NCBI RefSeq assembly: GCF_018143015.1
Contig: NC_054753.1
Coordinates: forward strand, 33,083,292-33,147,291
Source of the DNA: Lytechinus variegatus
Lineage: Eukaryota; Echinodermata; Echinoidea; Temnopleuroida; Toxopneustidae
DNA length: 64,000 nt
Reading direction: 5' to 3'
Part shown: positions 1-64,000 of the stretch, piece after piece
Numbering within the stretch: position 1 is the first letter of the stretch
Layout of the letters: each line of letters starts with the position of its first letter
Position numbers and translations under genes: made by a program
The notes under the pieces: model-generated
Seen by the model: only the letters and a program-made list of their open reading frames with translations
What the model was told of the DNA's origin: nothing
Database searches by the model: none

Positions 1-488
1 ACCTGAAACTTGCACAAAATTTTCAGTGATGCTTGATTACTATTATGTCCAAGTTTCATGAATCAGATCCATAAACTTTCAAAGTTATGATGGGAATTCA
101 ACAGATATCCCCAATTCGGCCAAAGTTCATTGACCCTAAATGACCTTTGACCTTGGTCATGTGACGTGAAACTCATGTAGGATGTTCAGTGATACTTGAT
201 TAACCTTATGTCCAAGTTTCATGAACTAGGTCCATATATTTTCTAAGTTATGATGACATTTCAAAAACTTAACCACAGGTTAAGATTTCGATGTTGATTC
301 CTCCAACATGGTCTAAGTTCATTGACCCTAAATGACCTTTGACCTTGGTCATGTGACATGAAACTCTAATAGGATGTTCAGTAATACTTGATTAACCTTA
401 TGGCCAAGTTTCATGAACTAGGTCCATATACTTTCTAAGTTATGATGTCATTTCAAAAACTTAACCTCAGGTTAAGATTTGATGTTGA

Positions 489-528
<40 letters not shown>

Positions 529-573
529 GGAAAAGCGGCGCCTATAGTCTCACTTTGCTTCGCAGGTGAGACA
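1..573 (+). repeat. Tandem repeat family A (about 190-bp units) with terminal (GCC)n
   Basis: Units begin with a 'cattgaccctaaatgacc'-like phrase near 130 and 320, and a partial unit runs off the window start. Each unit contains TGACCTTTGACCT (141-153 and 333-345). The block ends in a GCC trinucleotide run (about 488-526) followed by 'aaaagcggcgcctatagtc' and 'caggtgagacaaaaa'. The same arrangement recurs at about 56785-57500 and 61670-62385, so this is a dispersed family with a fixed 3' end. No coding potential was recognised. The superfamily is unknown. Confidence 0.7.
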
Positions 574-831
574 AAAATGTCCAATGCTGATGCGCGCTTC
601 TGTCACAGTGCACCAAATTGACGCCTGTTGCCATGGTTATCAACGCTATTTTATTCATGAGTCTACTGATTTGAATAATGATTCCACTCTTCAGTGGACT
701 CATAGATAAAATAGCGACCTAGGGACGAGTTGCAACATCCATATCAATCTATTGTATTAATATATACTTAAAACTGCATTTATATTAAATGCAATAGTTA
801 CAAGCTGAAAACAAAAAATAAAAATAAAAAT

Positions 832-1107
832 GTGGAGCGTTGTGGCCCAGTGGATTAGTCTTCGGACTTTGAAACAGAGGGTCATGGGTTCGAATCCCAG
901 CCATGGCGTAATTTCCTTCAACAAGAAACTAATCCACAGTGTGCTGCACTCAACCCAGGTGAGGTAAACGGGTACCGATAGGAAGTAATTCCTTAAAAAG
1001 CTGTGTGCGCTATGAACGCCTAGCTTAGCCGGGTAATATAGCAGCGCCTTGAGCACCTAACAAAGTGGATATGTGCGCAATATAAATACCCTATATTATT
1101 ATTATTA
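832..1107 (+). mobile_element. tRNA-derived SINE, family 1
   Basis: The 5' part resembles a tRNA gene, with an A-box-like 'gtggcccagtggattag' and a B-box-like 'gggttcgaatccca'. It continues into a conserved body ('gtgctgcactcaacccaggtg') and a 3' tail 'gcgccttgagcac..aacaaagtgga' that ends in ATT repeats. Related copies lie at 12824, 15110, 17204, 22657, 59016 and 63904. The tail matches the 3' end of the LINE fragment at 3465-3844, which points to that LINE type as the mobilising partner. It is not a functional tRNA gene, because the acceptor stem is not closed. Confidence 0.85.
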
Positions 1108-1116
1108 AAAATTGCC

Positions 1117-1387
1117 GTCGGACCAGCAACTTTTCAGACATAGCCAGATTTACTGGACCTAAATGACCAGTAAAAATATATCAAACTGATACAAATGATA
1201 TTTGCTCCTCTTGTTTTTGGCTCTGACGTCTTTATAAAATGACTCTCTAAAATTGAGAAATGTCTCTCATGAATGATCAAATGTGTGGGTGTATTGTATG
1301 TTCTTTGAAACATATTTTCTTTTGGGGACTAGTAAATTTTAGGTTTGGACCAGTAAAAAATGAAAAAATGGGTATTACTGGTCCGAC
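1117..1387. mobile_element. Possible small inverted-repeat element (GTCGGACCAG ends)
   Basis: GTCGGACCAG at 1117 is matched by its reverse complement CTGGTCCGAC near 1378-1387. Further 'ggaccagtaa' motifs lie nearby at about 1355 and 1396. It lies directly after the SINE. No ORF is credible. The short terminal repeat makes this a weak call. Confidence 0.3.
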
Positions 1388-1564
1388 ATGAACAGGTTGG
1401 ACCAGTAGAAAAGAAGGGTTAGTGTGGAGTCCTGTTTTAAGATATCAATGCTGTGAAAATAGGGCCAAATCAACTTAGTAATGAGACTGCAAACTTATAC
1501 CATGTTTCTGCAATACAACAGCGTGTTGTACACTAGGTTTTTTTTGTACTTTGTCCATGTCAAA

Positions 1565-2140
1565 TGGCACCACCCGGGGGGGGGGGGGGGAGGGGGGGGC
1601 AATCGACAATAAAAGTGGTGGGGGTGTGTCGCGGGCAAGACAAAAAACAGGGGCCTTGGAGCGGGCTAATTGTAAAAAGGAGGGTCCTCGGAACTACATA
1701 TGTTTGGGAAAACGGGGGTCCTAGGAACGGATCGCCAACATGTGAGTGTGTATGCATCCCTATGGAATGGTCACGTGTGCATCATGCAGCTAGCGCGGTC
1801 TCCGCTGGGTGCGCTCGTGGAGAGCTGAGGCTATGGTCGGACAGCGCTCTGCGGCCGCTTTTCACCAAAATTGCAGCTCCTTGTAGCAGATCGATGCAAT
1901 CGGAACGGCGTAAAGAAAAATATGCGAAGCTTTGGAGCAGATTTCTTTCTTCTTTTTCTTGATATTAAAGAAAATGCTATGGTTTGGAGTGGCTTTCTTT
2001 GTTTTTTTTCTCAATAAGACAAAAATGCAATGCCTTGCAACGGAAATTTGAGTGTAAAAATGGGGGTCCCCTCCGCGGCACATACCCACTATGCAATTAT
2101 ATACCGTGCCCCCCCCCCCCCCCCCCCCCGGGCACCACTA
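1565..2140. mobile_element. Poly-G/poly-C-bordered repeat element
   Basis: The segment starts with 'ggcaccacccgggggg' and ends with a long C run followed by 'gggcaccac'. The borders are therefore related GC-rich sequences built around long mononucleotide runs, and the interior has no recognised protein. ORFs across it are low-complexity shadows. A non-autonomous DNA element is the simplest reading, but no target duplication could be assigned. Confidence 0.4.
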
Positions 2141-3464
2141 ATGCATGGAGCATTCAGTCATGCAGCTTCAGCTCCAGGACTGAACACTTGTGGATTGAAG
2201 CATGGTAGGCCCACAGAGTGTGCTAGACTATAAAGAGGGAGGTCCAGAATCAATGGGGAGAATGTTGAAAATTGGATTGAGCAGGCTAAAACTGCTCAAG
2301 TGGATCATGAATCCCCCTTTTGTTACAATCAAATTCTGAACCGGTAGAAAGTACTCAATAATTGATGGTATTGAGACGTATGTAGTTCAATAGATCATAG
2401 CTTTTAAGTCATCTTTAGGAAGGTAAAAACATAGCAATGTAAACATAGGATTGATCTCGGCATAACTATATATGGCAAGCTCCCTATCCTAACAGATGAA
2501 TTGATATCGTAACCGTGGTGATGGATCGAGTGCTGATCATGATTTCTAATTAATTAGCTGTGTGATAGAGCCAGATTATTTAGTGATTTAGGAAGAGTGT
2601 TAGGAACTGTAAGGTGGTAAAAAAAATGCAACTACAAGTGTTGGCAAGGAGTAGGTTTATACAAGCTCAGATGAATTAGGTACGATTTTTAAATATTGTG
2701 CATTTGCTCTTTTGTCCATCTTCCACCCCCTATTTTTATCAAGGCTTTCTCTCTCACTCTCTCTCTCTCTGGCCCCTTCTACTTTTTCGCTCTCAAATAA
2801 TTTCTCACAGCTTTTTTCTTCTCTTTCTCTCCCTTTCCTCATTTTTTTGTATCCATAAAGCTGCTTCAAATTTCACCTATTTTCTATGAATTTTGCCAAC
2901 ATGTCTTCATTAAAGGTACCCAAGGTCTTCTCTCATACTTCCCTCCTCCCAATTTCCTCTTTTACTCTACTACCAATCTCCAGCATCACTCAACGTTGCC
3001 ATGGCAGTCGCACATTTTCACTTCAATTCCAGAAATTGACTTGCGAGTTGCTCTTAGCAGTGTTCTTTCCAAAGCCGTCAAAAACCTGGTTGAATAATGA
3101 TGCAGTAACTTTCAAGCTTTCTTGATAATGAATATAGCTGACATCAAGAGAGCCATTAGATCAAAAACCTCAAAACCTACTTTCAAGAGTGGATTTTCTT
3201 TTTGTGACATGCCAGCTATTAGATGTTTCCAATGAATATATCAGGTTTCATGAGACATTCCTATAACTCTCTTCTGCTGCTTGCTGTCCATTGTTTTGAT
3301 GACAAGATGGAGGCTTTAAATGCAGTCACACAAGATAACACAGATCTCCACAATTATTTTCCAAGGGTCTTATGGGGGATGGGTCATGAAGATCAATTCA
3401 TAAACACTCCATCAAATTGGCATTGCATTTATGATATTTGTTAAGCCTTTATTTATATCTTATC
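2141..3464. other. No gene recognised
   Basis: A CT-rich stretch lies at about 2735-2850 ('ctctctctctctctctgg'), with otherwise ordinary AT-rich sequence. The short ORFs here (60-80 codons) have no recognisable domain and no splice context that would support them. Confidence 0.6.
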
Positions 3465-3844
3465 TTATATTCGCTGCACTGGCTCCCTATAAAAAAACAG
3501 ATTATCTTTAAGATTTTGTTACTTGCCTTTCATAGTATTCGTGGATCAGCACCACAATACAGTCTTTCATTTACCAATCACTACAGACCAGGCAGATCTT
3601 TGCGCTCATCCACCTCTGGCTTACTTGTCATTCCGAAAGTTTCAAAAACTTGGGGGGAAAGATCATTTGCTTTTGCATGCCCCACTTTGTGGAATAGCCT
3701 TCCTGAAGACATAAAAAAATGTACCTCTGTCGAAACTTTCAAAAATCTTCTAAAAACTTTGCTATTTAACTCTTAGCTCTTTATGCGCCTTGAGCACTCA
3801 ACAGAGTGGATTTGGCGCTTTACAAGTCTCATTATTATTATTAT
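3465..3844 (+). mobile_element. 5'-truncated LINE 3' end (CR1/L2/Rex-like C-terminus)
   Basis: The + strand encodes about 105 residues beginning 'LHWLPIKKQIIFKILLLAF', followed by 'GSAPQY', 'RPGRSLRSS', 'KTWGERSFAFACPTLWNSLP' and 'FKNLLKTLLF'. This is the characteristic C-terminal segment downstream of the reverse transcriptase in CR1/L2/Rex-type non-LTR retrotransposons. Everything upstream is missing, as is usual after incomplete reverse transcription. The stop is followed by a 3' tail with 'gcgccttgagcactcaacagagtgga' split over 3785-3810 and an ATT repeat end at 3830-3844. That tail is shared with SINE family 1. Confidence 0.85.
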
Positions 3845-5040
3845 ATTTTATGAAAAGACAATAAGAAATTTCACTTTCCTTCATTTCAAATCATCCCTAT
3901 ACCCTAATTAGTAGGAAAACCCATATTAATGCACAGAAAATAGAGATTTATAAATATGTGAAAAGCTAATGAGAGGGATAGCCAAGAATTTTTTGAAATT
4001 TATATCTTTACAAAGAGAAAATCCCTTAATAAAGATGGAAAATGTACAAATGCATCTGCCTTTTTTTAGAAGTCTGAAAACAATGATTAAAAAAAAACCC
4101 AAAAAAAAACATGTCCTTCCCATCTTTGGTTCACTATTGCTTGGGTAAAGTTACAGTTGTTTGGAATCAGGTCCACTACTTATGATAAAAAAGTTTGATA
4201 TTGATGTGTTCTTAATGCACACAATTTTTTTTTCTTCAAATATTCTTTTATTTGCATTTACAAACTGTCTAATGATAAGGTAGCAGCAAAATCAAAGAAC
4301 AAAGAATTATAAAAATGAATTTATTTGTATCTAGTTATCATTTCATTGAATATAGCTTGTCCTTTCCTTTCTTTTCACCAAAATAAAGATTTACAAAGAA
4401 ACTTGAAAAGAAAGAAAGACACGCCAACACAAAAGTTTACCCTTCTCTTTCAGATGCCCCTCCCCCTTCCTACCAGAGCATACCCCTAAGAAAATGTGAG
4501 ATCCTGCAGATACATGTAACAAATGACACCATTCATTTCCCATCCCCCATACATATATTATTTGATATCATTATTACCTACATGTAGCTAGATAAAAATG
4601 AGGGTGGCCTCTGTCAATAATTAGAAATAAAAAAAACAGGATGAAGCAGGGAGCACACCCCCAGCCCTTCCTTCTTACTCACAACCCCCCCCCCCCAAAA
4701 AAAAAAACGTTAACACCACCTTTTCCGTATTTTCTTTTAATTTGGGGATGAGAATTTTTTCTTTGGTTGCCAAAACCTGCTTTCATTTAAAAGAGAATTC
4801 TGAAAAAATATCCAAAAATATTTGTACCATCCCTTCCCTGCCACAAATTATTGGAATCCTGGATCCATGCCTGCATATAACTCTTGAAAAACGGACATGC
4901 TAAAACTCCAAATCCAGATCTAATAAAGTGAGAATAACCAGTAATCTTCAACTTGACTCTTACCAAGCCAAATTTATAACCTAAGGGTTTAAAGGTTCAA
5001 GTGGATAGTTGACCTCACATTAAAGGGCAAATCCATTATA
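3845..5040. other. No gene recognised
   Basis: AT-rich intergenic sequence. One poly-C to poly-A junction lies at about 4685-4707. There is no domain-bearing ORF and no clear repeat boundary. Confidence 0.6.
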
Positions 5041-5048
5041 TTTATAAT

Positions 5049-5050
<2 letters not shown>

Positions 5051-5087
<37 letters not shown>
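5051..5087. repeat. (TA)n microsatellite
   Basis: An uninterrupted TA dinucleotide run directly adjoins the left end of the inverted-repeat element that follows, as if the element had inserted into or beside the run. Confidence 0.9.
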
Positions 5088-5091
<4 letters not shown>

Positions 5092-5492
5092 CAGTATTTG
5101 GTACCCTGGGGTACCAAATAATAATCCGCCATTTTGTGGAATTATTTTATTTTTTGCGCTATACCCTGGGTTACCAAAAAATGTGTACAAGTATATTTTA
5201 ATGTTTTGTACAGATTTTTTTTCTTTTTAGTGATCTTATGTAACAATTAATGCATGCAAATGATAACTTTATTCTATTTGTTTACTATTATTGGCATTAG
5301 ATTGTATCAAAGAAAGGAAATAGGCGTTGTGATCATTGTCCCCATTCATTGTCATGATTGTCGCACCGATCGTACGACCGTGATCACCATGACAACAATG
5401 TAACTGTACACTATTACAACACGAGATGGCGCTGCACAACGCCGTACCCCGGGGTACTACGGTACCCCGTGTACGGCGTGGTGCATCATATA
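5086..5492. mobile_element. MITE-like element with GGTACC-rich inverted ends
   Basis: The left end 'atgatgcagtatttggtacc' pairs with the right end, whose reverse complement reads 'atgatgcaccacgccgtac'. Both ends carry further 'ggtacccc'-type palindromes (5099-5125 and 5448-5475). The internal sequence is non-coding. Both flanks are TA-rich, so the target duplication cannot be resolved. Confidence 0.55.
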
Positions 5493-8456
5493 TATGATTT
5501 CTTACAAACAGGAATGTAGGCCTACAGGAGAAAAATTCAGCAAAACAATAATGACATCAATATTTGGAACGTAACAAACTTTAATGACATTTCCTGTTAT
5601 GTAATGGACATGTACTCACTGGAGAAATTAAAAATATGAAAACGTTTAGGCCTATAATAACATGCGATTTTCTTGTTTCCCTTTTATAGTTTTTGTATAA
5701 ATGAACTTTGAGAAAAAAACTGCATAGATTATAATTTCTAGACAGTTATTTATAGTTGAGAATTTGATATGACACCCAAGAGCAGGTTACCAGCCATTAA
5801 GAGTCCAAATTAGGCCAGCTTCATAAATCACCACCCAGTTGGATACATTGTTATATTGAATTATTATGGCAACATCAAATTTTTATTTTTCAACTTTTCG
5901 CTTTTTTCCTCCCTATAGCTGCATATACACCCTTTAATCAAATCTCAAAGTTAAGAAGTTGTTAAGAGGCTGTTAAGAGGATTACCCCACTTGACTTATC
6001 AGCCTCTTAAGTGCATGTTAAGCACCCATTACTGCCTTCTATTCTAAACACTATTGCTAGATTGAAGATTAGCAAGGGAAAAGTTAACACCCATTTGTAT
6101 TTTGTAAATGGCTTCTCTATCATACGCCCACTGTGTACGCCAGTTTCTACTTCATTTTGGAATTTTAATCCCCTTTAATAACGCAACATAAATTCACATC
6201 CTATTAGGACATATAAAAGTACAAAACAATATCAAAATCATAAAATTCATGATTGCATTTATATTTTTGGAAATGATGCCTAATATTTCCTTCAATTGTT
6301 TTTTTTACCAAAATTTCATATTCATGAAAAAGGAAATTTAACCCCCAAAAAGCGTTTATTTGGGGGGGTTAACCAAGTATGATAAAATTAAATACAGTTA
6401 CTGAAATAAAATATATAATTGGAATAGACTTTAATAAACAAATACAGTTACTGAAATAAAATAAATAATTGGAACATTGCGGTAGGATTCAGAAGAATTG
6501 TCAAATACACTAAAAAATGGAAGATCGTTGGCTTGTAGCTTTTTTTTAAGGTATATCGCCATAGCAAAAATCATATTTGAGCATTGACTATATATATAAA
6601 GCAAGAATGAATATGCACCAATCCAAAATCAGATTTCCACACGAACAACACGATACCAACTTGGAAGACAAAAATGTTAAGTTTATAAAATGTTAAATTC
6701 TCTTTTCATTATCTTTGTCTTCAAAATTTAGGTGTCATGAATTGTATTCTTGTTTCAAGAAAAGAAAATAATGTTTGAAAAATTGAATTACCATTATAAG
6801 AATAAAAGTAAATAATAATCTTTAAAATCTTAATGGGGCTACAAGTTGGGCTGCCCTCACTCTCTCTCTCTCTTCCCTTCTTGAATTTTTAAAGGAAAAT
6901 CAAATTTGGATATTATGGTCATAAAATCAGATGTGCATGTGCAGAGAGCAAGTGGAAATAAGCATATAACTTGGTGAGGAATATTTAGAATCCATCATAA
7001 TTGATTTCATTTTGAGGAGGGGGGGGGAGTACATGACTGATAGATCACTTCCTTCAATGCTTCCCTCTGAATATTCCAATCTACAGATTCTTAGTAACAG
7101 AAGGTCTTTAAATTGCCTCTTTTTGCTTGGTGTAAACTCCCTCCTGGCTCTCAACTAACATTGATAGAGGCACGTTCCCATCAGTCCAAACAAGCTTTAA
7201 TTCAAGATAAGAGCATGAATTAAAAGTGCCTCTCAAGAAAATGTGAATGTGATGTTCAGCAGAGGTGTGTTTTCATTACGAACCTGTTTGCTCTGGATCC
7301 AGGAATTACCTGTACAAAGTCTTTCAGCATGACTAATTTAAGAAGTCTTAATAATAGCCCTGCTATCTAAAATAAAAATAAAAAAAGAGACAGGTACAGT
7401 ACTACTCAAAACAATTAAGTGGTGGATTTTTATGTATAGATGTATAATCTTTTATAAACAATTTCTAAATTAAGATATGGAATAGCTTCAAATGTACTCT
7501 GCTTGATTGTATAGGGTTTTAAATTTTCAAGTACACAAGTACAATTGGATATTCTTAATATCCAATTGCACAAATAGTTATTATTCATAGACCAAACTCT
7601 TAAGCAAATTATGAGGCACTATCAGGGCATTATTTTATGACTACTTGAAATAAAAACACTGGCAATTCACAATTATGTAAGATATAAAGCTCGAGTATAT
7701 GCTGATATTAATTAGCCACACCAAGACTGTATTTATAAACTTTCCCAAAATAAACATTTTCCTACACTCGATATAAAAAAGAAACACAAATTTGTGCAAT
7801 TCAAAAGGCTTGTCAAATCTTATCATCTGCCCAAAGTTCCCAGAAATGCCTTTTGAAACCTTAATTCTACAGATACCCCTAGAGGAGTTTAAAAGAAATT
7901 AGAAATCAATTTTAAGAAAATATTTGGTCACAAAATTAATAATAATTAACACTTGTGGTTAATTGTAAATGATTGCTGCTCTGTTTCTTGGAAACAGAAA
8001 ATATAATCCTATTGGTTTAAGTTTTCATGAATTAATCAATTAATTATAATCAATGTAATGCTGACATATTTCATGCCATATCTTCTTTATACCTCATGCT
8101 TAAAACATGGGCAAATGAAAGTATGCCTTAATTCATCTTAAATCAGGCCAAGTGATCACTTCCAGTATGTAATTCACATAGGAAATAAACAAAGGTCATA
8201 GGATGAAACATAAATGTATTGAGTGCATCCATCAGTATCTTCAGAAATGTTCATTCATTACTAAGGAATGTTTCCTTTCACAGTTCTACAAATAATACTG
8301 AAGCAAACTAAGGACCTGTAAATGCATTGTAATTTGTAAAATGGAGTTTTTGCATTTACAGAAAATCAAGAAAAGTTAATATAATTCTTTACACTGTGTC
8401 ATTCAAAAAGGGCATATAGGAGTTCCTAGCAGTATACAAATAATGAATGTTTATGA
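5493..8456. other. No gene recognised; AT-rich sequence
   Basis: No conserved protein and no clear transposon ends were found. The only structured feature is the short direct repeat listed at 6391-6475. Short ORFs at 6927-7154 and 7641-7826 have no domain and are not supported. Confidence 0.6.
6391..6475. repeat. Two-copy direct repeat, 50-bp period
   Basis: 'aatacagttactgaaataaa' begins at 6391 and again at 6441, each time followed by 'ata(t/a)ataattggaa'. This is a local tandem duplication. Confidence 0.85.
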
Positions 8457-8579
8457 GTGCAATGGAAATACCGGGAATACTTCATGAGGTGAAAGATAAA
8501 ATGATCCATTTGAGGCAAAGCCAAGTTGAATGGATCATTATTTCATCTTTCACTGAATGTAGTATTCTGTCCATTGCAC
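8457..8579. mobile_element. Short palindromic element (GTGCAATGGA ends)
   Basis: The 123 bp fold almost completely on themselves. The left arm 'gtgcaatgga..aatact..gtgaaagat..aatgatccatt' is mirrored by the right arm ending 'attctgtccattgcac'. Part of the same end sequence recurs at 12259-12300 inside the right end of the large foldback. It lies just outside the left end of that foldback. Confidence 0.6.
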
Positions 8580-8759
8580 AAATGAAAAAATCATTCATTA
8601 TTTGGTATATATGACACCTAAAGTTGTTTTTTTCATATAGTATCCCGTAATTAGTAACCATCTGGAATAAAATTATTGGAAATGGTTTTTTGACTGATTT
8701 GAGTAGGTATGGGTGTCAACATTTACCAAAAAAAAGTTAGGAGGAATACGGGTTGGGGA

Positions 8760-9500
8760 AAGTGTTTTTTTTCAAGGTCAAAGGTCAATGACCTTTTCAT
8801 ATATACTGTATAATGGTATCTCTGAGATGGAAAGGCGCAGGTTGGTGATAATGGTGTCAAAATGCACAAATTCTTACAACAATATCAAATAAAATGAAAT
8901 TAAGTACCCAGAATGCACATTAAACGAAAACTTTCAAGGTCAAAGCCTTTCAAAGGTCATTGACCTTTTTTACATTATATACCATATACGATATAATGGT
9001 ATCTCTGAGATGAAAAGGCGCAGGTTGATGATCTTGGTGTCAAAATGCACGAATTCTTACAAGAAGATCAAATGAAATAAAATCAAGTAAATTCAGTGCT
9101 CATTCACCTATGAAATTCAAGATCAAAACCTTTCAAAGGTCAATGACCTTTTTTACACTATACATGTATACCATATACGGTATAATGGTATCTGTGAGAT
9201 GAAAAGGCGCAGGTTAGTGATCTTGGTGTCAAAATGCAGAGTTTCTTACAGGAAGATCAAATAAAATGAAAATAAGTACCCAGGGTGCATATTAATCCAT
9301 AAAGTACAAGGTCAAAGATTAATGACCTTTTTACATAGGTTATTTTTATCGTATAATGGTATCTCTGAGATAAAACACTGCGTGTTGGTGATTTTGGTGT
9401 CAAAAAGCAATTTTTGCAAGAAGATAAAAAGGCACAAAATAATATTAAAGAATTATCCTTCACCTTTGATATCCAATGTCAAAGGTCAAAAGTTAATAAA
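8760..9500. repeat. Left-arm tandem array, about 180-bp units
   Basis: Units are marked by 'ggtcaatgacctttt' near 8783, 8955, 9140 and 9320, each followed by 'ataatggtatctctgagat', 'aaggcgcaggtt' and 'ggtgtcaaaatgca'. Spacing is about 175-190 bp. The right arm carries the matching array in inverse orientation. Confidence 0.85.
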
Positions 9501-11364
9501 TATTGATATATCCATTCATGATTCCCAAAAAAGAAATTAATCCATTATATTCACATTTTTTGTGAATAATAGAAAGAAAAATAGCTATTTGTAATGAAAA
9601 CTTGGATGTTTAATAATTTCACTTTGAAATAAGGATAAATAATGGCCATGAAAAATATATTTAGGGGTTAGAGGTCAATGAACTATGTAAAAAACGGCTG
9701 GAAATTTAAGTAAATAGGTCGATAACTTGATTGTGGCATGTAGGTATATAGTGATTCTGATGGGGAAAAGACTCACCTGCGTGGAAAATGAACAGAAATT
9801 TAATAGTTGATTCCTGGACCAATGATGATGTCAAAATACAAGTTCGAGGTGAAATTTAAATCAAATAGCACTCTTTAATATATACTGTAGTAATGCATTG
9901 CCAAAAGTGTAAAAAAAAATCATGTATGATATAATTTGAAATGGTGAAGTTGTCTAAAGTAGCAGCATTTAGATATGCATTTTATAAATCTAAATCAAGG
10001 TACTAATTTCTCTGTAGCAATATTTCACTAACCTCAAATGCTACAATCAATACTATATACTATAACTTAAGCTGTAAATGGAAAAGATAGGCATCATCCA
10101 AGAACATTTTCATATAGCCAGGGACAATGATGAAGAATTGAAATAAGGCAATCATTAGAGCTGCAGCTTTTGTCATAGTAAATGCAGTTAAGTGTCTCAA
10201 CTTCAGCAAAGAGTAATCAAACTCTTGGAAACCTTCTGACATTTTCAGGACTTTGATCTGGCCCATTCAATGAAAGCCTTATGTTCTGTCAAGGGATAAC
10301 ATACCAGGATCTATATTATTACTGATATGTTGCACAGCTTGATCCTCAAGAACTGGAAGTGGTGCTGTAGGAGTGTTATTAGGTCAATGGATGTGTACTT
10401 GTAAGCTATTATCTCCTTTTGAATTTCATTACTATGCATGATAACAATCAGTTGTTCTGGACCAAATACATGATCCTTGTACAAACTGATACCTAGTAGA
10501 AATAGCATCATGGGTGACCTACGGCAGCTAGAGAGCAGATATGAAGTTTTGTCATGCAGCATTAGCATCTCAAGAGATTCTGGCAGCTCGCAATGAGAGG
10601 TAATTAATAATAATACGGGAATTCATCTTTGTTAAAGTTGAGATACATGCCATTTACTATGACAAAAACTGCAGCTCTAATGATGGCCTTCATTTCATCT
10701 TCATCGTCATCCCTCTGCTGTTTGGAAATGCTCTCAGATGATGCTAGCTGTGACATGAGATTTAGACCTATCCTATCCATTTTCAGAAGATTAAGCTAAT
10801 GAGATGAATGGACTATCGCTGGAGAGAAAAAGACACGACAACCTTGATTTAGATATTATGATGCATCAAATTTCAAATTGTATAATCCATTTCATTTTTT
10901 ATTGCTTTTGGAAATGCATCGCAGTATATGAAGAAGTGTTATTTGGTTATCACCTTTTTAAAACTTAATTTCCACTGATATTTTGGAAAGAGTTCATTGA
11001 CCTCTGACCCCTAAATACATTCTCCATGACCTTACTTCAGACTGAAATTATGAAACCTCCATGTTTTCATTACAAATTAGCCATCTTTATTTACATTATC
11101 ACAAATATGAACACATAGGATAAATGTTTTGTTATTTTTATGTCATACAGATTATACACACACACACACACACACACATATAAATGTATGTTTGTATATA
11201 TATATGGATATATAATATTTCATCTGAACTTGGAATTCAAGGGTGAAACAATATTCTGTATACTGATTTTGGTGTTGTTTAATCTACTGGTACAAATCTT
11301 TGCATTTTGGCACCAAGATTACGAACCTGTGATGTTTTATCTCAGAGATACCATTATCATTATC

Positions 11365-12100
11365 TTATGTTAAAAAGGACATTGACCTTTGTCCTTGAAT
11401 TTTAAAGGTGAATGTAAATTCTTGATGCTTAATTTTATTTTATTTAATCTTCCTGTAATAATCTGTGTATTTTGACACCAAGAACACCAACCTTCGCCGT
11501 TTTATCTTTATACCATTATATAATAATTATGGTATATAATGTATAAAAGGCCATTGACCTTTGGCCTTAAATTTTATGGGTGAATGTGCATTCTATAGGT
11601 ACTTAATTTTATTTCCCTTGGTCTTCTGGTCAGAATCTGTGCATTTTGACACCATGATCACCAACCTGTGCCTTTTCATCTCATAGATACCACTATACAG
11701 TATGGTAAATATAATGTAAAAAGGTCATTGACCTTTTAAAACCTTTGACCTTAAATTTCATTGGTGAATGTCAATTCTAAGTACTTGAATTCATTCTATT
11801 TTATCTTCTTGTAAGAATCTGTACATTTTGACACCATGATCACCAGCCTGTACCTTATCATCTTAGAGATACCATTATGCAGTATGGTATATAATGTAAA
11901 AAAGGTCATTGACCTTTGAAAGGCTTTGACCTTGAATTTTATCGGTGAATGTGCATTCTAGGTACTTAATTTTATTTTATTTTATATTCTGGTAAGAATT
12001 TGTGCATTTTGACACCATTATCACCAACCTGCACCTTTCCATCTCAGAGATACCATTATACAGTATATATGAAAAGGTCATTGACCTTTGACCTTGAAAA
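11365..12100. repeat. Right-arm tandem array, about 180-bp units
   Basis: These are inverse-orientation units of the same family, marked by 'cattgacctttg' or a close variant near 11379, 11553, 11736, 11908 and 12080. Intervals are about 172-183 bp. Each contains 'gcattttgacacca', the complement of the left-arm motif. Confidence 0.85.
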
Positions 12101-12390
12101 AAGCACTTTCCCCAACTCGTATTCATCCTAACTTTTTTTGGTAAATGTTGACACCCATACCTACTCAAATCAGTCAAAAAACCATTTCCAATAATTTTAT
12201 TCCAGATTGGCTACTTTGGGGTCTAATTTAGGGATACTAATATGAAATTCATGAATTTCGAGTGCAATGGACAGAATCATATGGATCCAAAATTGCACGG
12301 TTGATGACTTCATTGCAAAATGGGCTGAATGAACGATATCAAACAACCAATCAAATCACAAGGATCTATCTAGGTGTCATATACATTATC

Positions 12391-12823
12391 ATCTATATAG
12401 AGAGTTTTAGCGATGCATTAAAAACATATATTTTGGTCTGCATCAATTGCCTGTGCAGCATCAGACCGTATCCCTAAAATTAATTAAATGTTAAAAAGGT
12501 TGTCACCCCACCAATCTCTCAATTATTATTTTAACTTGATTTCAATTTTTTAAAGAGCACTAAGCACCACATGTATAATGTAGGCCTACAACATAATGTT
12601 CCATCTTCCAAAGAGAGTGAAAGACACACTCCCAAGAGAAAGGTTTGGATAATGTAAGGAGGAAACAGGCATGCCTACCAAATTGATCTGTGTCATCCCC
12701 TTCCTTTGGAAACCGCAAAGGAAATCATTGGATGAGAGAACCCCCCCCATGATCCTCATCGACTCCAACTTTAGGTGATTTTGATATTTCAAACTGACTC
12801 AATCACCAAAAAACCTGTAAAAT
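12391..12823. other. No gene recognised
   Basis: Short intergenic stretch with no domain-bearing ORF or repeat end seen. Confidence 0.6.
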
Positions 12824-13111
12824 TTATAACAATAACACAGTTCTTGCATAGCGCAAATATGTCATAAGTCCCGATGTGCTTCCAAAGGACTTGGATATTA
12901 TTACCCTAGCTTTAGCCCCGCAGACTTTTACAGCACGGTGGCATTTCAAGGAATAGATTCCCGCCAGGTACCCATTGACCTCACCTGGGTTGAGTGCAGC
13001 ACAATGTGGATGAATTTCTTGCTGAAGGAAATTACGCCATGGCTGGGATTTGAACCCACGACTCTCTGTTTCAAAGTCAGAAGACTAATCGACTGGGCCA
13101 CAACGCTCCAC
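12824..13111 (-). mobile_element. tRNA-derived SINE, family 1
   Basis: Read on the - strand, the tRNA-like head lies at the right (13111, 'gtggagcgttgtggcccag'), then the body 'gtgctgcactcaacccagg', then a tail reaching about 12824. It is slightly diverged from the 832 copy but shows the same order of parts. Confidence 0.8.
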
Positions 13112-14357
13112 AACATCCAAAAATTTTACAAGAACTTGTTCAGGTCTCAAAATATCTGATAATTATCATCTCATAATCTGCTTTCATACCTACCCAAACA
13201 AGACCCTTGTCGGGATACTAAGCTCCTGAAGCTGTGAACATGCAAATTATTAAGATCCAGGCAGAGACGCCAGGGAAGCTGTTAAAAATTGTGAGCTCAG
13301 CTAGCTCACAAACTAAGAACCTTATGGCACCCATGCCCAAATTACTCGCAAGGATGGGAAAATTATCATAATATGCTTCACACTACGAGCTTACCCAAGA
13401 TGCTGGAAATTCCCTGCAAAAGTTCTTGTAATTTTAAAAAGTACATGGTTACCTTCTAATTATTGGGTTCTATTTATCCCAAATAGTACAAGTAATTTGA
13501 TTTTTCTCTGGCAAAAATTGCTGATTTTCTTTCAGAATCAGAAAAAAAAAACATATGGTAGGTAATGCAACAGCTGGATCGAGGCAGCGAACATGGGGTG
13601 GGGGAAGGGATGATGCATTCCCCCCCAACTACCATCACTTCCACCACCCTATCCCCCATGATTTTGCAAAAAACTTGCATTTTTCTTTAAATTAAAGCTA
13701 TGTTGTGTAATTTGTAAAAGACAGTAAGGTGTCAAAATAAATATTTCCTATATACATGTACATTAAGTTCAATAGTTATTTGAGGTTTTCACTTCTCATT
13801 TTATGCAAACAGATCCGTTTATGACAGATTTTGGTTGATTCCTTTCCAGTGGGTTACATCAAGGTGCAGATTGCTATGTTAGGCAAGCACATCAAAAACA
13901 GTGAAATATTGTAACTGAAAGCAAATTTTCCAAAATATATATACAGTAGTACAGGGCTCTGATTATCCCACTTTGAAAGGTAAAACCTCTGCAAACCCCC
14001 ATCTAAACAATGTGCAATGTGTGATCTCTCCTTGAGTTAAAGTGCTCTGAAGTGAGATTGCTGATAGCTTTGATGACCAAACAAATATGAATCAGCTATT
14101 TAACCTTTAACTCTCAGGTGATCCATAAAGAGTCTCTCGATAGTTTTCTTCATGGTCAGTTTGTATCCAGGGTAGGTCTATCGTATGGTCACCTGTCTGT
14201 AGTCGGGTCTCTGACAGGATCGGTCAGCAACCTAACAAGATCTAGGGTCCAGAAACTTGCTCTTTGCACCTGCTTTTCCGGTGTATACAGCCATGAGATC
14301 GAACTGATCTACTTCTAGTGCAATTCACTGGGACATTGTGGTAAAAACTCAATATCG
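13112..14357. other. No gene recognised
   Basis: No conserved protein and no transposon ends were seen. A short + strand ORF at 14118-14318 has no recognisable domain. Confidence 0.55.
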
Positions 14358-14939
14358 TTAAAGGGGTGGTCCAGGCTAAAAATATTTATATCTTAATACA
14401 GAGTAGAATTCACTGAGCAAAACGCTGAAAATTTCATCAAAATCGGATAACAAATGATAAAGTTATTGAAGTTTAAAGTTTAGCAATATTTTGTGAAAAC
14501 AGTCGACATGAATATTCATTAGGCGAGCTGATGATGTCACATCTCCACTTTCCGTTTTCGTATGTTATTACATAAAATCATATTTTTTTCATGATTTCAT
14601 ACTTGTGTGAATAATATGTCTCCCTTATAATGAAATAAGTTGCAGCAATAAATATCTAATGCACTAAATCAGTTGTCAATCCAATTTTTCTAGTTCTTGG
14701 AGGAAAAAATTGGAATAAACCTAATTTCATAAAATAAAATACAAAAGAACAAGTGGAGATGTGACATCATCAGCCCACCTAATGAATATTCATGACGACT
14801 GTTTTTACAAAATATTACTAAACTTTAAAATTCAATAACTTTGCTATTTGTTGTCCTATTTTGACGAAATTTTCGGCATTTTACTCAGTGAATTGTTTTA
14901 TTAAGCTGTAAATACTTTCAGCCTGGACCACCCCTTTAA
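14358..14939. mobile_element. MITE flanked by TTAA, 16-bp perfect TIRs
   Basis: The element proper (14362-14935, 574 bp) begins AGGGGTGGTCCAGGCT and ends with the exact reverse complement AGCCTGGACCACCCCT. TTAA sits on both sides (14358-14361 and 14936-14939), as expected for piggyBac-type integration. Because TTAA is itself symmetrical, it could instead be part of the ends. The arms stay paired for about 190 bp each ('atgaatattcat', 'tgatgatgtcacat'). There is no transposase. Partial copies lie at 20101-20326 and about 48515-48997. Confidence 0.8.
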
Positions 14940-15109
14940 GTTTAATTATTTATCAAGTTTCAATTATGTGCCCTGTAAGCATTGTATGTTGTTATTGCCC
15001 CTTGTGAGTGATAGCACAATCAGAAACGAGTGGTAGGCCTATACCTTTATCACTGCTTGCAACTAATAGCAACAGGCAATCTGTATTAACATGCCATTTT
15101 AGACTTTAT

Positions 15110-15334
15110 CAACACGTATCCACCTTGTTAGGTGCTCAAGCCATTCCTACATGTATATTACCCCGGCTAAGCTATTCTACCGATTCCTGTCGGTACCCAA
15201 TCACCTCACCTGGGTTGAGTGCAGCACAATGTGGGTAAATTTCTTGCTGAAGGCAAACACATCATGTCTTGAAATCGAACCCACATCTTTCAGATTGAAA
15301 GACGAGAGTCTTAACCAATAGACCACGGCACCCC
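15110..15334 (-). mobile_element. tRNA-derived SINE, family 1, diverged
   Basis: Read on the - strand it has 'gtgccgtggtctattgg' at the head, 'gtgctgcactcaacccagg' in the body, and a 3' end 'cttgagcacctaacaaggtgg' close to that of the copy at 832. The A/T-rich terminus is eroded. Confidence 0.75.
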
Positions 15335-17203
15335 CATTTTATTCAAACCGTCACTTTATATTTTTCATAATTTGTTTTATTAATTTTTTAGCATTTTAAT
15401 TTAATGCTTTCATTAAAAATTGACAACTGGGTGAACTTCCTCTTCAAATCACCATGCAACCTTCCTTGATGGACATAATTTCCTAAATTTTTTTGTTCTG
15501 AGTACAATTTTGCTTCAACATTAGGCTACCATTGGGTTCATTTTGAACAGTCTAGACTGATTTAGTTTCACTACTTTTATTGGTCACAAAAGACTGACTG
15601 TTTACCTTTAAGGGACTTGAGCCCAGATGCAACACCATCTGCCGAGGGAGGGCTGCGGTCTGAGAGAAGTTTTGAAGGAAAGGGGCGCAGGAAGGCAAGG
15701 TGACCCGACTAAAGAAAGATTTTTGGTTAGGAATATCCTCGTCTGGTTCTCAGGTGTGGGTCCTATGGGATCGCAGTAAAAAGAAAAAAAATTCTATTGT
15801 TATCCACCGTTTTTTATTGATGTTTTTGTCTGTAATCTAGTTTCTATTTCTAGTTTCTTTCACCATTTGCTTCTAAATTTCAAATTCTTTCACTATCATT
15901 TACCTTTTTTTCTTTATTTCTTACTTCCATTTTGCGCTCTCTCTCTCTGCCCTCGTTTTACTACACTCTCTCTTTCTCACTCTAAGACTCTCTCATTCTC
16001 TCACCAGTAATTGTCACTTGTCCCATATGCCTCAATCTCAATTTTAATAAAATTAGGCAGATTTTCGAACAAAACAATGCTACAATCTTCTCAATTCTGT
16101 ATTTTGATGACCTTTTTAACCCTTGTACCCTTCTAAATTGCTTCATTGTCATCCTGTGCATCATATCTATCTACTCATTGTTTTGAAAAGAAACCTGGGT
16201 TCAGAAAGAATGTTGTAACCCCTACACCCTGCCTTTAATGAAATCATAAAGAAACCATTAGTAGACCCAAGTCATATTGTTTTTTTTTTGGGGGGGGGGT
16301 CGTACATGTGCCCTTCATGTTAAAGATGTTTTGTTTTGTGTTTCAAGTTTTAAAGAAATTGAGATGAGCCATTACAATAACAAACCATTAAACAAATATC
16401 TTTAATAACTGAATATTATCAACTTTAAATAGAGACATTCAGATTTGTATTCTCAAACAATAATCCACATTTAGATCATTTTCAAGTACAGTATTGAAAT
16501 AAGTTTTTTTAAGGGATGATAGAATAACTTTAATGAGTGAAATGATAGAACATCGGGCCTGAAGCAATCAGACTCCTTCACCCTTTGATGACCGAGGTCT
16601 CAGACAAGAGTTTGGTCAGCTAACGACAGACCGATTGTTCCAAATGTCCAAATCGGTACTTCTATCTTCCCTTTTCTATTAAACACAGGAAATCAGCCTC
16701 CTCCTTCATGGATCACCATTAAACAGAAATAAACAACAGTATTCATGCAAGGGAGATAGAAAAATAGGCTTTAGTAAATTATCTCATTATTTAGTGCAGT
16801 TGTTTCCATGATGATGGGTATTTATTCAGTTCACAAGCAGTCAATCTCCTCAGATAATCAAATGCCACATGGTCTAAGCCCATCATATCAAATATGATTG
16901 CTCTTCACCGTAACTTCAAGTGTAATGGCTCGCTTTAATGCCCAGTTAATCTATTTCCATCTCATCCACTTATTACTTTTTAGTCTGTAAAATGATTTGG
17001 TTCACAAACACTTCATCTATAGACTAAATGGTATTAAACCAGGTGGTTTGACTGGCCTAACTGAGAATAATACATATGGTAAATGGACTAAATAGAATTA
17101 TACCAAAAGGTAAGAAAAACAACTAGGAGTAAGACCAAAACACAAACAAAACAGAAACCAGACAAACAAAGCAGGTCAAGGAAAATCAGAAATTTCATCT
17201 CCA
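15335..17203. other. No gene recognised
   Basis: Intergenic sequence with a TC-rich patch at 15930-16000 and a poly-T to poly-G junction at about 16280-16300. No credible coding exon was found. Confidence 0.55.
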
Positions 17204-17455
17204 TGGAGCATTGTGGCCCAGTGGATTAGTCTTCTGACTGTAAAACAGATGGTCGTGGGTTCGAATCCCAGCCATGGCGTAAATTCCTTCAGCAATAAAT
17301 TTATCCACATTGTGCTGCACTCGACCCAGGTGAGGTAAATGGGTACCCGGCAGGATTGATTCCTTGAATGCACTGAGCTAAAGCCCTCAGAACAGAATAT
17401 TTCTAGATAGATGGCGCTATATAAATGCCTATTTATCATCATTATTTATTATTAT
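17204..17455 (+). mobile_element. tRNA-derived SINE, family 1
   Basis: The head 'tggagcattgtggcccagtg', the B-box-like 'gggttcgaatccca' and the body 'gtgctgcactcgacccagg' are followed by a tail 'ggcgctatataaatgcc' and a terminal ATT-rich repeat. Confidence 0.85.
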
Positions 17456-17569
17456 GACACCTAAAATGATTAGATTCTTTAGGCAACCAATGTAGATCTG
17501 CAGTTTCAATTTAGTCACTAAGGTCATAAAATGAATCTTATAATCACTGGTGAAAATCCCACCAAGGCC

Positions 17570-17665
17570 TAGGTCCTTTGGCATTGCGTTAATCCACACT
17601 TTGCCACTCTCCACCCGGGTGATAAATGGGTACCATTGAGGATGCGAAAGGCAATGTAGTATGCC
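17570..17665 (+). mobile_element. SINE fragment related to the 22657 copy
   Basis: 'gtcctttgg', 'ccactctccacccgggtg' and 'aaatgggtacc' match the body of the - strand SINE at 22657-22890. Neither the tRNA head nor the tail is recognisable, so this is a remnant. Confidence 0.5.
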
Positions 17666-17699
17666 ATGAATAGCATGGAGTTTACAAATTCTCATTGAA

Positions 17700-19424
17700 A
17701 TGATCCTTAGGGAGTGGAGAACGTGTATACATTGTGTAAAACCAAGCCAGTATCTAATAAGTCAAGTCATAACATTATATGTAAAGCACTTTGTTGTTGT
17801 TCCCACCTCTGTATTAGGTGATATGACATAATAGTATTACTATATAATGAATATGCTAAGAATTATAGTAATTTGCATACCTTCTTGATGTCTCCCTGCT
17901 AGTAGGGATAAAGTATTAAATCCATAAAAGCTCCTTGTTCCCTTCACATCTATAGCTATAACATACAATTAAAAAAATATATGACATAGAATTTTACATA
18001 ATAACTCCAATATGTATCGAGACAGCTCTGCTTCCTACAAAAGTAAATCCAGTTCTTTGGGGAGCTTTAGAGGAGAAGTGTCAATCAAAAATAACCCGAT
18101 TTCAAATCCATACGATCAGATATTAAACTTTGGCAGCATTAAAGGACATATTTTCTGTAACGATAGTGCTTTTCATCCTCATGACCCTGACCTAGTTAGG
18201 GATCTTAATATTGGCGTTATTAATTCCAGCTAATTACATCTCAGATCCTGGGACATGTTCACACAAGGGATTGATATTTCTATTGATGGTCAGAGGCATG
18301 TTCATATGTATATATTAGTTGAACTATATTGAAATGTTTGGGGTGTGTTCACACTATGTCTGCACCAGCTAACTACAGCTATTATATATACATTTATATC
18401 AAACATTTTAGCAACATTTTTCTTCATACTAATTCATATCAATCGTTTGCATGAAGTAAAATATATTACATCGAGGGATTCTAGGCTAGTATTATTAATC
18501 TACATGTATTTATAAAAACAAAACTACAATTTAAAAGATTAAAAGTATGCCTACAAAGGAATGCAAGTATGCCTATAACTTCATGAATGCTTGTATAAGA
18601 ATATGCATCAGGAAATGACAAAATCAACCAGAACTAAGTAAACTACAATCTTAGCTACTTCATTTGAGCACCTCAAAATTTGATATTGATATACACCTGT
18701 TGAAATATTAGAATACCTTAAGGTAGATCAACATAAAATCAAGTTAAATTAAGTCTCTGTATTCAGATGGATGTAAACCAATGAGTGAATAGACCAGTTT
18801 TATCTCCCTGATATTTTTTCTATCTCTATTTTTTTTTTTGGGGGGGGGGTACTATCATTACAAGGTGGAAACCAGAGATGAATTAAATGTATTAAGGGGA
18901 AAAGGGGACAAAATTGTTTTGAGTACTCTGAGGTCGAAGCATGATTACTTTCTGATGTTATACAGTCACATTTCCCCTACAGCGAGTCGAATGTAGCCAA
19001 TACAAAAAATGTTAAAACAGCAGTTTTGACTCCCCATACGGCTGTCATAGAGAAAATATGACTGAGGTATTAGGGTCCTACTTGAAAATCCATGAACAAG
19101 GATAGTGTTATCTTGTAAAGAGTGAGTGACCCCCTCCCCCCATCCTAGTCAGATCACACCAGATCAATGCAACATTCATTATGGTACCCCCCCCCCCCCA
19201 CCTCCTTCAAAGCATGGACCTAGTCAGAGCAGTAGGTTCATGTTCAAAGCAAACAATCTTGTCACAACTACTTGGACATAAATAGTCTTTCTATTTTGAA
19301 AGATTGTATGAGTAATCACAAGCATTTCTGCTGGGTGCTGTCGGCATGACATCGAATCCAGACAATATTTCCAAAGAGTAGGAAGACATCGTTCATGGTC
19401 TGAGGATATGTCCAGATGTGGGTC
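17700..19424. other. No gene recognised
   Basis: No domain-bearing ORF was found. The 73-codon ORF at 18012 has no recognised family and no supporting splice signals. A poly-T to poly-G junction lies at about 18829-18850. Confidence 0.55.
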
Positions 19425-19842
19425 TAAAGGCCAATGCACACCTTACGACTGTTCGCCATCCGATTTTAGAATAAAACGTAGTAGAATTTGATGCTAATAT
19501 TGGGACTTGGAATATCTGATTGTGTAATGTTCAAAATCATTGCACGAATACCTATGTTCAAAATTTGTGACTATGCTATCATCCTTCTTTTTCTTAGAAT
19601 AAAGGCAAATTTGATATCTAGTCGTAATGATGTCATAGCAGTCGTACGATTGGCTACGATTTGAAACTTATTTGGTCTTTACTCAAAAAAAAGGCTTGTA
19701 ATCTTTCAAAATGGTTATATTAGTATTCTTTCCATTAATTTTAGCCTCATATAAAACGATATGTTCCATTTTCAGAAAATGAGCCAAATGCGATTATTCC
19801 AAAATCTGATAGTGAACAGTCGTAAGGTGTGCGGTGGCCTTA
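19425..19842. mobile_element. MITE with about 28-bp TIRs (CACACCTTACGACTGTTC)
   Basis: Left end 'taaaggccaatgcac' runs into CACACCTTACGACTGTTC. The right end carries the inverse GAACAGTCGTAAGGTGTG followed by 'cggtggcctta'. The interior is non-coding. Length is about 417 bp. The TA at the extreme ends hints at a TA target but is not decisive. Confidence 0.75.
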
Positions 19843-19899
19843 ATGGCCATAAGTTTGTTTTTTTCATCGCTGGGGATGTTTCTTCTATATTGGAGATCT

Positions 19900-20100
19900 G
19901 GGCCCAGTCTTACCAAGAGTTGCGATTGATCCGATCAATCGCAACTATGGATGGCCAGCAACGTCAACATCCATTATGCATGTTTGTTTCAAAATATTTT
20001 CTAGCTATGTATATTCATGCATTCATTGTTTTCTTGAAGCTTCACTTTGTGTCTCTTTGGTTACAAAAGATATTGTGAAAATTTTCAGTAGAACAAGTTA
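19900..20100. mobile_element. Half-copy of the 'TTACGATTGATC' palindromic MITE
   Basis: Starts 'gggcccagtcttacc' and 'gattgatccgatcaatcgc', matching the left part of the 40912-41190 element through 'tattttctagc' and 'attcatgcattca'. The right inverted end is missing. At about 20100 it is replaced by half of the TTAA-flanked MITE. Confidence 0.7.
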
Positions 20101-20326
20101 AAATTCAAAAGAACAAGTGGGGATATGACATCATCAGCCCATCTAATGAATATTCATGAAGACATGCTAAGAACTGTTTCACCGGAATGCAAATCTTGAA
20201 AATTCAATAACCTTGCTATTTATTATCCGATTTTCATAAAATTTTCAGCATTTTGCTTGGTGAATATTCATCCATTTCTTGAGATATAAATATTGTCAGC
20301 CTGGAGCATCCCTCTATAGTCCCATG
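20101..20326. mobile_element. Right half of the TTAA-type MITE
   Basis: 'gacatcatcagccca', 'atgaatattcatga', 'attttcagcattttgct' and the end 'cagcctggagcatccct' align with the right half of 14362-14935. The left half is absent. Confidence 0.7.
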
Positions 20327-20668
20327 AATTACGAGAGCCCAGTGAATGGGGGGGGGCTGCACAACTCTAAGGGTAAGATACAGAGGCAAAGCAGATGAAA
20401 GACAGGAGGAAAAACTTGAGTTTACCCCCCCCCCCTCACATCAACTGGGCGCTCAAATTCATGGGCTTTTTGTAATTCATGAGTCAAATACCCCAACATT
20501 TGCAGAAATTCATATCAGACCATAGATAATGATTTTTCCCCCCAAGTGATCAGGTATAAGTGTTTAATAGTTCATTTCATACACTGTAGGTCACTCTACT
20601 TACATGTACATGTTAGTTGTTTGGTATATCTACTTAATCCAGTTGAGGCCCACAAGACTAGAAAACCA

Positions 20669-20733
20669 GGGCCCTGTCTTACAAAGAGTTACGATTGATC
20701 CAATCAATCGTAACTCTTTGTAAGACGGGGCCC
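20669..20733. mobile_element. Minimal 65-bp palindrome (collapsed MITE)
   Basis: 'gggccctgtcttacaaagag' leads into 'ttacgattgatccaatcaat' and is then mirrored back to 'ctctttgtaagacggggccc'. It consists almost only of the two terminal repeats of the family seen at 19900 and 40912, joined with no interior. Confidence 0.8.
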
Positions 20734-20867
20734 ATGCAGGTTGCTATTTCATGTAAGAAACACAAGTCTGAATTTGTTAACTTGTTAAATTTCAATGAAA
20801 ATACATGGTTATAGTTACAATGTAAAACAAAAGGAATCTTCTACAGATCCTTGATTTAAACAGCGTA

Positions 20868-21107
20868 CACTGCAAAAACTCTGGTGTTAAATTAACACCA
20901 GCCCAGAATCTATATATGTCCACACCAGAGAAGTGTTAAACAACACTGGTTTGGTATTGGTCTAACACCAGATATGTGTTTATACAACACCAATTAGTAT
21001 TAAAACAGCATCGGTTTGATTCCAAACTGGTGTTGTTTCAATACTTCTCTGGTTTGGATATATAGAATCCGGGTTGGTGTTAAATCAACACCGGAGTTTT
21101 TGCAGTG
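20868..21107. mobile_element. 240-bp MITE with about 80-bp inverted arms, TA flanks
   Basis: Starts CACTGCAAAAACTC and ends GAGTTTTTGCAGTG. TA lies directly outside both ends (20866-20867 and 21108-21109). The arms remain paired through 'ggtgtta..ttaacacca', 'agaatctatatat' and 'accagagaagt'. TA flanks fit a Tc1/mariner-type target, but this rests on two bases. No coding content. Confidence 0.8.
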
Positions 21108-21695
21108 TACAAAGACGAGTATACAAAACTGCTGATGAAGATAATACAAACTTATTCAGAAATCTTCTTGCTATAGATCTACATGTAGAGTAATTCAGAA
21201 ACTTTCATTATCATCTATCAGTTCAGATAAATCCTGATTACTATTTGAAGTGTACTTCCTGGAATAGCCTTTCTCTTCATTCATATGGGTCTTAATTCAT
21301 GTACATCCTCTTGGCAACTAAACCCTATACACCAGTAAATAAAACCTTGACTAGGTTTGATACAGGACTAGTGATGACAGAGATTGTCTCCGTCAAGGAG
21401 AATATATCAACTAGGAAAGTATTTATATCTCAAATATGATCTAGGAAATAAAGCATGGGGCTAGGGGAGGGGTATATTGAGTTGTCCTCATCAGAATTGT
21501 CACTTCCTTATAATGCAATTTTCTACTCCTTTTCTAATTCTGAGGGGGCTGGGTGGTTGGGCTTTCTTTTTATTAATTCATCAACACCATCCCCTGATTC
21601 CCTTCCCCTATTCTCTTGTGTATACATCTACCGTAGACCAGAGAAACATTATGACAGAGCCTGGAGGCAAATTTTCTCTAAAATGCTCTGAAGAA
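21108..21695. other. No gene recognised
   Basis: Two overlapping + strand ORFs (21455-21691 and 21477-21740) lack any recognised domain and run into the repeat tail at 21700. They are not supported as genes. Confidence 0.5.
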
Positions 21696-21785
21696 TTATT
21701 TAATAATAAAAATAATATGGAGCTTTTATATAGCGGTTAATACATTGTTCAATACAGTTTCTAAGCGCTTGACAGTTTAAACATA
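21696..21785 (-). mobile_element. LINE/SINE 3'-tail fragment
   Basis: On the - strand it reads 'ctgtcaagcgcttagaaact', then a segment with 'gctatataaaagctccatatt', then an ATT-rich end. This matches the tail style of SINE family 1 and the LINE at 3465. No head is preserved. Confidence 0.5.
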
Positions 21786-22656
21786 ACGTAAATAAAACAA
21801 GTAGAATATAATCAATTTAAATAGAAACAAAGTATGAATATAAGTGTACAATTGGAATTTCATTTGGAAAAAATAACAAAAAAATCAAGGCTCCCATGTA
21901 GACTATAATACAAAGTACTTGTAGCAAATTTTGGCTGGTAAGCTTAAAAAAAAAGAAAAAAAAGAAGCATAGCCCCCACCCCCAAATTAGCTATTTTCTC
22001 CATTATGTACTTGTTGAAAATTTGGGCTGGTGAGCTAAAAAAAAAAAAAAGCATATCCCCTAAAAGTTATTTTCTCTGTTATAGATCCTCTCAAAACATC
22101 CCCTTCCCTTTTATTATTATTAACAAGTTTATTATTATTAACTTGTAATAAGAACCTTTATCTTTTATTTTGTTAACTATTTAAATCAATTTTCTCTTTC
22201 TTGAAATTAGGTTATCTGTAGGATGGTCCTTTTATAATGCCATGACAACCTTCAAACACTTCCATTTTATTCTTCTTTTTTGTTCCTAATTTTCACACAA
22301 TTAACAGTTTATCACTCTTTTAAAATTAATATTTGTTTTATATAAAAACACTGGCAAAGTTTGTCCAACAATCTCCCCAAAATGATCACATGACACCGTC
22401 ATACAGGACTGAAAAACAGGAAACCAAATGAATCATTGGCAAAACAAAACTGTTTGAACACTAATCAAAGTTATTCAAGGGCATGGACAAGATTTAAATG
22501 AAAACAATTCAATCAAACAAAGAATGCAATAAGGGTGGTTGCATACAGATACAAAATGCTGATTTTCTCTTGATTTCATTAAACCAGTGTATGATAAATG
22601 CTATATGCAAAGTCCAATGTGTCGTTTCTCTATTAACTTCAAGCATTAAAGCTTTC

Positions 22657-22890
22657 AATTTAAGAAACATTATATAGTGCTAAATACAATGTTTCTAAGT
22701 GCTGCATACTATTACCATGGCTTTAGCACAGCTACCTGATTGGATGTTCAAGCATTCACGGAATTCCTTCCTTGCATGCAGGTACCCATTTACTACACCT
22801 GGGTGGAGAGTGGCAAATGTAGATAAACACCTTGACAAAGGACACGGGTGCCATGGTAGGATTCGATCCCCCGACCTGTACCATTAATGT
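22657..22890 (-). mobile_element. tRNA-derived SINE (family 1 relative)
   Basis: On the - strand the head 'ggtacaggtcgggggatcga' lies near 22885, then 'gccactctccacccaggtg' and 'aaatgggtacctgcatgcaa'. It ends with 'gcagcacttagaaac' and 'tagcactatataatg'. The body differs from the 832 copy ('gccactctcc' in place of 'gctgcactcaa'), which makes it a subfamily shared with 17570-17665. Confidence 0.7.
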
Positions 22891-24935
22891 ACCATTCAAC
22901 ATTTTTATGAAAGATCGTTAATGAATCCCCATTCCACTCCCGCCCAGTCTAATCCTGAAATTCCCATTTGACTTCAAAAATGAACAGGTATATGCACAAA
23001 GGGCTAAATAATTTCTGAAATGATACTTTTGATACTTTGCTAGAGCCCCTTAACCCCCCCCCCCCCCCCTTACACTGCACACTTATAAAACTTTCATTAG
23101 AAGAATCTTTGAAAAAGTTTCTAGCTGTAGGCCCTACTTCTGTCTATACTCTAAAAACCCTCAAGCTTTTAATTCTCTTGTCAATTTCCTGCCCTTTACC
23201 TCCCCCCCCCCCACTGAGAAAGGGGAAGGATGAAAACCAGTAGGCCTACCCTATTGTTAAGAGATCATTTTCAAATAACATCAACGATTCTGTTGACAAA
23301 AAAAAAATCATCCAAAAAGTTATATATAAGACCAGATTCATGGGCAGTCAGGAACCCATTCTCTATTGGCAGCTTGTGGGTTCAAAACAAGTTTTCTTAT
23401 GAAGCTTTATTTTGCCATTTGGAAGTGACAGAAGTGAAATCGAGTGACTGAAAGAAAGTACATCAGTGAAAATCATTACACCATGCACCTCACTGGATTT
23501 GAATTAATAAAACCCTTTTTCTTCTCAATAAAATGATCAAAGATCCTACCCTTCACATACAGTTAAAAATGCCTGTACCAGGGGTTGAAAATACTCTCAA
23601 CTCCTAAAACTGAAGAAAAAAATATACAATTTCCATCCAAATTACAACTGAATCAGAGGTAGAAATGACAAAGTTTTCATGAGGAAATTTATGAATTGAA
23701 TATTCTACTCTCACTTTTTGAACATAGGAAAAGAATGTATTTAGAAAAAGTGAAACTTGTCAACAAACATTCTGCTTCAATGACTGGATCTGATCAGGAA
23801 GAGGAAAAGGGCCCCTGCAATGTTCCTCTGATTGCCATGCATGTATTTCATGTTTGTCTGTTAGGGGGTCATGAACTAATACACACTCATAAACCTATTA
23901 ATGGGACTGAAGAGAAGGAAGGATTCTCCCTAATAATCCTTCTGTTTGGACATCTGCCTGATGCCTGCAAGATATCACCGATGCATCTGAAAACATTCGG
24001 GAAATCAACCATTTCTCTCTCCCTCAAAATAGATTTTTAACAAACTTGTTCCCAGATCTATCATGCTTGCTCCATAGATCAAAGTCAGCAATGGAGTTTA
24101 ACAAAGATCATTTTATTGAATGTAAATAGAAATACACAACAAAGGATGGACAAGAAACATCTTTCTTACCTTTTAAAGTAGGTTTGGCTTCTCTGCCCAG
24201 ATTTCAAATTATTATCTTTTTGATAATTAAGTGTTTCATTAAATTCCATGATCAACACTAATGCTCCAACAAGAAAAAAATAGGCCTAATTACTAAAACA
24301 TATTACAAATACTACAAGACAATACATTCCAATACATAATGATAATGATAATTTACTAATAATGATAAAGAGCATGGGGGAGATCTAGATTCTTGCAGAT
24401 AATAGCAAGAAAGTATTCTTGGGCTATAAACCACTTCCAATTGTTAATGAATGGATTTTTTTGCTTATTATCATTTGTACATATATATCTGTGTCTTTAA
24501 ACAATTAGGGCTATTACCTACATGTATTTTCATATCATTCAAACTCTTTACAAGAGAAATTATTTCTTGAGCTAACCACAGCTAATTAATGTTTTTCATA
24601 TGCATTATTCTTCTATATTTGTCCTCTTAATCAATTTTGGTATAATTGGCACATACTGCTTTGAGTTTGAATTTTTCATGGAATGTTTTTTAAAGTCATT
24701 AAGAAAATTGATTCTTAATTCTAATCTTGATTTTTTGGATGATAAATATTCCCTCAATCTCATGAATTACTATTATTTAGTCTTTCATGGTTCACATCAA
24801 CAGGTCAGGTGTATATGCATTTGACTTATCGAAAGAACACAGCGTTTACAAATGTTGTGTGTTCAGTGTCCACATATAATCATTTGAAGATGTGCTCCAC
24901 ACTGACAAAATGCTCAAATCTAAAAGAGTGTAAAG
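22891..24935. other. No gene recognised
   Basis: Intergenic sequence with two poly-C runs (about 23048-23070 and 23201-23212). ORFs at 23696-24040 and 24600-24824 show no domain or splice context. Confidence 0.5.
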
Positions 24936-24939
24936 ATTT

Positions 24940-25095
24940 TTCACACTGTGGACACCTCAACACCGTGTCACATAGTGGATTATGTAAAGATTTCCTTGAA
25001 TTCCTTCAGTGTTACATCTGAGCATATCAATACTATGAAGATAATATCACACTGTAAACACCTCCACAGTGTGTTTACATAGTGGATTATGTTGT
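24940..25095. repeat. Two-copy local duplication, about 108-bp period
   Basis: 'catagtggattatgt' occurs at 24971 and 25079, each preceded by a 'cacactgt..acacctc' phrase. The region is rich in 'cacagtg'-type short palindromes and directly precedes the MITE at 25111. Confidence 0.7.
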
Positions 25096-25110
25096 GTGGT
25101 TCCACTTACT

Positions 25111-25516
25111 CCGTGTTTACACATTGACTCGGCTCGGGTGTTGAATCCGCGAGCCGGGTTGAACACTGCGAAGAAGGGATCAGAGATCGCGTTTATACGT
25201 ACATATAAAAAGGCGAGTTCAACACGGCTCGCGGATCTCGAACGGAAGAAGAATTATGACGTCGCAAATTAAACGTGGGAAATTCACCGCCGGAATCGAA
25301 TCTTGTTCGTGCGAACAACAACAATGCCAAAAGTAAAAGCGCACGCAGTGACCTGGTCAAGAGAGTTCGACACGGCTTTCTGTTTACACACGAAAAAATT
25401 GCCGAGTCTGACTCGGCTCGCGGGTTGAAACCGATCGCGTTTACACAGCATAAAATTGCCGTGTTGAGCACGGCTCGCGTGTCGAACCCCCGAGCCGTGT
25501 CACTGTGTAAACACGG
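25111..25516. mobile_element. CG-rich MITE (CCGTGTTTACACA ends)
   Basis: Starts CCGTGTTTACACATTGACTC and ends with the inverse (GTGTCACTGTGTAAACACGG). The left end continues into 'ggctcgggtgttgaatccg', and the right end mirrors it with 'gtcgaacccccgagcc'. Inner copies of 'cacggctcgcg' and 'cgcgtttacac' make each arm a repeat of the end motif. It is much richer in CpG than its surroundings. ORFs on both strands are by-products of the palindromes. The target duplication is not clear. Confidence 0.75.
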
Positions 25517-26276
25517 TAACTGTGAACAATCTGTGAACATACTTTTTACAGAAGGGTGATATCAACATGTTAGCTTCTGATGACTATTATCCATAGGCCT
25601 ATTTCAAATGGACAAGAAGGGATAGAACAATGTAAACTGCCTATTTGGCATCAGAGTGACAAATCTTTGATACATGAAAATCGCAGGGTGTCACGATTCA
25701 TTTTCTTGAATTTCCCCCTCATTATGAGTCACATTCATCATTCATTAAATCTCAATACAATGGAGAGTTTATTCCCACTGTGATTCAACAACCCCACACT
25801 TTTGACTCAAATATATATAACCTTTCACCTATTTTCCTATCTACCCATCCCCTCCTTAGTCTGCAGAAATTACATGTATATTCAGTATAATAACAATAAT
25901 GTAAAACTAATGAGTACCACCATAACTAGTCATTCAATAGGGGTTGTTTTGATATACAACAAAATATAACAGAGACTGACTGACTTCCATGCTTTCTATT
26001 TTTGGGCTAATCAATATTCCTGATTTTTCCCTCATTTGAGGCATTTTACCCTGATTTTAAGTATTTTTTAACATATTCCCTGATTTTTCTCTGGAAAAAA
26101 AAAATTTCCATGATGCCACATTGCAAGGGCTGGGAACCCTGTCATACAGTTCAGCATTTCCACTTGATTTCATTCTTTAGTTCCAATAGCCTATATGTTC
26201 TCATCATTATAGACCCTGTTGCTCTTGACTAGGCCAGGACTAACTTAAAAGACTCTAGATTCTATGCCTAGATCTA
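25517..26276. other. No gene recognised
   Basis: AT-rich intergenic sequence with no conserved ORF or repeat ends. Confidence 0.55.
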
Positions 26277-26607
26277 ATACCCTTTTCATAAACCCATCCT
26301 CCAATTAGCTGCCTAAGAGTAATGAGGACAATTCAATAAAAATTGCGTTCACATGCTCAGAAAATAATCCGCACTATTTTTACGAGCGCCCGTCCTGAAA
26401 AAGGCGAATAATCGTCAAGACAACTGGACACGCCCCCTTATCGGCATTATTTGGAAATATGTTCATAAAGTCAAAATCTGGTCCCGATGCTGCTATTATG
26501 CGGATAATAGCAGCATCAAAATAATGCTGACAACTCTGGTCCTCCTCCGATTTTACGACCAAATTATGCTGCTATTAGCCACATAATTGGGTTTATGAAT
26601 GGGGTAT
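26277..26607. mobile_element. MITE with 'ATACCC..TTCATAAACCC' ends
   Basis: Left 'atacccttttcataaaccca' is mirrored by right 'gggtttatgaatggggtat', and both lead into an AATTA..TAGC segment. An internal hairpin 'ctgctattatgcgg' / 'ataatagcagc' lies at about 26488-26517. No coding content; a few mismatches between the arms suggest moderate age. Confidence 0.7.
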
Positions 26608-27024
26608 TTGTGAGCCTAGGTCTACATTTTTTTTCACTCACTGTCTCTGGATTTTATGATCTTCCTGATTTTTGTTCTGTTCATTTTTTCTCACAAAACT
26701 CAGGAGCACTTTTATTTATACAAAACTCAAATTATTGACAGTGACACAATTAAAGACAGAATTATGTACCCTCAATCCTCTTTCAGACAAGATCTACTTT
26801 CATATTTTACAGGACCTTACTTCTGTAGCCTACTGCAGCACAGCAGTCCAAGGCCGGACCAAGCAACTCCTATTGTACTGACTCATTCAAAGTCATATAG
26901 GTCTAGTCCTACATGTAGAATCTGGATCTAGATATACAGTCTATTACCTATTTTTCTAGATCTAAGTTACTTTAAATTTAGTCTCACTAAGAAGAAACTA
27001 ACAAAGTGAAACTCATTTACACTT

Positions 27025-27295
27025 ACTTTGGCGAATTTAAATCGTCAACTCCTTATTCTTTAATAATTCTCTGCAACTGTCCTTCCCACTATCCTTTCCA
27101 ATTCCAGTGAGCTAGCTAGCGAGAGACCGATGAAGATGAGCTCTATTTCGGGTGCCCGTTTCAGCTTCGACCGGTTGGAGTAGAGCCCGCTCGAGTCCCA
27201 CGGCTGCAGTCCCAGGTCTCGATGAGTAGCTGGGCCGGGCGCGAGCGGCGGAGATTAATTTTGATGATGATGCGATGCACGTGGAGCTCACAAAA
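27025..27295 (-). promoter_or_regulatory. Candidate CpG-rich 5' exon of a - strand gene
   Basis: GC content and CpG rise sharply at about 27120-27280 ('gggccgggcgcgagcggcgg'). Reading the - strand, the stretch contains no ATG. It reaches a strong donor-like CCAAA/GTAAGTG, with the GT near 27030. That fits a non-coding first exon with its promoter upstream (towards 27300), into which the LINE has inserted. The downstream gene body is not visible to the left within about 4 kb, so this is a prediction only. Confidence 0.3.
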
Positions 27296-27297
27296 CA

Positions 27298-28330
27298 ATG
27301 GAAACAATCAGTCTAAAGATGGCGCTAGAGCACAAATCACACAAGCAAATCAAAGGAAAATGTCAAGGTGAAAAGATTATTTTGGGCAGTGTATATTTCC
27401 CCACAGGGAATAAAGAAAACTCACAATGCAATTTTCTGTCTGATCTAGATAAAATTTTATCTTCTGTTGTCAGTCAAGAATATTCTCTTATTGTTGGAGG
27501 AGATTTTAATATTGCTATGAATCGAAACTTAGACTATATGGGTGGAAGTAATATTTCGAAAAATAGATATAAAGATTCATTGGTTGATTTTCTTGATAGG
27601 CTAAATCTAATTGATGTGTGGCGGAAGCGGCATCCTAACAAAAAAAGAATTTACCTTCAAACAAAATAATCCCTTCGTTCAGAGCCGATTAGATTATATT
27701 TTTATCTCCTCGAAATTAGAAAAAGACGTGAAAAGTTCAGACATTTTACCCTCTATCACTCCTGACCATGCTGGAGTTCAGGTCGTGTTTAGTAATTTAG
27801 TCGAAAGCTTTGTATATGGGAGATCGTACTGGAAGTTTAACAGCAGTTTATGCTCTGATAAAGATTTTGTAGACGGGGTAAAGATGAAGATTTCTGAAAT
27901 CGAAAGAATATGGCGGGACCAAATAATAAGCAAGATTAAATTTTGGGATTTTATGAAAATGAAGTTAAGAGAATATATAATGGCATTTTCCCGTGAAAGA
28001 GCAAAACTCAGAAAAAATCACATTGAAAAATTACAAAAAGAAATTAAAGATTTAGAATATCGCTTGACGATCACTTTTCATATTGACATCCAAAACGAAA
28101 TTGAATTTAAAAAAGAGGAACTAGATAAACTTTTCGACTATTCTCGTCAAGGTCTAAAGGTCCGTTCAAGAGCCCAATGGTCTGAAGAAGGAGAAAGAAA
28201 TTCACAGTTCTTTGAACAATTACTTAAATCCAATAAAAGGAGAAGTGCGATTAAGGAGATTTATAATAAAAATCAGGAAACGGTGCGAGATTGCAAAGGA
28301 ATTATAAAAATCATTCGGGAGTTTTTATAA
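27298..28330 (+). pseudogene. LINE endonuclease (C-terminal half) and linker
   Basis: Frame 1 carries 'IILGSVYFPTGN' and the conserved GGDFN block of apurinic-type endonucleases. The frame then moves at the A run 27640-27646 into a second frame with 'SRLDYIFISSKLE' and 'SITPDHAGVQ', whose DH corresponds to the catalytic aspartate-histidine pair. The rest is a charged linker with 'RAQWSEEGERNSQFFEQLLK', a block typical of L1/Tx1 proteins just before the reverse transcriptase. The endonuclease N-terminus is absent, so target nicking by this copy is not expected. Confidence 0.85.
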
Positions 28331-29621
28331 AAAATTATATGCATGTAAAAATCTAGAAACTAGTGATGATATTGAAAATATGTTTTTTAATGATTTACCT
28401 AAACTGAGTAAAGAAAATAGAGAGTTTTGTGAATATCAAATAACACATGAAGAATGTTTTCAGGCTTTAAAGGAAATGAAATGGAATAAATCGCCTGGCA
28501 ATGATGGTTTTACCGCAGAGTTCTATTTTACATTTTGGCCACTTTTAGGGAAAATCATAGTTGAAGCTTTCAATGAGAGTTTTGAAGTTAAAATGTTGTC
28601 AAATTCGCAGAGACAGGGGGTAATTACTTTAACTGAAAAAGAAGGCAAAAATCCTTTGCACATGAAAAACTACAGGCCGATAACTCTTTTGAATGTAGAT
28701 TATAAAATTTTGTCAAAGGTGCTAGCGACAAGGGTGAAAGAGGTCTTGGGAGATATTATTCATTGTGATCAAGTGGGTTATGTTAAAGATCGTAATATTG
28801 GGGAAGCAGTTCGGTTAATTGATGATATGTTTTTTCAGTCTTTGTATCAACCCTTAGGTTTTTTAATTGCAGTGGATTTTGAAAAGGCATTCGATTGTAT
28901 CTCTCATAAACTTTTATTCAAAACTTTAGAACATTTCGGGTTTGGGAAAAATATGTGTTCTTGGGTAAAAACTCTTTATAATAATGTTAGTAGTTGTGTG
29001 TTGAACGGGGGGCATTCTACGGGATATTTTGAAGTTAATAGAGGAGTAAGGCAGGGGGATCCACTCTCTCCATATTTATTTATCATAGTATTTGACTTAT
29101 TAGCTCATTATATTAGGAGAGATGTTAATATTAAAGGGATAAGTTTTGGGAAACGGGAAATAAAACAAGTTCTGTATGCAGATGACATTACATTGTTTTT
29201 AAAAGATATGAATTCGATCCATAGAGTAAAGAAAATATTCTCAGATTTTGAAAATTTAAGCGGATTGAAGATTAATATGGATAAAACAAACTTTTTATGG
29301 TTGGGAGAAGAAAGAGATAGACCAGGTTTACCACTTCTTGGACATTGGTTACAACATATCAAAATCTTAGGGGTATATTTCGCACGAGATTGTAAAGTCA
29401 AAGATGATTTGAATTATAAGGAAATCTTGAGTAAAATTAAAAGACTTATTGGTTGGTGGAAACAAAGAGATCTTACAATGTATGGTAAAATAAAACTTTT
29501 GAAAATGTATGCATTTTCAAAATTAAATTATGTTTCTTCACTGATGACAGTCCCAAAAGACGTTTTTAAGGAAATAGAAAAATTTCTTTCAATTTTATTT
29601 GGGGAGGAAAAGATAGAATAA
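28331..29621 (+). pseudogene. LINE reverse transcriptase domain
   Basis: Contains, in order, 'KSPGNDGFTAEFY', 'YRPITLLNVDYKILSKVLA', 'DQVGYVKDRNIGEAVRLIDD', the catalytic 'AVDFEKAFDCISH', 'GVRQGDPLSPYLF' and the active-site box 'LYADDITLF'. All key aspartates are present. The open frame starts at 28380 by ATG, but similarity extends upstream across the T run at about 28322-28326 ('EF', then 'YKKLYACKNLET'), where the frame changes. At about 29599-29611 a second shift, in 'tttggggaggaaaag', moves the protein into the next frame. Confidence 0.9.
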
Positions 29622-30811
29622 AACGCAAGGTCCTATATCAAGACTATTCTGTTGGAGGACTGAGAGCTCCAAATTTTGAGGTCTTTGTTAAAACCCAACG
29701 GATAATGTGGATTAAACGTTTACTAGATGGAGGGGAAAGCTCGGGTTGGAAAGCAACCTTCGAATATTTTTTTAGTTTTTTAGGTGGTCGAATCATATTT
29801 CTGTGTGATTATGATACGAGTAGAATGAATTTGAAAGGTATACCATTATTTTACATAGATATGCTGAAGGCATGGCACGAATTGGATAAGTGTAGACATT
29901 TTGGAGGGAAAAGTAATCCCATTATTTTAAACAACAAGCGTATATGCCTCAATAATAAGACAATTTTTGATATTGAATTATTTCAGAAAGGTATAGTTAA
30001 GGTCTCGGATATAATAGTTGGAGGTCAATTAAGACCAGTTTCATACTGGTGTAATAAAAAATTTTCATCTGAAAACTTGCTCAAAATTCAAAAGATATTT
30101 TCAGTAATAACAGAAGAGTGGATACAAGGTGATTTTATGGAAATAGATACAGACAACTTTGAAATTCAATTGATGATATGTGGGCATGTTCAGAAACTAT
30201 GTGATATAAAATCTAGACGAATATATGACCACTTCATTGAAAATTTTCAAATTGATTATGTATTTCATGTTACAGATGGGCAATCCGAATATGATTTGGG
30301 AATGGGGGAACTGAAAGAAGTATTTCTGAGACTGAAATGTGCAATGCTATGCAATAAACACAGAGAATTTCAATACAAACAATTACAAGGGGCTGTGTAC
30401 ATGAAAAGGGAACTTTTTAAATTTGGTTTTGAGACAGATAATTTGTGCTCCTTTTGTAAAAAAGAAGTTGAGACTTACCAACATCTATTTTTGTATTGTC
30501 CTGAAGTTAAGCAATTATGGGAAGAGATGAGTAAAATATTTCAACTGAATGAACTTGACGCTGACAATTGGAAAACAATTTTCATGGGGATATCTGGAAA
30601 TACTACAAGGGTAGCTGTAATAAACTGTATTATATTCTTAATCAAGTATATTATTTTTAGTTCAAGAAAGCAGGGAATATTGCCAACCGTACAGAAAGTG
30701 ACACATTTGGTTAAAGAGTATAGAGATATGGAATATCAAATAGCGTTTAAAAAAGGGAAGCTGGGGATGCACTTGAGGAAATGGGAACAAATCAATGCAC
30801 ACCTTTCTTAA
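29608..30811 (+). pseudogene. LINE C-terminal region with zinc knuckle
   Basis: After the shift near 29605 the frame reads 'DRIKRKVLYQDYSVGGLRAP' and continues through the open stretch beginning at ATG 29705. Near the end is 'LCSFCKKEVETYQHLFLYC', the Cys-Cys-His-Cys knuckle conserved in L1/Tx1 ORF2 proteins. The stop is at 30811. No further shift was seen in this part. Confidence 0.85.
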
Positions 30812-31440
30812 TACCATGGATGTATTGGTTGCTTCATGTTGTTTGTGTTGTTTTTTTTGTTTTGTTCAAATACAGATAGTTGTACCAGAGCAGGATGCAT
30901 CGTGTGTGGGTGTACGTGTGTAGATGTGCGTGTGAGTTCTGTGACGGGAAAGGGGGGGGGGGGGGGGCTGTGGGTGATGGTGAGTTTGAAGTGAGCTTGT
31001 GTGAGTGTTTGGGGAGAGAGATGAGGGGGAGGGGGTATGGGGGTTTAGGTGAGTGTGTAGGGATGTTTTATGATAATAATCTTCCTCTAATTAACCTTTG
31101 AAATAATCTTTTATCCCTTTTGAAATTTATTTCTTCTACAATTATTATTTGCATAAGAGATTATTTCTATTCTATCCAGGAAAAAGTCATCCTTTACAAA
31201 GTTTTTTTCTTTGTTATTTTGTCGTTTGATATGGTTTTTTTTCACATTGTTATAGAAGAGAAATTTGGCAGTTTAATTTCATTTGTAATCATTTGTAATC
31301 TCATTGATATTGATATATTTATTTGTTTGATTGTTTATTGATTGTATACATGCAAAGAATCTTTATTTTTATGAATTGTGATTGTAAACTTATTGATTTG
31401 AAAGAGGAAGAAAATAAAATATTATTCAAAACAAAAAAAA
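30812..31440 (+). other. LINE 3' UTR and A-rich terminus
   Basis: T-rich non-coding sequence with a G run (about 30951-30968). It ends in 'aaaataaaatattattc' and an A run at 31433-31440. Short ORFs within it have no domain. Confidence 0.5.
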
Positions 31441-31880
31441 TCAGACAAAAGTCAACGAAAGCTCTAATTTGTAGTTGGCCCGAATTCACGATTTTTTTAA
31501 ATCACCTCTTCATTGATAAATCATGTAAAATATATTTGTTAAAAGAAATAAGCTTTCCGTCCACTTCAAAAAATTGAAATTCGAGGTGTAACCCTGATAT
31601 CTATGTGCTTATACAGCACGATATTTTTTCTTCGATATTTTCTAGCCTTTTTAACCCATACATGTACAGCAATTAGCAACTGTTCAATGCTATGATGTTA
31701 GTGTGTCTGCCTTGTATGATTTTATTGTTTTGTTGGTTAAGCTTTATTTTTGTTAATATTGCCTAGTGTTTCAATAACTCTGATTTGTTTTGATAAGTTG
31801 TAAATATCGTAATTTTACCGTGATTATGATTTTAGATTTAATTAAACATACAAAATAGAAAAAATATATACCGGTAAGGC

Positions 31881-32585
31881 CCCCATTCCACAGAACGTAT
31901 ATTTTTGAAAGACCACTGAAAGACATAAAATTGGTGAGGAGTAATACAGCGGTCTTCAAGATCACTGAAATTTGTCATCTCTGTGGAATGGTTCAGAAAG
32001 ACCCCCCCCAAAAAAAAAAAAACTCTGAAAGACTGATGGATATGGACTTCGCCTGGTCTTTGAATGATCTCTCACGAGTCTTACAGTGATCTCCGCAAAA
32101 ATCTTGAGACTGCCGAAAGATCATTAAAGGACTATTAAGACTTTTGAAACTTAAATACCGGTGAAAGACTGCTGAAAGACCATTTTCCTGTAAGACCGTT
32201 GTATAATAGTTTTGGAGCCCATGAAGACCACAAAGACCACTGAAAGTTTGGTCAGGACTTGTGTAAGACCTCAAAGACCATGTAGGTTCATTGAGAGACC
32301 TCTGAAAGATCAACCAGAGTTCATGGTCTTTCAAAGGTGGATGGTGGTGATTTTTTACCTGATTGCTAAGAAAGCACGAATGCTTGTATGCAAGCAACCA
32401 GAGGACCGACGGCTTAATGTCCTCTCCGAAGGACCAGGTACTGAGGATTAATGCCTTACCAAAGGGCACTAGCGCACCAAATGGGAATCGAACCCGGGTC
32501 ACCGGAATACGAATCCCCCGCTCTACCGACTGAGCTATCGCGCCTCCCAGGTCATTCAGCGGCCTTGCTTTCTGTGGAATGGGGG
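31881..32585. mobile_element. MITE with CCCCCATTCCACAGAA ends, holding a SINE
   Basis: The first 16 bases CCCCCATTCCACAGAA are matched exactly by the inverse at the right end (32570-32585). The interior is rich in 'aaagaccactgaaag'-like repeats. It is interrupted at 32341-32547 by a - strand SINE of family 2, so the MITE is the older of the two. The long - strand ORF that crosses it is a chance frame. Confidence 0.75.
32341..32547 (-). mobile_element. tRNA-derived SINE, family 2
   Basis: The - strand starts 'ggaggcgcgatagctcagtc' (a tRNA-like A box) and has the B-box-like 'gggttcgattccc'. It continues with 'gcgctagtgccctttggtaa', 'ccttcggagaggac' and ends 'aggtaaaaaatcaccacc'. It shares its full length with the + strand copy at 39333-39549. 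The 3' end lacks the ATT tail of family 1, so a different LINE partner is likely. Confidence 0.85.
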
Positions 32586-32817
32586 TTTAAACAAAGGTAA
32601 TAAACATTGAACCAATAGGTTATCGGTTTTTACCGAACACGACACAGGGTCACAATAACATACACGGCAGATGTGAACGTGAACATAAACATTAACGTAC
32701 AAAAAGCATAAGCAAACATGTATGTAACAAAGATATGAATGAAGTGCGTACTTTGAAAAGAAAATTATATTGAATGAACACTTTAGCATTTTACACACAC
32801 CAAATAAATTTCAGTAG

Positions 32818-33600
32818 GCTTCAAGGAGAAAGAAGAAAAGAAAAAAAAGGAAAAGAAGAAGACAGAAGAAAAAAAGTGAAAAAGTGAAAAATAAGAGGAG
32901 GAAGACGAGTGAATGAAATAATTTGAGGGGAAGACTCGCAAAAAAATAAATATTTTATGTTACTATATAAAATGTTTGCTTGCGCTTCGCGCCAGAATTG
33001 CCTGTTCGATGAGATTTATATCTTGCTCAATGGAGCAAGTTTTAAAGGCAATATACAAATCATATTTTAGCTCGGATATCGAGCTTTCATTATTTTTTTT
33101 TCATTTACAAATTTAAGTGCTCTGTAAAATGTCCGTTTTATGGTCTACATATCAGCATTTTAAGCTCACGCTGCGTTGTCACATTGTTTAATTTGCCAAG
33201 TTCCTTGTCTACGTATATTCCATAGTGTTCCATTAAACAAATGTATTCAGAATGCCCAGATTCTAGGTCTAAATTTAAAACATGCGCGATAGCTTGCATG
33301 TTGTTTATTCAAATTGTACTTAAATTATCATGTGTCTCATCAGAATATCAATAATTGTCTGCTCACGCTTCACGATCGCATTATTAATGATACCCAATTG
33401 ACTATATCCTATTTATGACTTACAAAATATGAATAGAGTGTCCCACTTTTAGGTCTAAAATCTCAATTTTCTTCCTCTCGCGCTTCGCGCTCGCATCAAT
33501 TGTTTAGTTACATACCTATCTGATTTATTAATACAAAAAGTGCTTAGAATGACCATTTTTTTAAGTCGGGGGGAGGGGGAGAAGGGGGAGAGAGGGGAGG
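32818..33600 (-). mobile_element. hAT-like non-autonomous element, inverted partial copy
   Basis: This is the reverse-orientation relative of 35008-36340. It shares 'ttcattcactcgtcttcctc' (as complement), 'gatatagtcaattgggtatc' (as complement near 33400) and the CG-rich palindromes 'tctcgcgcttcgcgctcgc' (33477) and 'gctcacgcttcacgatcgc' (33361). The end homologous to the left part of the complete copy is replaced by a G/A-rich run at about 33565-33650, so no terminal repeat is visible there. Confidence 0.7.
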
Positions 33601-33650
33601 GAGAGGGAGAGAGAGAGAGAGAGGGGGGAGGGGGAAGGAGGGAGCCATGG
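33565..33650. repeat. GA/GGGGA-rich low-complexity tract
   Basis: A purine-rich run of 'gggagaggga' and 'gagagagagagaga' type. The - strand proline/serine/leucine ORFs here are artefacts of this tract. Confidence 0.85.
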
Positions 33651-34999
33651 CAAGAATGAGAACATTGCAAAGATTGTAGTGTGTACAGATTCTCACACAT
33701 GTTAATCTAAGATTCTGTTTATTGGTCAATGTATGCACACAAATAAATTTGGTTTCTAATAGCTTTGACAATAAGTATATACAAAAATGAAAAGTAAAAT
33801 ATAATTACCTAACTGTATTGAAAAATTTACATATACAAATGCGATAAATCATTCATTTTCTGCAATTACTTTAATTTCCCTAAAAATTCATAATGCAAGT
33901 GGATGATGATAAAAAGTTCAGTATATTGCTATAACCCCCCCCCCCCCTCATTCTAGTATATGCGGAGTATGTAGAAGAAGTAATACATAATCTAACACTT
34001 GTACATGACTATGGTAAGATCCTTAAATCTAAGATTATGTTATATAATCTTGCAGTATTTTCGACCTTGTTATGATGTATTTATCATAATTATGTACAAT
34101 TCTTGTGGAACGGAAATCAATAAATCAAATCAAAGATAATACAGTAAAATTTCCTCATGGTAACATATAATAAAAGCAATCAAACTTCAAGACGAGTTAT
34201 TACTATTTGGTTCATATTTGGAAAAAAATATAATTATGTTCACCCACCGACAGAAACGGCAGAATTATCGTGGTTGTCAATAAAATACAGAATTATAATC
34301 TCTTCTACTATAACATATTGATTCAGTGTAAAATTTAAGATTGTGCTGATATTTAGGGATTTCACAAGCAGTTAGGCTCAACACATTCTTTTGTAATGTA
34401 TTAATTGAAGATTTTTACAATGAGGGGGTTCTTCATCAATCACAGTAGGTAATATCAACTGCACATAAGGTTTGGTCCGCTCCCAATAAGAAGTTAATGT
34501 CCGAATGTCGTGTTATAGGGCACATGAGAGTAATTCAACCGCGCGCATGACTTTATTGATTAAAATAATTCATTAAAAATAGATCAAATGTTTGTATTTC
34601 AAAAGAAAAACGATAGACATAATGCTATGTTCATACTCTTTCATAATCAAGGCGTTTGGGGTGATTAGACTGCATTTTTGTATTTCATTTTCATTATTAT
34701 TACCCACAATGCAGTTCTGGTTTTTCTGGCAATGAACTGGCCGAAATTATGGTTAGTCTTATTTCAGGCCATTTAACTTTTGATTGAGCTGGGCAAGTAC
34801 CTGATTAACATATCAAGTCTTAATGTACTGTTAATTGTGACTAATGTCAGTGAATTAAAGCAAAATCTATCGAGGGATTGACTTTAATGATTTTTTGATG
34901 AGCTATGATATAACACGTGAGTGAATGGGGGTCTGTAATACTCATGTGTGCCCTTTAGAGCGACTGCACTTCTACACTGTTGTTGCTATGGCTGGGCGT
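33651..34999. other. No gene recognised
   Basis: AT-rich intergenic sequence between the two inverted hAT-like copies, with no domain-bearing ORF. A poly-C run lies at about 33936-33949. Confidence 0.55.
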
Positions 35000-35007
35000 C
35001 GTCTGCT

Positions 35008-36340
35008 CAGTGGCGTAGATAGATTTTTTTTTTCCCGGGGGCACTGGGGGGTCCTTGCTTTTTCAGGAGGGGGGGCACCGGCCATTTTTCCGGTGTGTAT
35101 GTGTCCACAAGGGCGGATCCGACTTTCGCCAATAGGGGACGGGGCCCGAAATTATCTTCACCTATATCAGTCACCTGTTAGTTTTATTCTTATAAAACAA
35201 CATAAACATAAAATAATCTCATAAGCCTTATAAAAAGTGCGAGCGCGAAGCGCGAGCGATTTTTTTTTACTTTAAAGTATTTTTTCCTGAAGTTTAATTT
35301 TCTGGGCAATGTTATGTGTGATCCTAAACGAGATTCGTATGTACCCCCAAGCGCGAACAGAAATTTTTATCAACTGTTCTAGCATTATCGAAAAGGGACC
35401 TGTTAAGGACTGCTTACAGTCACCCATGAAGACGGTATATATTTCAATAATGCGAGCGCGAAGCGCGAGCAAATTTTTTGACATTCCGACCTAAAAAAAA
35501 ATGTTCATTCTAAGCACTTTTTGTATTAATTAATGGGATAGGTATGTAACTAAACAATTGATGCGAGCGCGAAGCGCGAGAGGAAGAAAATTGAGACTCT
35601 TTTTTAGACCTAAAAGCGGGAAACTCTATTCATATTTTGTAAGTCATAAATAGGATATAGTCAATTGGGTATCATTAATAATGCGATCGTGAAGCGTGAG
35701 CAGGCAATTATTGATATTCTGATGTATAAAACTGGATAATTTAAGTACATTTTAAATAAAGAACATGCACGCTATCGCGCATGTTTTATATTTAGACCTA
35801 AAATCTGGGCATTCTGAATACATTTGTTAAATGGAACATTATGAAATACACGTAGACAATATGAACTTGGCAAATCAAACAATGTGACCACGCAGCGTGA
35901 GCTTAAAATGCTGATATGTAGACCATAAAACGATTTTTACAGAGCACTTAAATTTGTTAAGGAAAAAAAAACAATGAAAGCTCGATGTCCGATCTAAAAT
36001 GTGTTTTGCATATTGACTTCACAACTTGCTCCACATCAGCATATTGAGCAAGATATGAATCCCATCGAAAAAGCAATTATGGCGCGAAGCGCCAGCAAAT
36101 TTTTTTTATAGTAACATGAAAAGATTTTTTTTAATGCAAGTCTCTCTCTCACACTATTTCATTCATTCGTCTTCCTCCTCTTATTTTCCTCTTCTTTTTT
36201 TTCTTCTGTCTTTCTTCTTTCCCCTTTTCTTTCTTCTTTCTCCTTTTTTTTGCTCTGCCAATTTTTTTCTGGGGGGGCACACCAAATCTCAGGGGGGCAC
36301 GTGCCCCCCAGGCCCCCCCTTCCCCGTAGCTACGCCACTG
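35008..36340 (+). mobile_element. Complete hAT-like non-autonomous element, 1333 bp
   Basis: Begins CAGTGGCGTAGATAG and ends with CTACGCCACTG. It is flanked by a perfect 8-bp target duplication CGTCTGCT (35000-35007 and 36341-36348). An 8-bp duplication together with CAG-type ends is the hAT signature. No transposase is present, so it was moved in trans. The interior carries about six CG-dense palindromes of the form GCGAGCGCGAAGCGCGAGC (near 35239, 35451, 35561, 35681, 35881 and 36078, the last three degenerate) and CT-rich sequence near the right end. Related copies lie at 32818, 51215 and 58828. Confidence 0.85.
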
Positions 36341-36348
36341 CGTCTGCT

Positions 36349-37740
36349 AGAAATCGATGGTGAGAATGCTTCAAACAGTTTTATGCAAAGTGATAGGTTA
36401 TGTTTAACAACAGTTGATAAGTATATAACTCGGCATTTAGTGCATTTATCGCTTACTATGCTGGAATGACGCTTTCAAATGTATATTCAATGCTTATTAT
36501 CATTTATCATGCAGAAATGCGAGTTTCTACTGCCAAGAGGAGATCAGATCTGGTTGGTTTGAGAGTGTGAAATTAAATAAGTAGGGATTTCAAAATGATA
36601 AATAACTTCTAATTATCATCAGGATTCCTCTTTTTTCAATATTTAGAGCACGCAGAGAAAGAAAGATGAACAAAACATTAAAATACATAAACTTGTCTCA
36701 GTCAGATGTTATACATCATAGATTACGCACTTGAATACTATTCAATTTAATTAAAAGCTACGGGAGGAAGGGGGGGGGGTGGAGCTGAGTCGGGGTACAT
36801 ACCCCATCCTCCTGGCTTGAAGCGGCAGGGCGGGGTTAGTGCCTATAGCACCCTGCCCCCCTTCTTCCTCCAAATTAACGGATATAATGAGGAAGAGAGG
36901 TGAAATGAGCAAAAGAAATGCTTACACTCTTTGTTTGTTATCATATTTTCTTTTATTTACTTTGTTTATTTTTATGCGAATACAAAGGTAATTAATCACC
37001 TCGAACAAAATTAAACATGTAAACAAGAAGTTGTAAATCCACACAATACATATTTAGCCCATTGATGGACATCAAGCAAGTAGAACTTGTAGCTGCAATA
37101 CCATAGGAAGCGCACAAAATATGTGAATGGAACACTGCATTTTTACATTAAAATGAGGGGTGTCTTATGAGACATTTTCTTTTCTTTTAACACGTTTAGT
37201 CAGATTCGGTATTGAATGCAATGTAAGGTATCAATCTCTTCAGGAGAACCCACTCTTTCTTTTGAGACCAACATTTTCAACTTTTCGTCATTTGACCCAC
37301 AGTATAGGGCCTTGATCAAAACGCCCTCTTTTGACTAATTACATGTAGCAAATAGCAACGGATGACGCTTTCCGTTACACTTACAGTTGAAAATTTGATG
37401 GAAGATGATATTGTATAAAATTTTACCTATTGATAACATACGTAAGTATCTTTTTTAAATAACTGAATATCTGAGCATGATATGCATTTTGTTATCATTT
37501 AGATGAGGTGAAATCTTAAATCCATCACCATTTACGCATTTGCAAAGTTGCTAGGCCCGTGGGCCGTGGCGTTATGCGAGTGTATGCCCGACGCATTCTA
37601 TTCAGTGTATACCATATCAGTTGATCACTTCTTGCGTGACTCATTGAATTGCACTAGGGCGGGGCACATGAACGTTGGTGACTCGGCTTCGGTGAGCATC
37701 GAAGGGGACAGCCAAAGAACATTTCACATTGACGTTAAAC
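36349..37740. other. No gene recognised
   Basis: Intergenic sequence. The ORF at 37548-37775 has no recognised domain, and no repeat ends were found. Confidence 0.5.
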
Positions 37741-38400
37741 TAAGTACAAGTCCACCCATCAAAAAGTGGATTTGATTAATAAAAAAGAGAAAAATCCAAC
37801 AAACTTAATCATTATTTTGCCGAAAATTTCATCAATATCCATGATATTATCTGATGTAAAATAAAATTAAAATCATGACAAAAAATTTAAGTTTTAAACG
37901 TCTGCCTCTCGTTCTGCTTTAATTTTCAGTTCCAAACTGAGTCTGTAAACAAACTGATGACATCACTCACTATTTCCTTTGTATTTTGTTATTCACATAT
38001 GAAAAAAATTCTCATTGTCTTGTCAAAGTTTTATTTCACCCTTACCTGTGTGCACTTGTTGTGTACGAGTTGAAAGAAGTCAACAGTGCTGACGAAATAA
38101 ACCACAGTGGGTGGACTGGTGACTTAAACCAGGATATTGCCGAAATTACAACCATTTTCCCCAAAAAATTATGGTTCAGTCATGTTGGTCCGTATTGACA
38201 AATCTGTAAAAAATGAAATTTTGTATGAACTAAACAATAAAGAACAAAAGAAATAGCGAAGGACATTGACCTCATTTGCACATCACTGAGTTTTGCATAG
38301 TCTATAACTCTTGTGAAAAATAAGCGAAATATGTTGTAACTTATGTTCAATTTTGTTGAAATTTTTAGCAGCGTGGCAGTCAGTGAGAATGGGAATTGCT
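37741..38400. mobile_element. Diverged inverted-repeat element related to the TTAA MITE
   Basis: 'gaaaatttcatcaa' and 'gatgacatcactcactattt' on the left are mirrored by 'attgacctcatttgcacatcact' (split near 38260-38285) and 'gttgaaatttttagca' on the right. The order and spacing resemble the 14362 family, but the ends are eroded. Boundaries are approximate. Confidence 0.45.
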
Positions 38401-39332
38401 TGTCTGAAGAAGCCTGCAAAGATGAGTAGGTGAAACTGAAAGCTCACAAAGTAAAAACAAATATTTTGGAAATATAAATATTTTTTCTATTCAACAGTTT
38501 GAATCTAGTAAATCATCTAATAAAATGGGAGCGGAGGAGTTGGCAATAGTTAGAATAGACTCTAAAAAAATATAAACATATTTTCTCTTGAAGGGACGCC
38601 TTGTTTGGAATATTCTTTAAAGTCGCTCATATTGACTGGTCTTTGATTTACCTGCAAACCTCAGTTCGAATAATATGAATTGTTGCACTAGTACAGCACA
38701 GTCTGTGTGATGTAAGAAAAAGATCAGCATCTTGATTGCAATCATTCTTTCCATGAATTTTATGTAGGAAAAGAAAAATACAAGGCTTCATTCTAGAAGT
38801 TTAGTGATAACAGCCCAGCACACTGATACAAATTATTTAGTAAGATGGAGAGAGCAACAGTAATAGACTTGGGAAATCGACTGCATAAGTAATTGCATTT
38901 TCCCAGTTGATCCGGTAATTAGGTAATAAGGTAATTAATGAGAACGAAATGAATCATGATATTGAAGATTGTAAGTTTTTCATCATTTTGCAGCCTATTG
39001 AACAGATAGAACATTTTTATACACATACATTTTGTAGAACAACAACAGTTTTTATTACAATTGATGTGAGAATTGCATCAATTCATTGTTTGAAAGGAAA
39101 GTTTTTTTTTCTCCTGATGTCATGAAGGTGAGTTGATATTAACTCATGGGTTAAATCATGTAATTTTACACAATGGTATTGCATAGTTTTTCTTCATATC
39201 AACTGGATCCTGCAGTTCTCCAGGACTGGAGGAAATCAACAGAAGAAGAAGGTAATACAAGTGTTAAACTATGCGATTCACAAAAGTGGGTTAACTCAGC
39301 CATCAGGGTTCTTTATTTAACACAACACGTTT
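38401..39332. other. No gene recognised
   Basis: AT-rich sequence upstream of the kelch gene, which may include its promoter or a 5' exon. No specific core promoter could be picked out. Confidence 0.45.
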
Positions 39333-39549
39333 GGAGGCGCAATAGCTCGGTCAGTAGAGGGGTGGTTTCAGATTCCATTGACCCGGGTTTGATTCCCACT
39401 TGGTGCGCTAGTGCCCTTTGGTAAGGCATTACATGTAATCCTTATTACCAGGTCCCTCGGAGAGGATCTTAAGCCGTTGGTCCTCTGGTTGCTTGCTTAC
39501 AAGCATTCATACTTTCTTAGCAATTAGGTAAAAAAATCACCACCACCAA
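39333..39549 (+). mobile_element. tRNA-derived SINE, family 2
   Basis: 'ggaggcgcaatagctcggtc' and 'gggtttgattcccac' form the tRNA-like head. The body 'gcgctagtgccctttggtaa' and end 'caccaccaccaac' match the 32341-32547 copy, with scattered substitutions and a small insertion ('catgtaa'). Confidence 0.85.
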
Positions 39550-39818
39550 CACAAATGTCAATTTAGCAACAGGGTGAAAAAAATATGAATTCACAGCATA
39601 AAGTCTACAATATTTAGCCCAAGGGTGGAAGATACATGTACATGCTATCCACCTATGTGAATTCAGATAGTTTTGAAAAATATAATATAAGCACATGTAT
39701 TTGACTGTGCATGTATATCTCGGTTATAAAAAAATAATTTGCTTTATTTCTCTTTGCCCAGGTCTGGGAATTATCAAACTCTTTGATATGAAGTAGTGGC
39801 TGACATTCCAGAATAACA

Positions 39819-40522
39819 ATGGCAACAGCACGCATCGCAATAAACAACAATTTCAGCATGCAGAAGCCTATAAGACCAGAACCACATCGTAGTCATGCTC
39901 CGGCCCCTAGCAGACAGTACCAGTGTGCTGAGCATGGTAAAGACATTCTCAACCAGCTTCATCAGTTGTGGAAGCAGCGGATCTTGTGCGATGGTAACAT
40001 CATTGCCAATGGTCACCATTTTGCTGTACATCGCGCTGTGCTTGCTTCCTGCAGTGAGTACTTCAGGTCAATTTATCTTGAGAATGACAACGTCCGTGAC
40101 GTCCAACTCCACAGTAACATCACCAAGGACAGTCTGGAGTTGCTCCTGCACTATGCTTACACCTCTCAGATAGAACTCACCCTGGAGAATGTCCGCAAGG
40201 TTGTGTCTGGAGCCGTTCAGTTGAAAATGAAGCGTGTCATCGACATCTGCATTCAGTATCTGACGTCTGTCCTGGCCGTTGAGAACTGCATCGGAATCCT
40301 CCACCTCTCCAGGAAGTTCTGTTTCAAGCAGTTGGAGCAGGATGTGCATGAGTTCATCGTTGATAACTTCTTGACTGTAGCAGAGAGACCAGAGTTCCAG
40401 TCCCTCAAGTATGATGATATGTGTTTTTTCCTCAAGCAAGACCGCATGTCCATTGTTTCTGAGTTTCAGCTCTTTGGAATTGCAGCTCGTTGGATAAACC
40501 ATGATAAGCAGACAAGATTCAG
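39819..40522 (+). CDS. KLHL-family kelch protein, coding exon 1 (BTB and most of BACK)
   Basis: Encodes residues 1-234 plus two bases of codon 235. The BTB domain (about residues 48-155) includes 'ILCDGNIIANGHHFAVHRAV' and 'YFRSIY', and leads into the start of BACK ('VENCIGILHLSRKF', 'FIVDNF'). BTB-BACK-kelch proteins generally serve as substrate adaptors of cullin-3 ubiquitin ligases, with BTB binding the cullin. The ATG at 39819 is preceded by an in-frame TGA at 39801, so the start is well fixed. A 5' UTR acceptor (tctctttgcccag, AG at 39760-39761) suggests a non-coding upstream exon. The exon ends at a CAG/GTATAG donor (GT at 40523) with phase matching exon 2. From memory it resembles the KLHL9/KLHL13/KLHL26 branch, so no symbol is given. 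Confidence 0.93.
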
Positions 40523-41738
40523 GTATAGAATTTAGTGGTATATATTGCTTGCTTTATTTAGATTTACATAAGATTAAATCAACAGCATAGGCCTATACAT
40601 GTACTCAAAAATATTTTTCTTTACAATAATGAAAACAAATACATGTAGTTGTTTTGTTTTCTTCAGGGAAAAGCATTCTGACATGTTCACTTGTTACTGC
40701 AAATTGTTATTTTTTCATTCATGTTTCCATATAAAAAAGACAGATATTTACATGAAGTAGTATTTTGAGGAGTTTGAGGTACATGTAGTCATGAGGTAGT
40801 GGTGGTAATTTTAGAGTAGCACAATGTGCATTCATCAGAATATGAATGGAAGCAATACACAACAAATAAAATGGAAATTTATGCAAAGATTGATGTTGAA
40901 ATTAGAGTACCGGTCCCTGTTGAACAAAGAGTTACGATTGATCCAATCAATCACAACTATGGACGGCCAGCAATGTCAACATCTATTACATGTATGCATG
41001 TTTGTTCAAAATATTTTCTAGCTGTGATGCGTATTCATGCATTCAGTGTTTTCTTGAAAATTTACTGCGCTTCTCTTTTGCATAAAAAGGACATTGTGCA
41101 AATTTTTCGGAGAAAAAAATATGACACTAATGGATTTCCAGAGAGTTACGATTGATCGGATCAATCGTAACTCTTTGTACTACAGGGCCTAGATTTGCTT
41201 AGGAATAAAGTTTAGGGGACTTGGGGTAAATATGACTCGTTCATCAGTCTGATTTTGATCAGAAAATAGCAATTAACTGTTATTAGCCAATAAGTACAAT
41301 CCATTTTCACACCAAATTTAGTTTCTCCCTTTTGTTGTGCTTCTACATGTATTCATTTGTTCATCATACTACATGTACATGCATGATGAGTTCCAATCGC
41401 AAATCTCAAATATGTCTGATTTCGTGCTTCAAATGAATTAACATTACTGTAGTTCAGGGTTTGAATTAATCCAAGGTCTTAGATGCCCTTTAGACTGGCC
41501 TCAGTGCCCCTTGTCATTAGTATTGGATATTTATTTTTAAAAAGTATTATTTCCATTTGGGCTTTAATATAGAAATGTGTCCTATAGAAAAGTGGCATTG
41601 CCTTGAAAGTATCAATATTTAAGGCCTACTACTTTTACACCTCCTTGTCCCATCTTTCCTTGCCATCTTGCCATGTTATCCCTGATATTTAGGCAAAAAT
41701 AGTTGTATACTTAACTTTTTATTTAATTGATTTGACAG
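40523..41738 (+). other. Kelch gene intron 1
   Basis: Starts GTATAG and ends 'gatttgacag'. It contains a palindromic MITE (40912-41190) and otherwise unremarkable AT-rich sequence. Splicing joins AG with A to make the arginine codon AGA, and the frame continues as RHAAHLMKHIRFPL, a conserved BACK-domain stretch. That match supports both splice sites. Confidence 0.9.
40912..41190. mobile_element. Full-length palindromic MITE in kelch intron 1
   Basis: Left 'ggtccctgttgaacaaagag' plus 'ttacgattgatcc' is mirrored by right 'gatcaatcgtaactctttg' and 'tactacagggcc'. Each arm also holds the small palindrome 'gattgatc..gatcaatc'. Length is 279 bp, with no coding content. It is the best preserved member of the family also seen at 19900 and 20669. 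Confidence 0.75.
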
Positions 41739-42969
41739 ACATGCAGCTCACCTGATGAAGCACATTCGATTCCCATTGATATCAAGTGATGACTTGGTGG
41801 AACACGTCCAGTCACATGACTTTATGATGCAAGATCAGGCATGCCATCGATTCCTGATAGAAGCCTTAAACTACCACCTGGTGCCTCACCGCCAGCCGGC
41901 CATGCAGACCCCTCGCACCCGCATCAGGTCGACCAAGGAAGCCATCGTGACCATTGGAGGTGAACTGCCACACCATAGAGTGAGTAACCTGGTTATTGCT
42001 ATGGATGAACTACACAGCGGCTGGAAGGAACTATCTAGGATGCCTCTGAAGCGGGTGGATCACTGTGTGGTGGTCCTCAATCATTTTGTTTATGTTGTCG
42101 GTGGGCAGGTGACATTGAACTCCAATGGCAAGGAGAGCATTGGGACTGTCCATCGGTATGATCCTAGGTTCAACAAGTGGCTGCAGATGTGTCCTATGCA
42201 ACAGAGAAGAGCATTCTTCTACTTGGCTGGGGTTGGAGGCAGCTTGATAGCTGTGGGAGGTAAGAATGAACAGGGTGCCCTGGCTTCAGTTGAGATGTTC
42301 AATCCGACAGAGAATAGTTGGAAATACCTGCATCGCTTGGATGAACCAACATATGCCATGTCTGGAACTGTCGTAGATGGCCACTTATACATCAGTGGAG
42401 GATTTGCCACCCACAACTTCAGCCGGATGTGCTACATGTACAACGGAGAGATCGACCACTGGATTCCCAAGTGCAAAATGAGTGTTGCTAGAGGGTTTCA
42501 CATGAGCTGCACTATCCGTGGAATGATGTATGTTATGGGTGGGAACCATTTGAACTCCTATGGAGATCGGGTTGACGTAATGGGAGTTGAGCGGTACAAC
42601 CCTCAAGAAGACACCTGGATCACCATGTCACCCATGCTGACTGGTCTTAGCATGGCAGGCTGTACAACAACGGAAGACAAGAAGATCTATGTTGTTGGTG
42701 GCTACAATGGCCTTGGTCGGCAGCGTGAGAAGGACATTCATTGCTACAATGTAGACGCAGATGAGTGGGACGTGGTTGCAGAGCTTCCAGACTCGAGTTT
42801 AAGAATGTCTTGTTGCACATTGACTCTTCCAAATAGCGTCTTCAACGGATCATCTCCTACTGCTGACTCCTTGTCGACTTCAGACTCTCATTTCACTTCC
42901 GTTTCACAGCTGAACGAGAATTACTCGGGAATGAGTAACAGTGGAAGTACTGTCTTAATGAACAGGTAA
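41739..42969 (+). CDS. KLHL-family kelch protein, coding exon 2 (end of BACK and kelch propeller)
   Basis: Completes BACK ('HLMKHIRFPLISSDDLVEHV') and then encodes six kelch repeats. Their double-glycine strands are 'IVTIGGE', 'VYVVGGQ', 'LIAVGGK', 'LYISGGF', 'MYVMGGN' and 'IYVVGGY', each followed by a W-containing strand ('NKWLQM', 'NSWKYL', 'DHWIPK', 'DTWITM', 'DEWDVV'). The propeller spans about residues 303-605 and should bind the substrate for ubiquitination. A serine/threonine-rich tail follows ('SLSTSDSHFTSVSQLNENY'). With exon 1 the protein is 644 residues, normal for the family. The stop TAA at 42967 overlaps a CAG/GTAACA donor, so splicing to 43561 may extend the protein. Confidence 0.95.
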
Positions 42970-43560
42970 CACAATATCATGTTAAAACCTTACAACGGTT
43001 TATAGTATACTAGCCAGTTTAACATTCCATTGGAGTTTAGTAATCTTTCATGTACATGTATTCTTTTAATCTGAATACAGGTACTTAAACATACGAGATC
43101 AATGCCAATATTATCTATTGAAATCATGAGGTTGCTACTTTGACCAAATCCATTTTCAGTGAACTCATCACTTGTTGGCAATAAACATTTTTGATAAATT
43201 GACATTTGAAATTGAAAAAAAAGTACTACTTTATAACATAGCAGGATTGAAGTACTGTGCCTGTACTCATATCTTTGCCAAACATTTTCAAAAGTAAATT
43301 TATAAATCCACAAATGTAAACTTGTGGGATTGTCTTTCTGGTGGTGTGAAAATATAAAATTCAGTGTTACTGATACTGAAAGGTAAGATTTGTCTTTGCT
43401 TGAAATGCTTATATATTTTTTTTCATTGTACATTTTATGAAAAAAATCAACAGGATTTGGTTATGACAAACAAATGATTGCGTACATGTTCAATGTATAC
43501 ACATTTTTTGGCAATACATGTACCTGTATATCAAATGGTTTACTATTTGATCTGTTTTAG

Positions 43561-43633
43561 GAAGCTTTGTACAATAAAGCTTGAGGAATCTGATGAGATA
43601 AAGATGAATACAGTATTAGCAAGGAATTGGTAG
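43561..43633 (+). CDS. Possible alternative last coding exon of the kelch gene
   Basis: The acceptor 'ttgatctgttttag' ends at 43560. If the donor at 42966 is used, AG plus G restores the same arginine and the frame continues for 23 residues (KLCTIKLEESDEIKMNTVLA, then RNW) to TAG at 43631-43633. The total would be 667 residues. An AATAAA at 43573-43578 lies inside the exon, so the unspliced form could be polyadenylated just after it. The two forms would then compete. Predicted from sequence only. Confidence 0.4.
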
Positions 43634-45800
43634 TGAGACGATTCTCTGAAGTGAGTGCTTTTCATTGCTGTTTATTGAATTGAGTGTTTTGTGATTTTTC
43701 TTTTGTTCTATATTTCAAAATCACTGCCAATTCATTACCAGATTATATGAATATGTATACCCTAAATCATATGATGTAGTAGTACACATGGGTGTATGAT
43801 CAAAGTTAAGATTAATTGCACAATTTTGTTTTCATTTGAAATAGAATTCATTCCAATTAAATAACTGGGTTGCAAATGTCATGATGTAATCTTTGTCCAT
43901 CTGGTCAAGTCCCTCAATTTGTAAGATAAATATTCAATGAGCGCTTTTGAAGGAAAATGAAAAAAAAGGTTGGGAGAGGCCACTACTTGTATACATGTAT
44001 TTGTTTGATTTGAATATATGTTCACAGGAAATCAGCAGTTGAATTTTTTTTATAAAAATCAGTCACTACAAATTTGTAAGATTGGGATGTTAGTACATGT
44101 ATATGAAAGCCAAAGTCAGGCTTTAAGTCCATACATTTTGCTGGAATTTTTTTTATTTAGACTCACTTTTATAACAAATTACCAAGGAAAACAGTATATT
44201 CAGCTTTCACATACAAGTGTTAAGTACTACATGTAAGTAGCATCAGCATATTTATATTTTTTCCTACATGTAGGTCTATACAGTGTGCAAATCATGGTAA
44301 TGAGGTTGACCAAAACTTAATACAATATACACATTTACATGTACATTGTTCTTTGTGAAGTCAGGTAGATAAATACCAGAGATTTCATATACATGTACAT
44401 ACATGTATAAATTCCTATTTAAAAAAACACCGAGTAGCAAGGTTAAAATTTTTCAATGTTGTAAACTAAGGCAATACGTTATCTTCTTATCCTGTGCCAT
44501 AAGTATTTCAAAGCATCATTAACTTTGCTCTACAAAAGGCAAATCTTTGATGCTTGCGCTGTTTGAAGTTTAATTGTTCTTAAGTAGAGATATTGTCCAC
44601 TTTATATCTTTACAATGTGGGCTTCTTAGCCTACTCATGTATGTGATAATATTGTAAAACAAGTAATTTATCTGAAGAGCAGTGGTGATAGATTGCTCCT
44701 CCCTAGTTGGGGGAGGGATGGGTTCTCCTGTCTCAGATATACATGTAGAACCTTGGAGATCACACCAATAATGTATACCCGGAGGACCAATCAATATGCT
44801 TCATTGCCTTTAAGATAAATAAGCTGATTTTGACAATTGTTTTAAAGTGAACAATACATGTACAGTACATGTATTTACCCCACCCCCTCCCTTTACAATG
44901 TATACCCAATCATGGCAAATATGAATGATTCAGAACAAAAAACAGTCCTGAACAACAAAGAAAGTTCATTTTACATATCCGGTAATACAAATGTACATGT
45001 ACCTAAAAGCAATAACAAGTGAAGCTATTTACATCACTACTCCCCCCAAAACCAAAAAAATATTGCTGTAATTCAGCTTTTAGACAAAACTGGAGTAGAA
45101 TCAAGTATTAATCATGTTCTTTCTAGAGCGAATTTTAAAAATGAAATTTTCAATAATACTTAATGTAAATGTACATTTATTATGCATGGGGCTCAGAAAC
45201 TCCATAGAAGTAAATCATTTGCATGACATGGTACATGTATAATGTATTTACACCTTGACTTATTGTCTAATATATATTTCACCTTGAATTTAGTGAAATG
45301 CATTATATCAACCTCGTCTTTCCTTTTATGGCATGCATTTGCACGTTAAGTATTTTGCAATAATACGTTTTTGTGTGATATATATATAAAATATGCATGT
45401 AATATATAATGTAGTTTGTATGTGAAATTAGAACCCATTCTCTATTTCCTTAAACTAGTTTTCAAAATCTGTTTTAAAAGTTCTAATAGTGGAAACCATA
45501 TAACATGTAATGGGGCTGCTTGAAGTGGTTAATTGGAAGAAATCACTATGGAAAGCCAAGTCAGGATGTGGTTTTCAAGGCCGCTTTGGCTTGTTTAACT
45601 GGTTAAAGTGTACATGAGGACACGGTTGATCTTTGCATGGGAGTACGAGAGTGTGAACTTTGGCTGCGCTACTGTCTGTAGAATGCCTATAGGCTGCAGT
45701 TTCAAATTTCGCACGAAACATGTGACTCTACTGAGAGCGTCCCCATAGCAACAAGACCACGATACATGAAGTGGTTCTGGAAACCAGTGCAGAAGATGGT
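43634..45800. other. Kelch gene 3' flank; no second gene recognised
   Basis: AT-rich and unusually dense in 'acatgta' palindromes (for example 44229, 44335, 44392, 44857-44875 and 45233). ORFs on either strand lack domains. Confidence 0.5.
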
Positions 45801-46264
45801 AGATGGTTTCAGACCGCCTCGAAGTTCGTCAGTTTCAGATATTTTCTGATCGGAAAATTTACCCCAATCAGAAAATACCAGGTACCGGTAATATTGGCAA
45901 TGTGAAAACAAAACGTGTAATCTCCCCGAAAGAAAACACCCTCTAGTAGGTACTTGTCAAAATTATGAGAACTTTCACAGGGATTTTTCCAAGGTGGCAG
46001 GTACATGTATTTTGGCAATGTGAAAACAATTTACGGAACTTTTGGCCCAGCGTGTTGGGTGGCTGCTGAGCTAGTGATTTTGAATCTCGCGCCTCTCTTG
46101 CTTATCACACTATACTGTGCATGCTGGTAACTTCACAGGAACTTATCCAGAAGGGTATGATTCGGGGCGGTGTGAATGCAGGAATAATTAATTGGTATTT
46201 TTTAGACTAAAAAACTCTCGTAATTTAACAGGGATTCTTGTGATCGAGGCCGTTTGAAACCACC
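45801..46264. mobile_element. MITE with 'GGTTTCA.AC.GCCTCGA' ends
   Basis: Left 'atggtttcagaccgcctcga' is mirrored by right 'tcgaggccgtttgaaaccac'. Inside, 'ttggcaatgtgaaaacaa' occurs twice (about 45893 and 46012). The interior is non-coding. The target site is unresolved, with TAG present on both sides. Confidence 0.6.
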
Positions 46265-48514
46265 TAGAGATAAGGACAGTGGCAAAATGATTTTCTAAAC
46301 TTGTTTCTTTAAAACTGCTTCAAGGGAAACTAGTTCAAGATTGTAGATGAGAATGGAGTCTTCTCCAATATCTCTTTGCTTCTGTACAGCTCTATCTATT
46401 CATTTTGGACAATAAATCCTTATTTGGTTGGCTTTGTATACTCAAAATTGGCAATATTTAACATTGTATTCTCCTGTTATTGCTGCGTGTACATGTAAGT
46501 TTTTCCTTTAAAAGTTCACTCTGTACAGGGCCCCGTGACATAAATCTTTAATAGTACATGTAATTGATCATACTGTACATGTACAGAAGGGCTGATATTT
46601 GCAATTGATTATAATTATATAATCATTACAATCAATTATAGAAATCAGGCTTGCAATTAATCACTATTAAGTGTCTCAGGGCCTGATGTATAGAGATTGA
46701 TAAAGAGTGTAAGAAGAAATTTGTCAATTTGTGTGTAAGTTGTTTTTTCATCTGTTTTTTTTTTATGTTGATGCTAACTGGGATTTCAGTGATCTTCAAT
46801 ATTTTCAACAGTGATAAAATCATATAATAATGATGCAATACACATGTAAATGTATTAAATTGTACATATCTTGTAGACATATAGAATGTGTACAGGAGGA
46901 TTTTGAACTCTTCTGTTTTTAGGGCTACATGTATTCAAAAGTTTGTTTATGCAATAAAAAAGTGAGGTTATTTTGTCTGTAGTGAAATGCACTAGAAAAA
47001 TGGCTGATTTTTTTTTTTTTTTTGGGGGGGGTAAAATGTGATTCCTCCTTTTTATAATTATAAATATATGCATCTTTGTTGAATTCATGAATACACTTCT
47101 ACTCACTAAAGCGTGCATCAGCATTGGACAATTTTAAATATTTTTTACTATACACGGTAAAAGCGTAATTCATACAAGAAATCTGCATAAACGATGGGTT
47201 CAACTGATAAAACCTGCTTTTTGAATTCGGGCTTATGAAGTTTTGCATTTTAATATTGTACATGTACATGTAGAGTGTGATTCTATTTGCTACTAGTTAA
47301 TTGATGTCATACCCACAATTCCCACATGCAGTGAATGAATACTATCATGAGGAGGAGGATTAATTAAGTGATGTCATGCTTTTTAAATGTCTGTTTATGT
47401 ATGTGTACATGTATATGCATTTCGCTGGACGTTTGTCTTGAAGAATGAATTACACATACTTGGACTAAACAAAGATGTTGAAAGTCATTATACTGTCCTA
47501 TTGGCAAAGTTCATGTTCCTGATAATTTCCTATTAATCATTATGCTTCATTAAGGTATTTAAACATACTATTTATTGATAATCACGGGTAGGGTTGAAAA
47601 TTTCTACATTAGGGAAATCACAGAATATTTTTGGCTATTTTTTTTCATTTGAATGGCTACGTTCTACATGTAGGGCTAAAGCCTGATTTTTGCATTAATA
47701 GCATATATTCTTCTACCACAGTTACAATATTGATTTTCTAAATAATCATTAGTTTTGTATGGAACAAATCTTTGGGTGACTCGAGAAAGAATAATTGCCC
47801 CAAAGCATTAATTTGGGGGGAATTTTAGGGGTGATTTTGGTCGTCATGAGGGCAGACTTGCCCTATTGTGGATAATATGTTTGTTGAGAGCTAGTGTAAA
47901 TACATGTATATCATAGGTTATTTGTCGTACATGTATACATGTAGGTACTATGTAATATGGATTTTCAAATAACGGGGCATGAATGTTTCAGAAGCCAATA
48001 ATACTGGTTTGATTGTTAATGAGGCCACGTTCCTTAGTATGGTTTGTTTCTGTCCTTGTAACTATGTACTATAAGATATTGATCATTCTATTTATTGATA
48101 ATTATCTTGGATCTTGGATGAATTCATGTGAATAATTTGTTTGTTGAGTGTGTGAAATATCTTGTTTGATATTTGGCTTTCATGTAATTATTTGGGCAAT
48201 ATTGATTTTCAAAATGAATTGAAATGTGAAGATCATTTAATGACTGGTATTAAATAAAATCTGAATGTGATTGGTACTTGAATGAAGTTACATGTATTTT
48301 GTGAATTCTATGCAATCACTGTTATCTTGAGATTTCATTTCCTTGAAATTCCCAAAGACATTTAGACCCTATTGTACACTGTTCTTCAGTGTTCTATAAG
48401 TATCACATTTCATGTTCCTCAGTGACATGTACAAAAACAATAACATGGAGAGGGAAGAATCTTAATGAAAATGAAAAACAATCAAAACATAACCTATGTT
48501 TCCCCTAGAAGATT
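46265..48514. other. No gene recognised
   Basis: AT-rich intergenic sequence with a short hairpin at about 46600-46640 ('caattgattataattat' / 'caatcaattata') and a poly-T to poly-G junction at about 47006-47031. No conserved ORF. Confidence 0.5.
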
Positions 48515-48997
48515 GGCCAAAACATGCTCAAAACTGTACATGTATGATCAAAATCGGAAAATAACTAACAAAGTTATTGAATTTTCAAGATTTGCATTAT
48601 TGCACAGTTCTAGGCATTTCTTTATGAATACTTATGAGGTGGGCTGATGTCATATCCCTACTTGTTCCTTTGTTTTTTATTATATGAAATTATGTTTATT
48701 AAAGAACAAAAACAATTGGATTGACAATGCTGCAACTTATTTCATCATAATGGAGACACATCATTTACACATGTATGAAAAAAATGAAACATTTATGATT
48801 TCATGTGATAACCTAAGAAAAAGGAAAGTAGGGATGTGACATCATCAGCCCATCACCTAATAAATATTCATGAAGATTTTGATAAACTGTAAAATCCAAT
48901 AACTTCTTTATTTTTATCCAATGTTGATGAAATTTTTAGCATTTTGCTCTGTGAATGTTATTTAGATAAAAATATTTTCAGCCCGGACCGGACCACC
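48515..48997. mobile_element. TTAA-type MITE, diverged copy
   Basis: Shares 'gttattgaattttcaag', 'gtgggctgatgtcat', 'tgacatcatcagccca', 'attcatgaagatttt' and the right end 'ggaccacccct' with the 14362 element. The left terminal repeat is not recognisable. Confidence 0.7.
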
Positions 48998-51214
48998 CCT
49001 TTTAACTTTAGATAAAGACCAACGGACATAGAGGGCAGCAACACTTTGTCGGCTGTTGCCGCGTGATGCTGTCCTTGACCATATTTACGTTCGTTTGATT
49101 AATACCCTTTCTTCTGAAGCATCAGGAAAGTCGAGATAATTATAGAAAAAGGGAGTAATTTGCCGGGATATTTGAAATCCCAAATTACTGAAAATGTAGA
49201 GCTCTAAATGTTGATGTGTTAGTGATATGAGATGTTTTCATAAGATGGGACATAAGATATATAATTATTCTATATTTCCTTCAAAATGAAAGATCTACTC
49301 GGAAACCATGGATAGCAGATATACCCATTAAAAAGTATTTTATTCTTTTAATTTTATAATTTCCCCTCCTCATCATTCATTCACATTCAGTTTCCCCTCC
49401 CCTTTTCCGTCTTCTTTTTCCTCCCTCTTTTTTGTTGGCACCGCCCCCCCCCCAAGGAGGGGGGGGGGGGACATTTCGACTCCCTGAATTCACATTGACA
49501 ATGACGCTGTGAAATTAAAAAAAATACTTTTGGATGAATAGCCACCTTAACGAATACAATTCCGTTTTTTTTTAAATTATTGAGAAACCCTAATACAATA
49601 TCATGGAATGCAGGTTACTTAAATATACATCGAAATCTGATGAGCATTCTCGTCGGGGTTTTTTTTCGGGGGGGGGGGGGCGTCAAACGTTGGGCTTCCC
49701 CAAATCCCCATAAAAGCTGACTTTTCGAACTTTTCAACAGATTTTCTAACAGGTTTTTAAGCAAACTGTCTACCAACTAGAAGTGCTTCTTTATTATTGA
49801 GTAACTTCTGTGTAAAATCAAACATAGTCCTGGGAAGCAGGGGTGCTGGGGTATCACCTCCCAAATTTTTTCTTAGGGTGCTACGTATGTTATACAGTAT
49901 ATATCATGTATGCACGCAGCACCCCCTAGAAATTAGGTAAGTAATGTTGAGATTTGACCAAAAAATATCATTCATTTGGGAGAAAAAACCCTTTTTATGC
50001 TTTCTTTTAAATATTGTACTTTCTGACAAAAAACACATTCCTTGTGGAGTGAACACTCTTTTTTATGTGTGTTCTATTTTTTTACCAAAATCACAGTAAT
50101 TTTGGAATAAACACTTTTTATTTAGTTATTTATTTCATTTTGTTATTATCATTATTATTTGTTTATTTATTTATTAAATATTATTACTATTATCTTTTTT
50201 TTTTTTTTTTTTGGGGGGGAGGCGGTTGTTGTCAAACCAGCACTCCCTATTCAAAAATCGTTCCCAGGCTGCTGCATGAAAATGTTTACGGTGATCTTTG
50301 GAAAGCGGATTTGATGTGCGGGTCACGTAGACGTGACTTGACTGATTGCATGGTTTTATTAAATGATTAATTAATTAATTTCATTTTATCAGTTAATTAA
50401 TTAATTCATTTATCTATTCAAACAAAATTTTATCCTTAATTTTATTCATTCATTTATCGTCATTATTACTGGTATTTTTATTATTCATCATCTTTTTTTT
50501 TTTGGGCGGGGGGTGTAACAAAGGATACGTGCACTGACAGCAATGCACCTGGTCCATTGCATGATCAGTGGGTCCAGTGATGGCTGCCATGTCGGGTCCA
50601 TCTATCGTGTATATCATTGGGTTCTTTGCAATGGCATGAGCCAAAATAGAAGGGTCACAACATAGCGTATGGGGGGAAAAGAATGAAAATGTTGCCCTTT
50701 TTAATAAAAATGTAATTTTGTGATAGATTTTGACGTAATAATAACAAAGTAATGTCATATGAATGATTTTTTGTTTACTTTCTTGGTCCAGGGATTTTTC
50801 GGGGCCCAGCACCAAAGCCCCCCACCCCCCTTCATTATGTATATCAGTAGCTATTTCAGATGACCCCAAAGTAATACATAATACCAGAAAAGTCATGAAG
50901 TGTAGACTAGTCACCCATAACTCCGGGCCCTAACTGAGGGTTCCAGACTTTATTGGCATGCGTGGAGGGGGTGGCGGCGGGGGACAGACTTTTCTTACAC
51001 AGTGCTGCTTTGTCAGTGTATTTAATAAACATGTTGAAAGACCCGTCACAATTAGTCTGATCAAGTAGAATTGGCCGGAATGAAAGTATTGTAATCGACT
51101 CCAAACTACTAATTTTTTTCTCCTAATATTCATTCAGCTCTCATAATGCGTTTAATATGTATCGAATGCTGGTGGAATGTTGTACGAATAGAATACATTC
51201 AGAATTCAGTATGC
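48998..51214. other. No gene recognised; several homopolymer junctions
   Basis: Contains poly-C/poly-G at about 49443-49470 and T-run to G-run junctions near 49660, 50200 and 50495. A TTAA/ATTA-rich simple stretch lies at 50363-50410. The ORFs here contain translated homopolymers and are not supported. Confidence 0.5.
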
Positions 51215-52060
51215 AGTGGAGGATCCAACTTTCGCCAAGAGGAGGGAGGGGCGGAAAAAACTTTTCACCCTCATTTCTCTTATCGGCCGCCAGAAACTGA
51301 CTTTGTTGTTGTTTTTTTGGAAGGGATAGTCATCACTAAGTTTTAAGAATATCTTGCGTTATTCTCACAAACATGATAAAATATCTCATCAGGCCTAAAT
51401 AGATAATGCGAGCACGAAGCGCGAGTTCAGATGTTGGATAAGCACTAATTGAGACAAGAAAATTGAACACTGAACATTTTTTTTATCATAAACAAGATGC
51501 GTATGCAAACATGAAGTGCGAGCAGAAATGTTTAAATATACTGACCATAAAAGGAACCTGTTAAATATTTGAGGTGACTCATGGATAGGTACATAATCAT
51601 CTCCCCGATTAAATAATACACTGGCGTAAACCCCACTTGAATAGTATAACGTCATGTATTTACGCCCATGAAATAGTGCTCACGCGAGCTAAAAAAAAGA
51701 TTTTCCAACCCGAAACCTGTAGAGTTTAAGCAATCTTATTATTATTTATTTTTTTACTAAAGAACAATATATTTAATAAACAATTTATTGTTTAGATGCA
51801 AAGGGCCTTCAAACATAACTTTTTTTTTAAGTGCTTAGACTTCACAGGTTTCAGGTTGGAAAATCAAATTTCTTCAGCTCGCGCTTCACGCTAGCATTAT
51901 TTCATCATTGGCATGGGCGTCTGGAAGCGTGAAGCACGAGTTGAATTTTGTTTCTAGATTTAGATCTAATAACATAGCAATCAATGCACGTTTTTATCAT
52001 GAAAACGATGGGTATCTTCCAAATAAATGATTCGAGGGCAAAGTGCGAGCCGATGTTATA
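51215..52060 (+). mobile_element. Partial hAT-like element related to 35008-36340
   Basis: 'gaggatccaactttcgccaa' matches 'gcggatccgactttcgccaa' at about 35113. Degenerate CG-rich motifs follow ('gcgagcacgaagcgcgag' at 51408, 'tcgcgcttcacgctagc' near 51879, 'ggaagcgtgaagcacgag' near 51922). The ends are not resolved and the order is partly rearranged. Confidence 0.45.
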
Positions 52061-53158
52061 CTGACCCGAAAGTAAACCTGTTTGATAACACAAGCCGAAT
52101 ATTTTTGGTGATTTGGGCTAGGCTTCCAAAGACATTCACACACACAAAAAACGCACAATTTGATGGGATGGGTTATTCAATGGGCCGGGTTTGTTGCTAT
52201 GTGGATGCTTCAATTATCTTTCTTTTGTTGAGCATACTTGAAACCCTCAATTAACATGAGAACGGGATCATACCCGAGTAGATCGGTAGGAATACAAAGA
52301 TACATTCAAATAATTTCTATGTAGTGTAACAGGTGGACTTAAAGAATCCATGCAGGGGATCTAATCCGCAATCATTCATTCGATTTAAATAATGAGTCAA
52401 TGAACAACACGTCATTTCGAACGTCTGGACTTTAGACTCTACATTGGGTAAGCAACGAACGCTTCCTGATCCTCACCTCAATATTTACAAAATACAAATA
52501 TTATATTAATATCCCTGATCGAAGGTCTTCTCCCGGATTTTATGGTTTCATTATTCCATATTATCAGCGTGTGACAGCATAGGTCCATGGTGACAGGCAC
52601 AATCGTTCTACAGCAGTCTTCAAGCAGGGAAAATCTAGTTCGCAGTTCAATGGTTCTAACGACATGATTGGATAAGAGTCTTATTTCAAAACCATCAGAA
52701 TCAACGGTTCGGGCCTGAAGTCGTGATTATTTTGACTTTGTTTACTCCGTACACCCTTTTATATAAGCAAAAAGGTGAGATGATTTACACATAATTATGT
52801 ACCTTTAATGTTATGATTTTAGTTATCATCTTGGCATCTTCCTAAATATCGAGATATAGACACAATTTTTGTTATCATTAACTAGAAGAAAACAATTTGC
52901 ATTGCTATTTAAAACTTGTTTTCCTTGACCCCCCTTGATTGTTTATCAACATTTCTTTTAACTGATTGCTTCTATGGTGGTGATTCAATCAGGGGCTTTA
53001 GGAAGAACGTCTATAATGGACATCAAAGTTATGGTTCCGTTCCAGACTGACACTTTGTGCTCAAGAATAAATGAATATCTGTATTTCCGGTGAAGGAAAT
53101 TTTACATTCTACAGCACCTATCACATCAACATTTTACGATCAATTCTCCATATATTAC
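52061..53158. other. No gene recognised
   Basis: Non-repetitive-looking sequence upstream of the LRR-Ig gene, which may contain its promoter or a 5' exon. No core element was identified with confidence. Confidence 0.45.
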
Positions 53159-53166
53159 CATTTACG

Positions 53167-54252
53167 CAGGGGCGGCGATTCTGGGGGGGGGGGCACAATG
53201 TCCCCACTTTTTGAAGTACTGAAAAGTGTCATTTTTACACTAGAAAAATGCGCCCTCGCGAACGTCTATTGTGCCCTTTCCCCCGGGCCTTTCCCCTGAG
53301 TAGGATTCGTTTTAGGTATTACCAAGTATCCTTTCTCGTACAAGGTGCCATTAAAAAAAATATGCCCCCTCTCGAATGTGTTACGTGCCCCTTTCACCAG
53401 AGGAAAAAAAACGTTTTATGTGTTACCAAGTGCCCTTTCTGGTATAAGTTCCCCTTTTCGGATCAGTGCCCCTTTTTACCCAAGAAAAGTGCCCCTCACG
53501 AACGTGTTCTGTACCCCACTTTCTCTTGAGAAGGAACCGTTTTATGTGTGAGCAAGTGCCCCCTTGCCTTCCTGTAAGTGCCCTTTCTCGAATCAGTGCC
53601 CCTTTTTACCCAAGAAAAGCGCCCTCACGGACGTGTTCTGTGTCCCTTTCATACCTGAGAAGGACCCGTTTCATGCCGTTAGCAAGTCCCACTTTGATTT
53701 TTCCCGTATCAATGCCCGTGTTTATCCAAGAAAAGTGCCCCTCACGAACGTGTTCTGTGCCCCTTCACATGAGAAGGACCCGTTAGGACACGAATGCCTT
53801 TGAAAAAAGAAAACAATATATTTTAATTTTGTCATATATGTTACTACTTATGAAGAAAAAAAACCTTGTAAGAATAATCCTACGTGCCCTAGGTTTCATG
53901 AGTCATTTGAGTGGGGTAGATAAGTGTCGTATAGATGATGGGGGGGGGGGGTGTACTTGGTGGCTCTTCCATGTTTTTACAACCAAGAAAAAAAAATGGA
54001 AAGGTAAAAAATGAAGGAGTAAAGGGTAAAATGTATTATAGTCTGAATAGCACATACATCACAAAACTGGATTTACGTTATAAAAATATCACCATTTTTG
54101 TTCGCTCGCTCGTAGATTTTACATGATACGCCATATCAACCCCCCTCAATTTGTTTTGGCTCATTGCGCCACTGTTTTTTCTTTATTTTGAGATAGTGCC
54201 CTTTTCGAAAACAATGTGCCGCCACACTTTCTACTTCGCTCCGCCGTCCCTG
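53167..54252. mobile_element. hAT-like element with internal tandem array
   Basis: Starts CAGGGGCGGCGATTC and ends with 'gctccgccgtccctg', a related inverse. The flanks 'catttacg' (53159-53166) and 'cacttaca' (54253-54260) agree at six of eight positions, consistent with an aged 8-bp duplication. About half of the interior is an array of 110-130-bp units. No transposase. Confidence 0.6.
53255..53790. repeat. Five-unit tandem array, about 110-130 bp
   Basis: Units are marked by 'ctcgcgaacgtctattgtgc', 'ctctcgaatgtgttacgtgc', 'cctcacgaacgtgttctgta', 'cctcacggacgtgttctgtg' and 'cctcacgaacgtgttctgtg' near 53257, 53370, 53493, 53622 and 53739. Each is followed by 'gagaaggacccgtt' or a variant. 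The proline/cysteine-rich ORFs here are translations of the array. Confidence 0.8.
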
Positions 54253-54435
54253 CACTTACAAAGAATAATTTTGGCAGACTTATGTAAAAAGACATAACAA
54301 TTTTGGTTATACAATCTGTAACAATGGGAACTGTAATGACACATTGGCCATATGAGCTTTTTCATGTCACCACAACTCTCAGGGAACTTTAACTAATAAT
54401 GACCGTCTTTCCATTATTTCCTTCTCAGTAAAACA

Positions 54436-56355
54436 ATGGATTGTCCTTCAAGAAGTCTAATAATAGGATGCATCTTCTTTAGCTTCGTGGCGTCTGTCTC
54501 TCCATGTCCCCCTAGATGTAGATGTGATCCCAACCAGAAGGTCTCCTGTACCGGAAGTAATCTCACAACCATACCCAGTGGCCTCCCAAATACAACACTG
54601 GTACTTCATCTTGATCGGAATGGCATCGAAATCATTAGACAGAATGCCTTCTCAAACCTACAATACACTGAAGAACTCTCGATAGCACAGAACAGACTTC
54701 ACGAAATTGAGAGTGGTGCTTTTACGGGTTTGTCAAACCTTGATAAGCTCTTTTTGAACGATAATCTAATAACAGGGTTTCCTTCAGGAATCTTTGCGCC
54801 ATTGATCAAGTTGACGGAGCTTAATCTTGGTGGCAATCGCTTTCCTGTAATTCCTGGAAACCTATTTGGATCGATGCCTTTGTTAGGACGCTTGTTTCTT
54901 GAGAACAGTGAGGTCGATCTTATCATCGAGTCTCAAGCCTTTGGTGGACTTGTAAACCTCGCGGAACTGTCACTCCGGTCTAGTCGGATCAAGAGCCTTT
55001 CCCCTGGAACATTTCAAGGGCTAAATAATCTGCTCATTTTAGATCTTAGTATGAATACATTTGGTACTCCTACAAGAGATGGCGCCAAAACTATTTCTTC
55101 GCTAAAAGGAAAACAGCACCCCAACGCAGGCCTAAATGCGCTTGGAGAGGGGATTTTCGCGGATCTTAAAAGTCTCATCGACTTAAATATGAGTTCGTGT
55201 ACTTTGACAACCATCAATAAAGAACTGTTCAGAGGTTTAACTTCACTTCAGCATCTTTACCTTTCTGGGAATAAATTGGATGGTATTGTTGAGAACACCT
55301 TTTGCGAATCGCCGAAGCTAGTGCTACTCGAACTAGATGGAAACCCTCTTGAGAACATTGAAGTCGGTTCGTTTAATTGTCTGAACCAACTCGGATATTT
55401 GAATCTGAACCATACGAGTATTGGACGAACTAAAGGAGCTTTGTTCAAAGAACTTCACCAACTGGTGGTGGTCTCCCTAAGCCATAGCGGTCTTGAAAAA
55501 ATTGCTGATGATTCCTTTCAGAACAAATCTAGATTGACTCGGATAGATCTAAGTGACAATGACATTGAGTGGTTGAATGCAAGCATGTTCTATGGAACGC
55601 CTCAGATCGGGACACTTCGCTTACAGAATAATCAAATAACAAAATTGCCAGAGAACCTCTTTGCTGATGTTGCCGGACCTCTGAACTTGTCGCTAAAAGG
55701 AAACCCCTTGGTTTGCGATTGTCAACTGGATTGGATTTCAGGATGGTTGTTGGAGAATGGAGGAAATCTTGACAAGTGTCTCTGTGATCAACCCTCTGCT
55801 CTCCACGGTCTTCATCTTGACAGTATCCCCTACGACAGATTCCACTGTAAACCATACATAATCATAGACATTCCGCAGATTTACAACGCAACACCAGGAG
55901 ACAAGCGGTTCGAACTAGTCTGTCCTGTTGGTGGTAAACCGCCCCCTACGATCACATGGACGATCCCAAGTGGCGAAAAGATATCCAAGAACACCGTCCA
56001 TGAGTACGAAAATGGCTTATATCGCGTTCGTGGAAACGACACCCTCGTCATCAGGGAAATAACATCAGCAGTCGAGGGGTGGTTTACATGCGAGGCAACG
56101 AACATTCTTGGACATATATCTGTCGATCTTGAGGTAAAGGTCGTCCACGTACCCAGTAATTGGATGGTAGCTTTCCTTGCGGTGATGATCGTGTTGTTTA
56201 TTGGATGTGCTTTGTGTCTTGTTGTTACATTCCTGAAACCATGTCGACGTCGAAGGCGCAGAAGGGAACTCATAAGGACACCAGCTCGAAGGGTTGACCC
56301 TCGGTACGGTCCACTCAGTCCCATAGCTGAAGGAAATGAAACCGATGAATTATGA
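54436..56355 (+). CDS. LRR-Ig transmembrane receptor-like protein
   Basis: A 639-residue single-pass membrane protein. It has a signal peptide (about 1-22), a cysteine-rich LRR N-cap (C24, C28, C30, C38: CPPRCRCDPNQKVSC) and about 14 leucine-rich repeats (about 45-420). The LRR C-cap spans 423-471 ('NPLVCDCQLDWISGWL'), and one Ig domain spans about 480-565 with cysteines 496 and 552 (FELVCPV, WFTCEA). A transmembrane helix (576-600) is followed by a 39-residue tail that starts KPC and seven arginines. This layout matches adhesion or signalling receptors of the LRIG/LINGO/AMIGO/LRRN type; orthology cannot be assigned. The tail has no kinase or TIR domain. The coding region is one exon. An acceptor (ttccttctcag, AG at 54427-54428) lies just before the ATG, implying a 5' UTR intron. 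AATAAA at 56704-56709 is a plausible polyadenylation signal. An unusual spacer ('TRDGAKTISSLKGKQHPNAG') breaks the repeat rhythm near residues 212-231. Confidence 0.93.
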   Translation: MDCPSRSLIIGCIFFSFVASVSPCPPRCRCDPNQKVSCTGSNLTTIPSGLPNTTLVLHLDRNGIEIIRQNAFSNLQYTEELSIAQNRLHEIESGAFTGLSNLDKLFLNDNLITGFPSGIFAPLIKLTELNLGGNRFPVIPGNLFGSMPLLGRLFLENSEVDLIIESQAFGGLVNLAELSLRSSRIKSLSPGTFQGLNNLLILDLSMNTFGTPTRDGAKTISSLKGKQHPNAGLNALGEGIFADLKSLIDLNMSSCTLTTINKELFRGLTSLQHLYLSGNKLDGIVENTFCESPKLVLLELDGNPLENIEVGSFNCLNQLGYLNLNHTSIGRTKGALFKELHQLVVVSLSHSGLEKIADDSFQNKSRLTRIDLSDNDIEWLNASMFYGTPQIGTLRLQNNQITKLPENLFADVAGPLNLSLKGNPLVCDCQLDWISGWLLENGGNLDKCLCDQPSALHGLHLDSIPYDRFHCKPYIIIDIPQIYNATPGDKRFELVCPVGGKPPPTITWTIPSGEKISKNTVHEYENGLYRVRGNDTLVIREITSAVEGWFTCEATNILGHISVDLEVKVVHVPSNWMVAFLAVMIVLFIGCALCLVVTFLKPCRRRRRRRELIRTPARRVDPRYGPLSPIAEGNETDEL

Positions 56356-56784
56356 TGAATTATATCGTCAACTGTGATGAACTGAACTATGACAGACCAT
56401 GACGCACTGTAAGAATTGTTGATCCGTGATCGTACATTATGTAACGTGTGCAAAATGATGTTAAAGACTGAAGGGTAACGTAAGAATGGAAAATGAGAAA
56501 GACATGAAATGCGATATACCAGTAATATAAACATTCATGCTGGAAAATGTAGGTTGCAACATGAACGGGATATTGTTGTTACTTACAAAATTTTGACTTT
56601 TTGCACTTATTAATTGTGCTTACGCATAATACAACAGGCCTATGTATATTATGCATCCTTTTAGAACTAAACAAGTAGAGCGCATCTGGCCATTACGCGA
56701 TTCAATAAAGCAGCAGTGCTGACTTTCAAAATGAGTATGAAAAAAATATTCACAACAAACACCATCCACATAATGTGCTACTAC
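56356..56784 (+). other. LRR-Ig 3' UTR and flank
   Basis: Non-coding sequence after the stop, with AATAAA at 56704-56709. A long - strand ORF (56534-55881) that overlaps the gene end is an antisense shadow with no domain. Confidence 0.6.
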
Positions 56785-57500
56785 GTTCATTGACCCTAAA
56801 TGACATTTGACCTTAATCAAGTACCTACGACCTGTGCAAGATGAACAATGATACTGGATTACCCCTTTGTCAACATTTCATTATTCATCATATCTATACA
56901 ATTTCAAGTTATGATGGCAATTCAACATTTACCTACAACGTCGCCAAAGCTTATTGTCCTTAAATGACTTTTGACCTTGGTCATGTGACCTGAAACTCGC
57001 ACAGGATGTTCAGTGATACTTGATTGCTCTTATGTACAAGTTTTATGAACTAAATTCCATAAATGTTGAAAGTATTCAACAAATACCCCCAATATGACCA
57101 AAGTTCATTGACCCTTAATGACCTTTAACCTTGGTCATGTGACCTGAAACTCAGGCACGATGTTCAGTAATACTTCATTACCCTATGTGCAAGTTTCATG
57201 CACTAGGTCTTTCTAAGTTATGACATTTCAGAAACTTAACCTTGGGTTACGATTTCAATGTTAATTCACCCAACATGGTCTAAGTTCATTGACCCTAAAT
57301 GACCTTTGACCTTGGTAATGTGGCCTGAAACCGGGGCAGGATACCTTATGTCTAAATTTCATGAACTAGGTTCGTATACTTTCCAAGTTATGACGTTATT
57401 TCAAAAACTTAACCTTAGGTTAAGATTTGATGTTGACGACGCGACCGCCGTCGGATAAGCTGCGCCTATAGTCTCGATCTGCTATGCAGGCGGAACAAAA
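56785..57500 (+). repeat. Repeat family A, second copy
   Basis: Four units with 'cattgaccctaaatgac'-like starts (about 56788, 56950, 57107 and 57288) and TGACCTTTGACCT at 57300-57312. It ends with 'gacgcgaccgccgtcgg' and 'gcgcctatagtctcg'. Compared with 1-573, the GCC run is not expanded. Confidence 0.8.
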
Positions 57501-58064
57501 AGGAGAAAAAATGCTTGGTAACAAGGAGAAACCAGTCTCTTTTAATATGTAAGTTTTCTGTTTGAACTCTAATTGAGTTACAATGAATTAAAAGTCAACT
57601 CAAATTATTAAAGCAAGTCTACTTTATTCATTTAGAAGAATGCCCGAGATGGATAATGACAAAATGCAACTATATCCAGAAATAAATACAGACGAGGATA
57701 AATTGAAGCATACATAGACATACCTATACCAGGAACAGAAATAAAGAGAGAAATAGAGAGAAGGAATAAAGAGGGAGAGAAAGAGAGAGCGAGGGGGAGA
57801 GGGAGAAAAGACACTGAAACTCAGATGACAACTAAAAAAAAATATTTTTCTCTTTCAATTATCAAAATGTGTAATACTACCGTTAATGGCTTTATTATTG
57901 ATTCATCAAACTTTGCAATCTAGAAAAGTAAGTTTTCTTGCGCGGTCGTTCCCGCGCTCTCTCTTTATTTCCTACACGTTTAAGGCATTTTTTATTCCTG
58001 AAAAGTACGATGACATCTTCATTCTCATCTCACCTCTAACCTATGCTGTGTAAATGAGTGTGCA

Positions 58065-58440
58065 TTGAATACATCTCGAGTGTTAACTTCTCATTTTACC
58101 GAGTTGGTTTATGTAGAAACTGGTTTTGGCCATCACCCAGTTTTCGAACTAATAAAAATTTGCATGTTCGCTTCGCTCGCTCATACATCAATATGCATGG
58201 TTAGCCCAACTTTAGTTATTTATGCAATAATTAATACTTTTAACTCTGAAGATAATGGAGGTGCGCCCCCACAACCCGTGTATTCAATGAAATTACTGAC
58301 GTCACAATGACTTCTGCGCAGAGTGAAAACTTTTATCCAATCGGGTCGCGGTAACCAAGGGAATGATGTAGGCGCACCTGTTTGTTTATTTTGCATCGTA
58401 AAGCAAACAAAATTGAATTGATCTTCGCATACGGACAAAC
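58065..58440. promoter_or_regulatory. CRE/CCAAT-bearing GC-richer segment
   Basis: Contains a perfect TGACGTCA (58297-58304) and a CCAAT (about 58335) followed by 'cgggtcgcggtaacc'. An inverted pair 'aggtgcgcc' (58259) / 'ggcgcacct' (about 58371) brackets the motifs. It could be a small promoter or a short inverted-repeat insertion. No adjacent coding exon was recognised. Confidence 0.3.
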
Positions 58441-58827
58441 TTTGGCTTACATTATATTCATGGAACCTTATTCAAATTGCCTTTCTTCTTTATTAGGATT
58501 AATATTCTTTCGCTTTCTCTGAAAGATGGTCAACATAATGTTTTTAAGGTAAATAAATAACATTGTACGATATCTATTTCTATTCAGAACGATCGTCTTT
58601 TTACTTTCGTCCCAAAAGTATTAGTGCAAAAAGTTGATACCGGGCTTTACCGGCCATGCCAGTTCGAGGTGTAAGGCAATAGAGATTCATATGAAAAAAA
58701 AAACACTTGCAATATTACTTATTAATTGTATGTTAAGTTGCCCTTTGTCCTCGTATATGTGTATATGTGCGATCCTAATAAAAGAAAGCCCACAACGACC
58801 ACTAACTTTACACATGCAATACACATA

Positions 58828-59640
58828 GGCGGGTCAAGGGGGGGGACAACCCGAGAGACCGGGGCCCCCTCTATTGGCGGAGCAAAAAAAGACAAAAAAG
58901 GAAAGAAAGAAAGAAAAAAAGAAAAGAGCGGAGGAAAAAAGAAGAGAGAGACGAGTGAATAAAAAATAATGAAATGGGGGGAAAACTTGGAAAATAAAAA
59001 TAATCTTTCATCACTGTGGAGCGTTGTGGCCCAGTGGATTAGTCTCCGGACTCTGAAACAGAGGGTCGTGGGTTCGAATCCCAACCATGGCGTAATTTCC
59101 TTCAGCAAGAAATTGATCCACAATGTGCTGCACTCAACCCAGGTGAGGTAAATGGGTACCTGGCAGGAATTTATTCCTTGAAATGCAGCGCGCGTAACAG
59201 CTGCACTGCTAAAGCCAGGGTAATTATGCTGCATATACTGTAGAGCGCTTAGAGACTTCTGACAAAGTAAGTGTTAAGCGCTATATAAGCAAGTATAATT
59301 ATTATTATGTATAAAATTTTCGATCGCGCTTCGCGCTCGCATTGGCTGTTAAGTGATATACATAACTTGTTCAATACTGAGCTTAAATACCAAATTTGGA
59401 AGTCAATATACAAAACATATTCACCTCGGAAATCGAACTTTCATAATTTTGTGTGATTTACAAATTGATTTTTATAAAGTGCTATGTAAAAATATCCGTT
59501 TTCAGGTCTGATTGTCAAAACGTATCAGCTAGCGCTGCATGCTCGCATTTTGATTGGCGAATTATGTTTGTGGCAATATTGATTACACAACAAACTACTT
59601 AAAATCTCATTTTCATGACAGTTTATCAAAAAGTTTGGCT
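58828..59640 (-). mobile_element. hAT-like element copy interrupted by a SINE
   Basis: Left part 'ggcgggtcaaggggggg' plus a purine-rich stretch corresponds to the CT-rich right part of 35008-36340 in reverse. The right part (59310-59640) matches 32985-33215, including 'tcgcgcttcgcgctcgc', 'atcgaactttcat' and 'gtgctatgtaaaa'. The SINE at 59016-59308 separates the two parts. Confidence 0.65.
59016..59308 (+). mobile_element. tRNA-derived SINE, family 1, nested
   Basis: 'gtggagcgttgtggcccagt' is the head, 'gggttcgaatcccaacc' the B box and 'gtgctgcactcaacccagg' the body. The tail 'agcgctatataagcaag' ends in ATT repeats. It inserted into the hAT-like element and was then duplicated with the block (63904). 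Confidence 0.85.
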
Positions 59641-59654
59641 CGTGATTTGGGTTA

Positions 59655-60097
59655 CACTTCGTAATTCCGAAGGTTCTTTATTCCGAAGGTCGTAATTCCG
59701 AAACGCGTAAATTGCATATACCTCGATGTTCGTTAATCCGAAAGCGAAAAAGGATTCGTTACTTTTGACATTTGTGTCGTCATTCCGAAAACGAAATAAG
59801 GTTCGTTGTTCCGAAGGTTCGTTAATCCAAAAACGATATAAGGTTCGTTGTTCCGAAGGTTCGATAATCCGAAAACGAAATAAGGTTCGTTAATCCAAAA
59901 ATGAAATACGATTCGTTGTCCGAAGGTTCGTTAATCCAAAAACGATATAAGGTTCGTTGTTCCGAAGGTTCGATAATCCGAAAACGAAATAAGGTTCGTT
60001 GTTCCGAAAACGAAATAAGGTTCGTTAATCCAAACATGTAATATGGTTCTTCATTCTGAAGGTTCGTTAATCCGAAAAATCGAAACCGAAATCGAAA
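59655..60097. repeat. Minisatellite of TTCGTTAATCCGAAAACGAAA type
   Basis: Repeats of 'ggttcgttgttccgaa' and 'ggttcgttaatccgaaaacg' with units of about 25-55 bp, somewhat irregular at the left. It ends exactly where unit 2 of the duplication begins. The - strand ORF here is a translation of the repeat. Confidence 0.85.
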
Positions 60098-61240
60098 ATC
60101 AATAAAGAACTGTTCAGAGGTTTAACTTCACTTCAGCATCTTTACCTTTCTGGGAATAAATTGGATGGTATTGTTGAGAACACCTTTTGCGAATCGCCGA
60201 AGCTAGTGCTACTCGAACTAGATGGAAACCCTCTTGAGAACATTGAAGTCGGTTCGTTTAATTGTCTGAACCAACTCGGATATTTGAATCTGAACCATAC
60301 GAGTATTGGACGAACTAAAGGAGCTTTGTTCAAAGAACTTCACCAACTGGTGGTGGTCTCCCTAAGCCATAGCGGTCTTGAAAAAATTGCTGATGATTCC
60401 TTTCAGAACAAATCTAGATTGACTCGGATAGATCTAAGTGACAATGACATTGAGTGGTTGAATGCAAGCATGTTCTATGGAACGCCTCAGATCGGGACAC
60501 TTCGCTTACAGAATAATCAAATAACAAAATTGCCAGAGAACCTCTTTGCTGATGTTGCCGGACCTCTGAACTTGTCGCTAAAAGGAAACCCCTTGGTTTG
60601 CGATTGTCAACTGGATTGGATTTCAGGATGGTTGTTGGAGAATGGAGGAAATCTTGACAAGTGTCTCTGTGATCAACCCTCTGCTCTCCACGGTCTTCAT
60701 CTTGACAGTATCCCCTACGACAGATTCCACTGTAAACCATACATAATCATAGACATTCCGCAGATTTACAACGCAACACCAGGAGACAAGCGGTTCGAAC
60801 TAGTCTGTCCTGTTGGTGGTAAACCGCCCCCTACGATCACATGGACGATCCCAAGTGGCGAAAAGATATCCAAGAACACCGTCCATGAGTACGAAAATGG
60901 CTTATATCGCGTTCGTGGAAACGACACCCTCGTCATCAGGGAAATAACATCAGCAGTCGAGGGGTGGTTTACATGCGAGGCAACGAACATTCTTGGACAT
61001 ATATCTGTCGATCTTGAGGTAAAGGTCGTCCACGTACCCAGTAATTGGATGGTAGCTTTCCTTGCGGTGATGATCGTGTTGTTTATTGGATGTGCTTTGT
61101 GTCTTGTTGTTACATTCCTGAAACCATGTCGACGTCGAAGGCGCAGAAGGGAACTCATAAGGACACCAGCTCGAAGGGTTGACCCTCGGTACGGTCCACT
61201 CAGTCCCATAGCTGAAGGAAATGAAACCGATGAATTATGA
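60098..61240 (+). pseudogene. 5'-truncated LRR-Ig gene copy
   Basis: Reads from codon 260 to the same stop with no internal stops, encoding the last LRRs, C-cap, Ig domain, transmembrane helix and tail of gene 54436-56355. It lacks the signal peptide, N-cap and the first 259 residues. The frame upstream enters the minisatellite and meets a TAA at 60068-60070 with no ATG between, so no initiation is apparent. Unless spliced to an upstream exon it should not make a membrane protein. Confidence 0.85.
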
Positions 61241-61669
61241 TGAATTATATCGTCAACTGTGATGAACTGAACTATGACAGACCATGACGCACTGTAAGAA
61301 TTGTTGATCCGTGATCGTACATTATGTAACGTGTGCAAAATGATGTTAAAGACTGAAGGGTAACGTAAGAATGGAAAATGAGAAAGACATGAAATGCGAT
61401 ATACCAGTAATATAAACATTCATGCTGGAAAATGTAGGTTGCAACATGAACGGGATATTGTTGTTACTTACAAAATTTTGACTTTTTGCACTTATTAATT
61501 GTGCTTACGCATAATACAACAGGCCTATGTATATTATGCATCCTTTTAGAACTAAACAAGTAGAGCGCATCTGGCCATTACGCGATTCAATAAAGCAGCA
61601 GTGCTGACTTTCAAAATGAGTATGAAAAAAATATTCACAACAAACACCATCCACATAATGTGCTACTAC

Positions 61670-62385
61670 GTTCATTGACCCTAAATGACATTTGACCTTA
61701 ATCAAGTACCTACGACCTGTGCAAGATGAACAATGATACTGGATTACCCCTTTGTCAACATTTCATTATTCATCATATCTATACAATTTCAAGTTATGAT
61801 GGCAATTCAACATTTACCTACAACGTCGCCAAAGCTTATTGTCCTTAAATGACTTTTGACCTTGGTCATGTGACCTGAAACTCGCACAGGATGTTCAGTG
61901 ATACTTGATTGCTCTTATGTACAAGTTTTATGAACTAAATTCCATAAATGTTGAAAGTATTCAACAAATACCCCCAATATGACCAAAGTTCATTGACCCT
62001 TAATGACCTTTAACCTTGGTCATGTGACCTGAAACTCAGGCACGATGTTCAGTAATACTTCATTACCCTATGTGCAAGTTTCATGCACTAGGTCTTTCTA
62101 AGTTATGACATTTCAGAAACTTAACCTTGGGTTACGATTTCAATGTTAATTCACCCAACATGGTCTAAGTTCATTGACCCTAAATGACCTTTGACCTTGG
62201 TAATGTGGCCTGAAACCGGGGCAGGATACCTTATGTCTAAATTTCATGAACTAGGTTCGTATACTTTCCAAGTTATGACGTTATTTCAAAAACTTAACCT
62301 TAGGTTAAGATTTGATGTTGACGACGCGACCGCCGTCGGATAAGCTGCGCCTATAGTCTCGATCTGCTATGCAGGCGGAACAAAA
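61670..62385 (+). repeat. Repeat family A, third copy (duplicated)
   Basis: Copy of 56785-57500 within duplication unit 2. Confidence 0.8.
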
Positions 62386-63711
62386 AGGAGAAAAAATGCT
62401 TGGTAACAAGGAGAAACCAGTCTCTTTTAATATGTAAGTTTTCTGTTTGAACTCTAATTGAGTTACAATGAATTAAAAGTCAACTCAAATTATTAAAGCA
62501 AGTCTACTTTATTCATTTAGAAGAATGCCCGAGATGGATAATGACAAAATGCAACTATATCCAGAAATAAATACAGACGAGGATAAATTGAAGCATACAT
62601 AGACATACCTATACCAGGAACAGAAATAAAGAGAGAAATAGAGAGAAGGAATAAAGAGGGAGAGAAAGAGAGAGCGAGGGGAGAGGGAGAAAAGACACTG
62701 AAACTCAGATGACAACTAAAAAAAAATATTTTTCTCTTTCAATTATCAAAATGTGTAATACTACCGTTAATGGCTTTATTATTGATTCATCAAACTTTGC
62801 AATCTAGAAAAGTAAGTTTTCTTGCGCGGTCGTTCCCGCGCTCTCTCTTTATTTCCTACACGTTTAAGGCATTTTTTATTCCTGAAAAGTACGATGACAT
62901 CTTCATTCTCATCTCACCTCTAACCTATGCTGTGTAAATGAGTGTGCATTGAATACATCTCGAGTGTTAACTTCTCATTTTACCGAGTTGGTTTATGTAG
63001 AAACTGGTTTTGGCCATCACCCAGTTTTCGAACTAATAAAAATTTGCATGTTCGCTTCGCTCGCTCATACATCAATATGCATGGTTAGCCCAACTTTAGT
63101 TATTTATGCAATAATTAATACTTTTAACTCTGAAGATAATGGAGGTGCGCCCCCACAACCCGTGTATTCAATGAAATTACTGACGTCACAATGACTTCTG
63201 CGCAGAGTGAAAACTTTTATCCAATCGGGTCGCGGTAACCAAGGGAATGATGTAGGCGCACCTGTTTGTTTATTTTGCATCGTAAAGCAAACAAAATTGA
63301 ATTGATCTTCGCATACGGACAAACTTTGGCTTACATTATATTCATGGAACCTTATTCAAATTGCCTTTCTTCTTTATTAGGATTAATATTCTTTCGCTTT
63401 CTCTGAAAGATGGTCAACATAATGTTTTTAAGGTAAATAAATAACATTGTACGATATCTATTTCTATTCAGAACGATCGTCTTTTTACTTTCGTCCCAAA
63501 AGTATTAGTGCAAAAAGTTGATACCGGGCTTTACCGGCCATGCCAGTTCGAGGTGTAAGGCAATAGAGATTCATATGAAAAAAAAAAACACTTGCAATAT
63601 TACTTATTAATTGTATGTTAAGTTGCCCTTTGTCCTCGTATATGTGTATATGTGCGATCCTAATAAAAGAAAGCCCACAACGACCACTAACTTTACACAT
63701 GCAATACACAT

Positions 63712-63903
63712 AGGCGGGTCAAGGGGGGGGGGGACAACCCGAGAGACCGGGGCCCCCTCTATTGGCGGAGCAAAAAAAGACAAAAAAGGAAAGAAAGAAA
63801 GAAAAAAAGAAAAGAGCGGAGGAAAAAAGAAGAGAGAGACGAGTGAATAAAAAATAATGAAATGGGGGGAAAACTTGGAAAATAAAAATAATCTTTCATC
63901 ACT
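63712..63903 (-). mobile_element. hAT-like element left part (duplicated)
   Basis: Copy of 58828-59015. Its G run is three bases longer than in unit 1. Confidence 0.6.
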
Positions 63904-64000
63904 GTGGAGCGTTGTGGCCCAGTGGATTAGTCTCCGGACTCTGAAACAGAGGGTCGTGGGTTCGAATCCCAACCATGGCGTAATTTCCTTCAGCAAGAAA
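63904..64000 (+). mobile_element. tRNA-derived SINE, family 1 (cut by window end)
   Basis: Head and B box identical to the 59016 copy. The body and tail lie beyond the window. Confidence 0.8.

Follow-up and report, generated by a model that had tools for sequence, protein, structure and literature searches.

We interpret a long inverted repeat in the genome of Lytechinus variegatus as a copy of a foldback DNA transposon that belongs to a young, non-autonomous cut-and-paste family, a reading to which we assign a probability of about 0.9. The element lies in a window of 64,000 nucleotides (the whole stretch analysed; NC_054753.1, positions 33,083,292 to 33,147,291, forward strand), and all positions without a contig label refer to this window. 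It was observed directly that the ends are precise, that the target duplications measure 3 bp, that copies are dispersed over many contigs, that an empty site exists and that the number of tandem units varies. Each arm consists of an end domain, a tandem array with units of about 180 bp and a non-tandem inner domain, and the two arms flank a loop of about 466 bp (Table 1). The inverted arms are long and take up much of the element, and they are tandem in their outer and non-tandem in their inner part; this places it in the foldback structural class. The first-pass annotation had recognised a foldback at 8598..12390 with a loop of about 400 bp. The foldback and its loop are real, but the loop is somewhat larger, bounded by the innermost paired arm segments 10145-10184 and 10651-10690, and the ends had to be moved inwards because the outer 40 and 151 bp of the earlier interval belong to the repeat into which the element inserted. 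The ends given here were derived from stacking of copies and a genome-wide end search.

Table 1. Features of the foldback element and its insertion site (window positions).
Feature	Position	Strand	Remarks
Whole foldback element	8638..12239	+	3602 bp; terminal inverted 9-mer TAGTATCCC...GGGATACTA; end stacking, genome-wide ends
Left end domain	8638..8766	+	8660-8734 100% complementary to 12133-12207
Left outer tandem array	8801..9409	+	4 units, unit 171-189 bp
Left array unit cores	about 8810, 8993, 9182, 9353	+	
Left-arm IR1 palindromes	8782, 8954, 9137		8782 just outside the array, before its start
Left inner non-tandem arm	9500..10184	+	inner-arm alignment z = 27.6
Loop (middle domain)	10185..10650	.	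mean pairwise identity 97% over 22 sequences
Right inner arm	10651..11130	-	arm alignment
Right outer tandem array	11225..12066	-	unit cores about 11339, 11678, 11860, 12041, and one decayed unit
Right-arm IR1 palindromes	11722, 11903, 12075		12075 just past the array
Right end domain	12103..12239	-	terminal inverted repeat GGGATACTA
Left target-site duplication	8635..8637	.	3-bp ATA
Right target-site duplication	12240..12242	.	3-bp ATA
Older high-copy target repeat, left part	8475..8637	+	outside the element; joined-flank query positions 18-180
Older high-copy target repeat, right part	12243..12383	+	outside the element; joined-flank query positions 181-321

Gapped alignment of the left arm (8638-10215) with the reverse complement of the right arm (10640-12239) yielded 1143 identities in 1317 aligned columns (86.8%). 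In blocks of 100 aligned columns, the two outermost reach 97 and 96% identity, those of the array 90, 91, 84, 87, 78 and 82%, and those of the inner arms 81-86% with large gaps. Compared with 200 doublet-block shuffles, the outer arms score z = 65 and the inner arms alone still reach the value given in Table 1. This confirms that the inverted arms pair in their tandem and inner non-tandem parts alike; an alignment limited to the tandem units, named beforehand as grounds for rejecting the foldback, did not occur. The longest ungapped pairing, with 95% identity, extends over 220 nt; another, of 75 nt, is perfectly complementary. Long paired arms, outer arrays of about 180-bp units (spacing 165-189 bp in the window copy, about 165-190 bp overall) and non-tandem inner halves had all been proposed by the first-pass annotation and are borne out.

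To define the ends, 20 other loci found with the inner arm were fetched and stacked against the window copy. In many of them, similarity stops at 8638 and close to 12239, at the inverted 9-mer TAGTATCCC. Of the 20 fetched loci, 14 yielded both ends (15 under a looser criterion), so that the inner arms are not merely found singly in the genome; in the others, a recognisable end is missing or the locus is rearranged. Among 16 copies with both ends (the 14 fetched loci, L059 and the window copy), 13 show an exact 3-bp target duplication, while random re-pairing of the ends (500 times) gave 1.4 such matches on average and never more than 7. Longer duplications do not stand out (4 bp in 1/16, 8 bp in 0/16), and the duplicated triplets vary among the 13 copies (e.g. 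CCC, GCA, ATC and AGT). The three copies lacking an exact 3-bp duplication are L039, L051 and L057, one of which has a 4-bp match. An empty-site query of 358 bases, made by joining both flanks with one copy of the triplet, matched C14:30532930-30533280 over positions 1-358 at 96%, straight across the junction. A second stretch, C3:4109347-4109634, matched positions 17-321 at 83%, again straight across the junction. The same query gave 1129 candidates genome-wide, 40 of which were scored; from the uninterrupted flank matches it follows that the insertion target was a copy of another dispersed repeat. A terminal inverted repeat, a target duplication of constant length and an empty site together characterise the element as a DNA transposon.

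Genome-wide searches covered 869.6 Mb in 33 contigs. With at most 2 mismatches allowed, the left end was matched at 190 places; the right end, with at most 3, was likewise matched at 190, and the reversed-pattern controls gave 0 in both cases. The left-end variants CCCG and CCCA have 60 and 55 exact places. Of each set of 190 ends, 100 were listed, and within these lists 46 left ends have an oppositely oriented right end at a distance of 2.8-4.5 kb. The inner arm gave 377 candidates (40 scored, all matching at 91-100%) and the loop 235 (40 scored, all at least 94%). Sixteen full-length copies measure 3476-3822 bp, and their same-side arm segments are 0.971-0.979 identical (n = 16), in a sample biased towards the best matches to the window copy. 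The recognised unit cores per arm vary from about 3 to 6 between intact copies. An older layer is also present: among 29 fetched left ends, 20 are at least 92% identical to the window copy, 8 are 81-86% identical, and one, at an identity of 0.67, carries an insertion. On contig C6 of the assembly (G000), same-strand right ends lie at 64478/79917 and at 1107419/1122903, with spacings of 15.4 and 15.5 kb; these two similarly spaced pairs are possibly a segmental duplication.

The comparison of arms within and between copies bears on the history of the family. Left and right arms are as different within one copy as between copies, both in the outer segment (identity 0.945 within, 0.942 between) and in two inner segments (0.815 and 0.854 within, 0.815 and 0.857 between), where the inner arms differ by 15-19%. 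Therefore, the divergence of the arms predates the spread of the family. The imperfect foldback spread as such, and no ongoing arm-to-arm correction is visible to this divergence test. Potentially, the arms originated from an old inverted duplication or a capture event, the arrays would have changed in length through unequal exchange or slippage, and one progenitor, already asymmetric, would then have spread.

The element appears to lack the means for its own transposition. A Pfam search with six open frames gave no match above the cut-off, only sub-threshold matches with E values of up to 1, and Rfam returned 0 matches at gathering thresholds; the earlier remark that there is no recognisable transposase inside the element is thus upheld. 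Having no recognised coding content, the element is taken as non-autonomous. The loop holds a minus-strand open frame of 103 aa, likewise with no Pfam match. Among 22 sequences, 13 retain this frame at 99-113 aa, and 9, two of which are partial loops, have a shorter one. Such retention is expected by chance because the family is young, the loops share 97% identity and the length differences between them are not multiples of three. A small coding role for the loop frame is therefore unlikely.

The search for an autonomous partner started from end pairs more than 5 kb apart among the listed ends (13 rows, 3 of which re-use a closer-paired end, leaving 10 candidates), and no partner was found in the 2 of these 10 that were inspected. 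The 9.1-kb pair on C2 belongs to a copy of the family into which 5.7 kb have been inserted, between element positions 456 and 457. The 20-kb pair on C4 has no element sequence in the 15,001 bases fetched, 6 kb of which are another young repeat, and no Pfam family was found above the cut-off in 7 of its 8 listed open frames. This part of the young repeat (L060 2001-8000; G000:C4:16302500-16308499) occurs at about 30 other places at 95-99% and is itself split by two inserts, at query 1433-2027 and 3648-4625; the inverted ends of the second insert are 39 bp long and perfect. When the left-end pattern was relaxed, 69 + 77 matches resulted, none leading to a transposase, and genome profile searches with PF02992, PF07592 and PF00867 revealed no transposase tied to the family termini. 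Since these searches revealed neither an autonomous partner nor a transposase, we only infer mobilisation in trans: a transposase from an autonomous relative would recognise the TAGTATCCC termini, perhaps together with subterminal sites that recur in the outer arrays, would excise or copy the element and would insert it with a 3-bp stagger.

The window contains further repeats. A direct duplication of about 3.9 kb (55213-59112 and 60098-64000; 99.87% identity) arose either by tandem duplication very recently or as a duplicate in the assembly. A second long inverted pair (32823-33562 and 35495-36245; about 740-760 bp, 88%, span 3.4 kb) is possibly another long-TIR element. At 123-488, a two-copy 192-bp tandem repeat carries TGACCTTTGACCTTGG, with similar sequence at 56988-57450 and 61873-62335; DR1-type sites lie at 141, 333, 57300 and 62185. 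A tRNA-Thr (cgt) was called at 32472-32543 on the minus strand within a repeat (32338-32547) that has an inverted copy at 39333-39548 and is perhaps a tRNA-derived SINE.

It had also been suggested that transcripts of the foldback could form long double-stranded RNA and feed small-RNA pathways. In the predicted fold of the whole element, the minimum free energy is -1573, far below the -746 to -798 of five doublet shuffles, and 1127 of 1380 predicted pairs join arm to arm, with uninterrupted helices of 74 (the longest), 63 and 41 bp. However, mismatches and gaps would break up most of the duplex. Because any large inverted repeat is expected to fold in this way, the strong predicted fold is a consequence of the structure and not evidence of transcription or function. 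The double-stranded RNA idea is thus only compatible with the fold model, and we consider it unlikely, if worth keeping in mind, that such RNA would be the main biological effect of the family.

As to the source of the transposase, several superfamilies were considered. EnSpm/CACTA transposons duplicate 3 bp of target and have CACTA/CACTG termini. Mobilisation by a transposase of this type, with the outer arrays serving as subterminal transposase-binding repeats, would agree with the length of the duplication and with the conservation of repeated subterminal-array motifs between units. The genome also harbors Transposase_21 genes at six places, each within an open frame of 610-846 aa. However, the family termini are TAGTATCCC rather than CACTA/CACTG, none of the six genes lies near any listed family end, and the one region examined around such a gene (10 kb on C17) contains neither TAGTATCCC nor inverted termini with a 3-bp duplication. 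We therefore regard an EnSpm-type source as doubtful. The six genes, including L062 4233-6509 (G000:C17), are possibly recent or domesticated EnSpm. A transposase of AcademX or Zator type is an equally doubtful source. An AcademX transposase is expected to carry an XPG_I domain, which was matched at only 4 places genome-wide, none near a listed family end. The Zator-related profile PF07592 had 0 matches in the genome, but it had 0 in the control genomes too. In favor of both, PMC10045372 gives target duplications of 3-4 bp for AcademX and 3 bp for Zator, which fit the 3 bp seen here. The 3-bp duplication was also compared with that of another superfamily. PIF/Harbinger elements duplicate the triplet TWA, and triplets such as CCC, GCA, ATC and AGT do not conform to it.

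The tandem array carries a perfect IR1-type palindrome, AAAGGTCA(A/T)TGACCTTT. Six exact AGGTCANTGACCT sites, which have the form of nuclear-receptor half-sites (IR1-type), are present in the window copy and 0 in the other 60,398 window bases, against 0.001 expected in a first-order simulation, a figure to be read with the fact that the sites are not independent because one motif repeats through the tandem unit. All 16 full copies have 5-8 exact sites. The 17-mer AAAGGTCAWTGACCTTT occurs at 1107 places genome-wide (reversed control 0), and among the first 50 places listed, on contig C1, 44 lie within 1.5 kb of a listed family end. Between 107 units, conservation of the palindrome is high, at rank 14 of 166 windows, but not unique: two other motifs outrank it, one of them the anchor used to cut the units. 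In 12 diverged left arms, selected by similarity to the left end, the three palindrome sites take ranks 8, 128 and 343 among 730, and the third is thus only average, at the median. Constraint on the palindrome is therefore only partly supported. It is tempting to speculate that the family is the chief carrier of AGGTCANTGACCT in this genome, maybe as portable receptor-binding arrays, or that the palindrome is the candidate binding site of the transposase; we hold this to be quite improbable. If true, copies that bring 5-8 palindromes each may have placed candidate nuclear-receptor response elements at many loci by jumping, and if the palindrome were the transposase site, this mode of subterminal recognition, combined with a 3-bp stagger, would be new. 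The palindrome load gives a direct, testable prediction on factor binding.

The first-pass annotation had pointed to sea-urchin TU elements, for which PMC4079207 cites Lieberman et al. 1983. In Strongylocentrotus purpuratus, the arms of TU elements are modular with a repetitive outer and a unique inner domain. This likeness in architecture holds. TU elements have 15-bp outer repeats and 8-bp target duplications, whereas the unit here is about 165-190 bp and the duplication 3 bp, and membership in TU is not supported because of this difference in target duplication. More generally, a classical foldback, whether TU-type or Mutator-like, would share the modular plan of end, tandem outer, non-tandem inner and middle domains, but a duplication of 3 bp in 13/16 copies and of 8 bp in none argues against it and makes it very improbable: target duplications are 8-10 bp in Tetris (PMC4079207) and 4-10 bp in MuDR (PMC10045372). 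Finally, replication errors do produce inverted duplications, but a host duplication or an assembly artefact is contradicted by the dispersed copies, the 3-bp duplications and the empty site, and is hardly credible.

The element can be compared with several known DNA transposons. Galileo, a member of the P superfamily in Drosophila, likewise has long inverted repeats of variable length, but its duplications measure 7 bp and its copies are in part coding. EnSpm/CACTA, AcademX and Zator share the short duplications (3 bp, or 3-4 bp in AcademX) and differ in that no link to their transposases was found and CACTA termini are absent here. Similar in plan is Tetris of Drosophila virilis, a foldback with tandem outer units of about 220 bp, inner domains, a noncoding middle domain without ORFs, and a non-autonomous status with no partner found (PMC4079207). 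Tetris differs in its longer duplications and in having three structurally complete copies in its assembly, compared with 3 bp and dozens of copies in another phylum here. Among the open-access papers searched, none was found to describe the present family, which may already be listed in Repbase or Dfam. A foldback family with 3-bp duplications fits an independent origin of the foldback form in different transposon lineages. In summary, within the known structural class of foldbacks this family is new; it carries an unusual load of palindromes, and its 3-bp target duplication separates it from the foldbacks with which it was compared.
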